From positions 62,001-126,000 of the forward strand of contig NZ_QAJN01000007.1 in NCBI RefSeq assembly GCF_003852425.1: 64,000 nt of DNA. Reading direction: 5' to 3'. This DNA is from Paucibacter sp. KBW04 (GTDB taxonomy: Bacteria > Pseudomonadota > Gammaproteobacteria > Burkholderiales > Burkholderiaceae_C). The translations under genes and the position numbers were made by a program. Shown here in pieces: positions 1 to 64,000 of this stretch. Each line of letters opens with the position of its first letter. The first letter of the stretch is position 1. The notes beneath the pieces are model-generated. The model was not told the origin of the DNA. It was given only the letters and a program-made list of their open reading frames with translations, and did not search any database.

Positions 1-348
1 AGCAAGGGTGATTGGGGTGCGTCCTTCGGTACCCGCTACTACAGCAGCGTGAAGACCAACTGCTGGGACGTTGACGCAGCTATCGAGTGCAACAACGCAT
101 CAGGCAACTGGAGCGGTGGCACGGGCTTTGATCGCAAGGGTTCCGTGATTTACAACGACCTGAGCGTGAGCTACATGACCCCCTGGAAGGGCAAGCTGAT
201 GGTCGGCGCGAACAATGTGTTCAATGTCAAGCCGCGCATCAACTACGACGCCAACAGCGGCTACGGCGGTAACTCCTCCTCGGCCTCGGTCGACCCGGAT
301 CTGCCAATCGATCGCTTCGTCTGGGTGCGCTACAACCAAGCCTTCTGA
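1..348 (+). CDS. TonB-dependent receptor, C-terminal fragment (5' end outside window)
   Basis: Frame 1 is open from the first base to a TGA at 346-348. The roughly 115 visible residues read like the last strands of an outer-membrane beta-barrel: alternating polar and aromatic residues, a GANNVFN-type motif common in the C-terminal part of TonB-dependent receptors, and a final ...VRYNQAF ending in Phe, the usual BAM-recognition terminus. Two cysteines sit close together (in NCWDVDAAIECNN), as in an extracellular loop disulfide. The family imports siderophores, cobalamin, sugars or peptides using TonB energy. The substrate cannot be told from this fragment. An S9 peptidase follows 170 bases later, so a peptide-uptake role is possible but only inferred. 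Confidence 0.8.
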   Translation, partial: SKGDWGASFGTRYYSSVKTNCWDVDAAIECNNASGNWSGGTGFDRKGSVIYNDLSVSYMTPWKGKLMVGANNVFNVKPRINYDANSGYGGNSSSASVDPDLPIDRFVWVRYNQAF

Positions 349-386
349 TGAACAGGCCCGCAAGGGCCTTGATTTGACGCAAGTCC

Positions 387-421
387 AAGCCCGCACGGCA
401 TCAAGCCCTGCGGGCTTTTTT
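387..421 (+). terminator. Rho-independent terminator after the TonB receptor
   Basis: A 9-base stem (AAGCCCGCA at 387-395 with TGCGGGCTT at 409-417) runs directly into a T-tract that ends at 421. It lies 39 bases after the receptor stop codon and 100 bases before the next gene, so it should separate the two transcripts. Confidence 0.85.
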
Positions 422-521
422 CAGCATGAATGCCATGGGCATCGCAGTTGAGCTTATCGGGGTTTCCTGGGGCTAGGCAAAACAAGCCCAGTTCGCTAAA
501 CCTCAATGCGGAGGAGACAAC

Positions 522-2555
522 ATGTTCAGAAAGAATCCACTCTTAGGCTTCGCCTTGGGCGTCGCATTAGCCATCGCTTCCGCCAGCCTGAAGGCAGCCG
601 AGGCGCCTGTCGGCCCGCCGGCTGCAGCAGGCAAGACAAGCATCACTGACTTCTTTCGCACACCGGATGTGCAAGGTGTCCGTCTGTCGCCGGATGGCAA
701 TCAGTTGCTGGCGATCATCAGAAACGGCAGCGATCATGTCGGCCTTGCGGTTTTCAACATCAAGAACCTCAAGGAATCCAAGGTCATCGTCGCCTCGGAC
801 GAATTGCACGTCGATCGGGCCTACTGGGTTAACCCCCAGCGCATCGTTTTCACGGTCAGAAAACCACCAGGCAAGGAAGATGTAGGGCCTGGTCTTTGGG
901 CCGTGAACAACGACGGTGGTGACCTACGGCAGTTGATTGACCACAGCCGCCGAGCCATGGAAGCCGGCACCTCGATCAAAAACAGAAGCCTGCCCTGGGC
1001 CTGGGGCCTGTTCGCAGTTCTGGACGATGGGAGCGACGACGTCATCGTCGAACAGTTCACCTTTGACACGAAAAGGCAGTTGTCGCGCACGAACTTGGCG
1101 CGCTTGAATACCCGCACTCATGAACGCACGACCCTGGGAACCGGGGCCCCTCTGGGTAGCAAGGACTGGGTGCTTGATCGCCAGGGGGAACCCATGTGGG
1201 CGACGACCCTGATCCAGGGGCAACTCGCGATGTATGTCAAAAAGAGTGCCTCACAGCCTTGGGAAGCGTGGGCCACAAGCCCAGTCGTGCCCGGTCCAGA
1301 AACGGATCCTGTTTGGGTTGGCCCCAACCGCGAGGTCTACGTCTTGAAAAGGCAGTCTGAACAACAGACCTCAGCCTTGTACCGACTGGACGCACAAACA
1401 TGGAAGCCTGAACCCCAGCCTCTTGTTTCCATCAAAGGCTACGACCTGTCGCCCGAGTTCGTCTATGACGCCACTGCCAAGCGCTTGCTTGGCCTTCATT
1501 TCACCGCCGATGCACACAGCAGCGTTTGGTTTGACCCCGCCATGAAGGCAGCTCAGGCTGAGGTCGACAAACTACTCGGGGGCACGGTCAATCTGCTCCA
1601 CTGCAAGCGTTGCCTTTCAAACAGCAACATCTTGGTGGAGGCCTTCTCTGACAGGATGCCCTCCAGTTACTACCTGTATGACCGGGAAAGCAAAGTCCTC
1701 AGCCCAGTGGGCAGTGGTCGCCCCTGGATTGACCCCAAGCAAATGGCGGCCGTAGACGTGCAGCAATTCAATGCCCGAGACGGACTCCCGATCCCGGTGC
1801 AAATCACGGTACCCAAAGCGGCCCCGAAAAAGCCCATGCCAACCGTTGTACTGGTTCATGGCGGCCCTTGGATTCGCGGCAACTATTGGGGCTGGAATCC
1901 GGCGGCGCAGTTCCTCGCTTCCCGCGGCTATCTGGTTGTGGAGCCGGAATTTCGCGGCAGCTCTGGTTACGGCTTCAAGCACTTCCAAGCCGGTTGGAAG
2001 CAGTGGGGCCAAGCCATGCAAGACGACGTGACCGACGCCACACAATGGGCGATTAAGAAAGGGCTGGCGGACCCCAAGCGCATCTGCATCGCCGGCGCCA
2101 GCTACGGCGGCTATGCCACCTTGATGGGCTTGATTCGCGAACCTGATCTCTACAAATGCGGCATCAGCTGGGTCGGTGTCACCGACATCGAGCTGCTCTA
2201 CACCGTCAATTGGAGTGACGCATCCGATGCGTCGAAGGACTACAGCATGCCTGTGTTGATCGGCGATCCAGAGAATCCGGAAGAACTCAAGGCCATGCGG
2301 TCCAACTCGCCGCTGCTGCGCGCTCGAGAGATCAAGCAACCCTTGCTGATGGCCTATGGCTTCGACGACGTACGTGTGCCCGTCGTGCACGGCACCAAGC
2401 TACGCGACGAAATTCAAAGCAATAACAAGCAAGTCGAGTGGGTCGCCTACACCCGCGAGGCCCATGGGTGGACACAGCTGTCCACGCAAGAGGACTTTTG
2501 GGGCCGCGTCGAACGCATGCTTGACAAGCATATCGGCACCAACGCCGCACCCTAG
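522..2555 (+). CDS. Secreted S9 family peptidase (prolyl oligopeptidase / acylaminoacyl-peptidase type)
   Basis: 677 residues with a Sec signal peptide (about residues 1-26, ending ASLKAAEA). The N-terminal half (about 40-400) has the repeated beta-propeller look of S9 peptidases. The C-terminal alpha/beta-hydrolase domain carries the triad: Ser527 in GASYGGY, Asp616 in GFDDVRVP and His648 in EAHGW. The HGGP oxyanion segment is also present. The family cleaves short peptides, often after proline or at blocked N-termini, here presumably in the periplasm. The start is fixed by a strong GGAGGAG site 8 bases upstream. It stands alone between two terminators. Proximity to a TonB receptor suggests peptide scavenging (inference). 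Confidence 0.9.
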   Translation: MFRKNPLLGFALGVALAIASASLKAAEAPVGPPAAAGKTSITDFFRTPDVQGVRLSPDGNQLLAIIRNGSDHVGLAVFNIKNLKESKVIVASDELHVDRAYWVNPQRIVFTVRKPPGKEDVGPGLWAVNNDGGDLRQLIDHSRRAMEAGTSIKNRSLPWAWGLFAVLDDGSDDVIVEQFTFDTKRQLSRTNLARLNTRTHERTTLGTGAPLGSKDWVLDRQGEPMWATTLIQGQLAMYVKKSASQPWEAWATSPVVPGPETDPVWVGPNREVYVLKRQSEQQTSALYRLDAQTWKPEPQPLVSIKGYDLSPEFVYDATAKRLLGLHFTADAHSSVWFDPAMKAAQAEVDKLLGGTVNLLHCKRCLSNSNILVEAFSDRMPSSYYLYDRESKVLSPVGSGRPWIDPKQMAAVDVQQFNARDGLPIPVQITVPKAAPKKPMPTVVLVHGGPWIRGNYWGWNPAAQFLASRGYLVVEPEFRGSSGYGFKHFQAGWKQWGQAMQDDVTDATQWAIKKGLADPKRICIAGASYGGYATLMGLIREPDLYKCGISWVGVTDIELLYTVNWSDASDASKDYSMPVLIGDPENPEELKAMRSNSPLLRAREIKQPLLMAYGFDDVRVPVVHGTKLRDEIQSNNKQVEWVAYTREAHGWTQLSTQEDFWGRVERMLDKHIGTNAAP

Positions 2556-2586
2556 CCTCGGCGTGGGAGGAGCGTTCAGCTGAAAA

Positions 2587-2617
2587 AAGGCGGCGGGCTG
2601 TTGAACACCGCCGCCTT
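2587..2617 (-). terminator. Terminator of the malate synthase gene
   Basis: AAGGCGGCG (2587-2595) pairs with CGCCGCCTT (2609-2617). On the minus strand the stem is followed by a run of T (A-run at 2583-2588 on the plus strand), so it acts as an intrinsic terminator for glcB. It also lies 31 bases after the S9 peptidase stop and may serve both convergent genes. Confidence 0.8.
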
Positions 2618-2644
2618 CCTGATATCAAAGTCCAAGCTTGCGCC

Positions 2645-4822
2645 TCAAGCCTGCGCCTTCACCTTCAAACGCCAAGCATGCAGCAGCGGCTCGGTGTAAC
2701 CGCTGGGCTGTTCCAGCCCCTTGAAGACCAGATCCAGCGCGGCCTGGTAGGCGGCTGAGGTCGTGAAGTGGCCGGCCATGGGCTTGTAGGCCGGGTCGCC
2801 CGCGTTTTGACCGTCGACCACCGCAGCCATGCGCTGAAAGGTTTCATGCACCTGGGCGACGTTGGTGACGCCGTGATGCAGCCAGTTGGCGATGTGCTGG
2901 CTGGAAATGCGCAGGGTGGCGCGGTCTTCCATCAGGCCGATATTGTGGATGTCGGGCACCTTGGAGCAGCCCACGCCCTGGTCCACCCAACGCACCACAT
3001 AACCCAGAATGCCCTGGGCATTGTTGTCCAGCTCCTGCTGCACCTCGGCCGCGCCCCACTCGGCCTTGGCGACCACGGGGATCTGCAGCAATTTGTCCAG
3101 AATCCCGTGGCGTTCGGCATCGGCGTCGATCTTCTCCAACTCCTGCTGCACCGCGGCCACATTGACCTGGTGGTAGTGCAGAGCGTGCAAGGTAGCGGCC
3201 GTCGGTGAAGGCACCCAAGCGGTGTTGGCGCCCGCCTTGGGGTGGGCGATCTTTTGCTCCAACATGGCGGCCATCAGATCGGGCATGGCCCACATGCCCT
3301 TGCCGATCTGGGCGCGGCCACGCAGGCCGCAGGACAAGCCCGTCAGCACATTGCTGCGCTCATAAGCCTGGATCCAGGCGCTGGTTTTCATATCGCCCTT
3401 GCGGAACATGGGGCCGGCCTGCATGGCACTGTGCATCTCATCGCCGGTGCGGTCCAGGAAGCCAGTGTTGATAAAGGCCACCCGGCCCGCGGCTGCGGCG
3501 ATGCAAGCCTTCAGATTCACGCTGGTGCGGCGCTCCTCGTCCATGATGCCCAGCTTGACGGTGTTCTCGGGCAGACCCAGCAAGGCCTCCACGCGGCCGA
3601 ACAACTCCGAAGCAAACGCCACTTCGGCGGGCCCATGCATCTTGGGTTTGACGATGTAAACCGAGCCGGTGCGGCTATTGCCCTTGCGCTGCAGATCGTG
3701 CAGGGCGATGGTGGTGGTGACGACGGCGTCCATGATGCCCTCGGGGATCTCGCGGCCCTCGCCGTAAAGAATCGCCGGGTTCGTCATCAGGTGGCCGACA
3801 TTGCGCACAAACATCAGCGAGCGGCCGTGCAGTTTGACTTCTCCCTGACCATCGGCCGCCGTGTAGACGCGGTCGGCATTGAGGCGGCGGGTGATGGTCT
3901 TGCCGCCCTTCTCCAGCTCCTCGGTCAGCGTGCCTTTCAGAATGCCCAGCCAGTTGCCATAGGCCAGCACCTTGTCCTCGGCATCGACCACGGCCACCGA
4001 GTCTTCCAGATCCAGAATCGTCGAAAGCGCGGCCTCCAGCACCACATCGCTGATGCCGGCCGCATCGCTCTGGCCGATGGGCGTGCTGCGGTCGATTTGG
4101 ATGTCCAGATGCAGGCCGTTGTGGCGCAAGAGCACGGAGCTCGGCGCGGCTGCGTCGCCTTGGTAGCCGACGAACTGACTGGCATCCGCCAGGCCGGTGC
4201 TTGCGCTGCCTTGGGCGATCACCAATGCACCATTCTCAACGCGATAGCCCGTCGCATCCTTGTGTGAACCGCTGGCCAGGGGCGCGGCCTGATCCAGCAC
4301 CTGGCGGGCATAGGCGATCACCTTGGCGCCGCGCACCGGGTTGTAGCGGCCGGCCTTCTCGGCACCATCGGCCTCAGAGATGGCGTCGGTGCCGTAGAGC
4401 GCGTCATACAAAGAACCCCAGCGCGCATTGGCGGCATTGAGGGCATAACGGGCATTCAAGATGGGCACGACCAGTTGCGGGCCGGCTTGAGAAGCCAGCT
4501 CGGCATCCACATTCTGGGTGCTGACCTGCACCGCAGCAGGCGCCGGCACCAGATAGCCGATGCGCTCCAAAAAGGCCCGGTAGGCCGGCATATCGGCGAT
4601 GGGGCCGGGGTGGGCGCGATGCCAGCCGTCCAGCTCGGTCTGCAGGCGATCACGCTCGGCCAGCAAGGCCACATTCTTGGGTGCCAGATCGCGCACGATG
4701 GCGTCGAAACCGGCCCAGAACTTGGCGGACTCCACACCCGTGCCAGGCAAGACCTGACCCTCGATGAATTGATACAGCTGGGTGGCGACTTGCAGACTGT
4801 GCAAGGTGGTGCGTGCGGTCAT
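2645..4822 (-). CDS. glcB: Malate synthase G
   Basis: 725 residues, the normal length of isoform G. The enzyme condenses glyoxylate and acetyl-CoA to malate in the glyoxylate shunt and glycolate use. Family segments are clear: [50 protein letters not shown] and the late [26 protein letters not shown] block. The frame stays open 41 codons further upstream to 4945, but the ATG at 4822 gives the family N-terminus ([11 protein letters not shown]) and has a GAGG site about 10 bases ahead, so I chose it. It is divergent from a LysR-type regulator, which may control it. No glcDEF genes lie nearby. Confidence 0.96.
4748..4761 (+). repeat. Dispersed 14-base motif, copy 1
   Basis: CAAGACCTGACCCT inside glcB, antisense to the gene. 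The identity with copy 2 extends to 20 bases (4742-4761 and 5928-5947). See the finding on the dispersed motif. Confidence 0.5.
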
Positions 4823-5001
4823 GACGGAAACCTCGGTTGGGCAATTGAGAGCAAAGCGAAGTAAAAGGGACAGACACCCAGAATTTATGTCAGATTCCAC
4901 CCGCGATTGATGACGGCCAGCGCATTGAATACATGCGCAAAACACACGAATAGAAAGAAATATTCACTTTTTCATCGTGACTGGCAGCACAATCAATGGC
5001 C
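4823..5001. promoter_or_regulatory. Divergent glcB / lysR promoter region with a possible dyad
   Basis: This 179-base spacer is more AT-rich than its surroundings and must hold the promoters of both divergent genes. TCAC at 4964-4967 and GTGA at 4977-4980 form a short interrupted dyad just before the regulator start, as an autoregulatory LysR site might. This is a weak signal. I see no clear -35/-10 pair. Confidence 0.3.
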
Positions 5002-5910
5002 ATGGACCGCCTCAAACAGATCGAATCTTTTGTCTCCGTGGCCACCCGCGGCAGCCTCACGGCCGCGGCACAGTTGGAGGGCGTGGCGCCCGCGGTGATG
5101 GGCCGGCGCATCGACGCCCTGGAGGCCCGTTTGGGCGTCAAGCTCTTGTTGCGCACCACCCGGCGCATCACACTGACGAACGAAGGCAGCGCATTTCTTG
5201 AGGATTGCCAGCGCCTGCTGGTGGAGTTCGCCGATGCCGAGGCCAGCGTCAGCGCCGGCGGCGTCAAGGCCAGCGGGCTCTTGCGCATCACCGCGCCGGC
5301 GGGCTTCGGGCGCCGCCATGTGGCGCCCTTGGTGCCGGACTTTCTGGCCCAGCACCCGGAAGTCAGCATCTCGCTGAACCTGAGCGACCGGGTGGTGGAC
5401 ATTGGCGGCGAGGGCTATGACTGCGCCGTGCGCGTGGGCGATCTGCCCGATTCCAGCCTGGTCAGCCTGCGCCTGGCGGACAACCGACGCCTGTGCGTGG
5501 CCACGCCCGCCTATCTGAAGCGCGCCGGCGTGCCCCAGCACCCGGCGGAGCTCTCGCGTCACGCCTGTCTGATGCTCAGTTCGGACGCCAGCCAGACCCG
5601 GGGCTGGGCCTTCAAGGTCGATGGAGAGTTGAGCTATCTGCGCCCCGGCGGCCGCCTGGATTGCAGCGACGGCCAAGTCTTGCATGACTGGTGCTTGCGT
5701 GGCCTGGGTCTGGCCTGGCGCAGCACCTGGGAGGTGGAAGGCGATATCGCCGCCGGCCGTTTGCGCACTGTGCTGGACGACTTTGCCGCCCCGCCCAATG
5801 GCATTTACGCCCTGCTGCCCCAGCGCAAGCATTTACCACTGCGGGTGCGCCTGTGGGTGGACTTTCTCAAGCAAAGCTATGCCCGGCCGGAGTACTGGGG
5901 GCAGCCCTGA
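5002..5910 (+). CDS. LysR family transcriptional regulator
   Basis: About 302 residues, the standard length. The N-terminal winged helix-turn-helix spans residues 1-60 (IESFVSVATRGSLTAAA, then LEARLGVKLLLRTTRRITLT). It is followed by the periplasmic-binding-like effector domain with the usual G(L/I)GLAWRSTWEV segment near residue 240. An ATG two codons earlier (4996) is also possible; I prefer the MDRLKQIES start because it matches the family. It is divergent from glcB across 179 bases, the classic arrangement for a LysR regulator and its target, so control of malate synthase by a C2 metabolite is a reasonable inference. The effector is unknown. Confidence 0.88.
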   Translation: MDRLKQIESFVSVATRGSLTAAAQLEGVAPAVMGRRIDALEARLGVKLLLRTTRRITLTNEGSAFLEDCQRLLVEFADAEASVSAGGVKASGLLRITAPAGFGRRHVAPLVPDFLAQHPEVSISLNLSDRVVDIGGEGYDCAVRVGDLPDSSLVSLRLADNRRLCVATPAYLKRAGVPQHPAELSRHACLMLSSDASQTRGWAFKVDGELSYLRPGGRLDCSDGQVLHDWCLRGLGLAWRSTWEVEGDIAAGRLRTVLDDFAAPPNGIYALLPQRKHLPLRVRLWVDFLKQSYARPEYWGQP

Positions 5911-5933
5911 AATGAAACAGACGCGGGGCCAGG

Positions 5934-5947
5934 CAAGACCTGACCCT
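5934..5947 (+). repeat. Dispersed 14-base motif, copy 2
   Basis: CAAGACCTGACCCT in the space between the convergent lysR and psiF-like genes. Its first 10 bases also form an inverted repeat with TCAGGTCTTG at 5994-6003, which includes the stop codon of the PsiF-repeat gene. Confidence 0.5.
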
Positions 5948-5968
5948 GCGTCTACTTGTGTGAAGTCC

Positions 5969-5987
5969 AAGCTCCGGCAGGAGCTTT
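5969..5987. terminator. Hairpin between convergent genes
   Basis: AAGCTCC (5969-5975), loop GGCA, GGAGCTT (5980-5986) and one more T. A short perfect stem between two convergent stop codons, with only a weak T-tract. It probably acts as a terminator for the LysR gene. Confidence 0.45.
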
Positions 5988-5993
5988 GAACAT

Positions 5994-6305
5994 TCAGGTC
6001 TTGTTGCTGAGGCATTCCTTCATGAAGGCCTTGCGCTCATCGCCCTTCTTGCCCTTGGCATCGGCATTGCAAGTCTTCATCTTCTCTTGCTGAGTCGGCG
6101 TGGCCTTGGCAGACAGGCATTCCTTCATAAAGGCCTTGCGTTCGTCGCCCTTTTTGTCACCGGCGTCCTTGTTGCAAGTGCCCATCTTGGTCTGCTGCTT
6201 GGTCGGCGCGCTGGCGGCCTCAGCGGTCGCGACGGCATGGGCGGGGCCCACCAAAGCGAAGGCAGCAAATGCGGTGGCGGCAGCCAGGCTGATCAGAGAT
6301 TTCAT
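5994..6305 (-). CDS. Secreted PsiF-repeat protein
   Basis: 103 residues. A Sec signal peptide (about residues 1-24, ending GPAHA) precedes a short Ala-rich linker and two near-identical copies of the PsiF repeat, each containing CN.DA..KKGDERKAFMKECLS. Each copy has two cysteines. The fold is named after E. coli PsiF, a phosphate-starvation-inducible protein of unknown biochemical role. The frame is open upstream to 6362, but the ATG at 6305 starts the signal peptide and has an AAAGGAT site, so I chose it. It is convergent with the LysR gene and monocistronic. Confidence 0.85.
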   Translation of the reverse strand: MKSLISLAAATAFAAFALVGPAHAVATAEAASAPTKQQTKMGTCNKDAGDKKGDERKAFMKECLSAKATPTQQEKMKTCNADAKGKKGDERKAFMKECLSNKT

Positions 6306-6396
6306 GAAGAGATCCTTTCTGTGGGGGTAGGTAGGGGCTTGCAGGCTTGAATGTCTTTGCATTCAAGCACGCCAACGCGACAGCCTCAAGAAGGGT

Positions 6397-7770
6397 TTAC
6401 ATGATGCGGCGCGGATGGGCCAATGCCTCGTGCGCCGCGTGCAAACGTCTCACCAAAACCTGGATGAAGCCGCGGTCGAAGCGGTGCTGGCATTCGGGGC
6501 TCAGCTGGGCGATGGATTCGGGCGTGAAGGAGATGGTGATGCACAGCTCGCTGACCTTCACATCCGCGCTGTGCTGGCGCAGGCTGGGGTTGGGAGCGAG
6601 GTAGGCCATCTCGCCCACCGAAGTGCCCTTGCCGAGCGTCGCCACCAGATTGCCCTCGCGAAACACCTCCACCGCGCCCTGCGCAATGATGTGGAAGGTA
6701 TTGCCCTCCTGCCCGCGCTTGAACAAGGCGTGATCGACAGGGAAGCGCCGCCAGCGTGCCCGATGCACCACCTCCCACAACTCCACATCGCCAAAGTCGG
6801 CAAAGAACTCCAGCTCGCGCAACATATTGAAGCGCTCCGAATCTTTCACCTCGTACAGCCTGGCCAGGGGCACCAGCTGCTTGGCCACCAGCTCCGACAG
6901 GCCGCGCCCAAAGGACTCCCAATCGGCATAGCGCTCATTCGGGTGCTTGGCCAAGGCCTTCATGATGACGGCGTCCAGCTCGGCCGTGACGCCGCCGCGC
7001 TGGCCCACCAAGGAGGCCGGTGCTTGGTGATAGATCTGGTGCATCAAAGCCATCTGGCTGGGCGCGTCAAAAGGCGCGCGGCCGGCAATCAGGTGGTAGA
7101 GCACGGCGCCCAGGGCGTAGATATCGGCCCGGCAATCCACATCGCCACCCTCGATCTGCTCGGGCGGCATATAGGCCAGGGAGCCCACCCGGTGCACCTG
7201 GGTCGAATCCGAGCGCAGATTCAGCGCGCTGCCAAAGTCACTAACTTTTACATCGGTTACCTGGCCTTGCGAATCCAGCACGGCCAGCAGATTGGCGGGT
7301 TTGACGTCGCGATGAATGATGCCCTGGCGGAACACATAGGACAGCGCCATGGCGCATTTAAAGCCCAGCTCGACAATCTGATCCAGAGGCAGAAGGCGGT
7401 CGCTGCGGCAGAAGTGCTTGAGCGTCAGGCCTTGGACAAACTCCATCACCAGATAGGGCGAGGCCTCGTCCGGCACCGCGTCCAGGATCTGAACGACATT
7501 GGGATGCTGGAGGCGGCCGGCCAGGGCGGCTTCGGCGGCGTAGAAGCGGTTGCTGTGATCGCTGGCGCCATCCTCCCGGTCGGCCATCGCCCAAGCTCGC
7601 ATGCGCTTGATCGCCACATCCACACCGCGGAACTCATCCCGCGCCAGGAACACATCACTGGTGGCACCCTCACCCAGGCGGCGCATGACCTTGTACTTGC
7701 CGATATAGGCAGGCAGATCCAACTTGGGTTCGATGGGCGACTCGAGGTCCTGCGACATGAGTGTGATCAT
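6397..7770 (-). CDS. Serine/threonine protein kinase with C-terminal cyclic-nucleotide-binding domain
   Basis: 457 residues. Residues 25-290 form a complete Hanks-type kinase: glycine loop RLGEGATSDVF, Lys55 in VAIK, catalytic HRDVKPAN (Asp155), DFG at 178-180 and an MPPE segment in place of APE. Residues about 325-440 look like a cyclic-nucleotide-binding (CRP/PKA regulatory-type) fold, with FKRGQEGNTFHIIAQGAVEVF and SVGEMAYL. No transmembrane segment is seen, so it is probably cytosolic. A kinase fused to a second-messenger sensor suggests phosphorylation gated by cAMP or c-di-GMP (inference). An alternative ATG lies four codons in (7758). Only 20 bases separate it from the divergent argS. 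Confidence 0.88.
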   Translation of the reverse strand: MITLMSQDLESPIEPKLDLPAYIGKYKVMRRLGEGATSDVFLARDEFRGVDVAIKRMRAWAMADREDGASDHSNRFYAAEAALAGRLQHPNVVQILDAVPDEASPYLVMEFVQGLTLKHFCRSDRLLPLDQIVELGFKCAMALSYVFRQGIIHRDVKPANLLAVLDSQGQVTDVKVSDFGSALNLRSDSTQVHRVGSLAYMPPEQIEGGDVDCRADIYALGAVLYHLIAGRAPFDAPSQMALMHQIYHQAPASLVGQRGGVTAELDAVIMKALAKHPNERYADWESFGRGLSELVAKQLVPLARLYEVKDSERFNMLRELEFFADFGDVELWEVVHRARWRRFPVDHALFKRGQEGNTFHIIAQGAVEVFREGNLVATLGKGTSVGEMAYLAPNPSLRQHSADVKVSELCITISFTPESIAQLSPECQHRFDRGFIQVLVRRLHAAHEALAHPRRIM

Positions 7771-7790
7771 AGAACCTTAGAATCACCGCC

Positions 7791-9527
7791 ATGATCCAAG
7801 CCAAGCAAGATTTGCTCGCCGCCCTGGCCGAAGCGATTCAAGAACTCAGTCCCGGCGCCGAACTGGCCGCCGCCTTCGAATCCCCCAAGCAAGCCGCCCT
7901 GGGCGACTTTGCCTGCACGGCCGCCATGCAATTGGCGCGACCGCTGAAAAAGAACCCGCGCGAGCTGGCGCAAGCCTTGATCGACGCCCTACAGCGCCGT
8001 GCCGCCTTCCAGACCTGGGTCGAGAGCCTGGAAATCGCCGGCCCTGGCTTCATCAATATCCGCCTCAAACCCGCCGCCAAGCAGGCCGTGGTCAGCGAGG
8101 TGCTGAGCAGCGCCCAAGACTTCGGCACACAGCCGGCTAACGAGCAGCATGTGATGGTGGAGTTCGTCTCCGCCAACCCCACCGGCCCCCTGCACCTGGG
8201 CCACGCCCGTCAGGCCGCCCTGGGCGATGCCATCTGCAGCCTGTTCCAGACCCAGGGCTCCCAGGTCACCCGCGAGTTCTATTACAACGACGCCGGTGTG
8301 CAGATCGCCACCCTGGCCAACTCCACCCAATGCCGCCTCAAGGGGCTGAAGCCCGGCGACGCCGGCTGGCCCGAGTCGGCCTATAACGGCGACTACATCC
8401 AGGACATCGCCGACGACTTCCTGGCCAAGAAGACCGTCAAGGCCGATGACCGTGAGTTCACCGCCTCGGGCGATATCAACGATCTGGACAGCATCCGCCA
8501 GTTCGCCGTGGCCTATCTGCGCCACGAGCAAGACCTGGACCTGCAGGCCGTGGGTGTCAAGTTCGACAACTACTTCCTCGAGTCCAGCCTCTACCAAACC
8601 GGCGCGGTCGAATCCACCGTCGCCAAGCTGCAAGCCTCGGGCAAGACCTTCGAGGAAGGCGGCGCCCTGTGGCTGCGCACCACCGACTACGGGGACGACA
8701 AGGACCGCGTGATGCGCAAGTCCGACGGCTCCTACACCTACTTCCTGCCCGATGTGGCTTATCACATCAACAAGTTCCAGCGCGGCTACACCAAGTGCAT
8801 CAATGTGCAGGGCACCGACCACCACGGCACCATCGCCCGTGTGCGCGGCGGCCTGCAGGCGGCGGGTGTGGGCATCCCCCAGGGCTTCCCCGACTATGTG
8901 CTGCACAAAATGGTGCTGGTGATGAAGGGCGGCGTGGAGGTCAAACTGTCCAAGCGCGCCGGCTCCTACGTGACCATGCGCGACCTGATCGACTGGACCA
9001 GCCGCGACGCGGTGCGCTTCTTCCTGATCAGCCGCAAGGGCGATACCGAGTTCACCTTCGACATCGACCTGGCCCTGAAGCAGAACGACGAGAACCCCGT
9101 GTTCTACGTGCAGTACGCCCATGCGCGCATCTGCTCGGTGATCCGCAACTGGGTCAGCCGCGGTGGTGACGAGTCCACGCTGAAGAGCGCCGACCTGAGC
9201 CTGCTGACGGCCCCGACCGAAGCCGCCCTGATGCTCAAGCTGGCCGACTACCCCGCCATGCTGAGCCGAGCCGCCGAAGGCCTGGCCCCGCATGATGTGA
9301 CCTTCTATCTGCGCGAGCTGGCCAGCAGCTATCACAGCTACTATGCGGCCGAGCGCGTGCTGGACCAGACGCCCGAGCTGAGCCAAGCCCGGGTGGCCCT
9401 GTTGGCCGCCACCAAACAAGTGCTTGCCAACGCCCTGGCTGTTTTGGGCGTCAGCGCCCCCGAGGTGATGGCACGTGAGGCAGTTGAAGCAGTCGAGACG
9501 GGCACGGCAACAGCGGAGAAGCAATGA
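7791..9527 (+). CDS. argS: Arginyl-tRNA synthetase
   Basis: 578 residues, a full-length class I synthetase that charges tRNA-Arg. The ATP-binding HIGH motif appears as HLGHARQ starting at His135, preceded by the family block [15 protein letters not shown]. The KMSK-like loop is [10 protein letters not shown]. The N-terminal additional domain (residues 1-110) and the C-terminal anticodon-binding DALR domain (from about 450, with AYYAAERVL-like helices) are both present. It leads an operon with a SPOR-domain gene, which begins inside its stop codon (ATGA overlap at 9524-9527). Confidence 0.97.
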
Positions 9528-10267
9528 GCACTGGGTCCTCAAATCAAAAAGGCGGCTTCGTTCTGGGCCTGATCGTCGGCTTGCTGGTCGGCTTGGCTGT
9601 CGCCCTGGGTGTGGCGCTCTACGTCACCAAGGTGCCGGTGCCCTTTATCAACAAGGTCCCGCAGCGCACGGCCGAGCAAGACGCCGAAGAAGCCGCCCGC
9701 AACAAGAACTGGGACCCCAATGCCCCCCTGGCCGGCAAGGCCGGTGCCAAGGCCGCCAGCGGCGTGGTGAGCCCGCCCGCAGTCACGCCCGCGCCTGGCG
9801 CACTGGAGACCCCGGTCGCCCTGCCCAGCACGCCGGCTCCAGCGGCCAGCCACGCCACCGCCCCCGTGCTAGCCAAGCCCGCCGACAAGCCGGTGGACAA
9901 GATCGCCGAGAAGATCGCGGAGAAAACCGCCGAGAAGGCTGCCGCTGAAAAGACGGCTGAGAAGGCCGCCGACAAAGCGGCGGACAAGAAGGCCGATGCC
10001 AAGGCCACTGCCGCAGCGGCCGCCGCCGATAGCAACGTCTACTTTGTGCAGGCCGGTGCCTTCACCAAGGCCGAGGACGCCGAGCAACAGCGCGCCAAGC
10101 TGGCCATCCAGGGCTTCAGCGCCAAGGTGATGGAGCGGGAGCAGTCCGGCCGCACCGTCTTCCGTGTGCGTCTGGGCCCTTTTGATGCCCGCGACGAAGC
10201 GCAAAGCGTGCAAGGCAAACTCGAGGCGGCCGGCATCGAGAACAATCTGGTTCCCGTCAAACGCTAA
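9524..10267 (+). CDS. SPOR-domain membrane protein (FtsN-like)
   Basis: 247 residues. One N-terminal transmembrane helix (about 10-32, [20 protein letters not shown]) follows a short cytoplasmic tail. A long linker (about 50-165) is rich in Ala, Pro and Lys and has AEK/ADK heptad-like repeats. The last 75 residues are a SPOR domain ([10 protein letters not shown] ... [15 protein letters not shown]), which binds denuded peptidoglycan at division septa. The gene overlaps argS by four bases and is followed 42 bases later by dsbA. The topology matches FtsN, but argS-linked SPOR proteins of this order are not proven divisome members. Confidence 0.9.
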
Positions 10268-10309
10268 CCCTTTGCTTCCCAGCTCCTCTTCTTTCCAAGG
10301 ATTTCACAC

Positions 10310-10975
10310 ATGAAGCGTCGCGATTTCTCCGCTCAGCTGGGTCTGTCGGCCCTGGGTCTGTCCACCCTGGGCCTGCCCGGCATCGCCGTGGCCCAAGGCG
10401 GTCCGGTGGAAGGCAAGCAGTATCTGAAGCTTTCCCAGGCCCTGCCCACCACGCCGGGCAAGATCGATGTGGTCGAGTTCTTCTGGTACGGCTGCCCACA
10501 TTGCTACGCCTTTGACCCGACGCTGGAAGCCTGGGTCAAGCAGCTGCCCGCCGACGTGGCCTTCCGCCGCGTGCATGTGGGCTTCCGCGCCAATATCAAA
10601 TCGCACCAAAAGCTGTTCTACGCCCTGGAAGCCATGGGCAAGGAAGCCGAGGTCCACTCGGCCGTGTTCGCCTCCTTCCAGCGCGATATGCCCGAGAGCG
10701 ACAAGGACGTGATCGCCCTGGCCGCCCGCCTGGGTCTGGACGTGGCCAAGTTCACCGCCGCCTACAACTCCTTCGGCGTGCAGACCAAGTGCGCACAAGC
10801 CAGCAAGCTGTCGGAGGACTTCCGCATCGACGGCGTGCCGGCCCTGGGCATCGCTGGCCGCTACCTGACCTCCCCCTCCATCGCCGGCACCCGCGGCGCT
10901 GGCGAGCAGGTCAATGGCCAGCAAGCCGTGGCCGTGGCCGACTTCCTGATCAAGCTGGCCCGCAACAAGGGCTGA
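10310..10975 (+). CDS. dsbA: Thiol:disulfide interchange protein DsbA
   Basis: 221 residues. The N-terminal signal begins MKRRDFSAQLG, a Tat-like twin-arginine pattern, and ends GIAVAQG. The thioredoxin-fold active site is CPHC at Cys62/Cys65 in VEFFWYGCPHCYAFDP, and the cis-Pro loop is GVPALGI. It oxidises cysteine pairs in periplasmic proteins and would be recharged by DsbB, which is not in this window. The start has an AAGGA site (CCAAGGATTTCACACATG). A paralogue with CPAC lies at 57253-57918. Confidence 0.93.
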   Translation: MKRRDFSAQLGLSALGLSTLGLPGIAVAQGGPVEGKQYLKLSQALPTTPGKIDVVEFFWYGCPHCYAFDPTLEAWVKQLPADVAFRRVHVGFRANIKSHQKLFYALEAMGKEAEVHSAVFASFQRDMPESDKDVIALAARLGLDVAKFTAAYNSFGVQTKCAQASKLSEDFRIDGVPALGIAGRYLTSPSIAGTRGAGEQVNGQQAVAVADFLIKLARNKG

Positions 10976-10985
10976 TCTCCACCAG

Positions 10986-11010
10986 GCACACCCCGCAATG
11001 CGGGGTGTGC
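10986..11010 (+). terminator. Perfect 11-bp hairpin after dsbA
   Basis: GCACACCCCGC (10986-10996), loop AAT, GCGGGGTGTGC (11000-11010). A very stable stem just after the dsbA stop. The following sequence is pyrimidine-rich but lacks a clean T-run, so it may be a terminator, an mRNA-stabilising hairpin, or a roadblock before lptA. Confidence 0.6.
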
Positions 11011-11064
11011 GCCTGCTTCCTCTGACCCTGCAGGGCTAGAATGGTCTGCAAGAACTGTGCCGCC

Positions 11065-11715
11065 ATGAAAAAGCCTGCCTCCCCCTTCCATTTGCCGACT
11101 GCTGCCCGCCTGCTGAGCCTGAGCGTGGGCCTCTGCCTGGGCCTGGCAAATCCGGCGCAGGCCGAGAAAGCCGACCAGCTCAAGCCGCTCAATATCGCTT
11201 CTGAAAAGGGCGGCAGCATCGATATGGCGCGTCAGCGCACCGAGTTCAGCGGCAATGTGGTGCTGAGCAAGGGCAGCCTGATCCTGCGCGCCGAGCGCAT
11301 CGATCTGCGCGAAACCGGCGACGGCTATTACCAAGCCTATGCCAATGGCCAGACGGGCAAGCAGGTCAGCTTCCGCCAGGCCCGCGATGTGCCCGGCGAA
11401 GCCATCGAAGGCTTTGCCGACCAGGTCGAGTACGACACCCGCAGCGACACCGTGCGCTTCATCGGCAATGCGGTGGTGCATCGACTGGTCGGTGCGGCCG
11501 TGGCCGACGAGGTCACCGGCGCCGTCATCGTGTTTGACAACCGCAGCGAAATCTTCACCCTGGACGGTGGCCAAAACTCGCCCCATCCCAGTGGCCGCGT
11601 GCGTGTGGTGATGATGCCGCGCGGTGCCGCCAGCGCAGCGCCCCCCGACAGCCCCGCCTCCGGTGTCAATCTGCAACCCAGCACCAGCCTGCCCGGCGGC
11701 AAGAAGCCCTCATGA
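11065..11715 (+). CDS. lptA: LPS transport periplasmic protein LptA
   Basis: About 216 residues. A Sec signal peptide (1-33, ending ANPAQA) precedes an OstA/LptA beta-jellyroll domain: [38 protein letters not shown] and the [12 protein letters not shown] strand repeats. It forms the periplasmic bridge that carries lipopolysaccharide from LptBFGC to LptDE. The open frame extends eight codons further upstream to 11041, but the ATG at 11065 starts the signal peptide best. lptC and kdsC, often just upstream, are absent. Its stop overlaps the lptB start (ATGA), so the two are translationally coupled. Confidence 0.93.
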
Positions 11716-12482
11716 GTGGCGGCCTGCAACAAGCCGGCGCGCGCAGCCGCCTGGACGCCCAAGGCCTGGCCAAGAGCTATGGCGTGCGCAAGGTGGTCAA
11801 GAACGTGCACCTGGGCGTGGACAGCGGCGAGGTCGTCGGCCTGCTGGGCCCCAACGGGGCCGGCAAGACCACCAGCTTCTACATGATTGTGGGCCTGGTG
11901 CGGGCCGATGCCGGCGAGATCCATATCGATGGCCGCGAGGTCCAGCACCTGCCCATCCACCAGCGCGCGCGCTTGGGCCTGAGCTATCTGCCGCAGGAAG
12001 CCTCCATCTTTCGCAAACTCAATGTGGAAGAGAACATCCGCGCCGTGCTGGAGTTGCAGCTCGATGCCGAGGGCCGGCCGCTGAGCAAGACCCGCATCAA
12101 CGAGTTGCTGGAAAACCTGCTGCACGACCTCAGCATCGAGAAGCTGCGCAACAGCCCCGCCCCGGCCTTGTCGGGCGGTGAACGCCGCCGGGTCGAGATC
12201 GCCCGCGCCCTGGCCACCCAGCCGCGTTTCATCTTGCTGGACGAACCCTTTGCCGGGGTCGACCCCATCGCCGTGCTGGAGATCCAGCGCATCATCAGCT
12301 TCCTGAAAGCGCGTGGCATCGGGGTCTTGATCACCGACCACAATGTGCGCGAAACCCTGGGGATTTGCGACCGCGCCTACATCATCAGCGAAGGCGCCGT
12401 GCTGGCCGAAGGAACACCTGCCGAGATCGTGGACAACCCCGACGTGCGCAAGGTCTACCTCGGCGAAAACTTCCGCATGTAA
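11712..12482 (+). CDS. lptB: LPS export ABC transporter ATP-binding protein LptB
   Basis: 256 residues. Walker A is GPNGAGKT (46-53), the Q-loop lies in YLPQEASIF, the signature is [15 protein letters not shown], Walker B is [13 protein letters not shown], and the switch histidine is in [10 protein letters not shown]. These are diagnostic of LptB, the ATPase that drives LPS extraction with LptFG. The C-terminus [12 protein letters not shown] is also typical. It begins inside the lptA stop codon and precedes rpoN, the conserved proteobacterial order. Confidence 0.96.
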
Positions 12483-12511
12483 CGAAATGCTTGCCCCCAC
12501 GCTCGCTTTGC

Positions 12512-12560
12512 TCGCTGCCCCCCGAGGGGGCGCTCCGGCCCCTTCGGGCGGCCGTGCGGG
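12512..12560. repeat. GC-rich tandem hairpins in the lptB-rpoN spacer
   Basis: GCCCCC (12517-12522) pairs with GGGGGC (12526-12531) around a CGA loop, followed by a second GC-rich palindrome around CCTTCGGG. The pattern resembles the C4/G4 hairpin at 43750-43764 and looks like a member of a dispersed palindromic (REP-like) family. It could also attenuate transcription into rpoN. Confidence 0.45.
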
Positions 12561-12578
12561 TCCGGAACCCGGCCGAGC

Positions 12579-14108
12579 ATGAAGCAATCCCTCCAGCTCA
12601 GGCTGAGTCAGCACCTATCGCTGACGCCGCAATTGCAGCAGTCCATCCGGCTGCTGCAGCTCTCGACCCTGGAGCTGAACCAGGAAATCGAGCAGATGAT
12701 GGCGCAGAACCCGCTGCTGGATACCGAGGACGACTTCAGCGTCGCGGCGCCCGAAATCAGCGAGCTGCGCCCCGCCAGCACGGCCGAGGACAGCGGCGCC
12801 GACACCGAGCTGGGCGGCGGCAGCGAGCTTGAGTCCACGCCCGAGCTGAAGGCCGAGGACTTCGGCAGCACCGAACGCGAGGACTGGGAAAACGGCACCG
12901 AGGGCGATGACTTCGACGGCATCCGCGAGCTGCCCGCCAATAGCAATGGCAGCAGCAGCGCCAGCGGCGATGAAGACGGCGAGCGCAGCAACCAGGACTC
13001 GGCCGAGATCAGCCTGCAAGAGCACCTGACGGCGCAAATGGCCGGCATGCATCTGAGCGAATCGGACCGCGTCGCCCTGCAAGTGCTGATCGAATCGCTC
13101 AACGAAGACGGCTATCTGGAAGACAGCCTGGAGGCCATCGTCATTGGCTTGCTGGGTGAGGAGGACGAGGCCACCGAGGACCGCGAAGAGCTGCTGGATC
13201 ATTTGCGCATCGCCCTCAAATGGCTGCAGAACATGGACCCTGCCGGGGTCGGCGCCAAGGATCTGGCCGAGTGCCTGGTGCTGCAGCTGCGCGCCCTGGG
13301 CCCCAGCCCGGCGCAGATGATCGCCATCCTGATCTGCAAACAGCATCTGGAATTGCTGGCCAAACGCGATAGCAAAAAGCTGATGGCCCTGACCGGCGCC
13401 GACGAGCCCTTGCTGCGCGAGGCCCAAGCCCTGATCCGCGCGCTGGAGCCCAAGCCCGGCCGTCGCTTTGCCCGTGGCCAGGCCGCCGCCGTCGTGCCCG
13501 ATGTGATGGTGCGCAAGGTGGGGCGCGAGCTGCGCGTCATGCTCAACCCGGAAGTCACGCCCAAACTGCGCATCAACGAGCTGTATGCCAATGCCTTGCG
13601 CCAGACCCGCGGCGGCATCACCAACAGCCCCTTGGGCGGCCAGCTGCAGGAGGCGCGCTGGTTCATCAAGAACATCCAGCAGCGCTTTGACACCATCTTG
13701 CGCGTCTCCAAGGCGATTGTGGAGCGGCAAAAAGGCTTCTTCACCCACGGCGCCCTGGCCATGAAGCCCCTGGTGCTGCGCGAGATCGCCGATGAGCTGG
13801 GCCTGCACGAGTCCACCATCTCGCGCGTCACCACGGCCAAATACATGGCCACCACCTTTGGCACATTTGAGCTGAAGTACTTCTTCGGCTCCGGCCTGTC
13901 CACCGAGGCCGGGGGCAATGCCTCCAGCACGGCCGTGCGGGCCTTGATCAAGCAGTTTGTCGAGGCCGAGCCGGCCAACAAGCCCCTGTCCGACAGCGCC
14001 CTGGCCAGCATGCTGGAAGAACAAGGCATTCAGGTGGCGCGCCGCACCGTGGCCAAATACCGGGAAGCGCTCAAAATCGCGCCGGCCAATCTGCGCAAAA
14101 ACCCCTGA
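12579..14108 (+). CDS. rpoN: RNA polymerase sigma-54 factor
   Basis: 509 residues. The Gln/Leu-rich activator-interaction region is at 1-50 (LRLSQHLSLTPQLQQSIRLL). An acidic linker at 50-150 precedes the core-binding domain. The helix-turn-helix contains HESTISRVTTAKYM, and the RpoN box ARRTVAKYRE lies near residue 490. It directs polymerase to -24/-12 promoters and needs AAA+ activators. It follows lptB by 96 bases that hold palindromic hairpins. The usual next genes (hpf, ptsN) are missing; a GGDEF-EAL gene follows instead. Confidence 0.96.
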   Translation: MKQSLQLRLSQHLSLTPQLQQSIRLLQLSTLELNQEIEQMMAQNPLLDTEDDFSVAAPEISELRPASTAEDSGADTELGGGSELESTPELKAEDFGSTEREDWENGTEGDDFDGIRELPANSNGSSSASGDEDGERSNQDSAEISLQEHLTAQMAGMHLSESDRVALQVLIESLNEDGYLEDSLEAIVIGLLGEEDEATEDREELLDHLRIALKWLQNMDPAGVGAKDLAECLVLQLRALGPSPAQMIAILICKQHLELLAKRDSKKLMALTGADEPLLREAQALIRALEPKPGRRFARGQAAAVVPDVMVRKVGRELRVMLNPEVTPKLRINELYANALRQTRGGITNSPLGGQLQEARWFIKNIQQRFDTILRVSKAIVERQKGFFTHGALAMKPLVLREIADELGLHESTISRVTTAKYMATTFGTFELKYFFGSGLSTEAGGNASSTAVRALIKQFVEAEPANKPLSDSALASMLEEQGIQVARRTVAKYREALKIAPANLRKNP

Positions 14109-14239
14109 GGCGCGCGAAAATTCGGCCCTGCTCCGCACAGGAAAACTGCTAGGCCAAGCCTCAGCAGCCCAAGGCTTGACCTGCATCAAGCCGCAGTCCA
14201 CCCACCCTCGTTAAGGTGCCGGACGCTGCCGCTCCCACC

Positions 14240-17200
14240 ATGTCCACCGAACTCCTTTCTTCGGCTTCGCCCGCGAAGCCTCGCCGCCTTTTTGTCCGTC
14301 AATGGGCGGCGCTGATCCTCGCCTGGTTCTTGGCCTGGCTGCTCACCGGCCTGTGGCTGAGCCATGAGCGCAGCCAGCTGCGCCAGCACGAGGGCGAACG
14401 CCTGCAGGCCACGGTGCAGACCCTGGACGGCATCGTCTCCCAGCAATTGCTGGGCATACAGGCGGCGCTCAAGACCATGGCCAGCTTCTATCCTCAATGG
14501 CGCAGCGGCCATTTGCAGGAAGACGGCGCCAGCCTGCTGTCCACCCTGGCCGAAACCATGCCCGGCGTGCGCGTCGCCTCCATCTTCGACCAACAGGGCC
14601 GCCTGCTGGCCAGCTCCCAGGCCGAACTGGTGGGCAGCATGCATGGCGACCGGGCCTTCTTTACCGCGCCGCAAGCGCAAGCCCAGCCGGACCTGCTCTA
14701 CATCTCGCCGCCTTACCGCAATCTGCAAGGCATCTACACCATGACCTTGTCGCGCGCGCTGTTCGACGCGAAGGGACGCTTTGTGGGCGTGGCCGCCATC
14801 GCCCTGGACCCGGAGTACTTCAAGCTGGTGCTGGGCACGGCCCAGACCTCGGAGGACACCTGGAGCGTGCTGATCCATATCGACGGCCTCTTGTTCAGCA
14901 TGTTGCCGCATAACGAAGGCTGGCTAGGCCGCAATTTGCTGGGCTACTCCGGCTCCTTGCTGCAGCAGCACCTCGCTTCAGGCGGCGACCAAAACATCTT
15001 GCAAGGCATGTCCCTGGTCAGTGGCGATGAGCGCCTCACTGCCATCCACACCGTCAAGGTGAATGGCCTGGCCATGAACAAACATCTGGTCGTCGCCATC
15101 GGCCGCAAGGTCGAGACCCTGGATCTGCCCTGGCGCCAACAGGTGCAGATGACGGTCACCGGCGGCCTGATTCTGTGCCTGGTCAGCGGCCTGGGTCTGG
15201 GCCTGTGGCAGCGCCGCATGCGCAGCATGGACGAGCTGCGCGAAGCCCAGCGCCGCAGCGAGCGCGAGAGCGCCGAACGCATGACCTTAGCCCTGGAAGG
15301 CGCCGACCTGAGCCTGTGGGACTGGGACCTGCCCAGCGGCCGCCTGCAGGTGGACGGGCGCTGGCACAGCATGCTGGGGTATGGGCCCGATGAGCTGCCC
15401 CTGCACTACAGCAGCTGGCAGGACCGCCTGCACCCCGAGGACGCCGGCCCCACCCTGCGCCTGCTGCAGGACTATCTGGACGGCCGACGCGAGTGCTACA
15501 CCACCGAGTTCCGCCTGCAGCACAAGGACGGCCACTGGGTCTGGGTGCGCGCCAATGGCCGCGTCATGTCGCGTGACGCGCAAGGCCGTCCGCAACGCCT
15601 GGTGGGCACCAATCTGGACATTTCCCCGGCCAAGCGCGCCGAGCAAACCCTGCAGGCCCAGGCGCAACACACCCAGGCGATTCTGGACAATATGGTGGAC
15701 GGCGTGATCACCATCGACGCCCAGGGCAATATCGCCAGCTTCAATGCCTCGGCCTGCCGCATGTTCGGCTACACGCCCGAGGAGGTCTTGGGCCGCAACG
15801 TCAGCCTGCTGATGCCCGAGCCCGAATCGGGCCGGCACGACGGCTATTTGCGCAGCTTCTTCCGCGGCCAAACGCCGCGCGTCATCGGCGTGGGCCGCGA
15901 CGTCAATGGCCGCCGCAAGGCCGGCAGCATCTTCCCCATGAGCTTGGCGGTCTCGCGCATCGAACGCGATGGCCAGACCCTCTTCATCGGCCTGACCCGA
16001 GACATCACCGAGCGCAAGCGCGCCGAGGCCGCCATCGAGAAGCTGGCCTTCAATGACCCGCTGACCGGCCTGCCCAATCGCCGCCTGCTGCTGGACCGCC
16101 TGGACCAGACCCTGGCCTCGCGCCAGCGCCAGGGCCGCCACGGCGCCGTCGTCTTCATCGATCTGGACAATTTCAAATCGCTCAACGACACCCTGGGCCA
16201 CGGCATGGGCGATCTGCTCTTGCAAAGCATCGCCAAGCGTCTGCAAAGCGCCGTGCGCGCGCAGGACTCGGTGGCGCGCTGGGGTGGGGATGAATTCGTC
16301 GTGCTGCTGCAGGACCTGGGAGCCGATCGCGCCGAAGCCATACGCCATGCCGAGGCGGCCTGCGAGAAGCTCTTGCGCGTGCTGGGCCAGCCCTATCAGC
16401 TGAAGGACTATCTGCACCACAGCACGCCCAGCATAGGCATCGTGGTCTGGGGCGCCGAGGACCGCAGCAGCGAAGACCTGCTCAAACACGCCGACCACGC
16501 CATGTACCAGGCCAAGGCGGCGGGGCGCAACCAGCTCTGCTTCTTCGACCCGGTGACTCAAGCCGCCATGGCCGATCGCGCCGTGCTGGAGGCCGATCTC
16601 CGCGTGGCCTTGCGCAACAACCAGTTCGAGCTGCATCTGCAGCCCCAGGTCAACCATCTGGGCGCGCTGACCGGTGCCGAGCTGCTGCTGCGCTGGCGCC
16701 ATCCCACGCGCGGCTGGGTCTCGCCCGCCCAGTTCATCCCCCTGGCCGAACAGACCGGCCTGATCGTGCCTCTGGGTGAATGGGTGCTGCAGCAGGCCTG
16801 CTTCCAGCTGGCTCTGTGGGCGGAGCAGCCGCGCATGGCGGGCCTGACCTTGGCCGTCAACGTCAGCGCCCATCAATTCCGTCAGAAGGGATTTTTGGAG
16901 ACGGTGCAAAACCTGCTGTCGCGCAGCGGCGCACCGGCCAATCGCCTCAAGCTGGAGCTGACCGAGAGCGCCCTGGTGGACGATGTAGAGGCCGTCATCG
17001 CCCTGATGGGCGAGCTCAACCAGCTGGGCGTCAAGCTCTCGCTGGACGACTTCGGCACCGGCTACTCCTCGCTGGCCTATCTGAAGCGCTTGCCGCTCAA
17101 GCAGCTCAAGATCGACCAGAGCTTTGTGCGCGATCTGCTCAACGAGCCCAATGCCCGCTCCATCGCCCACGCCATCTTGCAGCTGGGCGAAAGCCTGGGC

Positions 17201-17422
17201 CTGCATGTGATCGCCGAGGGCGTGGAGACGCTGGAGCAACGCGCCTTGTTGGTGGAGATGGGCTGCCTGGCCTTCCAAGGCTATCTGTTCAGCCGCCCCC
17301 TGCCCTTGGCCGACTTCATCCAACTCGCCCGCGAATGGCAGTCGCAACACAAGGTGCAAGCGCCCGGCTCTGGCCAGGCCAAAGCCCTCCACGCGCCAGC
17401 GGCCCTGGCCGAGACCGGCTGA
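14240..17422 (+). CDS. Membrane-anchored dCache-PAS-PAS-GGDEF-EAL protein
   Basis: About 1060 residues. Two transmembrane helices (about 20-40 and 303-325) flank a periplasmic dCache-like sensor with VASIFDQQGRLLASS and DRAFFTAP segments. Two PAS/PAC domains follow (about 350-590). The GGDEF motif is intact at 682-686 in RWGGDEF, and an RxxD inhibitory site (RAQD) lies five residues before it. The EAL domain has ELLLRW at the signature, ESALVDD, DDFGTGYSSLAYLKRLPLKQ and AEGVET, so its metal ligands look complete. It could both make and break c-di-GMP. A GTG at 14216 would add eight residues; I prefer the ATG. It stands alone. Confidence 0.9.
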   Translation: MSTELLSSASPAKPRRLFVRQWAALILAWFLAWLLTGLWLSHERSQLRQHEGERLQATVQTLDGIVSQQLLGIQAALKTMASFYPQWRSGHLQEDGASLLSTLAETMPGVRVASIFDQQGRLLASSQAELVGSMHGDRAFFTAPQAQAQPDLLYISPPYRNLQGIYTMTLSRALFDAKGRFVGVAAIALDPEYFKLVLGTAQTSEDTWSVLIHIDGLLFSMLPHNEGWLGRNLLGYSGSLLQQHLASGGDQNILQGMSLVSGDERLTAIHTVKVNGLAMNKHLVVAIGRKVETLDLPWRQQVQMTVTGGLILCLVSGLGLGLWQRRMRSMDELREAQRRSERESAERMTLALEGADLSLWDWDLPSGRLQVDGRWHSMLGYGPDELPLHYSSWQDRLHPEDAGPTLRLLQDYLDGRRECYTTEFRLQHKDGHWVWVRANGRVMSRDAQGRPQRLVGTNLDISPAKRAEQTLQAQAQHTQAILDNMVDGVITIDAQGNIASFNASACRMFGYTPEEVLGRNVSLLMPEPESGRHDGYLRSFFRGQTPRVIGVGRDVNGRRKAGSIFPMSLAVSRIERDGQTLFIGLTRDITERKRAEAAIEKLAFNDPLTGLPNRRLLLDRLDQTLASRQRQGRHGAVVFIDLDNFKSLNDTLGHGMGDLLLQSIAKRLQSAVRAQDSVARWGGDEFVVLLQDLGADRAEAIRHAEAACEKLLRVLGQPYQLKDYLHHSTPSIGIVVWGAEDRSSEDLLKHADHAMYQAKAAGRNQLCFFDPVTQAAMADRAVLEADLRVALRNNQFELHLQPQVNHLGALTGAELLLRWRHPTRGWVSPAQFIPLAEQTGLIVPLGEWVLQQACFQLALWAEQPRMAGLTLAVNVSAHQFRQKGFLETVQNLLSRSGAPANRLKLELTESALVDDVEAVIALMGELNQLGVKLSLDDFGTGYSSLAYLKRLPLKQLKIDQSFVRDLLNEPNARSIAHAILQLGESLGLHVIAEGVETLEQRALLVEMGCLAFQGYLFSRPLPLADFIQLAREWQSQHKVQAPGSGQAKALHAPAALAETG

Positions 17423-17594
17423 GGCAGCGCCGAGCCCGGCCTTGTTCGTGGGGGGTGGGCGTGCATAGTTCACGGCCTCAAACAGGCAAGGTCTTAGTGG
17501 CCCTCAAGCAAGCTGACAATCCGGCCGAGGGGATGAAGCCGAGAGCAAGAGTGGCCGCCAGCCGCCAGCGACGCTGTATTTGAGGATCAAGGAC

Positions 17595-19007
17595 ATGGGC
17601 GCAAATGCTGCCAGGACGGCCAACACGGCGGTCCAGACGAACGACCCGGGTCAGGCCTTTTTCTGGCAGCCGGAAGCCGGCAGCTACTTTGCCACCGCCT
17701 CGCTGGAGTTGCTGCGCCTGGGCCTGCGGGCCGGGCTGGAGTCGGGCCACGGCGTGCTGGTGCTGACCGGCGAGGTGGGCTCGGGCAAGACCTTGCTCTT
17801 GCGCATGGCCTTGCAAAACCTGCCCGCCGCCGACGGCCACACCGCCTACCTCAGCTACACCTCGATGAGCGGGCATGAAATCCTGCAGTCCATCGCCTTT
17901 GCCTTTGGCATGCCTAGCGGCGCGGACGCACCCGCCCTGACCCCGCAAGACTGGCTGGCCGAGCAACTCAAAACCTGGGCCGCCCGCGCCGAGCCGGCTC
18001 TCTTGGTGATCGACGAGGCGCAAAGCCTGCCGCCCGAGACCCTGCTGTCCCTGCTCAAGCTCAATCAGCTGCGCCCCAAGGGCAGGCATGCGCTGCGCGT
18101 CATCCTGGTCGGCCAGACGCCCTTGCTCAATATGCTTAAGGCGCCCGAGTTGCAGGCCTTTGCCGCCGATATCGGCCCGCGTTTTCATCTCTCGCCGCTG
18201 CGGGCCGAGGAGTCTCACGCCTTCATCCAAAGCCGCTTGCTGCTGGCCGCCGCCGACCACGGCCCCACCGAATTCAAACCCGAAGCCTATGAGGCCATCC
18301 ACGCCTGCTGCGTGGGCAACCCCGGCCGCATCAAGCTGCTGTGCAAGCATCTGCTGCAGTCCGCCTGGCTGATGGACGAGCAACAGCCCATCGACGCCGC
18401 CATGGTGGCCGCCCAAGCCGAGGAGCTGGGCCTGGACCCGGCCCTGGCCCTGAGCGCCCGCGGCGCCACGACCGCCAGCAGCAGGCAAGGCAAGGGCATG
18501 CCGGCCTCGGCGCAGGGCACCCCCGGCCCGGCCGCGCCCAAGCGCCAGCATGCCCATCGCCCGCTGGTCGGCATGGTCACCGCCGGCCTGGTGCTGCTGG
18601 CCACCGGCCTGGGCGCCCTCAAGCATTGGCCCGAACTGCTTGGCGTCGCGCCGCAGACCACGGCCCAGCAAGCCGCCACGCCTGAGTTGCAAAACAAACC
18701 CTGGCCCACGCCTCCCAGCCCGCTGATCAACAGCCAGAGCAGCGCCAGCACCGGCAAGGCCGTGGCGAATGCCAGCGCCCCCTCAGCCACGGCCTCCGAG
18801 CCACCGCCGCCGGTGGCCCTGGCCTTTGACGACCCCAGCTCCGCGGCCCTGGGCAGCCGAGTGCCGCCCATCAAGCCCGCCCTGCCCGCGCAGGCGAGCA
18901 CCAGCAAGACCGGCAACAAGGCTTGCGCCAATCTGCTGGCCCGCCTGTCCCTGGGCGAGCCCTTGTCCGCCAAGGACCGGCGGGAACTGGACGAACAATG
19001 TCGCTAA
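17595..19007 (+). CDS. ExeA/MshM-type AAA ATPase of a secretion or pilus system
   Basis: About 470 residues. The cytosolic AAA domain has Walker A GEVGSGKT (59-66) and Walker B ALLVIDEAQ, followed by an ExeA-like LLKLNQLRP segment. One transmembrane helix near residue 325 (LVGMVTAGLVLLATGLGAL) leads to a Pro/Ala/Ser-rich periplasmic part with a short Cys-containing tail. ExeA/GspA proteins use ATP to help assemble secretins; MshM is the MSHA-pilus version. The ATG has an AAGGA site; an in-frame TTG five codons upstream is less likely. It overlaps the next gene by 10 bases. It is probably the partner of the secretin operon at 42.8-52.2 kb. Confidence 0.8.
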   Translation: MGANAARTANTAVQTNDPGQAFFWQPEAGSYFATASLELLRLGLRAGLESGHGVLVLTGEVGSGKTLLLRMALQNLPAADGHTAYLSYTSMSGHEILQSIAFAFGMPSGADAPALTPQDWLAEQLKTWAARAEPALLVIDEAQSLPPETLLSLLKLNQLRPKGRHALRVILVGQTPLLNMLKAPELQAFAADIGPRFHLSPLRAEESHAFIQSRLLLAAADHGPTEFKPEAYEAIHACCVGNPGRIKLLCKHLLQSAWLMDEQQPIDAAMVAAQAEELGLDPALALSARGATTASSRQGKGMPASAQGTPGPAAPKRQHAHRPLVGMVTAGLVLLATGLGALKHWPELLGVAPQTTAQQAATPELQNKPWPTPPSPLINSQSSASTGKAVANASAPSATASEPPPPVALAFDDPSSAALGSRVPPIKPALPAQASTSKTGNKACANLLARLSLGEPLSAKDRRELDEQCR

Positions 19008-20257
19008 ACCTGAATCCGGCTCGCTGCCTGCTGGGCTTGTTGGTCTTGCTGGCGGCCTGCGCTGCACCGCCGACCCCGCTCAGCGCCAACTCCCCGTTTG
19101 AGCAAGACGTGTTGGACACGGGTCAGGGCCTGTTCAGCCAATGGCGGGCCCAAGGCGGGCGCGCGACCAGCGGGCGCAGCGTGGCCCTGGGCGCCATCAA
19201 CGATCTGGTCGACCTGACCAATGGCGCGCAGCGCCCCTTGCAGGAAGAGTCCGAGGCCTCGGCCCAGGTGAAGAAAATCATCGCCCGCCAGATCGACGCC
19301 CAGCTGCCCGAGCTCAAGCGCGTGCCCGCCGACGCCGCGAACAGCCGCGCCACCGACTACCTGATCAGCGGCAGCCTGATGCGCTCCAGCGTCGGCAGCC
19401 CGGCCAATTCGCGCGGCCCGGTCAAACCGGCCGATGCCAAGGCCCAGGCGCCCCTGGTCTTGACCCTGCTGATGCTGGACCTGAAAAGCCACCAGGTCGT
19501 GGCCCGTTGGCAAGGCCCTCTGCGTGCCCTGCAAGGCCAGCTCAGCCCCACCGCCTACTTCCACGACAGCCCGGTGCTGATGAGCGGCAGCAAACCCAGC
19601 GCCGCCGAGCAGCGCAACAGCCAGTTGCTGAATGCCCAGGCCGGCAGCACGGTGGGCGCCGACACGGTGGAAGACGCCTGGGCTCTGGCCCTGCTCAGCC
19701 AGGCGCAAGAAGCCTATGCCGCGGCCAACTACCCCAAGGCTTTGGAGCTATTCCAAACCGCCGCCGCCCGGCCGGGCCCCTTGGCCTTGCGCGCCTACAA
19801 CGGCCTGTATCTGAGCCACCTCAAGCTGGGTCAAAACGATTTGGCGCGGCAAGACTTCAAGCGGGTAGTCGCCGAGGGCCTGGCCACGCGCAGCCTGGCG
19901 GTCAAATTCCTCTTCATGCCCGGCCAGACCAGCTTCTGGGCCGACCCCAGCGTCAGCGGCAACTACGACTTCTGGCTGCAGGAGATCAGCGCCCAGATCG
20001 CCGCCTCGCCGCAATGCCTGGAGGTGGCCGGCCACACCAGCCGCAGCGGTGAGGAAGCCTTCAACCAAAAGCTCTCCCTGGCCCGCAGCGAAAGAGTGCG
20101 CGGCCTGATGCAAGGCCTGCAACCCGGCCTCGCCAAACGCATCAGCGCCAGCGGCAAGGGCTGGCTGGAAAACATCGTCGGCAGTGGCAGCGACGACGCC
20201 CGCGATGCCATCGACCGCCGCGTCGAATTCAAGCTGCTGGACTGCGCCGTTCGCTGA
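18998..20257 (+). CDS. Outer-membrane lipoprotein with TPR-like centre and OmpA-type C-terminus
   Basis: 419 residues. A lipoprotein signal peptide ends in LLAAC (lipidated Cys21). The middle contains a TPR-like pair of helices (ALLSQAQEAYAAANYPKALELFQTAAARPG). The C-terminal 100 residues resemble an OmpA peptidoglycan-binding domain: LEVAGHTSRSGEEAFNQKLSLARSERV, then an (R)RVEFK ending. It overlaps the ExeA-like ATPase by 10 bases, so the two are a unit. In MSHA loci the ATPase MshM is followed by the TPR protein MshN, and an ExeA-linked peptidoglycan-binding partner (ExeB/GspB role) is also known, so a secretin-assembly role is inferred. Confidence 0.75.
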   Translation: MSLNLNPARCLLGLLVLLAACAAPPTPLSANSPFEQDVLDTGQGLFSQWRAQGGRATSGRSVALGAINDLVDLTNGAQRPLQEESEASAQVKKIIARQIDAQLPELKRVPADAANSRATDYLISGSLMRSSVGSPANSRGPVKPADAKAQAPLVLTLLMLDLKSHQVVARWQGPLRALQGQLSPTAYFHDSPVLMSGSKPSAAEQRNSQLLNAQAGSTVGADTVEDAWALALLSQAQEAYAAANYPKALELFQTAAARPGPLALRAYNGLYLSHLKLGQNDLARQDFKRVVAEGLATRSLAVKFLFMPGQTSFWADPSVSGNYDFWLQEISAQIAASPQCLEVAGHTSRSGEEAFNQKLSLARSERVRGLMQGLQPGLAKRISASGKGWLENIVGSGSDDARDAIDRRVEFKLLDCAVR

Positions 20258-20340
20258 GCACGGCACAAACTGGGACAATCGGGGCGGAATCTTCCCCGCA
20301 CCACCTCTGCCCACGCGGCCAAAAGCCGCGCCGCTTGCCC

Positions 20341-21633
20341 ATGCTCCCCACCGATAAGCTTCATCTCTTTGTCTCCTGTGCCTCGGGCGTTGAGCCCTGG
20401 CTCGAAGCCGAGGTGCGCACCATCGTGCCCGGCGCCCACACCGAAGCCCTGCGCGGCGGCGTGGCCGTGCGCAGCAATCTGGAAGGGGTGATGAAGCTCA
20501 ATCTGGAAAGCCGCCTGGCCCAGCGCGTGCTGATCGAGATCATCGATGGCGGCTATCGCCACGAGGACGATATCTACGCCCTGGCCCTGAAGGTGGACTG
20601 GTCCAAATGGATCACCCCAGCTGAGACCATACGCGTGGACACCGTGGCGCAGCGCTCGCCCCTGCGCAGCCTCAACTTCGCCACCTTGCGTGTCAAGGAT
20701 GCCATCTGCGATGTGCTGCGCGATGTGACCGGCGAGCGCCCCAGCGTGGACACCCGCTTCCCTGACCTGCCCATCATCATGCACCTCAGCGAGGTGCATG
20801 CCACGATCTATGTGGACACCTCGGGCGAGCCCCTGTTCAAGCGCGGTTGGCGTGAAGACAAGGGGGATGCCCCGCTGAAGGAAACCCTGGCCGCGGCCAT
20901 GCTGGCCGCCGCCGGTTGGAAGGGCACACCCGAGGCCGGTGGCGCCCTGCACGACCCTTGCTGCGGCTCCGGCACCATCGCGGTGGAAGCCGCGCAGATC
21001 GCCTGCGGCATGGCCGCCGGCATGCAGCGCCGCTTCTCCTTCGAGGGCCAACTGCCTTTTGTGCCCCTGCGCGGCCGCTGGCAAGCCATCAAGCAAGCCG
21101 CCAAGGACCGCGAGCACGCCCCCGCCGTGCCCATCTTCTGCAGCGATGTGGCCTTCCGCATGGTGGACTTCGCACGCCGCAATGCCGAGCGCGCCGGCGT
21201 GGCTCAGTACATCCAGTTCAACGGCGGCGATGCGCTGGAGCGCCCTGCGCCCGAACTGCCCGAGGGCATGCCTGGCACCCTCATGATGAACCCGCCCTAT
21301 GGCGAGCGCATCGAGGTGCGCGGCAAGGCCGGTAACTTCCAGATGAGCCGGGACGCGGGCGGCTCTGAAGCCCGCGACGCCGGAGACGACTTCTTCCCCC
21401 GCCTGGCCGCGCACTGGAAGCGCGCCTACACCAACAACCTGGCCGGCTGGACCGCCTGGCTGTTGTGCCCCGATATGAAGCTGCCCAGCAAGATGCGGCT
21501 CAAGGAGTCACGCAAGGTCCCGATGTGGAACGGCCCGATCGAGTGCCGCATGTTCCGCTTCGACCTGATCAAGGGCTCGGCGCGTGCGCCTAAGCCGGGG
21601 CGTGAGGGTGAGAGCGAAGCGGTTTCGGGCTGA
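20341..21633 (+). CDS. rlmL: THUMP-domain class I SAM-dependent RNA methyltransferase (RlmL-like, 23S rRNA guanine-N2)
   Basis: About 430 residues. An N-terminal ferredoxin-like/THUMP region (1-165, with LFVSCASGVEPWLEAEV) precedes a Rossmann methyltransferase domain. The catalytic NPPYGER motif is at 317-323 and the SAM motif is HDPCCGSGTIAVEAA. These match the N2-guanine RNA methyltransferase family containing RlmL/YcbY. E. coli RlmL-RlmK is a fusion of about 700 residues; this protein is only the RlmL-type half. A TTG two codons earlier could also start. The gene is convergent with rsmE and ends seven bases before it. Confidence 0.85.
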   Translation: MLPTDKLHLFVSCASGVEPWLEAEVRTIVPGAHTEALRGGVAVRSNLEGVMKLNLESRLAQRVLIEIIDGGYRHEDDIYALALKVDWSKWITPAETIRVDTVAQRSPLRSLNFATLRVKDAICDVLRDVTGERPSVDTRFPDLPIIMHLSEVHATIYVDTSGEPLFKRGWREDKGDAPLKETLAAAMLAAAGWKGTPEAGGALHDPCCGSGTIAVEAAQIACGMAAGMQRRFSFEGQLPFVPLRGRWQAIKQAAKDREHAPAVPIFCSDVAFRMVDFARRNAERAGVAQYIQFNGGDALERPAPELPEGMPGTLMMNPPYGERIEVRGKAGNFQMSRDAGGSEARDAGDDFFPRLAAHWKRAYTNNLAGWTAWLLCPDMKLPSKMRLKESRKVPMWNGPIECRMFRFDLIKGSARAPKPGREGESEAVSG

Positions 21634-21640
21634 AGCGGTC

Positions 21641-22414
21641 TTAAACCGACTGCAAGGCCAACCAGCCCAGCACCGCCAGCGGCGCGGTGTCGGCCCGCAG
21701 AATGCGCGGGCCCAGTTGCACGGCCTCGAAGCCAAGCTCGCGGGCGGCTTGTTCCTCGGCGGGGCTGAGCCCTCCTTCCGGACCCGACAAGACCAAGGTC
21801 GAAGTCGCCTCGGCCTGCTCACGCGCTAACGCTGCAATCGGGCGGGCAGCGCCAGGGCTGAGCAACCAGCGGCGCTGCTCAGGCTGTACGGGCGGCAGAC
21901 TCTTGAGCCATTGCGCCAGCGTGCGCACCGGCTCAATCTTGGGCACTTGGGCGCGCCCGCTTTGCTCGCAGGCGGCCACGGCCACGCCCTGCCAATGGGC
22001 TTGTTTTTTGTCGGCTCTATCGCCGCTCAGACGCAGCACCGAGCGTTCGCTCATCAAGGGCTGCACGGCGGCGGCGCCCAGCTCGGTGGCTTTTTCGATC
22101 ACGCCGTCCATGCGGTCATTGGCGGGCATCACCACGCACAAGCTCACCGCATGAGCCAGCTCTCGATGCACCAGCTGGCGGGCCTGCAAATGCACGGCGA
22201 CTTCGCTGCGGCCCATGCGCAGGACCTCGGCCTGCCACTCATAGCCAGAACCATCAAACAAGGTGATGGCCTCACCGGGCTGCAAGCGCAGCACCTGCAC
22301 ATGGCGGGCAGCACCGGCGGGCAGAATCAATTCAACAGGCACGGTGGATGCGGCTGCGGCGTCGCCAGCGGCGGCGGCGCCCAGCGGGGTGTCCAGAAAT
22401 AAACGGGGGGGCAT
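21641..22414 (-). CDS. rsmE: 16S rRNA (uracil(1498)-N3)-methyltransferase RsmE
   Basis: 257 residues, the usual length for this SPOUT-superfamily enzyme. The N-terminal PUA-like domain contains HVQVLRLQPGEAITLFDGSG. The knotted C-terminal domain carries the diagnostic SGPEGGLSPAEEQAA and LGPRILRADTAPLA segments that form the SAM-binding trefoil knot. It methylates U1498 in the 30S decoding region. The two neighbouring genes (RlmL-like and RsmE) both modify rRNA but are convergent, so they are not one operon. Confidence 0.95.
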   Translation of the reverse strand: MPPRLFLDTPLGAAAAGDAAAASTVPVELILPAGAARHVQVLRLQPGEAITLFDGSGYEWQAEVLRMGRSEVAVHLQARQLVHRELAHAVSLCVVMPANDRMDGVIEKATELGAAAVQPLMSERSVLRLSGDRADKKQAHWQGVAVAACEQSGRAQVPKIEPVRTLAQWLKSLPPVQPEQRRWLLSPGAARPIAALAREQAEATSTLVLSGPEGGLSPAEEQAARELGFEAVQLGPRILRADTAPLAVLGWLALQSV

Positions 22415-22467
22415 GATGGGCCAAGAAAAAAACGTTGCCCCGAGTTTGCCTGAGAACGCGCGGCGTT

Positions 22468-22941
22468 TTAGCTTTTGCCCAGACCCAAGGCACGCCGCAC
22501 CTGCTCGGCCACCTGTTCACCCTGAGCCAATTGCACCTCCTGCACAAAGCGCTGCGTCAAGGCTTGCAGAGCCGGCAGATCGGCGCAGCGCTCCACCTCC
22601 AGAACCATGCGGTAGCCCTTCATCAGGCCCAGATACTGCTTGGCATGGCGGGTCAGAAAGCCGTAGAGCTCTTCAAAGGCCATGGGCGAGACCTGGGCGG
22701 CGGGCAACTCGATGCGATCTGAGACCTCAGCCAAGCCAGGTGTCGGGTCTGCGATCAAACCGCTGATCTGCAATTGCTGCAGATCCGCCTCGGTCGCGCC
22801 CTGCACCAGGCTCAGCCACTCGGCACCCGGGCGCGAGGCATCCATCACCAAGAGCAGATTGCGCGCGCTGCGCGACAAGGCCTGGCTGCGCGCTTTCACC
22901 TCGGCACGGCCGGCCTCCGTTCTTTGGAATCTTTGTTGCAT
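22468..22941 (-). CDS. Conserved hypothetical protein downstream of, or between, fadD and rsmE
   Basis: 157 residues, no signal peptide and no transmembrane segment. The N-terminus (QQRFQRTEAGRAEVKARSQALSRSARNLLLVMDASRPGAEW) is basic and helical. The middle has a short winged-helix-like stretch (GATEADLQQLQISGLI), and the C-terminal half is helical and acidic. This layout is common for small regulators that couple a helix-turn-helix to a helical sensor, but I do not recognise the family. A GTG three codons upstream (22950) is an alternative start. It begins 37 bases after the fadD stop on the same strand, so it is probably co-transcribed with fadD. Confidence 0.6.
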   Translation of the reverse strand: MQQRFQRTEAGRAEVKARSQALSRSARNLLLVMDASRPGAEWLSLVQGATEADLQQLQISGLIADPTPGLAEVSDRIELPAAQVSPMAFEELYGFLTRHAKQYLGLMKGYRMVLEVERCADLPALQALTQRFVQEVQLAQGEQVAEQVRRALGLGKS

Positions 22942-22977
22942 GCTGCTCACGCGAGGCGGCCTCCGCTTGGATGAGTC

Positions 22978-24651
22978 TTACTTCTTGTCGCGCAACTCGC
23001 GGCGCAAGATCTTGCCGACCGGGGTCTTGGGCAGGTCGGTGCGGAACTCGATGATCTTGGGTCGCTTGTAGCCGGTCAGATTGGCTTCGCAATAAGCCCG
23101 CACATCGGCCTCGGTCAGCTCGGGATTGCGCTTGACGATCACCACCTTGACGGCCTCGCCGGCCTTGGCATCGGGCACGCCCACCGAAGCGCATTCCAGC
23201 ACGCCTTCCATCTGGGTGATCACGTCCTCGATCTCGTTGGGGTAGACGTTGAAGCCGCTGACCAGAATCATGTCCTTCTTGCGGTCCACGATCTTGAAGA
23301 AGCCGCGCTCGTCCACGATGCCGATATCGCCGGTACGGAAGAAGCCGTCCGCCGTCATCACCTGGGCGGTTTCATCCGGGCGCTGCCAGTAGCCGGCCAT
23401 GACCTGCGGGCCACGGATGGCGATCTCGCCGGTGGCGCCGGGGGGGACTTCCTTGCCCTCATCGTCCAACAGGCAGATCTCGGTATTCGGCATGGGCAGG
23501 CCGATGGTGCCGGTATAGGCCTTGCTGTCCGTCGGGTTGCAGCTGGCCACGGGCGAGGTCTCAGACAAGCCATAGCCCTCGCAAATGGGGCAACCGGTCT
23601 TGTCCAGCCAGAGCTTGGCCGTCGCCTGTTGCACGGCCATGCCGCCGCCCACGGCGATCACCAGATGACTCCAGTCCACGGTATTGAACTGCGCATGATT
23701 GGCCATGGCCATGAACAAGGTGTTGACGGCCGGCAGGCTGTGGAAGCGATGCTGGCTCAGCTCCTTGAACACCGCGGGCAGATCTCGCGGGTTGGGGATC
23801 AAGACGTTAGCGCCACCCACATGCATGGACAGCATCATGTTCGTGGTGAATCCGAAGATGTGATACAGCGGCAGGGCGCAGATGCTCACCAGCTGCTCGC
23901 CGGCCGGGATCTTTTTCAGCGCGGGCTGATACCAGGCCTCGGCCTGCAAGGTATTGGCCACCAGATTGCGGTGCAAGAGCACGGCGCCCTTGGACACGCC
24001 GGTGGTGCCGCCGGTGTATTGCAGCACGGCGATGTCTTGCGGGCCCATCTTGGGCGCCTTGTAAGCCAGGCCGCGGCCCTTGGCTAGCGCCTCGTTGAAG
24101 GCGACCGCGCCGGGCAACTCAAATGCCGGCACCAGCTTCTTCACCTTGCGCACCACATAGTTGACGATCAGGCCCTTGGGGAAGCCCAACATATCGCCCA
24201 TGGAGGCCAGCAGCACATGCTTGGTCGGCACCGTCTTGATCACTTGCTGCAGGGTGGCGGCAAAGTTCTCCAGGATGACGATGGCCTTGGCGCCCGAGTC
24301 CTTGAGTTGATGCTCCAGCTCGCGCGGGGTGTAGAGCGGGTTGACGTTGACCACCACCAAGCCGGCGCGCAGCACGGCGGCCACGGCCACGGGGTACTGC
24401 ATCACATTGGGCATCATCAGGGCGACGCGGTCGCCCTTCTCCAGGCCCAAACTCTGAAAATAAGCGGCCAGTGCGCGCGAGGCCTCGTCCAGCTGGGCAA
24501 AGGTGATTTGCCGGCCCATCATCTTGTAGGAAGGCAGACTGGGGTACTTCTTGAAGGCCGAATCCATCAAGTCCACCAGGGACGGATAGCGCCCAACATC
24601 AATCTCTGCCGGAACTCCCTCAGAGTAGTTCTTGAGCCAAATCTTCTCCAT
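22978..24651 (-). CDS. fadD: Long-chain fatty acid-CoA ligase
   Basis: 557 residues. An AMP-forming acyl-CoA synthetase with the P-loop-like YTGGTTGVSKGA, the AMP-binding GYGLSETSPV, the TGD motif (FFRTGDIG) and the FACS signature (DRKKDMILVSGFNVYPNEIED). The C-terminal lysine motif is in PVGKILRREL. It activates free fatty acids with CoA and ATP for beta-oxidation. The start is set by an AAGGAGA site 9 bases upstream. It is followed by a small unknown gene and preceded by the transhydrogenase operon on the same strand, with 219 bases between them. Confidence 0.93.
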   Translation of the reverse strand: MEKIWLKNYSEGVPAEIDVGRYPSLVDLMDSAFKKYPSLPSYKMMGRQITFAQLDEASRALAAYFQSLGLEKGDRVALMMPNVMQYPVAVAAVLRAGLVVVNVNPLYTPRELEHQLKDSGAKAIVILENFAATLQQVIKTVPTKHVLLASMGDMLGFPKGLIVNYVVRKVKKLVPAFELPGAVAFNEALAKGRGLAYKAPKMGPQDIAVLQYTGGTTGVSKGAVLLHRNLVANTLQAEAWYQPALKKIPAGEQLVSICALPLYHIFGFTTNMMLSMHVGGANVLIPNPRDLPAVFKELSQHRFHSLPAVNTLFMAMANHAQFNTVDWSHLVIAVGGGMAVQQATAKLWLDKTGCPICEGYGLSETSPVASCNPTDSKAYTGTIGLPMPNTEICLLDDEGKEVPPGATGEIAIRGPQVMAGYWQRPDETAQVMTADGFFRTGDIGIVDERGFFKIVDRKKDMILVSGFNVYPNEIEDVITQMEGVLECASVGVPDAKAGEAVKVVIVKRNPELTEADVRAYCEANLTGYKRPKIIEFRTDLPKTPVGKILRRELRDKK

Positions 24652-24827
24652 CTTTCACGTCTCCTTGCTATGCCGCGATTCTGACCTATCGCTGACAGCA
24701 CTCTCATCAGGGGATTCGATAGCCGCACGCTTATGCGTTTTTCGCTCGTTTTTGCGTGTATTCACGCGAGTTCCTGCAAAGGCCCAGGCGAAACCCTGAG
24801 CCTTTGCAGCACTCGTTTGAAGGGCAG

Positions 24828-24850
24828 CAGGCCCGCTGAGCGCGGGCCTG
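24828..24850 (-). terminator. Hairpin after pntB
   Basis: CAGGCCCGC (24828-24836) pairs with GCGGGCCTG (24842-24850), 20 bases past the pntB stop. No T-tract follows on the minus strand, so it is only a candidate terminator or mRNA-protecting stem between the pnt operon and fadD. Confidence 0.45.
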
Positions 24851-24870
24851 TTCAGACGGCGAAGGCGCGC

Positions 24871-26295
24871 TTACTCGACCGCCTTGACCATGTCTTCCAC
24901 CACCTTCTTGGCGTCCCCGAACACCATCATGGTCTTGTCCATATAGAAGAGTTCGTTGTCCAGGCCGGCATAGCCCGCCGCCATGGAACGCTTGTTGACG
25001 ATGATGGTCTTGGCCTTGTAGGCCTCCAGAATCGGCATGCCGTAGATGGGGCTGCCCTTCACATGCGCGGCAGGGTTCACCACGTCATTGGCGCCGAGAA
25101 TGATGGCCACATCGGCCTGGCCAAACTCGGCGTTGATGTCTTCCATCTCGAAGACCTGGTCATACGGCACCTCGGCCTCGGCCAGTAGCACATTCATATG
25201 TCCTGGCATGCGGCCCGCCACCGGGTGGATGGCGTACTTCACCGTCACGCCTTTTTCGGTCAGCTTTTGCGCCAGCTCCTTCACCGCATGCTGAGCACGC
25301 GCCACGGCCAGACCGTAGCCGGGCACGATGATGACGGTCTCGGCATTGCCCAGCACAAAGGCGGCGTCGTCGGCGCTGCCGCTCTTCACATTGCGCTGCA
25401 CCGCGCCACCGGCCGCCGCGGCCGTGGCGTCACCCCCAAAGCCACCGCCGATCACATTGAAGAAGGAGCGGTTCATCGCCTTGCACATGATGTAACTCAG
25501 GATCGCGCCCGAGGAACCCACCAGCGAGCCGGCAATGATCAGCATGCTGTTGTTCAGGCTGAAGCCAATGCCCGCCGCCGCCCAGCCCGAATAGCTATTG
25601 AGCATGGACACCACCACCGGCATATCCGCCCCGCCGATGGGGATGATGAGCAGCACGCCCAGGGCAAAACCCAGGGCCAGGATCAGGCCGAAGTCCATCC
25701 AGCTCTGCGAGTCAAAGAAGCCGTAGCAGAAGAAGATGGCGGCCAGGCCCAGGGCCAGATTGAGCTTGTGCTGGCCGGCAAAAGAAACCGGCGCGCCCTG
25801 GAAGAGGCGGAACTTGTACTTGCCCGAGAGCTTGCCGAAGGCGATCACCGAACCCGAGAAGGTCACCGCGCCGATGAAGGCGCCCAGCGCCAGCTCGATG
25901 CGATTGCCGCCGGGAATGGCGCCGCCCTTGACGGTGATGCCGAAAGCCCAGGGCTCCAGCACGGCGGTCGCCGCGATGAACACCGCCGCCAGGCCTATCA
26001 TGCTGTGCATGAACGCCACCAGCTCGGGCATCTTGGTCATCTCGACCTTGCCGGCCATATAAGCGCCCAGGCCGCCGCCGATCACCAGGCCGGCCAACAC
26101 ATAGCTCAGGCCCATCATCTGGCCACCAGCCAGCTTGACGATCAGGGCAGCCGTGGTCACGGCGGCAATCGCCATGCCCACCATGCCAAACAGATTGCCG
26201 CGAATCGAGGTGGTGGGATGCGAGAGCCCTTTGAGCGCCTGGATGAAGCAGACGCTGGCGATCAGGTACAGAAGGGTGACGAGACTCATGCTCAT
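24871..26295 (-). CDS. pntB: NAD(P) transhydrogenase subunit beta
   Basis: 474 residues. About nine transmembrane helices (residues 5-270) are followed by the soluble NADP(H)-binding domain III with VIIVPGYGLAVARAQHAV and the late NDVVNPAA and GYAGLDNELF segments. With PntAA and PntAB it forms the proton-translocating transhydrogenase, which uses proton-motive force to make NADPH from NADH. It has an AGGAG site and overlaps the end of the pntAB reading frame by four bases, showing translational coupling. Confidence 0.96.
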   Translation of the reverse strand: MSMSLVTLLYLIASVCFIQALKGLSHPTTSIRGNLFGMVGMAIAAVTTAALIVKLAGGQMMGLSYVLAGLVIGGGLGAYMAGKVEMTKMPELVAFMHSMIGLAAVFIAATAVLEPWAFGITVKGGAIPGGNRIELALGAFIGAVTFSGSVIAFGKLSGKYKFRLFQGAPVSFAGQHKLNLALGLAAIFFCYGFFDSQSWMDFGLILALGFALGVLLIIPIGGADMPVVVSMLNSYSGWAAAGIGFSLNNSMLIIAGSLVGSSGAILSYIMCKAMNRSFFNVIGGGFGGDATAAAAGGAVQRNVKSGSADDAAFVLGNAETVIIVPGYGLAVARAQHAVKELAQKLTEKGVTVKYAIHPVAGRMPGHMNVLLAEAEVPYDQVFEMEDINAEFGQADVAIILGANDVVNPAAHVKGSPIYGMPILEAYKAKTIIVNKRSMAAGYAGLDNELFYMDKTMMVFGDAKKVVEDMVKAVE

Positions 26296-26609
26296 TTCTT
26301 TTCTCCTGCGGCCGTCTTCTTTTCCTTCTTCTTGAACATCTCCAGCATGCGCCGGGTCACCAAAAAGCCGCCGAACACATTGACGGCGGCCAGGGCCACG
26401 GCCAGGGTGCCCATGAACTTGCCCAGATCGGTTTCGGTCAGGGCGGCAGCCAGCATGGCGCCGACGATGACGATGGCCGAGATGGCATTGGTGACGGCCA
26501 TCAGCGGTGTGTGCAGGGCGGGGGTGACCGTCCAGACCACGTGGTAGCCCACGTAAATGGCCAGCACAAAAATGATCAGATTGGTGATGGTGGGGTTGAC
26601 GAGTTCCAT
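26292..26609 (-). CDS. pntAB: NAD(P) transhydrogenase subunit alpha part 2 (membrane part)
   Basis: 105 residues with three transmembrane helices (residues about 10-28, 35-60 and 65-85) and a Lys-rich C-terminus. It corresponds to the membrane segment at the C-terminus of single-chain E. coli PntA; in many alpha- and betaproteobacteria it is a separate gene. The segment AVTNAISAIVIVGAM is characteristic. It lies five bases after pntAA and overlaps pntB by four bases. Confidence 0.94.
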   Translation of the reverse strand: MELVNPTITNLIIFVLAIYVGYHVVWTVTPALHTPLMAVTNAISAIVIVGAMLAAALTETDLGKFMGTLAVALAAVNVFGGFLVTRRMLEMFKKKEKKTAAGEKK

Positions 26610-26614
26610 CTTGT

Positions 26615-27730
26615 TTAGCTCCGCAACACTGAACCGGACTGAGTCACCAGGCAGGCCGCCACGATGTCGTCGTCCATGGGGACTTGCAGCGTGCCCTCCT
26701 TCGTCAGCACCAGCTTGAGGAAGTCCAGCACATTGCGCGCATACAGGGCCGAGGCATCGGCCGCCACCAGGGCGGGCAGATTGGTTTCGCCCACCAGGGT
26801 CACGCCGTGCTTGACGACCGTCCTACCAGCCTCGGTCAGCGGGCAGTTGCCCCCAGCAGCGGCAGCCAAGTCCACGATCACCGAACCCGCCTTCATGCTG
26901 CGCACCATCTCCTCGGTGACGAGCACGGGTGCTGCGCGGCCGGGGATCAAGGCGGTGGTGATCACCACATCGGCCTGCGCCACCCGCTTGGCCACTTCGA
27001 TCTTTTGGCGGTCCAGCCAGCTTTGCGGCATGGGCTTGGCATAGCCGCCCACGCCCTCGGCCGCTTCTTTTTCTTCCGGCGTGTCGTAACTCACCTCGAT
27101 GAATTTGGCGCCCAGGGACTCGACCTGCTCCTTCACCGAAGGCCGCACGTCCGAGGCCTCGATCACCGCGCCCAGGCGCTTGGCCGTGGCAATGGCTTGC
27201 AAGCCCGCCACGCCCACGCCCAAGATCACCACCCGCGCCGCCTTGACCGTGCCTGCCGCCGTCATCAGCATGGGGAAGAAGCGCTGATAGCGCTCGGCCG
27301 CCATCATCACCGCCTTGTAGCCGGCGATGTTGGCCTGCGAGGACAGCACGTCCATGCTCTGCGCCCGCGAGGTACGCGGCGCGGCCTCCAGCGCGAAGCT
27401 GGTCAGCTGGGCCGTGGCCAGGGCTTGCAGGCCGGCGCGATCAAAAGGATTGAGCATGCCCACCAGAGCGGTGCCAGGTTTGACCAGGCTCAATTCATCG
27501 GCGTCAGGGCTGCGCACCTTCAGCAGCAGATCGGCCGCAAAAGCCTCGCCACGATCCACCAATTCAGCACCGGCGGCGGCGAAGGCCTCGTCGGTCACAC
27601 TGGCGGCCAGGCCGGCGCCGCGCTCCACCCGCAAGACATGACCCTGAGCCTTGAGCTTCTTGATCGTCTCGGGTGTGGCAGCCACACGCGTTTCCCCGGC
27701 CGCACTCTCGCGCGGAACACCTATCAGCAT
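26615..27730 (-). CDS. pntAA: NAD(P) transhydrogenase subunit alpha part 1 (NAD-binding part)
   Basis: 371 residues, soluble. It belongs to the alanine dehydrogenase/PNT family: N-terminal GVPRESAAGETRVAATP, the RAQ.MD-type segment SRAQSMDVLSSQANIAGYKAV, the Rossmann motif ILGVGVAGLQAIATAKRLGA and the domain I loop LIPGRAAPVL. It binds NAD(H). The frame is open for 80 further codons upstream, but ATG 27730 has a GGAGGG site and begins exactly where the family does. It is the first gene of the pnt operon. The spacer to the divergent NUDIX gene (27731-27917) contains A/T-rich runs suitable for promoters. Confidence 0.96.
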   Translation of the reverse strand: MLIGVPRESAAGETRVAATPETIKKLKAQGHVLRVERGAGLAASVTDEAFAAAGAELVDRGEAFAADLLLKVRSPDADELSLVKPGTALVGMLNPFDRAGLQALATAQLTSFALEAAPRTSRAQSMDVLSSQANIAGYKAVMMAAERYQRFFPMLMTAAGTVKAARVVILGVGVAGLQAIATAKRLGAVIEASDVRPSVKEQVESLGAKFIEVSYDTPEEKEAAEGVGGYAKPMPQSWLDRQKIEVAKRVAQADVVITTALIPGRAAPVLVTEEMVRSMKAGSVIVDLAAAAGGNCPLTEAGRTVVKHGVTLVGETNLPALVAADASALYARNVLDFLKLVLTKEGTLQVPMDDDIVAACLVTQSGSVLRS

Positions 27731-27917
27731 GAATCCCTCCTGGGCCGCAGCCACCGCCATCGGGCGGCACAGCCAAAAGAACAACTTGGTGAATGAATGA
27801 ACGAATGAAAAACCAGCAAAAAAAAGCGCAGCAGCATCGAGACCTGCGCGGTCTCTGTCTCGATCCAGCTTACACAATAGACCCCTCCAATGACACCCGT
27901 ACATGCCAGGGATGCAG

Positions 27918-28418
27918 ATGACCAACAACACCGAACGCTGGAAGCCCGCCGTCACCGTGGCGGCCATCATTGAGGCCCAAGGCCGCTATCTGCTGGTGGA
28001 GGAAGAGACCCCCGAAGGCCTGCAGCTCAACAACCCCGCCGGCCATCTGGACCCAGGAGAATCGCCGCTGGAGGGCGTGGTGCGCGAGGCCTTGGAAGAG
28101 ACCGGCCGGCACTTCCGGCCCGAGGCCTTGCTCGGCCTCTATATGGCCCGCTTTGTGCGCCCCTCGCGATTAGAGGATGTGACCTATCTTCGCCTGGCCT
28201 TCACCGGCACGGTCAGCGAACCCATCCCCGGCTGGGTGCTGGACAAAGGCATTGTGCGCACCGTCTGGCTCAGCCTCGATGAAGTGCGCGCCAGCGCCGA
28301 GCGGCATCGCAGCCCCCTGGTGCTGCGCTGCATCGAAGACCACAAAGCCGGCCGCCGCCTGCCCCTCGATGCCATGCAAATCGACCCCAGCTTGTATGAA
28401 CCTTGGGTCAAGTCCTGA
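27918..28418 (+). CDS. NUDIX hydrolase (NudJ-like)
   Basis: About 166 residues. The Nudix box G(x5)E(x7)REUxEExGU is complete in GHLDPGESPLEGVVREALEETG, near residues 42-64. NudJ-type enzymes hydrolyse nucleoside tri- or diphosphates and thiamine precursors. In many Burkholderiales a NUDIX gene of this kind sits directly upstream of mnmA (from memory); here the two are 2.5 kb apart with other genes between. Three in-frame ATGs exist (27903, 27912, 27918); I chose the last because an AGGG site lies about 7 bases ahead. Confidence 0.88.
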   Translation: MTNNTERWKPAVTVAAIIEAQGRYLLVEEETPEGLQLNNPAGHLDPGESPLEGVVREALEETGRHFRPEALLGLYMARFVRPSRLEDVTYLRLAFTGTVSEPIPGWVLDKGIVRTVWLSLDEVRASAERHRSPLVLRCIEDHKAGRRLPLDAMQIDPSLYEPWVKS

Positions 28419-28468
28419 GCCCACCTACACTGGCCCGCAACCGTGCTTGAACTCAACAGAGGGCTCGA

Positions 28469-29347
28469 ATGCACACGAGATTGCTCACCCTGCGCCTGCG
28501 CTTTGGCGCGACCCTGCTCACGCTGAGCCAGTGCTGCAGTTCCCTGGCTTGGTCCGCCGGCTTTGAAACCCCCGCCCAAGCCTTGCAGATCGGCGACAGC
28601 CTGCTGCTGCGCTCGGCGCTTCTGAAGGAGACCCGGCGCATCAATGTCTATCTGCCGGAGGCCTATACGCAGAACCCCCAGGCGCGCTGGCCGGTGCTTT
28701 ACATGCCCGACGGCGGCATGGCGGAGGACTTTCTGCACATCGCTGGCCTGCTGCAGGTCTCGGTTGCCAATGGCACGATGCGGCCCTTCATCCTCGTCGG
28801 CATCGAGAACACCGAGCGGCGCCGCGACCTGACGGGCCCGACCGAACAGGCCGAGGATCGCGCCATCGCCCCGCGTGTGGGTGGCTCTGCCGCCTTCCGC
28901 CGCTTCATTCGAGAGGAGCTGATGCCGGCCGTCCAGGAGCGCTACCGCACAACGGCCGAAACCGCCGTCATCGGTGAATCTCTGGCCGGCCTCTTCGTGG
29001 TGGAGACTTGGGTCTTGGAACCCCAGCTTTTCAACAGCTATATCGCCGTCGACCCCAGCCTTTGGTGGAATCTTGAGAGCCTGACGGCCAGCGCCGCCAA
29101 CCGGCTTAAGACAAGCAAAGGCGAGCTGCGCCCACCGCTGTTCATCGCCAATAGCAGCGAGTCCAGCATCAGGCCCACGGTCGATCGCTTCGCCGCCTTG
29201 CTGGCCGAGGACCAAGCGCCGGGTGCAGCGCCTCGCTGGCATCGGCTGGACCTAGCGCAAGAGACGCATCAAAGCATCTACCACCCGGCCGCCTTGCAAG
29301 CCTTGCGCCAGCTGTTCAAGCCCGAGCAAGCGCCTGGTGCTCGCTGA
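28469..29347 (+). CDS. Secreted alpha/beta-hydrolase (putative esterase, Fes/IroE/EstD-like)
   Basis: 292 residues. A signal peptide (about 1-31) precedes a single hydrolase domain of the putative-esterase family. Visible marks are RINVYLPEAY, PVLYMPDGGMAEDF, the nucleophile elbow in VIGESLAGLF (GxSxxG) and a late His in ETHQSIYHPAALQALR. The family includes enterobactin esterases and S-formylglutathione hydrolases. The signal peptide argues for a periplasmic or secreted esterase. A GAGGG site precedes the ATG. It lies within the stretch separating the NUDIX gene from mnmA and has normal high-GC codon use. Confidence 0.8.
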   Translation: MHTRLLTLRLRFGATLLTLSQCCSSLAWSAGFETPAQALQIGDSLLLRSALLKETRRINVYLPEAYTQNPQARWPVLYMPDGGMAEDFLHIAGLLQVSVANGTMRPFILVGIENTERRRDLTGPTEQAEDRAIAPRVGGSAAFRRFIREELMPAVQERYRTTAETAVIGESLAGLFVVETWVLEPQLFNSYIAVDPSLWWNLESLTASAANRLKTSKGELRPPLFIANSSESSIRPTVDRFAALLAEDQAPGAAPRWHRLDLAQETHQSIYHPAALQALRQLFKPEQAPGAR

Positions 29348-29536
29348 ACTCAATTCGAGGGGAATAAAGTCCAGAACAGCCATGCAAGAGCTGCGAGTAA
29401 GTCATCCAAAATTTGGACGGCTTTCGAGTACTCTGGACAGAGCCTATGCACCGGCCCATCCTCCATGCGTTTGAATTGATCTTGAATTACATAAATTCAA
29501 AATCGATTGACACCGAGGGAAGTACCAGTAGAGGGG

Positions 29537-30379
29537 CTAGCCCTGTCGGCGCGCTGCAGACTCAAGCAACAGTGCCTCCATTCGTTTGGCCTGATGAATC
29601 GTTGCCTCACCGTACTCGTGACCGGCTACAAGTGAGTCCATCGCCTCAAGCATTGCCTTCGTGAACTGGCTATGTACCCAAGTGACTCTCGAGATGTTCA
29701 ACGATTCAAACTCCTTCAGCAACTCATCACCCAAAGCCGCCTGGATGTACCTGCGTATGAGACTGTCCGAGAACCAGAAAAGCTTCTCCGGTTTTTCCTC
29801 GCACTGCGAGACGAGGTAAATCATTCGAAATAGAGTACTTTGGTACGTTGAGTAAAGCACCCACAAATAGTTTCCGACGAATGGTCGGCGTTTGACAACT
29901 GACGCGTTCTTCGCAAGTGCTTCTTCAATGATCTGGAATGCATCGACGGCCTTAAGCTCCGGACCAGTCTTTGGGTTGTTGATGGCTTCTGGGTACTCTT
30001 TGTCGAGTAGGACATCCAAAAACACAAAGACACTTGGCATTGCTTTCTGGGCGGTCACAGTTGCGGCCCAAACTTCCTCCACGGCCAAGAGTCGTCGCTC
30101 AATGGTGGCCTTCTGCACCTCGCTGAGCGCCTGCGCTGATTGCCGACGACGCTCAGATAGGCGGTCAACTTCTGCCTTTAGGTTCATGGCTGTCGACTCA
30201 CCTTGAAGTTTGAGGCGCGCGTTAAGCTCCGCCAACTTGGCGTCGTACTCGTGCCGAATCCGGCCGCTTAGGCGATTCCCAATCCACTCACGGGCTAACC
30301 AAGCGGCGACAGCGAGCAGCGCTGCCGCTACGCCGGCAGAGGACAGGACTGCTGTTACGAACTGAAGTGGGTCGGTCAC
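29537..30379 (-). CDS. Unknown membrane-anchored coiled-coil protein
   Basis: About 280 residues if the GTG at 30379 is the start. One N-terminal transmembrane helix (about 8-30, FVTAVLSSAGVAAALLAVAAWL) is followed by a charged coiled coil (about 35-95, with KLAELNARLKLQGES and VDRLSERRRQSAQ) and a helical cytosolic domain of about 180 residues. I recognise no catalytic motif. The frame is open 60 codons further upstream to 30559, but that part looks like untranslated sequence. Base composition is clearly more AT-rich than neighbouring genes, suggesting acquisition by transfer. It is convergent with the esterase gene and stands alone. Confidence 0.6.
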   Translation of the reverse strand: MTDPLQFVTAVLSSAGVAAALLAVAAWLAREWIGNRLSGRIRHEYDAKLAELNARLKLQGESTAMNLKAEVDRLSERRRQSAQALSEVQKATIERRLLAVEEVWAATVTAQKAMPSVFVFLDVLLDKEYPEAINNPKTGPELKAVDAFQIIEEALAKNASVVKRRPFVGNYLWVLYSTYQSTLFRMIYLVSQCEEKPEKLFWFSDSLIRRYIQAALGDELLKEFESLNISRVTWVHSQFTKAMLEAMDSLVAGHEYGEATIHQAKRMEALLLESAARRQG

Positions 30380-30900
30380 GACTATGAAGCCTAAAGAAAC
30401 TGGCCAATCGCCCGTTCTCCGCGTGGCATGCAGAGCAAGGTTGATTGGCCGGGTGGGAGGAATTGATCGCAGGATTTGATTCGCTGTCTGCGTCCTTTTG
30501 GTCCATTCTGACCGATTTGCAGCCGGGTTCTTCGGCGCCGGCCTACCGCAGTTCGCCAACTTCGCGATGCCGTGCCCCAGGCAGGACAGACCTCAACGTC
30601 TGGTGCTGTCGTTCGCTGCTCGCATGCAGTGCTGCTGGTCCTGGAGGCCGTCAGGCATCAAGTGATGCGCGGCAATCTTGCGCTGCGGTGTGACGGGGTC
30701 GCCGACACACTTCGCCCTGAAGCGCATAGTCCTGACGGTCGTTCACCTGCGCCTTGTAGGCTCACCTCTGGTAGCACCACACGGAGTACAAAAGTCCTGT
30801 CCGCACACGCAAAAGCTGCTTTTGCATCGACCCAAGTTACGCGAGAACTTTGATGGCTACCGAAAAATTGGGCGCACTCACTTGCGGGACAATTGCGCCC
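30380..30900. other. 520-base stretch without a recognisable gene
   Basis: I see no supported coding region here on either strand. It contains an 8-bp inverted repeat GGCCAATC/GATTGGCC (30402-30409 and 30443-30450) and a small palindrome AAAAGCTGCTTTT (30811-30823). GC content is below that of the flanking genes. It must hold the promoter of the minus-strand unknown gene and that of mnmA. It may also include relics of an insertion that separated the NUDIX gene from mnmA. Confidence 0.5.
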
Positions 30901-32034
30901 ATGAGTTTGAGTAGCAAGAAACAACGCATCGTCGTCGGCCTCTCCGGCGGCGTGGATTCCGCCGTCACCGCCCATCTGTTGAAACAGCAGGGGCATGAGG
31001 TCGTCGGCATCTTCATGAAGAACTGGGAAGATGACGACGACAGCGAATACTGCTCGTCCAATATCGACTTCGTCGATGCCGCCGCCGTGGCCGATGTGAT
31101 CGGCATCGAGATCGAACACGTCAACTTCGCCGCCGACTACAAGGACCGCGTCTTCGCCGCCTTTTTGCGCGAGTACCAGGCCGGCCGCACGCCCAACCCC
31201 GACGTGCTCTGCAATGCCGAGATCAAGTTCAAGGCCTTTCTGGACCATGCCATGCGCTTGGGCGCCGAGAAGATCGCCACGGGCCACTACGCTCGGGTGC
31301 GTGAGCTTGATGGTCAAACTCAGCTTCTCAAGGGAGTGGACAACAGCAAGGACCAGAGCTATTTCCTGCACCGCCTGAACCAGGCCCAGCTGGCCAAGAC
31401 CTTGTTCCCGGTGGGCGAGTTGCACAAGACCGAGGTGCGACGCATCGCCGAGGAGATCGGCCTGCCGAACGCCAAGAAAAAAGACTCGACCGGCATCTGC
31501 TTTATCGGCGAGCGGCCCTTCCGTGAGTTCCTCAACCGCTACCTGGCCCACCAGCCCGGCCCCATCAAGGACGAGCGCGGCCGCAAGCTGGGCGAGCATC
31601 TGGGCCTGTCCTTCTACACCCTGGGTCAGCGCCAGGGTCTGGGCATAGGCGGCGTCAAAGAAAAGGGGGCTGCGCGTGGCGGTGGCGATCACGCGCCCTG
31701 GTTTGTGGCCCGCAAGGACATGCAAAGCAACACGCTCTACGTCGTGCAAGGCCACGATCACCCCTGGCTGCTCAGCGCCAGCTTGGTGGCCGAGGACCTG
31801 TCCTGGACGGGCGATCAGCCCGCCTTTGGCGGCTACGGTGCCAAGACCCGCTACCGCCAGGCCGACGCCGCCTGCGCCTTCCACCCGAACACACCGGCCG
31901 CGGGCCAATGCCGGGTGGACTTCGCCCAGGCGCAATGGGCTGTCACCCCGGGCCAGAGCCTGGTGATGTATGCCGGCGAGGTCTGCCTGGGCGGCGGCGT
32001 GATCGCCTCGGCCAGCCCCGTTCCCACGGCCTGA
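30901..32034 (+). CDS. mnmA: tRNA-specific 2-thiouridylase MnmA
   Basis: 377 residues. The PP-loop SGGVDS is at 15-20. The catalytic cysteines are Cys104 in [10 protein letters not shown] and Cys200 in [12 protein letters not shown]. The C-terminal beta-barrel is present. MnmA adds sulfur to U34 of tRNA-Lys, -Glu and -Gln. The frame is open 17 codons upstream to 30850, but ATG 30901 gives the family N-terminus ([17 protein letters not shown]). A His-kinase gene follows 17 bases after the stop on the same strand. Confidence 0.96.
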
Positions 32035-32051
32035 AGCGCCAGCCCAGCACC

Positions 32052-33407
32052 ATGCCCTGGAACCGGCCCAAGGCGCTGCAAAGCGCCACCCCCATCAACC
32101 TCGAAGCCATGAGTGCCCAGCTCGGCGCCGAAAGCAGCCCGGGCAGCTCCCGCTTCGGCCGCCAGCTGGACCGCCTGCTGGCCCGCATCGCCCAACCCGG
32201 CGTGGTGCTGCAGGTGGCCGCCCTGACCATGTGCTTGCTGGAGCTCGCCGCGGCGATCGCCGGCCTGCTGGGCTATCGCACCGAACCCTATGACGGCGCC
32301 ATCGCCGCCCTCTATCTGCGCCTGGGCGGCACCAGCAATGACCCGATTCTTCTGGTCGTCTGCTTCGGTCTGGTGCTCTTGTTCGCCTGGGCCTACTGGC
32401 GCTTGGCGCAAAGCAGCCAGACCGACCAAGCCCAGCCGCATGCCTTGCGCCGCATCGTGCTGGTGGACTTGCTGGCCATCGCCGTCACGCCGGGCCTGCC
32501 CTTTCTGGTCACCGCGCTGGCCGCCGTGCTGCTGCGGGCGCGCGCCGCCTTTTTGTTTGCCCTGGCCCAGGTGGTGATCAATCTGCTGCTGTATTGGCTC
32601 TTGCCCCTGGCCGATCTGCAACAAGCCCGGGCCGACATCCCCGCCTGGCTGGACAGCCTGGGTCTCTTGATGGCCATGGTGGCCTTGCATGGCATGGCTT
32701 TTGGTCTGGGCCGTATGTCGGCGGTAGAGGCCGAGAAACGCCGTTGGCTGCAAGTCATGCTGGCCGAGCGCATGAGCGCCGAGCAGCTGCAGGCCGAGCA
32801 GATGCGCTATCACGAGCGCACCCTGATGGCGCGCGAGCTACACGATGTGGTGGGCCACCACCTCACCGCCCTGAATCTGCAGCTGCAGCTGAGCTCGGCC
32901 CTGCTCAAGCGCGAGGACACGCCCGGTGCAGCGGCCGCGGTGGAGCGGGCCCGTGGCAGCGCCGCCCATTTGCTGGCCGATGTGCGCGAGGCGGTGTCGC
33001 AGCAGCGCAGCTCCCAGCGCATCGACCTCAGCACCGCCTTGCAAGCCCTGGCCGAGGGCGTGGCCAGCACCCGTATCGAGCTGGACATCGCCCCCGCCGC
33101 CCGCGATCTGAGCCCGCGTGTGGCCCATGCCCTGCTGCGCTGTGTGCAAGAGGCGGTGACGAATAGCGTGCGGCATTCGCGCGCCGGCTGCATCCACATC
33201 AAGCTACAGGTCGGCAGCGGGCCGGCCATGACGGATGATCAGGTCTTGGTCAGCATCGACGATGATGGCCTGGGTAGCAGCAACTTGCGGCCGGGCAACG
33301 GCTTGCAAGGCATGCAGGAACGTATGAGTGAATTGGGAGGGGGCATGCAGGTGCAACGCAGCCGCCCGGGTTTCAGAATTGAACTGTATTGTCCGAGGAC
33401 GGCATGA
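32052..33407 (+). CDS. NarL-type sensor histidine kinase with integral-membrane sensor
   Basis: 451 residues. About five hydrophobic segments (residues 55-225) form the sensor. A HisKA_3 dimerisation helix has the phospho-acceptor His264 in ARELHDVVGHH. A HATPase domain has SIDDDGLGSS and GNGLQGMQERM. The frame runs far upstream inside mnmA, but the ATG at 32052 is the first outside that gene; ATG 32109 is a fallback. The response-regulator gene begins inside its stop codon (ATGA), so the pair is cognate. The signal is unknown; the architecture resembles DesK-like sensors of membrane state. Confidence 0.87.
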   Translation: MPWNRPKALQSATPINLEAMSAQLGAESSPGSSRFGRQLDRLLARIAQPGVVLQVAALTMCLLELAAAIAGLLGYRTEPYDGAIAALYLRLGGTSNDPILLVVCFGLVLLFAWAYWRLAQSSQTDQAQPHALRRIVLVDLLAIAVTPGLPFLVTALAAVLLRARAAFLFALAQVVINLLLYWLLPLADLQQARADIPAWLDSLGLLMAMVALHGMAFGLGRMSAVEAEKRRWLQVMLAERMSAEQLQAEQMRYHERTLMARELHDVVGHHLTALNLQLQLSSALLKREDTPGAAAAVERARGSAAHLLADVREAVSQQRSSQRIDLSTALQALAEGVASTRIELDIAPAARDLSPRVAHALLRCVQEAVTNSVRHSRAGCIHIKLQVGSGPAMTDDQVLVSIDDDGLGSSNLRPGNGLQGMQERMSELGGGMQVQRSRPGFRIELYCPRTA

Positions 33408-34129
33408 GCGCGACAGCAACGACAACAAGCCAAGAAAAAACGCCCATCAAGCTGCTGCTGGTGGAAGACCAGCAACTGGTGCGTGAAGGCCTCAAAGGCC
33501 TGCTGGCCCTGCACGAGGAGATCCAGATCGTCGGCGAGGCCAGCGATGGCGCCGAGGCCCTGGCCCTGGTGGAGGCCATGGGCGCGAACAAGGCCCTGGG
33601 CGCCCAAGGTGCCTTGGATGTGCAGATGCCCGACATCATCCTCTCCGATATGCGCATGCCGCGTCTGGACGGTCTGGGCCTGATCCGCGCTCTGGCCTCG
33701 CGGGCCTTGCAAATCCCGGTGGTGCTGTTGACCACCTTTGACGATGCGGCCGCGTTTGACGAAGCGGTGCGCGCGGGCGCGCGCGGCTTTTTGCTCAAAG
33801 CCATCAGCCCCGAGACCCTGCTGCAAGCCTTGCGCGAGGTGATGGGCGGCGGCACCGCCCTGCGCCCCTCGCTGACGACGCGCATGGAGCAGGTGCGGGG
33901 GGCCGGCGAACGCGCTTTTGTCGCCACCGATCAGCCCGACCCGCTCTCGCCCAAAGAGCTGCAGGTGCTGCGCCTGGTGGCCAGCGGCCGCAGCAATACC
34001 GAGATCGCCGCCCTGCTGGGCAATAGCGAGGGCGTGATCAAAAACCACTGCTCGGCCATCTTCTCCAAAATGGGCGTGCGCGACCGCACCCAGGCCGTGC
34101 TGCGGGCGATTGATCTGGGTTGGATCTGA
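33404..34129 (+). CDS. NarL/FixJ-type response regulator with an insertion in the receiver domain
   Basis: 241 residues. The receiver domain has the acidic pair in LLVEDQQL, the phospho-acceptor Asp82 in ILSDMRMP and the Lys in FLLKAIS. The LuxR-type HTH occupies the C-terminus (LSPKELQVLRLVASGRSNTEIAALLG). The distance from the acidic pair to Asp82 is about 14 residues longer than usual because of an Ala/Gly-rich insert (around MGANKALGAQGALDVQ) before beta-3. It overlaps the kinase gene by four bases. Confidence 0.9.
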   Translation: MSATATTTSQEKTPIKLLLVEDQQLVREGLKGLLALHEEIQIVGEASDGAEALALVEAMGANKALGAQGALDVQMPDIILSDMRMPRLDGLGLIRALASRALQIPVVLLTTFDDAAAFDEAVRAGARGFLLKAISPETLLQALREVMGGGTALRPSLTTRMEQVRGAGERAFVATDQPDPLSPKELQVLRLVASGRSNTEIAALLGNSEGVIKNHCSAIFSKMGVRDRTQAVLRAIDLGWI

Positions 34130-34140
34130 GCCTCCACGCC

Positions 34141-34635
34141 ATGCCGTTCATCCGCCTTGTCAACGCCGAGGACTCCATCGAGGACCTAACTCAACTGCTC
34201 CACCGGGCTTATGCGCGCCTTGGCGCGATGGGCTTGAACTACACGGCCGTCGATCAAACGCCCGCGGTGACGGCCCGCCGCATCGAGGGCGGCCACTGCC
34301 TTGTCGCCCTCTTGGACGGCAAGCTGGTGGGCAGCATCGTCGTGCAGCCCACCTATCAACAGAACGACTGTGCCTACTTCACCCGCCCAGGCGTGGCAGC
34401 GGCCCATCAGTTCGCGGTGGACCCAGAGCAGCAGGGTCAGGGCATCGGTCAGAGGCTACTGGCGGCAGCTGAAAGCTGGGCAAGAGCGTCGGGCTATCGC
34501 GAGTTGGCCATGGATACGGCCGAGCAAGCCAGCCACCTCATCGCGTTTTACAACAAGCTGGGCTACCGCCAGGTGGATTGGGTGCAGTGGCCCGGCAAGG
34601 TCTATCGCAGCGTGGTGCTAAGCAAAATCCTGTGA
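34141..34635 (+). CDS. GNAT family N-acetyltransferase
   Basis: About 164 residues. The acetyl-CoA-binding motif A is VDPEQQGQGIGQRLLAAAESWA, and motif B is AEQASHLIAFYNKLGYRQVDW. Such enzymes transfer an acetyl group from acetyl-CoA to an amine; the substrate is not apparent. The ATG is 11 bases after the response-regulator stop, so it may be the third gene of that operon. The structured element at 34642-34849 begins 6 bases after its stop codon. Confidence 0.85.
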   Translation: MPFIRLVNAEDSIEDLTQLLHRAYARLGAMGLNYTAVDQTPAVTARRIEGGHCLVALLDGKLVGSIVVQPTYQQNDCAYFTRPGVAAAHQFAVDPEQQGQGIGQRLLAAAESWARASGYRELAMDTAEQASHLIAFYNKLGYRQVDWVQWPGKVYRSVVLSKIL

Positions 34636-34641
34636 GCCTCG

Positions 34642-34849
34642 GAGGGTGAGAATTTTTGTAGCGAGCGGTCGTCAGGCTAGGCCGAACTCGGACACGAGGA
34701 GTCCTGAGGACTTCTTGTGCCTAGCGAGGGCCAAGGCCTCTGGCCTTGGCGGACGGAGCACAGGAACCGGAACGTACTTCAGGTACGTGAGGATTCCGAG
34801 CACCGCCCAACGACGCATGGCGGCCGCGCAGTAAAAAATTCTTACCCTC
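34642..34849 (+). ncRNA. Highly structured RNA-like or MITE-like element (possible ORF-less HEARO/omega-RNA)
   Basis: A 208-base non-coding block bounded by a 16-base inverted repeat with one mismatch: GAGGGTGAGAATTTTT (34642-34657) and its partner (34834-34849). Inside are three strong stems. The first, centred on AGTCCTGAGGACT (34700-34712), extends to 13 bp and then to an outer CTAGG/CCTAG pair. The second is GCCAAGGCC-TCT-GGCCTTGGC (34730-34750). The third is ACGTAC-TTCAG-GTACGT (34772-34788). The mismatches in the first stem and in the terminal repeat become G-U pairs only on the plus strand, pointing to a plus-strand RNA. It has no ORF. HEARO RNAs insert after ATGA/GTGA, and a GTGA lies at 34646-34649. 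The family assignment is tentative. Confidence 0.55.
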
Positions 34850-35368
34850 TCAGTCCTTGAACGCGCGCCCCAGGTGCAGCACCCAGTAGCGTTCGTACTG
34901 GCCAGGGCCGACCACGCAGGCCATGCCCACGTCGACAAAGCTGGGCTCCATCAAATTGTCGCAATGGGCGGCGCTGCTGACCCAGGCCAGCATCACCTCG
35001 TCCAGGGTTTCCTGCCCCCCGGCCAGGTTCTCGCCGGCGCGCATCAGGGGGTAGCCCTGCAGGCGGAAGCGCTTGCGCAAGGTCAGGCCCAGGGCGCTGA
35101 TATGGCTGAGCTCATTGCGCTGTGACAACTCGCCCGCAAAAGCCTGGGCCGAGGCCGCCAGGCGCGGGTCCCAACGCAAGGCCTGGGCCGGCGGCATATT
35201 CACCGCGCCGCATTGGCGGGGCTGGGTGCGCAAGGCATTGATCTGAGCCAGCACCTCTTGGGGATTGAGGCCTTTTTGGCAGGCGCTGGAATCGCTGAGC
35301 GTCGGGCCGCCGCCAGCAAAACAAAGGCTGGTGAAGGTGAGCAGAACAGCTGAAACGAGAGCGCGCAT
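34850..35368 (-). CDS. Secreted CAP-domain (SCP/PR-1-like) protein
   Basis: 172 residues. A signal peptide (1-18, ending LCFAG) precedes a CAP domain: LRWDPRLAASAQAFAGELSQRNELSH, then AGENLAGGQETLDEVMLAWVSSAAHCDNLMEPSFVDVGMA, with the conserved His and Glu positions (LSH, GENL, HC). Bacterial CAP proteins are secreted and of varied or unknown function. The stop codon lies at the very edge of the structured element, so transcription of this gene runs into its terminal repeat, which may act as the terminator. Confidence 0.85.
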   Translation of the reverse strand: MRALVSAVLLTFTSLCFAGGGPTLSDSSACQKGLNPQEVLAQINALRTQPRQCGAVNMPPAQALRWDPRLAASAQAFAGELSQRNELSHISALGLTLRKRFRLQGYPLMRAGENLAGGQETLDEVMLAWVSSAAHCDNLMEPSFVDVGMACVVGPGQYERYWVLHLGRAFKD

Positions 35369-35513
35369 GCAACAAGCAAAGGCTGTGAGGGAGCAGGATC
35401 TTAAACGGCAGTTCTGTCGCTTTCAGCCCTCCAGATCAAGGGTCTAAAAAGAAAGCGCACAAAGTGCACAATCGCGCCATCGCTTTAGAGCAGGCTACTC
35501 AGCTTGACCCACC

Positions 35514-36800
35514 ATGGCCGAACCCGTGAACACTGCCCTGGGGCAATTGAAAATCGACCGCCAAGCGCCCTCCGCCAAGAGCCCACAGCGCAAGCGCAAG
35601 ACCTGGCCCTGGCTGCTGGGCGGCCTCCTCACCCTGGCCTTGGGGGCCGCCGTTTTGATGCCTTCCAAGCCCGAGGTGCAGACCAGCTCGGTGCTGCAAA
35701 GCTACCCCTCCCAGCAATACCTGCAACTCACCGCCTCGGGCTATGTGGTGGCGCAGCGCCGTGCCGCCGTGGCCTCCAAGGCCACGGGCCGATTGATCGA
35801 ACTCAATGTGCGTGAAGGCTCGGTGCTCAAGAAGGGCGAGCTGATTGCCCGCCTGGATGCCTCCGATGTGCAGGCCGCCATCGCCACCGCCCAGGCCGGT
35901 GTGCGCCAGGGCGAGGCGGGCGTGCGCCAGGCTCTGGCCCTGCAGCAACAGGCGGCGGTGGAACTGGCCAATGCCGATGCCGAAATGCAAAGGGCCAAGG
36001 GATTGAAGGCCCAGGGCTTTGTCTCCGACCAGGCCCTGGACGCCGCGCAACGCCGACTCGATGCCGCGCGCGCGGGCCAGGCCGCAGCGCAAGCCAGCGT
36101 CGCCCAGGCCCAGGCCAGCGTGGCCCAGGCTCAGGCCCAGGTGAATGCGCAGCAGGTCAACCGCGACTACACCGAGATCCGCGCGCCTTTCGATGGCGTG
36201 GTGCTGAACAAAAACGCCAATGTGGGCGACATCATCACCCCCTTCTCCAATGCCGCCGGCTCGCAGGGCGCGGTGGTGACCATGGCCGATATGTCCACCC
36301 TGGAGGTGGAGGCCGATGTGTCCGAGGGCAGTCTCTCCAAGGCCAGCAAGGGCCAGCCGGTGGAGATCAGCCTGGACGCCCTGCCAGACAAACGCTTCAG
36401 CGGCCGCGTCGTCGGCCTGGTGCCCACGGTGGACCGGGCCAAGGCCACGGTGATCAGCAAGGTGCAGTTCGATCAGCTGGACCCGCGCATCCTGCCGGAG
36501 ATGAGCGCCAAGGTCAGTTTCCTCTCCCAGGCCCCGACAGCGGCCGAGCAAAAGCCGGTGCTGGCCGTCAACCCCAAGACGGTGTTGGAGCGGGACGGCA
36601 AGCAGTGGCTGTTCCGCATCCAGCGCGAGGGCGACAAGGAAGTGCTGCAGGCGGTGGAGATCAAGGTCGGTCGCAAGCTGGGCGATGTGGTGGAGGTGGC
36701 GGCGCAGGGCGGCGCCACGCTCAAGTCGGGCGAGCGCCTGGTGCTCTCGCCCGATGCCAAGCTGAAAGACGGCGCCCAGGTCAAGCTGGCCAGCAAATGA
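35514..36800 (+). CDS. Periplasmic adaptor (membrane fusion) protein of an ABC exporter, MacA-like
   Basis: 428 residues. One N-terminal transmembrane helix (about 33-50) follows a basic cytosolic tail. Then come the biotinyl-lipoyl half-motif (ATGRLIELNVREGSVLKKGELIARLD, about 82-110), a long helical hairpin rich in Ala and Gln with AQASVAQAQ repeats (about 115-215), the second lipoyl half (YTEIRAPFDGVVLNKNANVGD) and beta-barrel domains. It bridges an inner-membrane transporter to an outer-membrane channel. First gene of a four-gene operon with an ATPase (ATGA overlap) and two permeases. No outer-membrane factor is encoded here. Confidence 0.9.
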   Translation: MAEPVNTALGQLKIDRQAPSAKSPQRKRKTWPWLLGGLLTLALGAAVLMPSKPEVQTSSVLQSYPSQQYLQLTASGYVVAQRRAAVASKATGRLIELNVREGSVLKKGELIARLDASDVQAAIATAQAGVRQGEAGVRQALALQQQAAVELANADAEMQRAKGLKAQGFVSDQALDAAQRRLDAARAGQAAAQASVAQAQASVAQAQAQVNAQQVNRDYTEIRAPFDGVVLNKNANVGDIITPFSNAAGSQGAVVTMADMSTLEVEADVSEGSLSKASKGQPVEISLDALPDKRFSGRVVGLVPTVDRAKATVISKVQFDQLDPRILPEMSAKVSFLSQAPTAAEQKPVLAVNPKTVLERDGKQWLFRIQREGDKEVLQAVEIKVGRKLGDVVEVAAQGGATLKSGERLVLSPDAKLKDGAQVKLASK

Positions 36801-37513
36801 GCAACCCGCAAGAGCCCCTGATCCGCATCCGCGATCTGAGCAAGTCTTACCAGCGCGGCGGTCAAGACATCCCCGTGCTGCTGGACATCCAACTCGATGT
36901 GCAAGCCGGTGACTTTGTTGCCCTGATGGGCCCCAGCGGTTCGGGCAAGAGCACCTTGCTGAACCTGATCGCCGGCATCGACCAGCCCACGAGCGGCCGG
37001 ATCGAGATCGGCGGCGTGGACATCGCCACCCTGAGCGAAGGCCAGCTGGCCGATTGGCGGGCCCGCAATGTGGGTTTCATCTTCCAGTTCTACAACTTGC
37101 TGCCCGTGTTGACGGCGTTTGAGAACGTGGAGCTGCCCTTGCTGCTGACGGGTCTCTCCGCCCGCCAGCGGCGTGAACACACGCTGGCGGCCCTGGCCAT
37201 GGTCAAGCTGGAAGACCGCATGGATCATTACCCCAACGAGCTCTCCGGCGGCCAGCAGCAGCGCGTGGCGATTGCCCGCGCCCTGGTCAGCGACCCCACC
37301 CTGATCGTGGCCGACGAGCCCACCGGCGATCTGGACCGCCACACCGGCGAAGAAGTGCTGGGCCTGCTGGACGAGTTGAACCGCAAGCTGGGCAAGACGA
37401 TTGTGATGGTCACCCACGACCCCAAGGCCGCCGCCCGCGCCCGCCGCATGGTGCATCTGGAAAAAGGCGTGCTGGTGGACGAAGCGCCCGACTTGCTGAC
37501 TGGCAAGACCTGA
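36797..37513 (+). CDS. ABC transporter ATP-binding protein (MacB/LolD type)
   Basis: 238 residues. Walker A GPSGSGKST, the Q-loop in FIFQFYNLLPVLTAFENVELPL, signature LSGGQQQRVAIARAL, Walker B LIVADEPTGDLD and the switch His in VTHDPKAA. The pattern is that of the MacB/LolD/FtsE subgroup, which works with FtsX-like mechanotransmission permeases. An earlier in-frame start exists at 36605 but lies inside the adaptor gene. The ATG at 36797 overlaps that gene's stop by four bases and gives the family N-terminus. Confidence 0.94.
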   Translation: MSNPQEPLIRIRDLSKSYQRGGQDIPVLLDIQLDVQAGDFVALMGPSGSGKSTLLNLIAGIDQPTSGRIEIGGVDIATLSEGQLADWRARNVGFIFQFYNLLPVLTAFENVELPLLLTGLSARQRREHTLAALAMVKLEDRMDHYPNELSGGQQQRVAIARALVSDPTLIVADEPTGDLDRHTGEEVLGLLDELNRKLGKTIVMVTHDPKAAARARRMVHLEKGVLVDEAPDLLTGKT

Positions 37514-37517
37514 CCCT
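37504..37517 (+). repeat. Dispersed 14-base motif, copy 3
   Basis: CAAGACCTGACCCT spanning the stop codon of the ABC ATPase gene. Here the motif lies sense to the gene, and TGA within it is the stop. Confidence 0.5.
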
Positions 37518-37528
37518 CTGTTCATCCC

Positions 37529-38686
37529 ATGTTCATCCTCAAGCTGCTGCTGAAGAACGCCTTCCGCCACAAGCTGCGCACCACCCTGACCATGGTGGGC
37601 CTGGTGGTGGCGATCTGCGCCTTCGGCCTGCTGCGTACCATCGTCGACGCCTGGTATGCGGGGGTGGAGGGCTCCAGCAGCACCCGCCTGGTGACACGCA
37701 GCGCCATCTCGCTGACCTTCCCGCTGCCGCTCAACTACGGGCAGCGCATCAAGTCGGTGGAGGGGGTGAGTGGCATCAGCTGGTCGAACTGGTTTGGCGG
37801 GGTCTACATCACCGAGCGCAATTTCTTTCCGCAGTTCGCGGTGGACCCGACGACTTATCTGGCCCTCTACCCCGAGTACCGCCTGAGCGATGCCGAACGC
37901 CTGGCCTTTATGCGTGACCGCCAAGGCGTCATCGTGGGCCGCAAGCTGGCCGACAAATTCGGCTGGAAGGTGGGCGATCAAATCCCGCTGCGCGGCACCA
38001 TCTACCCCGGCACCTGGACTTTCAATTTGCGCGGCATCTGGGACGGCGCCGAGGCCAAGACGGACGAAAGCCAGTTGCTGATGCACTGGTCTTATCTGAA
38101 CGAGACGGTGCGCAAGCTCTACCCCAAGCGGGCGGACGCGGTGGGCGTGTACATCGTCGGCATCAAGGAGCCACAGAACGCTGCCCTGATCTCGCAACGG
38201 GTGGACGAGTTGTTCAAGAACTCCCTGGCCGAAACCCTGACCGAAACCGAGTCGGCCTTTCAGCTCAGCTTTGTCTCCATGAGCGAGGCGATTTTGGTCG
38301 CCATCAATGCGGTGAGCCTGATCATCGTCCTCATCATCATGGCGGTGATGGCCAACACCATGACGATGACGGCGCGCGAGCGCCTGGCCGAGTACGCCAC
38401 CCTCAAGGCCCTGGGCTTTGCGCCGTCCTTCGTCGTCAAGCTGCTGTTTGGTGAAAGCCTTTTGATCGCCCTGATCGGCGGAGGCCTGGGCCTGCTCTTG
38501 ACCCTGCCCCTGGCGGCTGGCTTTGCCAGTGCCGTGGGCACGCTCTTCCCCAGCTTCCATGTCTCCGGCCTGACCATGGGCTTGCAGGTGGTGGCCGCCT
38601 TGGTGGTGGGCCTGGTGGCGGCGGCCTGGCCGGCGTGGAAGATGAGTCGGATCGACATTGTTCAAGGCTTGCGCCATGTGGCTTGA
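37529..38686 (+). CDS. ABC transporter permease, FtsX/MacB type (first)
   Basis: 385 residues. One transmembrane helix near the N-terminus (about 15-37, following RHKLRTTLTM), a periplasmic MacB-core-like domain of about 200 residues, and three C-terminal helices (about 255-280, 305-335 and 345-370) typical of the FtsX fold, including a TLKALGFAPSFV coupling segment. It pairs with the second permease rather than forming a homodimer like MacB. It starts 15 bases after the ATPase gene. Confidence 0.9.
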   Translation: MFILKLLLKNAFRHKLRTTLTMVGLVVAICAFGLLRTIVDAWYAGVEGSSSTRLVTRSAISLTFPLPLNYGQRIKSVEGVSGISWSNWFGGVYITERNFFPQFAVDPTTYLALYPEYRLSDAERLAFMRDRQGVIVGRKLADKFGWKVGDQIPLRGTIYPGTWTFNLRGIWDGAEAKTDESQLLMHWSYLNETVRKLYPKRADAVGVYIVGIKEPQNAALISQRVDELFKNSLAETLTETESAFQLSFVSMSEAILVAINAVSLIIVLIIMAVMANTMTMTARERLAEYATLKALGFAPSFVVKLLFGESLLIALIGGGLGLLLTLPLAAGFASAVGTLFPSFHVSGLTMGLQVVAALVVGLVAAAWPAWKMSRIDIVQGLRHVA

Positions 38687-38692
38687 AATCCA

Positions 38693-39862
38693 ATGAAAGC
38701 CATCCCCCTCTCCTACATCGCCCGCAACCTCTGGGTGCGGCGCGTCACCACCTTGCTGACGGCCGGTGGCATGGCCCTGGTCGTGTACGTCTTCGCCACC
38801 GTCTTGATGATGAGCGAGGGCATACGCGCCACCCTGGTGGCGACCGGCCAGCCCGATAACGTCATCGCCCTGCGCAAGGGCGCCGGGGCCGAGATCAATA
38901 GCGGCGTCGACCGCGGCCAGGCCGCGATTTTGGAAAGCCTGCCCGGCCTGGCCACCGACGCAGCCGGTGCGCCCCTCATCACCAAGGAGCCGGTGGTGCT
39001 GAACAATCTGCCCAAGCGCGGCACCGGCAAGCCCAGCAATGTGACGGTGCGCGGCACCTCGGCCAGTGGCCTGCAGCTGCGGCCCCAGGTACGGCTGGTC
39101 GAGGGGCGCATGTTCAGACCTGGCACGGCCGAGATCGTCACCGGCCGCGCCATTGCCCAGGGTTTTCAGGGCGCGGGCCTGGGCGAGACCCTGCGCTTCG
39201 CCGGCCGCGACTGGACGGTGGTGGGCGTGTTCGATGCCGGCCGCAGCGGCTTTGATTCGGAGATCTGGGGCGATGCAGAGCAGATGCTGCAAGCCTTCCG
39301 GCGCAACGCCTTTTCCACCGTGGTGTTCCGCCTGGCCGATGCCAGCCAGTTCGAGGCGATCAAGGCCCAGATCGAGGCCGACCCGCGCATGACGGTGGAG
39401 CTCAAACCCGAGATGAAGTTCTACGCCGAGCAAAGCGAGGCCCTGGCCAAATTCATCAGCATTCTGGGCACGGCCTTGTCGGTGATCTTCTCCATCGGCG
39501 CCATCGTCGGCGCCATGATCACCATGTTCGCGGCCGTGGCCTCGCGCACCGGCGAGATCGGCACTTTGCGCGCCCTGGGCTTCAGGCGCGGCGCGGTACT
39601 TGTCGCTTTTTTGGGAGAGTCCCTGCTGCTGTCCTTGGTTGGCGGCCTGATCGGGCTGGCCGCCGCCTCGCTGATGCAGACGGTCAATATCTCCACCACC
39701 AACTTCCAGACCTTCTCCGAGCTTGCCTTTCAGTTCAAGCTGACCGCCTCCATCGTCTGGCAAACGCTGGCATTTGCCTTGTTCATGGGCTTTGTCGGCG
39801 GCTTTATTCCGGCCTGGGGCGCGGCGCGAATGAAGATCGTGGACTGCTTGCGGGCCGCTTGA
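38693..39862 (+). CDS. ABC transporter permease, FtsX/MacB type (second)
   Basis: 389 residues, same layout as its neighbour: an N-terminal helix (about 18-40), a periplasmic domain with FAGRDWTVVGVFDAGRSGFDSEIW, and three C-terminal helices (about 260-285, 305-335 and 350-375) with a TLRALGFRRGAVLVAFLGES coupling segment. Two different FtsX permeases with one ATPase and one adaptor make a heterodimeric exporter. The substrate is unknown; related systems export lipids, peptides or macrolides. It starts six bases after the first permease and ends the operon. Confidence 0.9.
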   Translation: MKAIPLSYIARNLWVRRVTTLLTAGGMALVVYVFATVLMMSEGIRATLVATGQPDNVIALRKGAGAEINSGVDRGQAAILESLPGLATDAAGAPLITKEPVVLNNLPKRGTGKPSNVTVRGTSASGLQLRPQVRLVEGRMFRPGTAEIVTGRAIAQGFQGAGLGETLRFAGRDWTVVGVFDAGRSGFDSEIWGDAEQMLQAFRRNAFSTVVFRLADASQFEAIKAQIEADPRMTVELKPEMKFYAEQSEALAKFISILGTALSVIFSIGAIVGAMITMFAAVASRTGEIGTLRALGFRRGAVLVAFLGESLLLSLVGGLIGLAAASLMQTVNISTTNFQTFSELAFQFKLTASIVWQTLAFALFMGFVGGFIPAWGAARMKIVDCLRAA

Positions 39863-39930
39863 ACCCAGGGCTGACAGCCCCACGCGTAGCTTGCAAGCTA
39901 GGGCTTTCGCGCCCCCCAGTTCACGGGATG

Positions 39931-39987
39931 ACTAGGACTATCCCCCGGGGTTGGAGCCAGAGATTTGTGAACTAATCCACAACCCCT
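39931..39987. promoter_or_regulatory. Possible operator or structured leader upstream of the PEP-CTERM gene
   Basis: GACTAGGACTATCCCCCGGG (39931-39950) is followed by an interrupted repeat GGGGTTG (39948-39954) / CAACCCC (39981-39987). ACTATCCCC recurs at 52368-52376, upstream of the GT-HAD operon. It lies about 100-150 bases before the PEP-CTERM start. It may be a binding site for a LuxR-type or exopolysaccharide regulator. Evidence is weak. Confidence 0.3.
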
Positions 39988-40083
39988 TCACAGGGCTGAT
40001 GACCGCATGCACGCTTGGGATTCCAAAGATCCCAAACCGCCCTGCGGGTCAGATCTCACACAATGGTCACGAGGGATTTTTTT

Positions 40084-40740
40084 ATGTTTGCAATCAAACG
40101 CAGCATGATCGGGCTGGGAGCCCTAGTCTTGATGAGCGCGGCCCAAGCTTCGACGAGCTCGACACCGGCGCTGTTCAGCGAAGGCTTTGACAGCTTCAGC
40201 AGCAGCGGCTGGGTGCTGGTCAACAACAGCGCACTTGAGGGTCAGGCCTGGAGCCAAGGCGTCGAAGAGTTGCTGAGTGGCGCCCAGTCCGGCGCTGCCA
40301 ACTCCTTCGCCTTCGCCAGCTACCTGAGTGCAGCCAACGGTATCGGCAGCATCGACAACTGGTTGATCAGCCCCGAGATCACCCTGGGCGGCGCCAGCAG
40401 CCTGAGCTTCTACGCTCGCACCCAGGACCTGGCTGGTTTCAACGACGCCTTCAAGGTCTTGTTCAGCGCCGGTTCGGGCACCGCGACCAGCGGCTTCACC
40501 GCCCTGGCCAGCATCACCGCCACCACCGGCGGCTGGACCCAGTACACCTTTGCCCTGCCCAGCGCCGCCACCGGCCGCATCGCCTTTGAGTACCTGGTGG
40601 CCGACGCCGGCAACGCCAACGCACTGGGCATCGACACCATCTCGGTGACGGCCGCCGTGCCCGAGCCCTCCAGCTACGCCTTGATGGCCGCAGGCCTGCT
40701 GGGCCTGGCCGCGCTGCGCCGCCGCGCCGCCAGCAAGTAA
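40084..40740 (+). CDS. PEP-CTERM surface protein with choice-of-anchor-J-like domain
   Basis: 218 residues. A signal peptide (1-21, ending SAAQAS) precedes a beta-sandwich domain resembling the choice-of-anchor J/cleaved-adhesin fold (FSEGFDSFSSSGWVLVNNS, then SIDNWLISPEITL). The C-terminal sorting signal is complete: VPEPSSYALMAAGLLGLAALRRR. Exosortase EpsH/XrtA would cleave at PEP and attach the protein to exopolysaccharide; no exosortase is encoded here. The ATG at 40084 has a GAGGGA site; an upstream ATG at 40063 is possible. It is followed by a small secreted gene, then a metalloprotease. Confidence 0.9.
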   Translation: MFAIKRSMIGLGALVLMSAAQASTSSTPALFSEGFDSFSSSGWVLVNNSALEGQAWSQGVEELLSGAQSGAANSFAFASYLSAANGIGSIDNWLISPEITLGGASSLSFYARTQDLAGFNDAFKVLFSAGSGTATSGFTALASITATTGGWTQYTFALPSAATGRIAFEYLVADAGNANALGIDTISVTAAVPEPSSYALMAAGLLGLAALRRRAASK

Positions 40741-40840
40741 GCCACGACCGGCTCATATCCGCCCGCCACCCGGCGCCTTGGGCTGCTGCAGCCCTTGTAC
40801 GTGCACGTGGGCGCGATCCATCACAGACCAGGAACCCGAT

Positions 40841-41272
40841 ATGAAGATCAACACCTCTTTCATGGCGGCCGCTGTTGCGACCGTCGGTTTGATGGCCGCT
40901 GGTGCTGCCTGCGCAGCCACGGTGGCCAAGGACAGCGCGACCGGTGAGTTGCGCGCCCCCACCGCCCAAGAAGCTCAGGTGCTGAGCCAGGGCACTGCCG
41001 GCAAGACCGCGCTGAAGGCCAGCGCTCCGCGTGGCCTGCGCACCGGCACCATCAACCCCCAGCCCGTCAAGCATGCCGACGGCACGGTGGAGCAGGAACT
41101 GGACGAAAGCAGCTTGTCCTACTCGGTGGCGACTCGCAATGCCGACGGCAGCATTGATCTGCACTGCGTGACCGGCGCCGAAGCCGCCGACGCCCTGCTC
41201 AAGGGCAAGAAGACCGCCGCCAAGTCCAGCAAAGCAGCAGCAGTGAAAGGCCATAGCCATGACAGCAAATAA
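40841..41272 (+). CDS. Small secreted protein between a PEP-CTERM gene and a metalloprotease
   Basis: 143 residues. A signal peptide (1-25, ending AACAA) precedes a soluble Ala/Lys-rich protein. Its only strongly patterned segment is LDESSLSYSVATRNADGSIDLHCVTG near residues 88-112, with a single Cys. The tail is Lys/Ala/His-rich. NCBI describes a family of small proteins found after PEP-CTERM genes (post-PEP-CTERM-1); I think this belongs there, but from memory only. It overlaps the metalloprotease gene by 14 bases, so the two are coupled. It may be a chaperone or propeptide-like partner (inference). Confidence 0.7.
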   Translation: MKINTSFMAAAVATVGLMAAGAACAATVAKDSATGELRAPTAQEAQVLSQGTAGKTALKASAPRGLRTGTINPQPVKHADGTVEQELDESSLSYSVATRNADGSIDLHCVTGAEAADALLKGKKTAAKSSKAAAVKGHSHDSK

Positions 41273-42701
41273 GAACAAACTCCAAGCCACCCTGGGCGCC
41301 ACCTGCGCCGCGCTGAGCCTGTTAGGCGCCAGCTTCCAGGCCCAGGCTGCCGCCACCATCGTCATCAACAACATCAATCTCGCAGGCGTTGGTTTCAATG
41401 ACGCGACCCCCGCCACCCCCGTGGGCGGCAACACCGGCACCACGCTGGGTGAGCAGCGCCTGATCGCCTTCACCCATGCGGCCAATATCTGGGGCGCCAC
41501 GCTGACCAGCAGCCAGCCCATCGTGATCAACGCTCAGTTCTCGGCCCTGGCCTGCACGGCCACCACGGCCACGCTGGGCAGCGCGGGTGCGACCTCGATC
41601 TTCCGCAACTTCGCCAACGCCCCCAAAGCCGATACCTGGTACTCCTACGCCCTGGCCAACAAGCTGGCAGGCAGCTATCTGGGCACCTTGAACGCGGCGC
41701 AGATCAACGCCAACTTCAACTCCAATCTGGGTCAGGCGAACTGCTTGGCAGGCTCGTCCTTCTACCTGGGCTTGGACGGTAATCACGGCGCGAACATCGA
41801 CTTCGTCGCCACCTTGCTGCATGAGATGGGCCACGGCGTGGGCTTCCAGACCTTCACCAATGGCAGCACCGGCCTGCAAAACGGCGGCTACCCCTCGGTG
41901 TGGGATCACTACCTGATGGGCACGGTCACCGGCAAGCTGTGGAAGGACATGACGACGGCCGAGCGTCAGGCTTCGGCGCTGAGCGTGGACAAGCTGGTCT
42001 GGACCGGCCCCCTGGTCACCGCCGCCATCCCCCAGGTGCTGCGCATGGGCGCCCCTGGCTTGACCATCACCGGCTCGCAAGCCGGCGTCACCACCGGCCT
42101 GCATGCCGTGGGCGAGGCTTCTTTCGGCGCCCCGCTGACCAGCACGGCGGTGGCGGGCACCCTGATGCCCATCACCACCAGCACCGGTGCCCTGGACCTG
42201 GCCTGCAACCCCTTGACCGGTGCACAAGCCCTGGCCGCCAAGGGCAATGTGGCCCTGGTCAGCCGTGGCACCTGCGGCTTCACCATCAAGGTGAAGAATC
42301 TGCAAGACGCGGGCGCCAAGGCCGTGCTGATCGCCGACAACGCCGCTGGCGCGCCGGCCGGCATGAGCGGTACCGACGCCAGCATCACCATCCCCTCGGT
42401 GCGCATCTCGCAAGCCGATGGCGTGGCCCTGCTGAGCGCGCTGGCCAAGCGCACCCGCAACAGCTCGGGCGTGTTCGCCTCGCTGGGCGTGACGGGCTCG
42501 CAGTACTCCGGCGCTGACCCGCTGGGCCGCATGATGATGTTCGCGCCCAACCCCTATCAATCGGGTTCTTCGGTCTCGCACTTTGATGTGACGGCCTTCC
42601 GCAACCAGCTGATGGAGCCCTCGATCAACGGCGATCTGACTCACTCGGTGCTGGTGCCTCTGGACCTGACCTTCAAGCTGCTGCAAGACATCGGCTGGTA
42701 A
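41259..42701 (+). CDS. Secreted zinc metalloprotease-like protein with PA domain
   Basis: 480 residues. A signal peptide (about 1-31, ending FQAQA) precedes a catalytic-like domain with HEMGHGVGF (His188, Glu189, His192), a zincin HExxH motif. A protease-associated (PA) domain follows at about 310-400 (GNVALVSRGTCGFTIKVKNLQDAGAKAVLIADN). The protein ends shortly after with LLQDIGW and has no PEP-CTERM tail. PA domains often bind substrate or cap active sites. The start overlaps the preceding small gene by 14 bases. A strong terminator follows. A role in processing surface proteins or biofilm matrix is an inference from context. Confidence 0.85.
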   Translation: MTANKNKLQATLGATCAALSLLGASFQAQAAATIVINNINLAGVGFNDATPATPVGGNTGTTLGEQRLIAFTHAANIWGATLTSSQPIVINAQFSALACTATTATLGSAGATSIFRNFANAPKADTWYSYALANKLAGSYLGTLNAAQINANFNSNLGQANCLAGSSFYLGLDGNHGANIDFVATLLHEMGHGVGFQTFTNGSTGLQNGGYPSVWDHYLMGTVTGKLWKDMTTAERQASALSVDKLVWTGPLVTAAIPQVLRMGAPGLTITGSQAGVTTGLHAVGEASFGAPLTSTAVAGTLMPITTSTGALDLACNPLTGAQALAAKGNVALVSRGTCGFTIKVKNLQDAGAKAVLIADNAAGAPAGMSGTDASITIPSVRISQADGVALLSALAKRTRNSSGVFASLGVTGSQYSGADPLGRMMMFAPNPYQSGSSVSHFDVTAFRNQLMEPSINGDLTHSVLVPLDLTFKLLQDIGW

Positions 42702-42727
42702 TCAGCCCCCGCTCTTGTTTCGCGTGC

Positions 42728-42759
42728 AAGCGCGCTGTCGAAAGGCAGCGCGCTTTTTT
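42728..42759 (+). terminator. Terminator of the PEP-CTERM/metalloprotease operon
   Basis: AAGCGCGCTG (42728-42737) pairs with CAGCGCGCTT (42746-42755), followed by a T-run to 42759. It is a strong intrinsic terminator between this operon and the convergent secretion operon that ends at 42771. Confidence 0.88.
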
Positions 42760-42770
42760 CTTCGCCTCTT

Positions 42771-43277
42771 TCAAGGCGGGGTCGGCTGAGGCTCGGGGCT
42801 TGGCCTTTGCGTGGCCTGCAGGGTTTGGCCCTTGGCATCGAAGAGCCAATCGCGTGCCGTCTTCAAGGGCAGGCCTTCGGGGCTGAGGCTGCGCAGCAGC
42901 TCGCGCTCGGAGCGGCTGTGCACCGCCGTGAAGCCTTGCGACTGGCCGGGCTCGCTCACCAGCACCCAGTCGGGCTTGCCGGTGAAGGGGTCGGCATAGG
43001 CGCGGCGCAGATGGTGAAGCGTCTTGACGCCACGGCGGTCGATCAGCAAATCGTCCAGGCTGCGCGGGTTCTGCCCTGGCTGGGCGGGGCTGGCCCGGAT
43101 ATAGCTGGCGATGGCGCGGGCGATCTCGCCGCCGCGAAACTCCAGCTCACGTTCGCGCTCGCGCTGCGCCGCCGTGCTCCAACTCTGGCCCAGGGCCGCC
43201 AAGGCCGCCGCCGTGATGGCGACGAAGAACAGCAGGCCCAGATAGCCAAAGCCGCGCTGGCGCAGACCCAGGCTCAC
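42771..43277 (-). CDS. Atypical pseudopilin-like protein, last gene of the secretion operon
   Basis: 168 residues. A nine-residue leader ends at Gly, followed by FGYLGLLFFVAITAAALAALG, a type IV pilin-like hydrophobic helix. The invariant Glu at mature position 5 is replaced by Gly14. The rest is a small periplasmic domain with FRGGEIARAIASYI and a DPFTGKPDW segment, as in GspG/H-type subunits, plus a Pro-rich tail. Loss of Glu5 is seen in GspK-like minor pseudopilins at fibre tips, so a tip or initiation role is possible. It follows the previous pseudopilin by six bases. Confidence 0.75.
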   Translation of the reverse strand: MSLGLRQRGFGYLGLLFFVAITAAALAALGQSWSTAAQRERERELEFRGGEIARAIASYIRASPAQPGQNPRSLDDLLIDRRGVKTLHHLRRAYADPFTGKPDWVLVSEPGQSQGFTAVHSRSERELLRSLSPEGLPLKTARDWLFDAKGQTLQATQRPSPEPQPTPP

Positions 43278-43283
43278 CTCGCC

Positions 43284-43817
43284 TCACCAGTCCGAAAACA
43301 AGCGGCCATCGCTGGCCCGCCCGGCCGCGCCGCTGCGCACATCAAACACCTGGCCCGTGGCCTGCGCATCGGGCGGCGGCGTCAGCGTGACCCAGGCCTC
43401 GCGGCTGCCGGTCAGCGGGTCCTCGGGAATCTCGCGGATATAGCGAGCCGTGGCCAGCTCTTCCAGCGAATCGGGGTAGCGGCCCTTGTCGGCGGCGAAT
43501 TGGTCGATGGCGTCGCGCATCACATTGAGCGAGCTGCGCAGCGCCGTCTCGCGCGATTTGGCCAGGCTGTTGAAGTAACGCGGCGCGACGATGGAGGTCA
43601 GCAAGGCCACGATGGCCATCACCACGATCAGCTCGATCAGGGTGAAGCCCCGCCCGCGACCATTGAAGCGACGCCCGGGCTGAGCGCCGGGCCGCTCCCA
43701 AGCCGGCCCGCTTTGGCACCGCTGGGCGGTCAAACCGCCAAGCGGTGCCATCCCCTCGGGGGATCGACGAGGCTTGCCCGCGTTCAGCGAGGCATGACTG
43801 GGCGAGGGGTTCACCAT
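43284..43817 (-). CDS. Pseudopilin with an abnormally long leader peptide
   Basis: 177 residues. The processing site RGRG^FTLIELIVVMAIVALL is normal, with Glu5 present, but the leader before it is 57 residues long instead of 5-25. The coding sequence for leader residues about 18-35 is a REP-like double hairpin (43715-43764). The mature part has a GspG-like fold (DAIDQFAADKGRYPDSLEELATARYIREIPEDPLTG). The ATG at 43817 has a GAGG site seven bases ahead and lies eight bases after the previous gene's stop, which supports the long form. An internal ATG at 43751 is a possible alternative. Confidence 0.78.
   Translation of the reverse strand: MVNPSPSHASLNAGKPRRSPEGMAPLGGLTAQRCQSGPAWERPGAQPGRRFNGRGRGFTLIELIVVMAIVALLTSIVAPRYFNSLAKSRETALRSSLNVMRDAIDQFAADKGRYPDSLEELATARYIREIPEDPLTGSREAWVTLTPPPDAQATGQVFDVRSGAAGRASDGRLFSDW
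43715..43764. repeat. REP-like tandem hairpins inside a pseudopilin leader
   Basis: First stem: GGCACCGCT-G-GGCGGT (43715-43730), loop CAA, ACCGCC-A-AGCGGTGCC (43734-43749), giving 15 pairs with one mismatch. Second stem: ATCCCC (43750-43755), loop TCG, GGGGAT (43759-43764). Two adjacent hairpins are typical of REP/BIME sequences, which normally lie between genes. Here they are in-frame with an annotated leader peptide. Confidence 0.7.
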
Positions 43818-43824
43818 AGCTGCC

Positions 43825-44292
43825 TCACCAGTCCTTGTAGCGCGTGCCGTCCAGCGCGCGGCGCTCGGAGCGCGAGAACACATCGAAAACATCGCGCCCG
43901 GCTCGCGGCTCATCGGGCGGGCTGTCGGCCGCGCGCAAACCCCAGGTCTCGGCGGCAGGCAGGCTTGGGTCGGCAAAAGGGTCGCGCGGTAGCCGGCGCA
44001 AAAAATAGATCTTGCGGCCCTCGGCCGATTTCAGGTCAGGCACGCCGTCCACCAGGGCGCGCAGATCGGGCGGATAGCCGCTGTCCTCGGGGCTGAGCTT
44101 GATCTGCCCGGCCTCGGCCGCTTTTTTGTAGGCGTCCAGCGCGCCGCGCAGCGTGCGCAGACCGGCACGCAGCTCGTACTCATGCGTGCGCTGCACCGTC
44201 ACCTCCAGCAAGGGGCGGGCGGCCGTGCCCAGCATGGCCATGATGGCCAGCACCACCAGCATCTCGATGAGGGTAAAACCACGCGCGCGCAT
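43825..44292 (-). CDS. GspG/H-like pseudopilin
   Basis: 155 residues. A five-residue leader (MRARG) precedes FTLIEMLVVLAIMAMLG, a perfect class III prepilin signal with Glu5. The periplasmic part has an amphipathic helix (ELRAGLRTLRGALDAYKKA) and the RLPRDPFAD segment typical of pseudopilins. It belongs to the fibre that pushes substrates through the secretin or forms a pilus. It starts five bases after the secretin gene. No prepilin peptidase is encoded in the window. Confidence 0.87.
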   Translation of the reverse strand: MRARGFTLIEMLVVLAIMAMLGTAARPLLEVTVQRTHEYELRAGLRTLRGALDAYKKAAEAGQIKLSPEDSGYPPDLRALVDGVPDLKSAEGRKIYFLRRLPRDPFADPSLPAAETWGLRAADSPPDEPRAGRDVFDVFSRSERRALDGTRYKDW

Positions 44293-44297
44293 GATGT

Positions 44298-46478
44298 CTA
44301 ACGCGGTGTGTCCACGGTCACCAAGCCCGTGCCTTCCAGGCGCACGGAGATGTTCTCACCCGCCGCACCCGTGGCGCTGATGCTGCCCACGGCGATGTTC
44401 AGCGCCTGGCCGTTGGCGGCGGGCAAGGCGCGCAGAATCAGGACCTTGTCGCCGCGCGGCGTCAACTCCACCGGCACCCGGCCGGGCTGACCGCCGCCCT
44501 GGGTGGGCGCGAATTTGGAGGGGTCGAACTCCAGCTCCGCCCGCACCGTCGCCCCACTCTCGTTCTTGAGCGTCACCGACACCGTGCCGCCCGGTCCCAC
44601 CTGGGGCGTGACATCAAAACGCAGCACGGCCTCGCTGGCGGGGGGCGGCGTGACGCTGAAACCTGAGGCCGAGGTTGTGGCCGAGGCATTCGCGCCACCC
44701 AAGCTGCCCGCCGGGCCCACACCCACCTTGGCATTGGGGCGCAGCAAGCTGCTGAAGGCGCCGGGTGAGGCGTCCGTGCCGCTGGCCAGGCGGGTGAAGG
44801 CCGCGTCCGGCAGCGAGAGATTGCGCACGATGCGCGGCGTGATCAGGAGCACCACCTCGGTCTTGGTGTGGTTGTCCTGGGTGACGCCGAACAGGCGGCC
44901 GATCAAGGGCATGGCCGAGAGGCCGGGGATGCCGGTGGCCGTGCGTCTGTCTTCATCATTGATCAGGCCAGCCAGCACCTGGGTCTCGCCATCGTTGAGG
45001 CGCAAGGTGGTGGAGGTGACGCGGGTGCCAATGCGATAGGCCTTGGAGTCCGAAGGGCCCAGCACCTCGCTGATCAGATTGCTGACCTCCAGGCCCACCT
45101 TGATGCTGACGTCGTTGTCCAGCTGGATGGTGGGTTCCACATCCAGCTTGAGCCCGACGTCCAGATAGGTCACCGAGGAGGACACACCGATATTGACCGC
45201 CGAGGTGGTGGTGAACACCGGCAGCTTCTCGCCGATATGCACCTTGGCCTTCTCGTGATTGCGCACCCGAATCTTGGGGTTGGCGAGGATGTTGACATCG
45301 CCCGAGCTGCCGCGCAGCGTGGCCACCACGGCCGGGTTGGCGATAGAGGCACGGAACTCATTGCGCCGGCCCAGCTCCACCTGGCCGGTGACGCCGGTCA
45401 GGCCGTATTGCACCGTGTCCGGCCATTTCAGGCCCAGGGCGTCGGCGCGGTCGGTGCTCATCTCCAGCACCTCCACCTCCAGCATCACCTCGGGCTCGGG
45501 CAGGTCCACCGAGGCGATTAACTTTTCCACCAAGCGCATCACCTCGGGCGTGTCGCGCACCACCATCAGATTGAGGCGCTCGTCGATATGGATGTCGCGC
45601 ACCTTGGCGATGGTGCGCACCATGGCCTGCACCTGCTTCACATCGGCATTGGTGAGGTAGAGAGTGCGGGTGATCAGCTCCTGATGCTCGCGCTGCTTGC
45701 CGGCGGTATTCGGGAAGATCAGCACCGAGCTGTCGTTGAGCATCTTGCGGTCCAGGGCCTGGGTGGACAGCAGCACCCGCATGGCCTCGTCCAGGCTCAC
45801 ATTGCGCAAAAAGATGGTGACGCGGGCATCGGCGCGCACATCTTTGTCGAACACGAAATTGATATTGGAGCTGCGGGCCAGGGCCTCAAACACCTGGCGC
45901 AGCGGCGCGTCGCGGAACTCCAGCGTCACCGGCTTTTGAAACGCCGGCCCCATCTCATTGCTCTGCGCCTCCAGCGGCCGCGCCTGGGCGGTCTGACTCA
46001 AGAGCAGGCGGGCGCCCACATGCTGGGGCGACTCCACCAGGATCTCGCGGCCCAGGGCCTCGGCCCGCTCCAGCTTGCCCTCGCGCAGGGCCGCACGCGC
46101 GGCCTGCAGCTTGAGTTCCTGGCGCGGGCCGCGCTTCAACTCGGCCTCAAACCAGGCCAGACGCGGGTGCTTGGGGTCCAGCTCACGCAGTTGTTGCATG
46201 GCCTCGCCCATCTCCTCCCAGCGGCCGGTGGCACGCAAGCCCTCGACCTGGATCAGCAGACGCGAGACCAGCTGGTTCTGCAAGCGCAGCTGGGCCGCGC
46301 GCAAGGCATGGTCTTGCGGCGATTGCTTCAAGGCCTCGCCGAGCACCGCATAGGCCTGCGGCATCTGGTTGGCACGGCTGAGCTCCTCCGCCTGGCGCAG
46401 GGCCGGGTTGGCGCAGGCGACCAGCAGGGCGGCCAGAGCCAGGGCAAGTGCCGACCTTAACAAGTGTTTCGTCTTCAT
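44298..46478 (-). CDS. Secretin (GspD/MshL/PilQ family) with cohesin-like C-terminal domain
   Basis: 726 residues. A lipoprotein signal (LLVAC, Cys22) precedes a TPR-like helical region (about 25-170), then N0/N1-type periplasmic domains (FEALARSSNINFVFDKDVRA; YLTNADVKQVQAMVRTIAKVRDIHIDERLN). The secretin core ends in TTLRLNDGETQVLAGLINDED, then MPLIGRLFGV and KTEVVLLITPRIVR. The last 120 residues (VLRFDVTPQVGPGGTVSVTLKNESGATV) look like a cohesin-type beta-sandwich, which is unusual for GspD. The frame extends 31 codons upstream; ATG 46478 starts the lipoprotein signal and overlaps the previous gene's stop by four bases. Confidence 0.9.
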   Translation of the reverse strand: MKTKHLLRSALALALAALLVACANPALRQAEELSRANQMPQAYAVLGEALKQSPQDHALRAAQLRLQNQLVSRLLIQVEGLRATGRWEEMGEAMQQLRELDPKHPRLAWFEAELKRGPRQELKLQAARAALREGKLERAEALGREILVESPQHVGARLLLSQTAQARPLEAQSNEMGPAFQKPVTLEFRDAPLRQVFEALARSSNINFVFDKDVRADARVTIFLRNVSLDEAMRVLLSTQALDRKMLNDSSVLIFPNTAGKQREHQELITRTLYLTNADVKQVQAMVRTIAKVRDIHIDERLNLMVVRDTPEVMRLVEKLIASVDLPEPEVMLEVEVLEMSTDRADALGLKWPDTVQYGLTGVTGQVELGRRNEFRASIANPAVVATLRGSSGDVNILANPKIRVRNHEKAKVHIGEKLPVFTTTSAVNIGVSSSVTYLDVGLKLDVEPTIQLDNDVSIKVGLEVSNLISEVLGPSDSKAYRIGTRVTSTTLRLNDGETQVLAGLINDEDRRTATGIPGLSAMPLIGRLFGVTQDNHTKTEVVLLITPRIVRNLSLPDAAFTRLASGTDASPGAFSSLLRPNAKVGVGPAGSLGGANASATTSASGFSVTPPPASEAVLRFDVTPQVGPGGTVSVTLKNESGATVRAELEFDPSKFAPTQGGGQPGRVPVELTPRGDKVLILRALPAANGQALNIAVGSISATGAAGENISVRLEGTGLVTVDTPR

Positions 46479-47044
46479 GGAGGTGTGGGACGGAAGGCAA
46501 TGATTTGTGGGAGCTGAGCCGGCAGCCAGGTGAGATTGAGGCCGCGCTCGTTCACTTGATCGACGCGCCACTGGCCGTCCACCACATCGCCGGCCTGCAC
46601 GGCCAGGCTGCGCGTGGCGCTGGCCAGCAGGCCCTGCGCCTTGCTGCCCTCGACCAGGCGGCCGATCAGCTGATAGGGAAAAGGCGGCGCCATGGGCGGC
46701 GGCGGCGTGCTGGGTGTGGCCGCAATCTTGGGCGGGGGCGGAGGAGGGGGCGGCGCCCAGGCGGCGAACTGGCGCTCGGGCACTTCACTCCAGGCCTGGC
46801 GCTGCACCGGCGTCCAGTTAGGTGGCGCGGCTTCGGCCTCCAGCGACCGGGCTCCGCCGGCTTCCCTGGGTCGATCACGCAGGGCTGCGGGTGCCGGGCT
46901 GCGCTGAGCCGCGGCGCTAGGCAGGGCGAGGCTGCTGTCCGCCTCATCCTCGCTGTGCGCGGCCCACCAAGTGGCCAGCAGGGTCAGGGCCAGGGCGGCG
47001 ATCAAGAAAATTTGACGGGTCTTGGATGGAGGCGTCGCGTTCAT
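46475..47044 (-). CDS. PilP/GspC/MshK-like inner-membrane protein
   Basis: 189 residues. One N-terminal transmembrane helix (about 10-28) is followed by a long Pro/Ala-rich linker with an eight-proline run (about 100-108). The C-terminal domain (PYQLIGRLVEGSKAQGLLASATRSLAVQAGDVVDGQWRV) resembles the homology region of GspC and PilP, which contacts the secretin N0 domain. It overlaps the PilO-like gene and the secretin gene by four bases each. A much longer open frame upstream (to 47569) is a shadow of the neighbouring gene. Confidence 0.78.
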   Translation of the reverse strand: MNATPPSKTRQIFLIAALALTLLATWWAAHSEDEADSSLALPSAAAQRSPAPAALRDRPREAGGARSLEAEAAPPNWTPVQRQAWSEVPERQFAAWAPPPPPPPPKIAATPSTPPPPMAPPFPYQLIGRLVEGSKAQGLLASATRSLAVQAGDVVDGQWRVDQVNERGLNLTWLPAQLPQIIAFRPTPP

Positions 47045-47610
47045 GGCTTGGCCCCGTCTTGTTCCAAGGCCTTGGCATCGGCGCGGCTGTGCAAAGACCA
47101 TTGCAGCTCGGCCTCCACCTCGGCCGCTTGCGGCGAGGCCCGGCGCAGCTTGAGGCCGTCCAGGCTCAGGGCGGCATCGTGCTGCAAGGCGGCGGCGATG
47201 AACTGCCGTACCTGGGCATAGCCGCCGGTCACAGGCATGCTGACCCGCAGGCGCTCCAGCCCGGCGGCGGCGTCCACGCTCAGGCGGTGTTCGGTGCGCG
47301 CGCTGACCAGGCCCAAGCGCAAGCCCATCTCCAGCAAATCGGCCAGGCGCTGTTGACGCTCGGCGGCCGGCGGCAGGGCTTGCCACCACTGGGCTTGGGT
47401 GGCGGGGGCCTGCGCTTCTTGTGCGCCGGCGGCGCGCTTGAGGCGCAGCTCCTGACGCAGGCGATCGGCCTGGGCCTGGGACAGGGCGGCTTGCTCGTCC
47501 CAACGCGCCGCGGCCAGCCACAGGGCCGCCGCCAGCAACAAGGCCAGCAGGCCGATCAGGCCGGGCCAACCCAGAGCCCGCAGAGCGCGACGCAAGCGAA
47601 GAGAGTTCAT
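47041..47610 (-). CDS. PilO/MshJ/GspM-like protein
   Basis: 189 residues. A short basic cytosolic tail precedes one transmembrane helix (about 17-33), a coiled coil (about 38-60, QAQADRLRQELRLKRA) and a ferredoxin-like periplasmic domain (VSARTEHRLSVDAAAGLERLRVSMPVTGGYAQVRQFIAAAL). The layout is that of PilO or GspM, which link the cytosolic platform to the secretin. It overlaps the genes on both sides by four bases. Confidence 0.8.
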   Translation of the reverse strand: MNSLRLRRALRALGWPGLIGLLALLLAAALWLAAARWDEQAALSQAQADRLRQELRLKRAAGAQEAQAPATQAQWWQALPPAAERQQRLADLLEMGLRLGLVSARTEHRLSVDAAAGLERLRVSMPVTGGYAQVRQFIAAALQHDAALSLDGLKLRRASPQAAEVEAELQWSLHSRADAKALEQDGAKP

Positions 47611-49034
47611 GGCCTGTCCTTGCCAGCCAGAGGGGGCAGATCCGCCTGCAAGAGCTCGGGCCGCAGTCGCGCCGTCAACTCAAAGCGCTGGCCGCTCAGG
47701 CCTTGCTCGGCCGTCTGAAAACGGCTCAGCATCACCTGGCGCCAACCGGGCGCCGCGCCCAGGCGGTCGGCCACATGCAGGGCCAGCAGTTTGTCGCCGG
47801 CCAGGCCTTCCAGGCGCAGCTCACCGCGCGCGGCCGTGTAGTCCAGGCTCAGCCAGCTGATGCTGCCCTGCTCCGGTTTGGCGCCCGCATTCAAACCCGC
47901 TTGCTCGATATTGCTCAGCAGCGGCTCCCAAGCTTGTTGCAAAAGCTTTTGCGCCTCCTGCGCGCCGCGCAAGGCGTCCAGCTCGCCGCGTTTGGCCGTT
48001 TTTGTCGGAACGATGGCCACCGGCTTGTTGCCGCCCAGACGCTGCAGCTCGGCGCTCAAACGCTGCTCTTGATGCCGAGCTAAATCCAGGTTCTGACGGC
48101 TGTCCAGCATGCCCCAGACCGAGGTGCCCAGCACCAGCGTCGTCGTCAAAGCCAGCGGCCAGGCCAGAGGCCAGCGGCGCTGGCGTGGGCCTAGGAAGTC
48201 CGGGTCCGGCCAGGCTGGCAGGGCCTTGGCCTTGCTCTCAAACCAGTCGCCTTGTGGCGCAAGCGCAGTCAAATCGGAAAGAAAGCGCAGCGAAGCCGCC
48301 GCCGCCGGCAAGGCCACGCCCCTCGCCTCCAGGCCAAAGCCCTGCACCAGCAGCGGGCCTGGCATCTCGGCCTGCAGCTCGGGCAAGAGCTCCAGCAAGG
48401 CCTGCCGCGTGGCGGACTCCAGGCGCAGCTGGCGCAGGCTGTGCAGGCAGCCGCCCTCCAGGCGCAAGCAGGTCAAGACCTGACCCTCCACCCAGGCCAG
48501 GCCGGCCCTCGGCGCCCGCGCCCATTCGGGCTCGCTCAGCAGCAGCTGCTGCAAAAGCGGCGCCCAGGCCGGCCGCACGCGGCGCAGCAAGACGGCCTCT
48601 TGATCGAACAAAAGCCGCAGCGCGGCCCAATCCAGGCCATGCAGGGCGCTCAGACCTAGGCCTGCCGTGCCGGAGCGCCAGCTGGCCAAGGGCCAGGCCC
48701 GCGCGAGAGCGCCAAAGTAATGCGCAAACTGCTGGCGGCCATAGGCTTGCAGCGCCTCTTCCTCGCCCAGAGGCAGGCCGGGCTCGCAGACCAGCTCATG
48801 CAGCAAGCGGGCGGAGACGATCAACTCCAGCGCCTGGCCGCGATGGGTTGAGGCCCAGTCCTGGGCTGGGTGTTGGAGGCCGTCGCCATCGAGTTCGCGC
48901 AAGCCCTCGGCCGTCAGGAAGAGGCGGGTGGCTTGGCGCTGCAAACGCGCCGCCAGCCTCGCGCGCCAGCCCGCCGTCGGCGCGGGCGCTGCGGCCAAGG
49001 GAGTGAACATCAGGGTCTTAGCGCTGCTACTCAT
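47607..49034 (-). CDS. GspL- or PilM/PilN-like assembly platform protein
   Basis: 475 residues. The first roughly 290 residues are cytosolic and may form an actin-like PilM/GspL domain, though sequence marks are weak. One transmembrane helix near residue 300 (WPLALTTTLVLGTSVWGML) is followed by a coiled coil and a ferredoxin-like periplasmic domain, as in PilN and the GspL C-terminus. The order cytosol-TM-periplasm matches GspL or a PilM-PilN fusion (MshI-like). It overlaps the GspE gene by eight bases. The ATG at 49034 is preferred over an in-frame start 13 codons earlier. Confidence 0.7.
   Translation of the reverse strand: MSSSAKTLMFTPLAAAPAPTAGWRARLAARLQRQATRLFLTAEGLRELDGDGLQHPAQDWASTHRGQALELIVSARLLHELVCEPGLPLGEEEALQAYGRQQFAHYFGALARAWPLASWRSGTAGLGLSALHGLDWAALRLLFDQEAVLLRRVRPAWAPLLQQLLLSEPEWARAPRAGLAWVEGQVLTCLRLEGGCLHSLRQLRLESATRQALLELLPELQAEMPGPLLVQGFGLEARGVALPAAAASLRFLSDLTALAPQGDWFESKAKALPAWPDPDFLGPRQRRWPLAWPLALTTTLVLGTSVWGMLDSRQNLDLARHQEQRLSAELQRLGGNKPVAIVPTKTAKRGELDALRGAQEAQKLLQQAWEPLLSNIEQAGLNAGAKPEQGSISWLSLDYTAARGELRLEGLAGDKLLALHVADRLGAAPGWRQVMLSRFQTAEQGLSGQRFELTARLRPELLQADLPPLAGKDRP
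48474..48487 (+). repeat. Dispersed 14-base motif, copy 4
   Basis: CAAGACCTGACCCT within the GspL/PilN-like gene, antisense to that gene. The preceding bases AGGT differ from those of the other copies. Confidence 0.5.
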
Positions 49035-50562
49035 CGAGGGTGACCCTCTCCAGTTCCTCGAAGGTGGTTTCACCCCGGCAAACCGCTTGCAAGGTCATGA
49101 CCCGCAGCGGCTTCATGCCACGCGCGCGGGCGGCCTCCTTGATCTGCGACATGGGCGCGCGGGCGGCGATCAGATCGCGCAGGCCGTCGTCCAGCTTGAG
49201 CAGCTCGGCCACGGCGCGGCGGCCTTTGTAGCCGGTGCCTCGGCAATGGCCGCAGCCCTCGCCGCGCAGGAATTGGTGTTCGCCTTCTTTCAGTCCATAA
49301 CGGGTGAGCGTGACGGCATCTGGCGAATACGGCCGGGCGCAATGCTTGCAGGTCAGGCGCACCAGGCGCTGGGCCAGCACGGCGTTCAGGGCCGAGACCA
49401 CGTTGTAGAGGTCCAGGCCCATATGCATGAAGCGGCCGATCACATCGAAGGCATTGTTGGCATGCACGGTGGAGAAGACCAGGTGGCCGGTCAGCGCCGC
49501 CTGCACAGCGATTTGCGCCGTCTCGGGGTCGCGGATCTCGCCCACCATCACCCGGTCGGGGTCGTGGCGCAGGATGGAGCGCAGGCCGCGCGAGAAGGTC
49601 AGACCTTTTTTCTCGTTGACGGGGATCTGCACCACGCCCGCCAACTGGTACTCCACCGGGTCTTCGATGGTGATGATTTTGTCGCTGCCGGTATGGATCT
49701 CGGCCAGGGTGGCGTAGAGCGTGGTGGTCTTGCCGCTGCCCGTCGGCCCGGTCACCAAGAGCATGCCGTGAGGCTGGCGGGCCTGGGCGCGGATGGCGGC
49801 GCGCTCGTCGGCCTGGAAGCCGAGTGCATCGAGCGTTAGCGAACCACCGGTCTGCTCGATGCGGGCACGGTCCAGCACCCGCACGACGGCGTCTTCACCA
49901 AACACGCTAGGCATGATGGACAAACGAAAATCCACCTCGCGCCCCTGTACCTTGAGCTTGAAGCGACCGTCCTGCGGCAGGCGGCGCTCGCCGATGTCCA
50001 GCTCGGACATCACCTTCAGCCTTGAAACCAGCTGCTCGGCCACCGCGGCGCCCTCCACCGTGCGCACCATGGACATCACGCCGTCGACGCGGAAGCGGAT
50101 CACCGCGCCGCGCAGCGTGCATTCGATGTGCACATCGCTGGCACCGTCCTGCAGCGCGTCGTACAAGGTGGCATTGAGCAGGCGCACCACCGGGCTGGCC
50201 TGCTCGGACATGGCCAGGGCCGAAAGCTCTAGCGCGTCGCCGCTGCTGTCAGCTTCCACCACCGCCTCTTCCACATCGGAGAGCGCGCGGAAGTCGGCCT
50301 CGCCCGCGCCCAACCAATGCGTCACCGCCGCCGCGTCGCAGCGCAGCCAGCGCACAGGAGACTGCAGGCGCGCCTCCACGCTTTGCAAAAGCATGGCGTC
50401 GGCCTCGCGCTCGCCCAGAAGCATCTTGCGGCCGCTGCTGCTGGAGACGGCCAGCACGGCCCGCCAACGCTGGGCCTGGGCCTGGGGCCAGGCTTCAAAG
50501 TCCAGCGCCCAAGGGCCTTGTTCCTTTGGCAGCCAGTCCTGCAAGGAAAGCTGTTCGCTCAT
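49027..50562 (-). CDS. gspE: Type II secretion/type IV pilus assembly ATPase GspE
   Basis: 511 residues. An N1/N2-like N-terminal region (1-150) precedes the ATPase core: Walker A GPTGSGKTTTLYATL, Asp box, Walker B VMVGEIRDPETA and His box. A CxxC...CxxC zinc-binding motif (CKHC near 405, CGHC near 435) matches GspE and PilB. The hexamer powers fibre extension. It overlaps gspF by four bases and the GspL-like gene by eight. Confidence 0.93.
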   Translation of the reverse strand: MSEQLSLQDWLPKEQGPWALDFEAWPQAQAQRWRAVLAVSSSSGRKMLLGEREADAMLLQSVEARLQSPVRWLRCDAAAVTHWLGAGEADFRALSDVEEAVVEADSSGDALELSALAMSEQASPVVRLLNATLYDALQDGASDVHIECTLRGAVIRFRVDGVMSMVRTVEGAAVAEQLVSRLKVMSELDIGERRLPQDGRFKLKVQGREVDFRLSIMPSVFGEDAVVRVLDRARIEQTGGSLTLDALGFQADERAAIRAQARQPHGMLLVTGPTGSGKTTTLYATLAEIHTGSDKIITIEDPVEYQLAGVVQIPVNEKKGLTFSRGLRSILRHDPDRVMVGEIRDPETAQIAVQAALTGHLVFSTVHANNAFDVIGRFMHMGLDLYNVVSALNAVLAQRLVRLTCKHCARPYSPDAVTLTRYGLKEGEHQFLRGEGCGHCRGTGYKGRRAVAELLKLDDGLRDLIAARAPMSQIKEAARARGMKPLRVMTLQAVCRGETTFEELERVTLDE

Positions 50563-51752
50563 TGCACCTGCTCCACCAGCTGGAATATCGGCAAATACAT
50601 CAGCACGATGATGCCGCCTATCAGCACCCCCATGATCAGCATCAGGGCCGGGTTGATGGCGCGCGTCAGCAGCTCGGTCAGGCGTGCCGCCTCTTCATCG
50701 TGAAAGGCCGCGGCCCGCTCCAGCATGGCCGGCACTTCGCCGCTGCGCTCGCCCACACGCACCATGCGCCGGGCCACCGGCGTGGCCAGGTTCTGCGCCT
50801 CCAAAGCCTCAGAAAGACGCTGGCCGCTCTCGATCTGCGCGGCCGCTGCCGCCACCGCCGGTCGCCAGGGCGCGGCCACCACATCCTCAACAATGCGCAA
50901 GCTGGCCAGCACCGGCACGCCCGAGGCCAGGAGCATGGCCAGGCTGCGATACAGGCGCGCCAGGGCCAGCACGCGCAGGCGCGGGCCCAGGCCAGGCAGG
51001 GTCCACAGGGTGGCTTGCAGGCGCTGGCGCAGCGGCTCATGCCGCCACAGGGCAAAGCCCGCGAACAGCAGCAGGGCCAGGCCGCCTAAGACCGCGAAAG
51101 GATGAGCGCCAGCCGTCTGGCCAAACTGAATCAAGAGCCGCGAGGCCCAGGGCAAATCATTGCCCAGGCCATCCAAGATGCCGGCAAAGCGCGGCAAGAC
51201 AAAGAGCAGCAAGAACATGATCACGCCGCCGCCCACGGCCAAGAGCATCACCGGGTAGACGCAGGCCGCGACCAGGCGGGCACGCAGGCTTTCCACCCAG
51301 GCGAGGTATTTGGCGTGCTGGGCCAGGGCGCTGCTGAGCTGGCCGGTGCGCTCATTGGCCGCGACGATGGCGCAGACGAGTTCATCAAAAGCCTGGGGCT
51401 GGGCGCGCATGGCCACTGACAGGGGCTGGCCCTGCTCCACACTGGCGATCACGCCGTTCAAGGCCAGGCGCACCGCCTCCACGCTTTCTTTTTCGCGCAA
51501 GGTGTTGAGGGCTTCCAGCAGGGCGATGCCGGCGTCCAGCAAGACACTCAGCTCCTGGCTGAAGAGCTGCAGAGGGAAGCGCTTGGCGCTGCGCAGGCGC
51601 TGAGCGGGAAGGCTGGCAGCCAACTCATCCACCGCCAAGACATGCTGGGGCGGCACACCCAGAATATGGGCCACCGATTGCCGGTCCGGGGCATCGACGC
51701 GCAGCAGCTTCACCCCCTCGGGGTGGAAGACACGGGCTTGGAAACTAGGCAT
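50559..51752 (-). CDS. gspF: Type II secretion/type IV pilus inner-membrane platform protein GspF
   Basis: 397 residues. Two repeats of the T2SSF domain (about 65-190 and 270-390) are each followed by hydrophobic helices, with signatures LFSQELSVLLDAGIALLEAL and ALARLYRSLAMLLASGVPVLASL. The C-terminus MLIMGVLIGGIIVLMYLPIFQLVEQV is diagnostic. A GTG at 51788 that overlaps the gspG stop by four bases would extend it by 12 residues; the ATG gives a family-like MPSFQARVF start. It is the rotor or platform of the secretion machine. Confidence 0.92.
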   Translation of the reverse strand: MPSFQARVFHPEGVKLLRVDAPDRQSVAHILGVPPQHVLAVDELAASLPAQRLRSAKRFPLQLFSQELSVLLDAGIALLEALNTLREKESVEAVRLALNGVIASVEQGQPLSVAMRAQPQAFDELVCAIVAANERTGQLSSALAQHAKYLAWVESLRARLVAACVYPVMLLAVGGGVIMFLLLFVLPRFAGILDGLGNDLPWASRLLIQFGQTAGAHPFAVLGGLALLLFAGFALWRHEPLRQRLQATLWTLPGLGPRLRVLALARLYRSLAMLLASGVPVLASLRIVEDVVAAPWRPAVAAAAAQIESGQRLSEALEAQNLATPVARRMVRVGERSGEVPAMLERAAAFHDEEAARLTELLTRAINPALMLIMGVLIGGIIVLMYLPIFQLVEQVQ

Positions 51753-51784
51753 GGCGGCGTTCGCGGCAGGGGCTGCGGCGCAGA

Positions 51785-52243
51785 TCACCAGCTGGTCAGA
51801 TCGGCATCTTCAGCCTCGCCGCCGGGGCGGCCGTCGCGGCCCAGGGACAGCAGATCGTATTCGCCATGCTCGCCGGGTGAGCGGTACTGATAGTCGTTAT
51901 GCCAAGGGTCTTTGGGCAAGGCCTTGCTGAGGTAGGGGCCGGCCCAGCGCGGCTCGTCCGCCGGCTTCGTCACCAAGACCGCCAAGCCCTGCTCAGTGCT
52001 TGGGTAGCGACCCACATCGAGGCGGTATTGATCCAGGGCTTTTTGCAAGCCGTCGATCTGCGCACGCGCGGCCTTGACCTCGGACTTGCCGATCTGATTG
52101 AAAAACTTCGGGCCCACATAGCCGGCCAGCAGGCCGATGATGACCATCACCACCAACAACTCCAGCAGGGTGAATCCGCGCGAGCGCCGTCCGTCGGCAA
52201 AGGAGGTGGAGGTGGAGGTGGGGGGTTTCTGAATGAGATCCAT
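51785..52243 (-). CDS. gspG: Major pseudopilin GspG
   Basis: About 152 residues. A 23-residue leader ends in RSRG, then FTLLELLVVMVIIGLLAGYVGPKFF, the class III signal with Glu5. The body has the GspG marks GRYPSTEQGLAVLV and DPWHNDYQYRSPGEHGEYDLLSLGRDG; the last of these carries the calcium-binding loop of GspG. It is the first gene of the ten-gene secretion operon, which suggests it is the most abundant subunit. A TTG three codons earlier is a less likely start. Confidence 0.93.
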   Translation of the reverse strand: MDLIQKPPTSTSTSFADGRRSRGFTLLELLVVMVIIGLLAGYVGPKFFNQIGKSEVKAARAQIDGLQKALDQYRLDVGRYPSTEQGLAVLVTKPADEPRWAGPYLSKALPKDPWHNDYQYRSPGEHGEYDLLSLGRDGRPGGEAEDADLTSW

Positions 52244-52354
52244 GGAGACCAATTGAACTAACGAACTGATGAACTAAGTGCAAACCCTTGAATTCGAAAA
52301 CACACGCAGAATGGCGATGTAAGTTTGACTATGGCATATCGAATTCGCTCCACC

Positions 52355-52378
52355 ATTGGGGCTTGAACTATCCCCAAT
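52355..52378. promoter_or_regulatory. Dyad in the divergent spacer between gspG and the GT-HAD gene
   Basis: ATTGGGG (52355-52361) and CCCCAAT (52372-52378) form an interrupted inverted repeat in the AT-richer spacer (52244-52605) that must hold the promoters of both divergent operons. The right arm includes ACTATCCCC (52368-52376), also found upstream of the PEP-CTERM gene at 40084. Possible operator; no -35/-10 is evident. Confidence 0.35.
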
Positions 52379-52605
52379 TCCGGCGCGCCTCAATGTAGCA
52401 AGGGTAGATGACAAACGTCTGAAACCCGTCGGAGATGCTACGGCCCTTGCGCCGCAACAACCCTTTTCCCCAGGCCTTGGCCCTGGGACTTTTCGCAAGC
52501 TGCACCGAAGTACGACTCTGCCAGTCGTGGTTAGCGGCCCCTCCACAGACTCATCGACGGTATCCGCCCCATGGGCTGCCGCCGAAAACTCTAGAAAGGC
52601 CTCCT

Positions 52606-54168
52606 ATGCGCATCCCTCATTTCTTTCTCACGATCAAGCGCCGTCTGAGTGCTTGGTGGCAGGGCTTGGGCGCGAGCAAGCGCCCGGCCTCCAAGGCCCC
52701 AGAGTCGCTGGCCAAGGACAGGGCGCTTGGCGGGTCGCCGACGATCGCCATGCCCATGACTCGTTATGCCACCGTCATCATTCCGGCCTTGAACGAGGCG
52801 CGTCGCATTGCCGAGGTCGTGCGCTATGCGCTGGCCGATGAGGCCACGTCCGAGGTTTTGGTCATCGACGACAGCTCGATCGACGACACCGCGCGCCTCG
52901 CGCGCGAAGCCGGTGCGCGTGTGATCACCAGCACCATTCTTGGCAAGGGCGCCTCCATGTGCGATGGTGCTTTGAGTGCCAAGGAAGACCTGCTGGTTTA
53001 TCTAGACGGTGATCTTTCCGGCTTGCAGCCAGGCATTGTCAGCAAGCTGTGTCGGCCCCTGCTACGCGACGAGGCCGACTTCGTCAAAGCTCGTTTCGGC
53101 CGCAGCGGCGGTCGCGTCACGGAGCTAACGGCCAAACCCATGCTGAAGGTCTTCTTTCCCGAAGTGGCTCATTTGGGCCAACCCCTGGGCGGCATCATTG
53201 CGGCCCGACGCAGCCTGATGCGCTCGCTCAGTTTTGAGGGGGGCTATGGGGTGGACATCGGCCTGCTGCTGGACGCCCATCGCGCAGGCGCGCGTTTGGT
53301 CGAGGTCGACATCGGCTCACTGGAACACGACAGCCAGCCCCTGCTCGACCTGACCCTGATGGCCAATGAGGTCGCACGGGTGATCTATTCCCGCGCGCGC
53401 GCCAGCGGCCGCCTGCATGTCGAGCAGGTGATCGCCATGTACGAAACCCAGCGCCAGGCCCAGGCCGAGCTGGACTACATCCTGACCCGCCGGCGCGGGC
53501 GGCAGCGCATTCTTTTGCTGGATATGGACGGCACGGTGACGCGTTCACGCTTTGCGCTCGAGTTGGCCCGGGCGACCGGACGAGAAGCGGAATTGATGAC
53601 CCTGCTTGACGGCCCCAACGACGACGCAGCCACCCGCAGCGCCCGCATTGCCGCCCTGTTCAAGTTTGTGCACCAGCGCGAGTTCGAGCGCGTGGCCCAC
53701 AAGCTGGAGCTGCGTCCGGGCGCCATCGAGTTTGTCAACCGCATGCGCCGTGCCGGCTTCATGGTCGGTTTGGTCAGCGACAGCTATTTTGTTGCGGCCG
53801 ACATCGTGCACCGCCGCCTCTTCGCCGATTTCGCGCTGGCCCATTTGCTGCAATTTGACGCGGAGATTTGCGCCGGACGACTGCTTTTGAACTCGGGCTT
53901 TCTCGCCCATCCGGCGGACGAGGAGCGCCGCATTTGCAAGAGCCATGTGCTGCGCCGATTGCGTGAGGACCTGGGCGAACCGCCGGTGGCTGAGATCTGG
54001 GCGATGGGTGACAACATCAATGATCTTGCGATGCTGCGCAGCGCCGACAAGGCCTTCGCGATGGAGCCCAAATCAGCCCAGTTGCGTGAGGTCCCCGGCG
54101 TAATCGTGGTCAAGGGCTTTGAAGAGCTGCTGGCCCATGTACCTGCAGAACATCCCGAGGCGGCTTGA
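52606..54168 (+). CDS. Fusion of a GpgS-like glycosyltransferase and a HAD-IB phosphatase
   Basis: 520 residues. Residues about 50-290 are a GT-A glycosyltransferase: ATVIIPALNEARRI, VLVIDDSSIDDTA, LVYLDGDLSGLQPG (nucleotide/metal DxD), then GKGASMCDG and GGYGVDIGLL, most like glucosyl-3-phosphoglycerate synthases. Residues about 300-510 are a HAD phosphatase with Asp306/Asp308 in DMDGT and motif IV GDNINDLAML (468-477). The two steps would be sugar transfer to a phosphorylated acceptor and then dephosphorylation, as in glucosyl- or mannosylglycerate synthesis. The ATG has an AAAGG site; the long open frame upstream is untranslated. Its stop directly abuts the symporter start codon. Confidence 0.85.
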   Translation: MRIPHFFLTIKRRLSAWWQGLGASKRPASKAPESLAKDRALGGSPTIAMPMTRYATVIIPALNEARRIAEVVRYALADEATSEVLVIDDSSIDDTARLAREAGARVITSTILGKGASMCDGALSAKEDLLVYLDGDLSGLQPGIVSKLCRPLLRDEADFVKARFGRSGGRVTELTAKPMLKVFFPEVAHLGQPLGGIIAARRSLMRSLSFEGGYGVDIGLLLDAHRAGARLVEVDIGSLEHDSQPLLDLTLMANEVARVIYSRARASGRLHVEQVIAMYETQRQAQAELDYILTRRRGRQRILLLDMDGTVTRSRFALELARATGREAELMTLLDGPNDDAATRSARIAALFKFVHQREFERVAHKLELRPGAIEFVNRMRRAGFMVGLVSDSYFVAADIVHRRLFADFALAHLLQFDAEICAGRLLLNSGFLAHPADEERRICKSHVLRRLREDLGEPPVAEIWAMGDNINDLAMLRSADKAFAMEPKSAQLREVPGVIVVKGFEELLAHVPAEHPEAA

Positions 54169-55755
54169 ATGTCGCCCCTAGATTGGTGGGTCATCTGTGG
54201 CTATCTGGCGGGAACCTTGGGCCTGTCCGCCTGGTTTGCCCGGCGCCAAACCAGTGCCGCCGACTACTACGTGGGAGGCCGCAGCCTGCCTTGGTGGGCC
54301 TTGGCCATCTCCATCCTCGCCACGCAATCGTCGGCCAATTCCTTTATTGGCATTCCGGCCTATGTGGCCTTGGTTCAAGGCGGCGGCCTGACTTGGTTGC
54401 AGTATGAATTGATGTTGCCCCTGGCCATGATTGTGGTGATGGTGGTACTGGTTCCTGTGCTGCGTGGTTTGGGCGTGATCAGCGTCTATGAGTATCTGGA
54501 GCGCCGCTTTGACCGCCGCACCCGGGTTTGGCTGAGCGTGGTGTTCTTGCTCTCACGCGGGCTGGCCACGGGCGTAGCCTTGTACGCTGCGGCGCTGGTG
54601 GTCCAGGTCAGCACGGGTCTGCCCCTGCATTGGGCCATTGTTCTAACGGGCGGCATCACCGTGATCTACGACACCATGGGCGGCATGCGCGCGGTGGTGT
54701 GGACGGACGTGGCGCAAATGACCGTGTTGCTGGGCGGCATCGTCCTGTGCGCAAGCATCGCCTGGGATATGAGTGGCGGCGGGGCGGCCATCATCGCGGC
54801 CCAAGATCCGGCTCGCTTGGCCGCTATCGAATGGGCACATGGCGTAGGAGACGGCGCCCGGGCCCCGCTGTGGGGCTTTGTGGCGGGAGGCCTGGTGCTT
54901 TACATCAGCTATTACGGCGTCGACCAAAGCCAGGCTCAGCGCACCCTATCCGCCATCAATGTGAGCGGCGCCCAGCGTGCGCTGGTGCTCAACGGCATCT
55001 TGCGCTTCCCCCTCACCTTGGCCTATGCGGGGCTGGGTTTGGCGATCGGTGCCGTCGCGCTAAAACATCCGGCCTTGCGCGATGCGGTGCCCGCCAATCG
55101 CCTGGACCTGCTGGTGCCGCGCTTCATCGAGCTCTATCTGCCCAGTGGGGCCCGCGGCTTGCTGGTGGCCGCCATTTTGGCGGCCGCCATGTCCAGTCTG
55201 GACTCGGCTTTGAACAGCCTGTCGGCTGCGACCTTGCGTGATTTCGTTGAACCGCGGATTGGCCCCGCCAAAGCCTTGCGCGCAGGCCGATGGGTAACCT
55301 TGATCTGGGGGCTGACTATCGTTGGATTTGCCCTCACCGTCGGCGGCTTGGCCAGCAGCGTGGTTGAAGGCATCAATCGCATCGGCGCTCTGTTTTACGG
55401 CCCCTTGCTCGCTGCCTTTGCCTGCGGAATCTTGGACCGCCGCGCCCGCGGCCCCGCTGTCTTGGCTGGCGTGGCCGTGGGTTTGGCGATCAATCTTTTG
55501 TTGGCCAGCACGCTAGGCGCCAACCTGTTCTGGATGTGGTGGAACATCACCGGGCTGCTGGTGGCCACGGTGGTGACGTGGGTGGGCAGTCGCCTGATCG
55601 CGCCGCCGCAGCCCGCTCAGCTGCTGGGCACCACCTTGGATGCGCAGGCGCTGTGGCGCGGCGTATCCCAGCAAAAAGGCTTGATCACCTTATTGCTTGG
55701 CTGGGCCGTGGCCATGGGCGGGCTTGCGCTATGGTTGGGGGTCAGGCAAGGCTGA
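54169..55755 (+). CDS. Sodium:solute symporter (SSS family)
   Basis: 528 residues with about 13 transmembrane helices. Family marks include ADYYVGGRSLPWWALAISILATQSSANSFIGIPA, YYGVDQSQAQRTLSA and AAAMSSLDSALNSLSA, which hold sodium-site residues. SSS proteins import sugars, amino acids, polyols or organic acids with sodium. The start codon directly follows the GT-HAD stop. Immediate linkage suggests it imports the acceptor or a precursor, or recovers the product of the GT-HAD enzyme (inference). Confidence 0.9.
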   Translation: MSPLDWWVICGYLAGTLGLSAWFARRQTSAADYYVGGRSLPWWALAISILATQSSANSFIGIPAYVALVQGGGLTWLQYELMLPLAMIVVMVVLVPVLRGLGVISVYEYLERRFDRRTRVWLSVVFLLSRGLATGVALYAAALVVQVSTGLPLHWAIVLTGGITVIYDTMGGMRAVVWTDVAQMTVLLGGIVLCASIAWDMSGGGAAIIAAQDPARLAAIEWAHGVGDGARAPLWGFVAGGLVLYISYYGVDQSQAQRTLSAINVSGAQRALVLNGILRFPLTLAYAGLGLAIGAVALKHPALRDAVPANRLDLLVPRFIELYLPSGARGLLVAAILAAAMSSLDSALNSLSAATLRDFVEPRIGPAKALRAGRWVTLIWGLTIVGFALTVGGLASSVVEGINRIGALFYGPLLAAFACGILDRRARGPAVLAGVAVGLAINLLLASTLGANLFWMWWNITGLLVATVVTWVGSRLIAPPQPAQLLGTTLDAQALWRGVSQQKGLITLLLGWAVAMGGLALWLGVRQG

Positions 55756-55801
55756 GCCGCGACAAAGGCTTACGGACGAAATTTCACAGGAGGCTGTCGG
55801 C

Positions 55802-57178
55802 ATGTCCCTCAGACAGTTCATGTCCTTGCGCCCGCTCACGCGGGCACTGGCTGCCGTCAAAGACGGGCTTGTTCACGGCTGGGATGAGACTGCTCAAGCC
55901 CTGGGTTTGCAGGAGGATCTGTACGCCAACCCAAGGCATCGGCCCTTAAGCCGACCTGTAACGGTGGTGCTGATTGGGGCCGGTCATCGCGGCACTGTCT
56001 ATGCCAACTTCGCCGCGCGCTATCCGGCCGAAATGCGTCTTGTGGCCGTGGCCGATCCCAATCCCCACCGCCGCGACCGCTTGGCCCGCTTGCACGGCGT
56101 CGCCTCCGAGCGCTGCCTTGATCGATGGGAACAGGTATTTGATCGCCCTCGCATGGCCGATGCCGTCATCATTGCGACGCCTGACGCATTGCACAGTGAG
56201 CCTTGCCTAAGGGCGCTGGAACTGGGCTATGACGTGTTGCTGGAAAAACCCATTGCGCCCACCGAGGCCGAATGCCGCGCCATACTCGCCAAGGCCCAGG
56301 CCACCGGGCGCTTGGTAGGCGTCTGCCATGTGCTGCGCTACACCCCTTACTTTCGTGAACTCAAGGCCTTGCTCGATAAGGGCTTGATCGGCGAACTCAT
56401 CAGCATCCAGCATTTGGAGCCGATTGAGCATGTGCACATGAGTCACTCCTATGTGCGCGGCATTTGGCGCAAGAGCGAAAGCAGCACGCCCATCATCTTG
56501 GCCAAGAGTTGCCACGACACGGACATCATCCGCTGGTTGGTCAATGCCCATGCGGACAATGTGCATTGCTTCGGCAATTTGAAATGGTTCACCAACGCCA
56601 ACGCACCCCAAGGCAGCACCGAGCGCTGTACCGACGGCTGCCAGGTGGAGCATGAGTGCCCCTATTCAGCCCTGCAAATTTATCTGCGCGATCGCAAGCG
56701 GCTCTATGTTTTTGATCTGCCAGAGGACAGCACGCTGTGGGACGCCACCATATTGCTGAACTTAAAAACCAGCGACTACGGCCGCTGCGTCTACCGCATG
56801 GACAACGACCAACCCGACCACCTGACCGTCAATATTTTGTTCAAGAATGAAGTGACTGCCGCCTTCTCCATGGAGGCCTTTGTGTCCTACGAAGGACGCC
56901 GCACACGCATCATGGGTTCGCTCGGCGATGTCACGGGCGATATGGAGAGCTTTACTCTGACCAGCTTCAAGACGGGCAAGAGGCGCAGCTGGCGTATGAA
57001 GACCGATGCCCATGGCGGTGGCGATCACGCCATGGTGCGCGATTGGGTGCAGGCCGTAGGCCAGCAGGACGCGACGCTGCTGAGCTCATCCATCGCCGAG
57101 TCGGTCGAAAGCCATCTGATGGCTTTTGCCGCCGAGCGTAGCCGCCTCCAACGCACGATTGAAGATGTGCGGCTATGA
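55802..57178 (+). CDS. Gfo/Idh/MocA family NAD(P)-dependent oxidoreductase
   Basis: 458 residues, longer than typical members. The Rossmann nucleotide-binding motif is in VVLIGAGHRGTVYANFAARYP (about 57-77). Catalytic Lys149 sits in the EKP motif of LLEKPIAPTEAE, and the SCHDTD motif near 238 supplies the usual His/Asp. The extra N-terminal 55 residues and a Cys-rich loop (ERCTDGCQVEHECPY, about 278-293) are unusual and could bind a metal. These enzymes oxidise or reduce sugar and inositol hydroxyls. AGGAGG lies 9 bases ahead of the ATG. It follows the symporter by 46 bases. Confidence 0.87.
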   Translation: MSLRQFMSLRPLTRALAAVKDGLVHGWDETAQALGLQEDLYANPRHRPLSRPVTVVLIGAGHRGTVYANFAARYPAEMRLVAVADPNPHRRDRLARLHGVASERCLDRWEQVFDRPRMADAVIIATPDALHSEPCLRALELGYDVLLEKPIAPTEAECRAILAKAQATGRLVGVCHVLRYTPYFRELKALLDKGLIGELISIQHLEPIEHVHMSHSYVRGIWRKSESSTPIILAKSCHDTDIIRWLVNAHADNVHCFGNLKWFTNANAPQGSTERCTDGCQVEHECPYSALQIYLRDRKRLYVFDLPEDSTLWDATILLNLKTSDYGRCVYRMDNDQPDHLTVNILFKNEVTAAFSMEAFVSYEGRRTRIMGSLGDVTGDMESFTLTSFKTGKRRSWRMKTDAHGGGDHAMVRDWVQAVGQQDATLLSSSIAESVESHLMAFAAERSRLQRTIEDVRL

Positions 57179-57252
57179 AACAAACGAGAGAACCGCGGCG
57201 GGCGGCGGCTTAAACTTTTCGCTCCTGCCATCAGCCGCCCTGGAGCACACTT

Positions 57253-57918
57253 TTGAGCCCTTTCAATTCTGAATCCAAGCCTTGCAGCCGCCGCCATTTC
57301 TGCCGGGTCGCCAGTGCAGCCGCCTTGCCCTTTTTTGCAGCGGGAGCGGCCTATGCCCAAGGCAAGCCTGTCGAGGGCCAACACTATCGCCGCCTGCGCA
57401 CGCCGCAAAACACCGGCAATGAGCGCGGCGAGGTGCTGGAGTTCTTTTGGTACGGTTGCCCGGCCTGCTACAAGCTGGAGCCGGCGCTGAATCAATGGCT
57501 GGCGCGCAAGCCCGCCGATGTGAGCTTCAAGCGTGTGCCCTCCATCATTCACGCGGTGAGCAAATCGCATCAGCGCATCTTCTACGCCCTGGATGCCATG
57601 GGACTGGAAGAACGCCTGCACGCCCAGGTCTTTGCCGCGGTGCAGGCCGATTCGGCCGCCCTGCAAGAGCTGCCCGAGATCCAAGCCCTGATGAGCAAGC
57701 TCGGGGTGGACGCGGCCAAGTTCGCCCAGGTCTACGGCAGCTTCAGCGTGCAGTCACGCTGCCAGCAAGCGGACCGCCTGATCCAAGCCTATGAGGGCAC
57801 GGGCGTGCCCATGCTGGCCGTCAACGGCCGCTTCGTCACCACGCCGGCCATGGCGGGGGGCGACAAGGCGGCACTGACGGTGGTGGACTATCTGCTGGGG
57901 CTGGGCAAGAAGGCTTGA
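57253..57918 (+). CDS. DsbA/DsbL-like thiol:disulfide oxidoreductase, TTG start
   Basis: 221 residues. The active site is CPAC (Cys69/Cys72) in LEFFWYGCPACYKLEP, and the cis-Pro loop is TGVPMLAVNG. The signal begins SPFNSESKPCSRRHFCRVAS, a twin-arginine (SRRHF) pattern. No ATG exists before the mature part; the TTG at 57253 has a GGAG site 8 bases upstream, so I take it as the start. It is a paralogue of DsbA at 10310-10975 with a CPAC rather than CPHC site, which alters redox potential. Specialised substrates are likely. It follows the oxidoreductase by 74 bases. Confidence 0.87.
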   Translation: MSPFNSESKPCSRRHFCRVASAAALPFFAAGAAYAQGKPVEGQHYRRLRTPQNTGNERGEVLEFFWYGCPACYKLEPALNQWLARKPADVSFKRVPSIIHAVSKSHQRIFYALDAMGLEERLHAQVFAAVQADSAALQELPEIQALMSKLGVDAAKFAQVYGSFSVQSRCQQADRLIQAYEGTGVPMLAVNGRFVTTPAMAGGDKAALTVVDYLLGLGKKA

Positions 57919-58211
57919 GCGCTCAAGCGCGCCTCATCGGGGGAGGCCTAATGCAGCGCAGGCACGATGGCAAGCCACATCCAGGCCTTGTCACCCAAAC
58001 CCGTTGTTCCCCCTAGGTTCAAGTGAGTCTTCAGGTCCAACCCGAATGGAGGGGCTGGCCACGAGCAGCGATTCTTGAGCTTGCCGACTCGTCATCTCAA
58101 CGAGAACGCACACGGGCTCTGCCAACAAGCTCCTAAGGCTTGAGGGCGGGCCACCTCGCTGCTCGCAGCGTTTGCGAGCTCAAGTGCTTTCGACGAAAGA
58201 GGTTGAAGACC

Positions 58212-58853
58212 ATGAAACTGCATCCCTCCCTTCTTGCCGCCGCCGCCGCGCTGCTCGCAGCCCAGGCGGGCGCCACCACCATCAATTTTGACGATCTCGC
58301 CGAGGGCGATACCTTGTCCAACCAGTACGCGGGCCTGGGCGTGACCTTCACACCCAATGCATTCAGCGGGGCGGGCAGTTCAGGTTCGGGCATGGACTGG
58401 GCCAGCAATACCGATATGACCATCACCCATTCGGTGACTGGCGATGTGGGCAGCCTGGGCTCGCCCCCCTTGGTCAGCGGCATGGTTTTGCACAGCTTTG
58501 GCGGTTGGTTCGGTGAAGATGGTGACCCAAGTTTCAGCATCAACTTCGCCGCCCCCATCAAGTCCATCAGCATGGACTTTGCCGGCGTCACCGACTTTGC
58601 CGACACCCGAATCTTTGTCTACAACGGCGCCACGCTTGTTTCTACCGTCGCCGGCAGCAGCACGGGGCAGTTCACCCTGAGCTATAGCGGCGGCAGCTTC
58701 ACCAGCGTGGTCGTGGCAGCGGGCAGCTTTGACGACTGGGTGGCGGTGGACAATATCAACTTCACGGCCGCAGCCGTCCCCGAGCCAGCCAGCTACGCCT
58801 TGATGGCGCTGGGCTTGAGCGCCCTGGGCCTGATGCGCCGTCGACGCGACTGA
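58212..58853 (+). CDS. PEP-CTERM surface protein
   Basis: 213 residues. A signal peptide (1-21, ending AAQAGA) is followed by a beta-sandwich domain (TINFDDLAEGDTLSNQYAGLGVTFTPNAF and SINFAAPIKSISMDFAG). The C-terminal sorting signal is VPEPASYALMALGLSALGLMRRRR. Exosortase should cut it and link it to exopolysaccharide or the surface. A weak AGAGG site precedes the ATG. The 293 bases before it (57919-58211) hold no recognisable gene. It is monocistronic and convergent with the next gene. Confidence 0.88.
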   Translation: MKLHPSLLAAAAALLAAQAGATTINFDDLAEGDTLSNQYAGLGVTFTPNAFSGAGSSGSGMDWASNTDMTITHSVTGDVGSLGSPPLVSGMVLHSFGGWFGEDGDPSFSINFAAPIKSISMDFAGVTDFADTRIFVYNGATLVSTVAGSSTGQFTLSYSGGSFTSVVVAAGSFDDWVAVDNINFTAAAVPEPASYALMALGLSALGLMRRRRD

Positions 58854-58872
58854 GGGGCCGCGCCCGTGGCGC

Positions 58873-60180
58873 TCAATGCAGCTCGGCCGCCACGCCCGGG
58901 CCCTGCATGGGCAGGCGCAACAGCACTCGGGTGCCTTCGCCCGGGCGGCTGTGTAGCTCGATCTCGCCGCCCAGCGCCACCGTGACCAGGTTGTGCGCCA
59001 CATGCAGACCCAGGCCGCTGCCGCCTTGGCCCAGGCGGCCGGTGACAAAGGGGTCGAAGATGCGGCTCTGCAGCTCGGTGGCAATGCCACGGCCGTTGTC
59101 GCTGAGCTCGATCAGGACTTCCGTTTCCGACATCGCCCGTGCGCGGATCTCGATCTGCGCCCGAGGCGGGGCCGCGTCGCCGCCGAAGGCATGCCGCAAG
59201 CTGTTGTCCAGCAGCCGGCTCAGGACCTGAGCAAGCGCATTGGCGGCGCTGTCCATCTCCAGGCCCTCGGGCACATCCACACAGAGAGAACAATCGGCCT
59301 CGCGCAAGGCCTTGGCCCTGCCGGTCAAGGCCTCCTCCACCACCGCGGCCACGCTGAAACGATGGCGGCGCCAGCTGCCCGGCTCAATCGCAAGTTGCTT
59401 GAAGTCCAGCACCAATTCACTGGCCTTGCCCAGGCTGCTCATCAAGATCTCGGTGCCATCGCCCAGGGTTTGCAGAAAGTCGCGCAGGCCCTGGCCGGAG
59501 ATGGAGCGCGGCGGCAGGGCCGCAAACTCGCGCACCCGGTCTTGCATGGTGCTGGCCACCATCAAGCCATTGCCAATCGGGGTGTTGAGCTGATGGGCCA
59601 GGCCGGCGACCAGGCTGTCCAGCGCCGCATTCTTTTTCACCTGCAAGAGCCGGGCCTGGGCCTGCTGCAATTGCTGCAAGGTGCTGGCCAGCTCCTGATT
59701 GCTGCGCTCCAGCTGCAGTTGGCGGTCGATCAGGGCGAAGTCGCGCTCCACCGTTTTCTTTAACTCCCACAGCAGCTCGACATAGCGCGCCTCAAACTGG
59801 CGCCGCTTGCTGTCCAGCACGCAGATGGTGCCAAACACCGACTGGTCGGGCCACAGCAGCGGCACGCCCAGATAGGCAATCATGTTCAGCGCGATATCGG
59901 GGTTTTTGGACCAGAGCGGATCCTCCAGCGCATTGGGCACTTCCAGCAGGCTGCGACTGGCCATCACGGTCTCGCAGTAAAGCCCCGTGCCCAGACGTGC
60001 CGTCTCATGCGGCTCGTAAGGGTTGCCCTCACGATGCGCGGCAACCAGAACCTCGATCTGCTCGGGATGGACCCGCATGATCAAGGCCGCAGGCACTTCA
60101 AAAATGCCGGCCATGGCGTTCGCTGTTTCCTGCCATTTCCCAAGCACTTCGCTGGGAACTTCGTGACGACGGTAAGGCAT
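58873..60180 (-). CDS. GAF-domain sensor histidine kinase
   Basis: 435 residues, no transmembrane segment. A GAF domain (about 15-150) with RLGTGLYCETVMAS, IAYLGVPLLWPDQSVFGTICVLD precedes a coiled coil (about 155-185). A HisKA-like helix has His196 in GLAHQLNTPIGN. The HATPase domain has LLDNSLRHAF, ELSDNGRGIA and GSGLGLHVAHNLV. The frame is open 33 codons upstream; the ATG at 60180 has a GGAGGAG site. GAF sensors bind small molecules or light-linked cofactors. No response regulator is adjacent, so its partner is unknown. Confidence 0.9.
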   Translation of the reverse strand: MPYRRHEVPSEVLGKWQETANAMAGIFEVPAALIMRVHPEQIEVLVAAHREGNPYEPHETARLGTGLYCETVMASRSLLEVPNALEDPLWSKNPDIALNMIAYLGVPLLWPDQSVFGTICVLDSKRRQFEARYVELLWELKKTVERDFALIDRQLQLERSNQELASTLQQLQQAQARLLQVKKNAALDSLVAGLAHQLNTPIGNGLMVASTMQDRVREFAALPPRSISGQGLRDFLQTLGDGTEILMSSLGKASELVLDFKQLAIEPGSWRRHRFSVAAVVEEALTGRAKALREADCSLCVDVPEGLEMDSAANALAQVLSRLLDNSLRHAFGGDAAPPRAQIEIRARAMSETEVLIELSDNGRGIATELQSRIFDPFVTGRLGQGGSGLGLHVAHNLVTVALGGEIELHSRPGEGTRVLLRLPMQGPGVAAELH

Positions 60181-60334
60181 CTGGCTCTCCTCCGCTGACT
60201 CGACATTCAAGCGGATGCCGATTCTCTGAGCAAGCTTAGCGAAATGGCTGGCATCTGACCAGCGAGAACCTGGCATCAAAGCGGTGAGCTAATGTCTTGT
60301 TTAGACGTCAAGTGAATGAGGCGGGCAAGAAAAA

Positions 60335-60358
60335 GCCCGCAGCTTTTGGGCAGCGGGC
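60335..60358 (-). terminator. Terminator of ssb
   Basis: GCCCGC (60335-60340) pairs with GCGGGC (60353-60358). On the minus strand a T-tract follows (A-run at 60329-60334 on the plus strand). It lies about 85 bases after the first ssb stop and just after the duplicated tip, showing that the duplicated segment is within the transcript. Confidence 0.8.
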
Positions 60359-60389
60359 CTGATGTTGACAGTCTATTGCTAAGTACTTT

Positions 60390-60419
60390 TTAGAACGGGA
60401 TGTCGTCATCCATATCGTC
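60390..60419 (-). repeat. Duplicate of the SSB C-terminal tip, beyond the stop codon
   Basis: This 30-base segment repeats 60441-60470 (the end of ssb) with 28 of 30 identical bases. It encodes DDMDDDIPF-stop in the same frame, 51 bases further on. The two differences (ATT/ATC and CCC/CCG) are synonymous. The first copy's TAA and one TAG lie between the two, so the second copy is not translated in a normal reading. Confidence 0.85.
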
Positions 60420-60440
60420 CTCCGAAGGGACGATCTAGCT

Positions 60441-61007
60441 TTAGAAGGGAATGTCGTCATCCATATCGTCAAAGCCCGTGGCCGCACGCGGGGCCGGGGC
60501 GGGTGCACGGGGCGCCGGGGCGCGCGGTGCGGGAGGACGAGCGGGCGCGCGAGCCGCGGGCTGCTGATCGCCGTAGTCGTCGCCACTGCCGTAGCCGCCA
60601 CCGCCTGCAGCTGCGCCACCCGCGCTGCGACCGCCGCCGTAGCTGCTGCCGCCACCCTCATCACCCCCCCCATCGCGGCCGCCCAGCAGCTGCATCTGGT
60701 CGGCGATGATTTCGGTGGTGTAGGTGTCGCGGCCTTCCTTGTCTTGCCACTTGCGGGTGCGCAGACGGCCTTCGACGTAGATGGGCTTGCCCTTCTTGCA
60801 GTACTGACCCACGATCTCGGCCAGCTTGTCATTGAAGACGACGCGGTGCCATTCGGTCTCTTCCTGGCGCTCACCGGATTCGCGGTTTTTCCAGTTGCGG
60901 GTGGTGGCCAGGCTGATGGTGCAGAAGGCCACGCCGCTGGGGTTGTAGCGCAATTCGGGGTCGCGCCCCAGATTACCGATGAGAATGACTTTATTGACCG
61001 AGGCCAT
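60441..61007 (-). CDS. ssb: Single-stranded DNA-binding protein
   Basis: 188 residues. The OB-fold covers residues 1-112 ([57 protein letters not shown]). The linker (112-178) is Gly-rich, then Pro/Ala-rich. The acidic tip DDDIPF recruits replication and repair partners. The frame is open 50 codons upstream to 61157; the ATG at 61007 gives the invariant MASVNKVI start. The gene is divergent from the LytS-like kinase across 178 bases. Confidence 0.97.
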
Positions 61008-61185
61008 ATTGCGCTCCGCGTAGCGAGAGAGAGAGAAAACCAAAGCCGGGATTATGCCGCCCGCCGCTCCCGGCGAGTTGGCGGCTATCCCTAGTGGCCC
61101 TGGCCGACCGCAAATGATGCCCCGAATCCGGCACTTGATCTCCTCGGCCTCCAGCACCGGCCAAAGCCTACCTAAGATTCACCCC

Positions 61186-62286
61186 ATGCTCTCCACCGCC
61201 CCTCCCACACACAGCAATCGCCGGCTCTGGCTGGCCTATGCAGGTGGGTGCCTACTCACCTGGTTGCTCTTTGTTTTGGGGGTGACCGAGTTCCAACCCG
61301 GCCTGTGGCAGTTCTGGGAAGCCATGTACCAGGCCAGCATGAGCCTGTGGCCGCCCATGCTGCTGGGCCTGGGCGTTTGGCCCTGGCTGGGCTGGCTGAA
61401 CCGTCGGCAGCGGCCGCTGTGGGCGCTGTGCGCTTGGCACCTGCTGGGGGCGCTCTTGTTTGCCGAGGTCTGGCAGTTGCTGGACTATGCGGTAGCCCTG
61501 TGGCTGTTCGGCAGCGCGCATGCCCACGCGATGCTGGCGCAGGCCATTCTCTGGCGCGCGCTCTGGGGTGCGCTGGTGTATCTGGCCCTGCTGACGGCCT
61601 TCAGCGCCGTGTTGAACGCGCGCCGCGCCAAGCAGCTGGAGCTGGCCCAGGTGCAGGCGGAAACCGCCCTGGCCCGGGCCGAACTCTCGGCCATCAGCGG
61701 CAAGCTCAACCCGCATTTCCTCTTCAACACCCTCAACTCCCTGATCGCCCTGACCCGCAAGGACGCCAAGGCGGCCGAGCAAGGCTTGCTGCGCTTTGCC
61801 GGCATGCTGCGCTATGTGCTGGCCGAAAAGCGCGGGGCCAGCGAACGCGTGGCCCTGCAGGACGAGCTGGAGTTTGTGCGCGACTATCTGGCGCTGGAGG
61901 CCTTGCGCCTGGGCCCACGCCTGCGGGTGAACTGGCAGCTGGACCCGCAAACCCTGCTGGACGAGATCCCGCCCCTGAGCTTGCAGCCCCTGGTGGAAAA
62001 CTGCGTGCGCCACGGTATCGCCCCCCTGCCACAGGGCGGCGAGATCATCATCAGCGCCCAGCGCGATGCCATGACCCAGGCCCTGCAGCTCTGTGTGCGC
62101 GACGACGGCCAGGGCTGCGAGCCCGGCCAGACCGAACGCCAATCCAAACCGGGCAGCTCCGGTGGCGTGGGCCTGAGCGCCTTGCGCCGCCGCTTTGCCC
62201 TGGACTTTGAGGGCCAGGCCCGTATGCAGATCCACACCGCGCCTGGCCAGGGCTTCCGGGTCGATTTGTGGATACCCCAATATTGA
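61186..62286 (+). CDS. LytS/YehU-type sensor histidine kinase
   Basis: 366 residues. Four hydrophobic segments (about 15-140) form the membrane sensor. The His_kinase domain has His177 in KLNPHFLFNTLNSLIALTRKD. The HATPase domain has LQPLVENCVRHGI, CVRDDGQGCEPG and GVGLSALRRRF. It is cognate to the LytTR response regulator that starts 26 bases after its stop. The frame is open 44 codons upstream, but ATG 61186 gives the family N-terminus. Confidence 0.9.
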   Translation: MLSTAPPTHSNRRLWLAYAGGCLLTWLLFVLGVTEFQPGLWQFWEAMYQASMSLWPPMLLGLGVWPWLGWLNRRQRPLWALCAWHLLGALLFAEVWQLLDYAVALWLFGSAHAHAMLAQAILWRALWGALVYLALLTAFSAVLNARRAKQLELAQVQAETALARAELSAISGKLNPHFLFNTLNSLIALTRKDAKAAEQGLLRFAGMLRYVLAEKRGASERVALQDELEFVRDYLALEALRLGPRLRVNWQLDPQTLLDEIPPLSLQPLVENCVRHGIAPLPQGGEIIISAQRDAMTQALQLCVRDDGQGCEPGQTERQSKPGSSGGVGLSALRRRFALDFEGQARMQIHTAPGQGFRVDLWIPQY

Positions 62287-62311
62287 AACCAAGCCAGCAA
62301 GAACAGAGCCC

Positions 62312-63106
62312 ATGCAAAGCATCAGCACCTTGATCGCCGAAGACGAGCCCCTGGCCAGCGAGAGCCTGGCCGAATGGGTGAGCCAGCTGCCCCAGCTGCA
62401 GCTGCAAGCCCAGTGCGCCGATGGCCCCACAGCCCTGGCCGAGATCCGCCGCCTGCGGCCGCAGCTGGTCTTCATGGACATCCAGATGCCCGGAATGACG
62501 GGCTTGCAGGTGCTGCGCGCCTTGCAGCAAGACCTGGAGCTGGAAGGCCGGCCCCTGCCCACCGTCATCTTCACCACCGCTTACGACGAATATGCGCTGA
62601 CCGCCTTCGAGCTGCATGCGGTGGACTATCTGCTCAAGCCTTTCTCGCAAGAGCGCTTTAAAGAGGCGGTGCAACACGCCTTGCAGAGTCGCAATTCACC
62701 CAAGGCCATGAATGAGGCCTTGCAAGAAGTGGAACGGGCGGAGGAAGGAGGGAGCGCCGAGCAAGGCCTGCCGCTGGAGCCCCTGAGCCGCCTGCTGGTG
62801 CGCGACCAGGGCAAGATCTTTCCCCTGCAAGTCGATGCCATCGAGTACCTGCGCTCCGACACCAAGTACACCGCCGTCGCGAGCCGAGGCCGCCAATACC
62901 TGGTGCGCCTGCCCATCACCGCCTTCGAGCAAAGACTGGACCCGCTGCGCTTCATCAAGCTGCAGCGTTCTTGCATCGTCAATCTGGATTTCGTCGAGGC
63001 CATGACGCCGGACGAGAACTCGCAGCTGCTGGTGCAGATGCGGGACGGCAGCCGCTTCACGGCCAGCCGTGAGGTCTCCAAAAAACTGCGGGAGCAATCG
63101 ATATGA
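62312..63106 (+). CDS. LytTR-family response regulator
   Basis: 264 residues. The receiver domain has EDEP at 10-13, the phospho-acceptor Asp56 in LVFMDIQMPG, and Lys in YLLKPFSQ. The LytTR DNA-binding domain (about 160-262) has IEYLRSDTKYTAV, RFIKLQRSCIVNLDFVE and SRFTASREVSKKLRE. It overlaps the next gene by four bases (ATGA), so the regulator is translationally coupled to the GIN-domain protein. Confidence 0.92.
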   Translation: MQSISTLIAEDEPLASESLAEWVSQLPQLQLQAQCADGPTALAEIRRLRPQLVFMDIQMPGMTGLQVLRALQQDLELEGRPLPTVIFTTAYDEYALTAFELHAVDYLLKPFSQERFKEAVQHALQSRNSPKAMNEALQEVERAEEGGSAEQGLPLEPLSRLLVRDQGKIFPLQVDAIEYLRSDTKYTAVASRGRQYLVRLPITAFEQRLDPLRFIKLQRSCIVNLDFVEAMTPDENSQLLVQMRDGSRFTASREVSKKLREQSI

Positions 63107-63837
63107 GCGCCTCTTACTTCGCCTTCGCTCGCCTGGCCTTGCTGAGCCTGGCCCTGGGCGCCAGCATGGGCCACAGCCTGGCCCAAGGCCGTGGCGAGGT
63201 CGAGGGCCAGCTCTACAGCCCCGGCCCCTTCGACCGCCTGCAGGTGGAAGGGCTGAGCCAGGTCAAGCTCAGCCAGGGGGACAAGGACCAGGTCTTTATC
63301 GTGGGCGACCCCGAGCTGCAAAAAACGGTGCAGCTCCAGCTGGTCAACAAACAACTGCGCATCGAGCCCAGCGGCGGCTGGAAGTTCTGGAACAACGCGC
63401 GCCTACAGATGGAGATCACCTTGCGTGACCTCAAGCAGCTGACCCTGGCCGGGGCCAGCGATGTGCATGCGCCCGGCCCGCTGAAGCTGAACGGGTTGAC
63501 GGTGCGCATCTCGGGGGCCGGCCAGGTGCGGCTGGACGACTTGACGGCCGAGCGCCTGGACTTCAATGTTTCGGGCGCTGGAGACGGCCAGTTGCGCGGC
63601 CAGGTCGCTCAGCTCAATCTGGGCATCTCGGGCAAGGGCAAGCTGCTGGCCGAGCAGCTGCGTGCCGGCCGCGCCCAGGTCAATATCAGCGGCATCGGCA
63701 ATGCCCAACTCTGGGTGGTTGAGGATCTGGCCGTGCACATCTCCGGCGTGGGCTCGGTGGAGTACTGGGGCCAGCCGCAGATCACAAGGCAAACCAGCGG
63801 GCTGGCAACGATCAAGGCCTTAGGGGAAAAGCGCTAG
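63103..63837 (+). CDS. Secreted GIN-domain (DUF2807) protein coupled to LytS/LytTR
   Basis: 244 residues. A signal peptide (1-27, ending SLAQG) precedes a right-handed beta-helix-like domain of the GIN/DUF2807 family: GPFDRLQVEGLSQVKLSQGDKDQVFIVGDPEL, LTLAGASDVHA, VRISGAGQVRLDDLTAERLDFNVSGAGDGQLRG, then repeated SGxGx(A/S) turns. Members resemble autotransporter adhesin heads and are often next to anti-sigma or LytTR genes. It overlaps the response regulator by four bases. It may be an envelope sensor or a regulated surface protein (inference). Confidence 0.85.
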   Translation: MSASYFAFARLALLSLALGASMGHSLAQGRGEVEGQLYSPGPFDRLQVEGLSQVKLSQGDKDQVFIVGDPELQKTVQLQLVNKQLRIEPSGGWKFWNNARLQMEITLRDLKQLTLAGASDVHAPGPLKLNGLTVRISGAGQVRLDDLTAERLDFNVSGAGDGQLRGQVAQLNLGISGKGKLLAEQLRAGRAQVNISGIGNAQLWVVEDLAVHISGVGSVEYWGQPQITRQTSGLATIKALGEKR

Positions 63838-63851
63838 CCGCGCACGCTCAA

Positions 63852-64000
63852 TCACGGCTCGCCTTCCCAGTAATCGAGGCCATTCTCCAGCCTCTGCACA
63901 AAGCTGCGCCCCTGGTTGGCGAAGACGCCGATCTTGCCGGAGTCGGGGTATTCGCAGACCTCGGGCCGCTCCTGGGTGCTGATGGACAAATAGCTCAGCG
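63852..64000 (-). CDS. C-terminal end of an unknown protein (5' end outside window)
   Basis: The minus strand is open from the window edge to a TGA at 63852-63854. About 48 residues are visible, ending KIGVFANQGRSFVQRLENGLDYWEGEP. There is one Cys and no hydrophobic segment. I do not recognise the family; too little is present. It is convergent with the GIN-domain gene, with 14 bases between stops. Codon use is like that of neighbouring genes. Confidence 0.5.
   Translation of the reverse strand, partial: LSYLSISTQERPEVCEYPDSGKIGVFANQGRSFVQRLENGLDYWEGEP

Follow-up and report, generated by a model that had tools for sequence, protein, structure and literature searches.

Enterobacterial MITEs of the ERIC and RU type are short, lack an ORF, and have inverted-repeat ends and a target duplication; in a normal MITE, the ends are kept while the middle drifts. 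HEARO RNAs, the omega-RNAs of IscB, insert after ATGA or GTGA without a duplication, and IscB- and TnpB-type elements are not known to make target duplications. REP elements are described as 20 to 40 bp long, extragenic, located mostly downstream of coding regions and carrying a GTAG motif (PMC3733652), and some REP dimers are described as jumping into the apex of a palindrome or terminator (PMC3733652, section 7).

Here, we analyze a structured repeat from Paucibacter sp. KBW04 that resembles each of these systems in part. Like ERIC and RU-type elements, it is short and ORF-less and has inverted-repeat ends and a target duplication; it differs from them in that its interior, and not its ends, is conserved between lineages, and in a strong bias in position and orientation relative to stop codons. 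With HEARO RNAs (RF02033), which are often ORF-less, it shares being structured and mobile, whereas its insertion footprint differs. With REP elements and BIMEs it shares an extragenic location, mostly downstream of coding regions, and a GTAG motif; however, it is several times longer and has a TNA duplication. Finally, it belongs to the same sequence family as sX9 (RF02228), a Xanthomonas sRNA whose Rfam model, 76 positions long, spans roughly one half of the element. In a literature search conducted largely outside the subscription journals, we found no description of the whole family as one.

Results

In the window, i.e., the whole stretch of 64,000 nucleotides that was analyzed, the element is a 208-bp unit at 34642–34849 that consists of a core of about 110 nt, two arms of ~15 nt each, and an insert. 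The features at the locus are as follows:

34141–34635, plus strand: GNAT acetyltransferase gene (PF00583, 70.9 bits), convergent, stopping 6 bases left of the left arm
34639–34641, plus strand: left flank TCG, matching in position the TCA to the left of many genus copies and the empty-site comparison
34642–34656, plus strand: left outer arm (terminal inverted repeat), resembling the GAGGGTGAGAACTTT arms of genus copies
34657–34834, plus strand (the folded strand): structured core, interrupted by the nested domain
34683–34750, plus strand: nested 68-nt domain with two hairpins (34693–34719 and 34730–34750)
34729–34788, minus strand: match to Rfam sX9, 33.3 bits, under the gathering score of 44
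34763–34797, plus strand: apical hairpin of the core, with a conserved internal loop
34835–34849, plus strand: right outer arm (terminal inverted repeat)
34850–34852, minus strand: right flank TCA, which is the CAP-gene stop codon TGA and the presumed right copy of the target duplication
34850–35368, minus strand: CAP-domain gene (PF00188, 57.6 bits), with the element directly adjoining its stop codon

An earlier note on this DNA, made from the letters alone, had recorded a 16-base terminal repeat and three internal stems, and all of them are present. The terminal inverted repeat (34642–34657/34834–34849) spans 16 nt with a single mismatch, G-T on the plus strand; the 13-nt arms of the first stem (34693–34705/34707–34719) are 85% complementary; the second stem (34730–34738/34742–34750) has 9 perfect base pairs and a 3-nt loop; and the third, of 6 bp at 34772–34788, lies inside the longer apical arms at 34763–34777/34783–34797. 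The note had further described the element as ORF-less, which is right in substance, a mechanical 88-aa frame on the minus strand (34672–34938) running across it, and as filling the whole space between the two genes, which is correct from the right arm to the CAP stop codon (TCA, 34850–34852) and leaves 6 bases unfilled between the GNAT stop codon (34633–34635) and the left arm. It had also treated the element as one fold; in this respect it needs amending, as 34683–34750 is an extra domain, present in one other examined copy only. Folded as RNA, the plus strand of the 208-bp element reaches −115.1 kcal/mol (z = −8.3; 0 of 200 dinucleotide shuffles as good) and the minus strand −99.6 kcal/mol (z = −5.5; 0 shuffles as good). 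Between 34500 and 35000, we found no sigma-70-like promoter and no intrinsic-terminator-like site, i.e., a GC stem followed by a T run.

By sequence comparison, the window element is one copy of a dispersed, apparently MITE-like family with relatives in other Proteobacteria, including Escherichia coli. DNA searches recovered the family in 37 of 99 genomes, the own genome included, in which five strong further copies match approximately positions 6–56 and 116–229 of the query and leave the middle unmatched. The covariance model R1, which was built from alignment A1 so that matches to A1 copies follow by construction, identified the window copy at 34701–34849 (95.2 bits, E = 1.8e-21) among 10 matches at E ≤ 1e-4 in its own genome; across the class, under strict filters and with at most 11 candidates scored per genome, it identified the family in 69 of 274 genomes and 62 of 222 genera, again counting the own genome. 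A pattern scan of named genomes added 61 stretches, mostly in Polaromonas, Rhodoferax, and other Comamonadaceae, and also in Rhodocyclaceae, Gallionella, Propionivibrio, and Roseateles. Five plasmid and three phage records match, none of them over 80% of the query. At the CAP locus itself, 3 of the 15 orthologues in the genus (own included) have the element, namely those of the window genome, G008, and G011; the outer stem in G008 and G011 differs from that of the window copy, and the other 12 orthologues are without the element.

The fold is supported by covariation. In A1, whose 96 copies are drawn from the genus, the family, and the order, 28 of the 40 pairs changed on both sides at least once. 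Counted in cells, which represent sequences of related copies and not events, 94.7% of A1 is paired, compared to 82.8% after shuffling (sd 0.3), and both sides are changed in 374 cells, compared to 82.7; with the alignment slid by 1 to 3 columns, 28 to 43% of cells are paired. Compensatory changes, therefore, go beyond chance, as in a structured RNA. The mismatches are polar. In A1 and in the model-fitted alignment A2, both of which lean to the plus-strand fold, the inner stems have on the plus strand 255 G-U to 13 A-C and 154 G-U to 23 A-C mismatches, respectively, and the outer stems 54 to 21 and 61 to 12. A2 has 84 rows, almost all from other taxa, and consists of copies other than those in A1, yet it contains the window copy, L207, and L223. 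For copies at the groES locus, the ratio of G-U to A-C is 12:0 in 4 rows and 29:0 in 10 rows, one of which is another copy in the same record. In a strand-neutral check, for which helices were picked by Watson–Crick pairs alone, the second stem has 82 G-U to 4 A-C; the polarity of every helix taken together is weaker (199 to 76) because this count includes the variable outer arms (82:51) and one doubtful column pair (0:15). The 87 rows of this check are 89 copies minus L123, L132, and L145 (N runs, cut, and large insert) plus the window copy without its insert; A1, with 96 of 106 rows, also omits L017, both L019 cores, L207, L223, L226, and the duplicate L100. Because the mismatches are mostly G-U on the plus strand, a selected fold on that strand, which is the one antisense to the abutted gene's mRNA, is strongly supported, and the plus-strand-only polarity that the earlier note had read from the window copy is borne out.

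Conservation is distributed differently in the arms and the core. In 143 of 178 elements, at least 12 of 15 arm positions are paired, as compared to 0.2% when dissimilar arms are swapped, and the 147 elements with at least 11 paired arm positions represent 33 arm families. Nevertheless, in element pairs with less than 30% arm identity (1,118 of the 3,000 sampled), the cores are on average 76% and up to 95% identical. Judged from these comparisons, the family conserves its interior while its arms differ wholly between lineages and yet pair, apparently the reverse of a normal MITE. This inverted conservation, in which the core is kept and the arms need only pair, would be explained if an enzyme or partner protein reads the folded strand.

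A few loci depart from the usual architecture or from the expected taxon. L308 (G160:C90:7752–7832) is a mini-element of 81 bp that lacks the apical domain and has arms and core ends of the family type; at L222 (G005:C34:316211–316316), family-type arms are merely ~106 bp apart, and we found no core between them. L306, on a contig labelled Terracidiphilus (JADGNO010000110.1), has arms like those of the Comamonadaceae copies at the fad-type gene, and the contig is therefore probably misbinned.

Other copies and empty sites in relatives, the two things by which the earlier note had proposed to recognize a mobile element, were both found. Eight loci of the sister genome G009 were traced in three other genomes: seven of the eight sites were located in G000, none of the seven with a core, and six further site matches in G005 and G014 also had no core; a recheck of both strands confirmed these results. 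The L090/L202 junction is exact: aligned to the empty site, the two flanks of the filled site share exactly TCA, and the empty site contains no arms and no core. At L076/L200 and L079/L204, TCA is present at the joint, and the left flank beside it has diverged over ~7 and ~100 bases, respectively; divergence has made four of the seven G000 sites unreadable. Among the 147 paired-arm elements, TNA flanks both ends at equal arm length in 53, compared to 24.7 when the right flanks are swapped. The two TNAs share their middle base in 41 of these 53, compared to 30.2 with shuffled partners, and five of the 12 differing cases (L144, L148, L152, L154, and L155) are stems that continue through TCA/TGA and not duplications. 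Examples of matching flanks are CTGA/CTGA (L082, L236, and L302), CTAA/CTAA (L281 and L305), and CTTA/CTTA (L096). A 3-bp duplication on insertion (TNA, mostly within CTNAG) is demonstrated by the one exact junction and has statistical support from these counts. We take this footprint to be reminiscent of one branch of the IS5 family. The flanks of the window copy are imperfect (TCG/TCA), and the TCG is probably a copy of the TCA target duplication that would since have decayed. At the old loci, groES and the fad-type gene, we found no clear duplication. L230 (G180:C1:443371–443512) lies between two convergent frames that both apparently end at CTAG, and CTAG flanks it on both sides.

In an arm search of G009, nearly all arm matches pair ~130 bp apart, and no transposase with the same ends was found. 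Similarly, a search for an autonomous partner via shared arms, with up to 2 mismatches in 3 + 3 genomes, returned nothing certain. At the start of contig G160:C73 (L323), an arm-like 19-mer lies beside a frame for a Mutator-type transposase (PF00872, 26.9 bits); this might be an autonomous partner, or chance.

The copies have a preferred position and orientation. As determined by a simple open-frame/GC3 rule and not by annotation, the right-hand gene is on the minus strand and runs to the element in 74 of 89 copies (opposite in 12, undecided in 3). In 72 of those 74, no more than 21 nt separate the stop codon from the core, the commonest distance being exactly 15 nt (39 copies), i.e., the arm length; the rule requires an open frame from ~85 nt beyond the core, with stops farther off uncountable, and several of the loci are orthologous and hence not independent. 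At 79 further loci, the right-hand gene is on the minus strand in 51 (stop 2 to 27 nt from the core), opposite in 9, and undecidable in 19. By comparison, the left-hand end faces a 3' end in just 24 of the 89 and 18 of the 79, and in one copy from the genus, L121, it is instead the left arm that has a stop codon, on the plus strand. In G009, 17 of 22 whole copies are at a stop codon in a single orientation, while in the window 6 of 21 non-coding CTNAG sites are stop codons.

At groES and the fad-type gene, the stop and last codons belong to the outer stem and are still paired where the codons differ; at mreB, ybaB, and the livK-like gene, the core follows closely after the stop codon and the outer stem is mostly short. 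In a survey of 60 genomes, groES was found in 57, and the element was present at 4 of the 30 groES loci examined; we therefore rejected a general groES–groEL position for the element. A pre-existing hairpin at the groES stop codon was not borne out, with 8 of 26 core-less loci having a stem score of at least 6 compared to a mean of 5.3 and a maximum of 9 in 200 controls in which the downstream sequence was swapped. The stop-codon rule could stem from selection or from the insertion mechanism. The argument for selection is that insertion there would harm nothing and that the orientation would keep the most stable fold off the mRNA.

The sX9 model lies on the strand opposite to R1, and thus opposite to that with covariation and G-U polarity. 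Against its gathering score of 44, another copy in the own genome scores 44.5, L230 51.6, and L306 51.2 bits, and 2 of 16 loci scored reached the cut-off; the window copy, at 33.3 bits, stays below the threshold, and its nested domain interrupts the match. These observations suggest that RF02228 captures roughly one half of the unit, and on the strand for which there is no covariation. In E. coli MG1655, R1 scores 51.6 bits at ycbX/rlmL and 46.5 bits at pheS/pheM, two stretches selected on the basis of matches in other E. coli strains. With the E. coli copy as query, 5,375 of 5,426 E. coli genomes match at a median of 5 places, whereas the Burkholderiales query touches 4,110 of the 5,426 and has 0 places with 80% coverage. 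The pheS/pheM copy has 17 paired outer-arm positions, and the ycbX/rlmL copy has CTAAG on both sides and imperfect arms. The apical domain alone is closely alike, whereas the second stem and the arms differ from those of the Burkholderiales copies, and at neither locus is a stop codon abutted. The E. coli link, as read from these alignments, appears to be carried by the apical half of the core. The repeats at the two loci may be the RSA (BEE95) sequences. E. coli BoxC was dropped as a candidate relative, as it is described as an intrastrand-triplex motif (PMC4666352).

Discussion

We propose, with a probability of roughly 0.77, that the repeat is a non-autonomous, MITE-like transposable element with a single-strand-constrained core and a preference for stop codons. 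Points that weigh against it are that our searches turned up no transposase sharing the ends, that a MITE would not usually have arms without common sequence between lineages, and that the duplication is unclear at the old loci and imperfect in the window copy. The safe part of this proposal is that the repeat is a DNA element that is non-autonomous, has paired ends, and comes with a TNA duplication: it is short, has inverted-repeat ends and no transposase gene, and is associated with a target-site duplication and empty sites. An enzyme supplied in trans would move the element. Given a conserved core and arms that may differ in sequence provided that they pair, we suggest that the folded plus strand, either as RNA or as single-stranded DNA, would be part of the recognition by this enzyme or by a host protein. 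Copies at stop codons would persist there as the gene stays whole and the less stable strand enters its mRNA. A bolder version, which we regard as unlikely, is transposition addressed by structure, in which the enzyme reads the folded strand (the plus-strand RNA or its DNA), the ends are set by pairing and not by sequence, and insertion occurs at CTNAG with a strong stop-codon bias. If it were true, the Burkholderiales copies would form a single class-wide, SINE-like family together with sX9 and the repeat of E. coli, possibly mobilized via RNA. What matters more generally is that an Rfam sRNA family, repeats of E. coli K-12, and a multicopy Burkholderiales repeat are joined in one element with a testable stop-codon rule.

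Among the other explanations, the one to which we give most weight, while considering it clearly the less probable, is that the repeat is a structured RNA or 3'-end element maintained by the host, e.g., an antisense RNA, a terminator, an mRNA stabilizer, or a ribosome-stalling element, whose spread is ancient and which is retained today for its effect on the abutted gene. In favor of this explanation, several genes (groES, mreB, ybaB, the livK-like gene, and the fad-type gene) are followed by a copy in more than one genus, and the last codons of groES and of the fad-type gene lie in an outer stem that pairs despite codon differences; a host function at old loci is possible. However, a general essential role is made less likely by the patchy presence (4 of 30 groES loci examined and 3 of the 15 CAP orthologues of the genus); moreover, the strand with the conserved fold is antisense to the gene's mRNA, at groES as elsewhere (12:0 and 29:0 G-U to A-C), and 34500–35000 has neither a sigma-70-like promoter nor an intrinsic-terminator-like site. 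That 33 arm families (147 paired-arm elements) surround one core family, and that locus-specific palindromes surround L143, L144, and L145, could alternatively mean that the core alone is mobile and inserts at the apex of palindromes or terminators that were already in place. We find this quite improbable: the L090/L202 empty site is without core and arms, so both arrived together, the two other readable sites agree, and the number of core-less groES loci with a stem (8 of 26) stays within the control range (5.3 expected, maximum 9 in 200).

Two described transposition systems are further candidates. Movement as a REP or BIME by a RAYT (Y1) transposase could account for the GTAG at both ends of many cores, and the own genome has three PF01797 matches, two of them over the cut-off. 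By contrast, none of these three loci has a core, no RAYT gene flanked by the repeat was found in the own genome, and a 140-bp unit with arms and a 3-bp duplication is unlike REPs of 20 to 40 bp; we therefore consider this system very unlikely to be involved. An ORF-less HEARO or omega-RNA of an IscB or TnpB element, as favored in part by the earlier note, would also be structured, mobile-looking, and without an ORF, and yet we assign it almost no probability. The whole window contains no RF02033 match at the gathering score, and 34400–35100 contains none even at E values up to 10; a target duplication, moreover, is present: the flanks look like TNA duplications and not like a one-sided ATGA or GTGA. 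The GTGA at 34646, to which the earlier note had pointed, sits within the terminal repeat and does not mark an insertion site. The other half of that suggestion, a MITE-like mobile RNA, has largely held, given the dispersed copies, element-free sites, 3-bp duplication, and strong plus-strand covariation, and it is the MITE-like element that we retain.

L019 (G000:C27, ~187.9–188.2 kb) contains two oppositely oriented cores from a variant subfamily, ~100 nt apart, and resembles a BIME-type pair.

The window copy is also distinguished by its insert. Copies such as L009 to L011 read GGCTAGGC-GGACGG at the point where the window copy has 68 extra bases (34683–34750), and by this comparison the window copy is the basic element plus a nested domain. 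The copy at the CAP-gene stop codon would have gained this second structured domain later, or would have been born with one. Among the 89 + 17 + 79 copies examined, the domain is present in just one other, L207, at the same internal position; L207 is in the sister genome G009 and adjoins a gene that reads like one for a HIT-family protein, with a tatA-like gene on the opposite side. The inserts in L145 and L223 are unlike the nested domain of the window copy. Within the own genome, the domain is 84 to 86% identical over 51 to 64 bases to L015 (C27:112303) and L016 (C2:295768), and more weakly similar to L018 (C8:53996). These three are related to the nested domain but occur by themselves, each in palindromic surroundings of its own, and appear to constitute another small repeat family.
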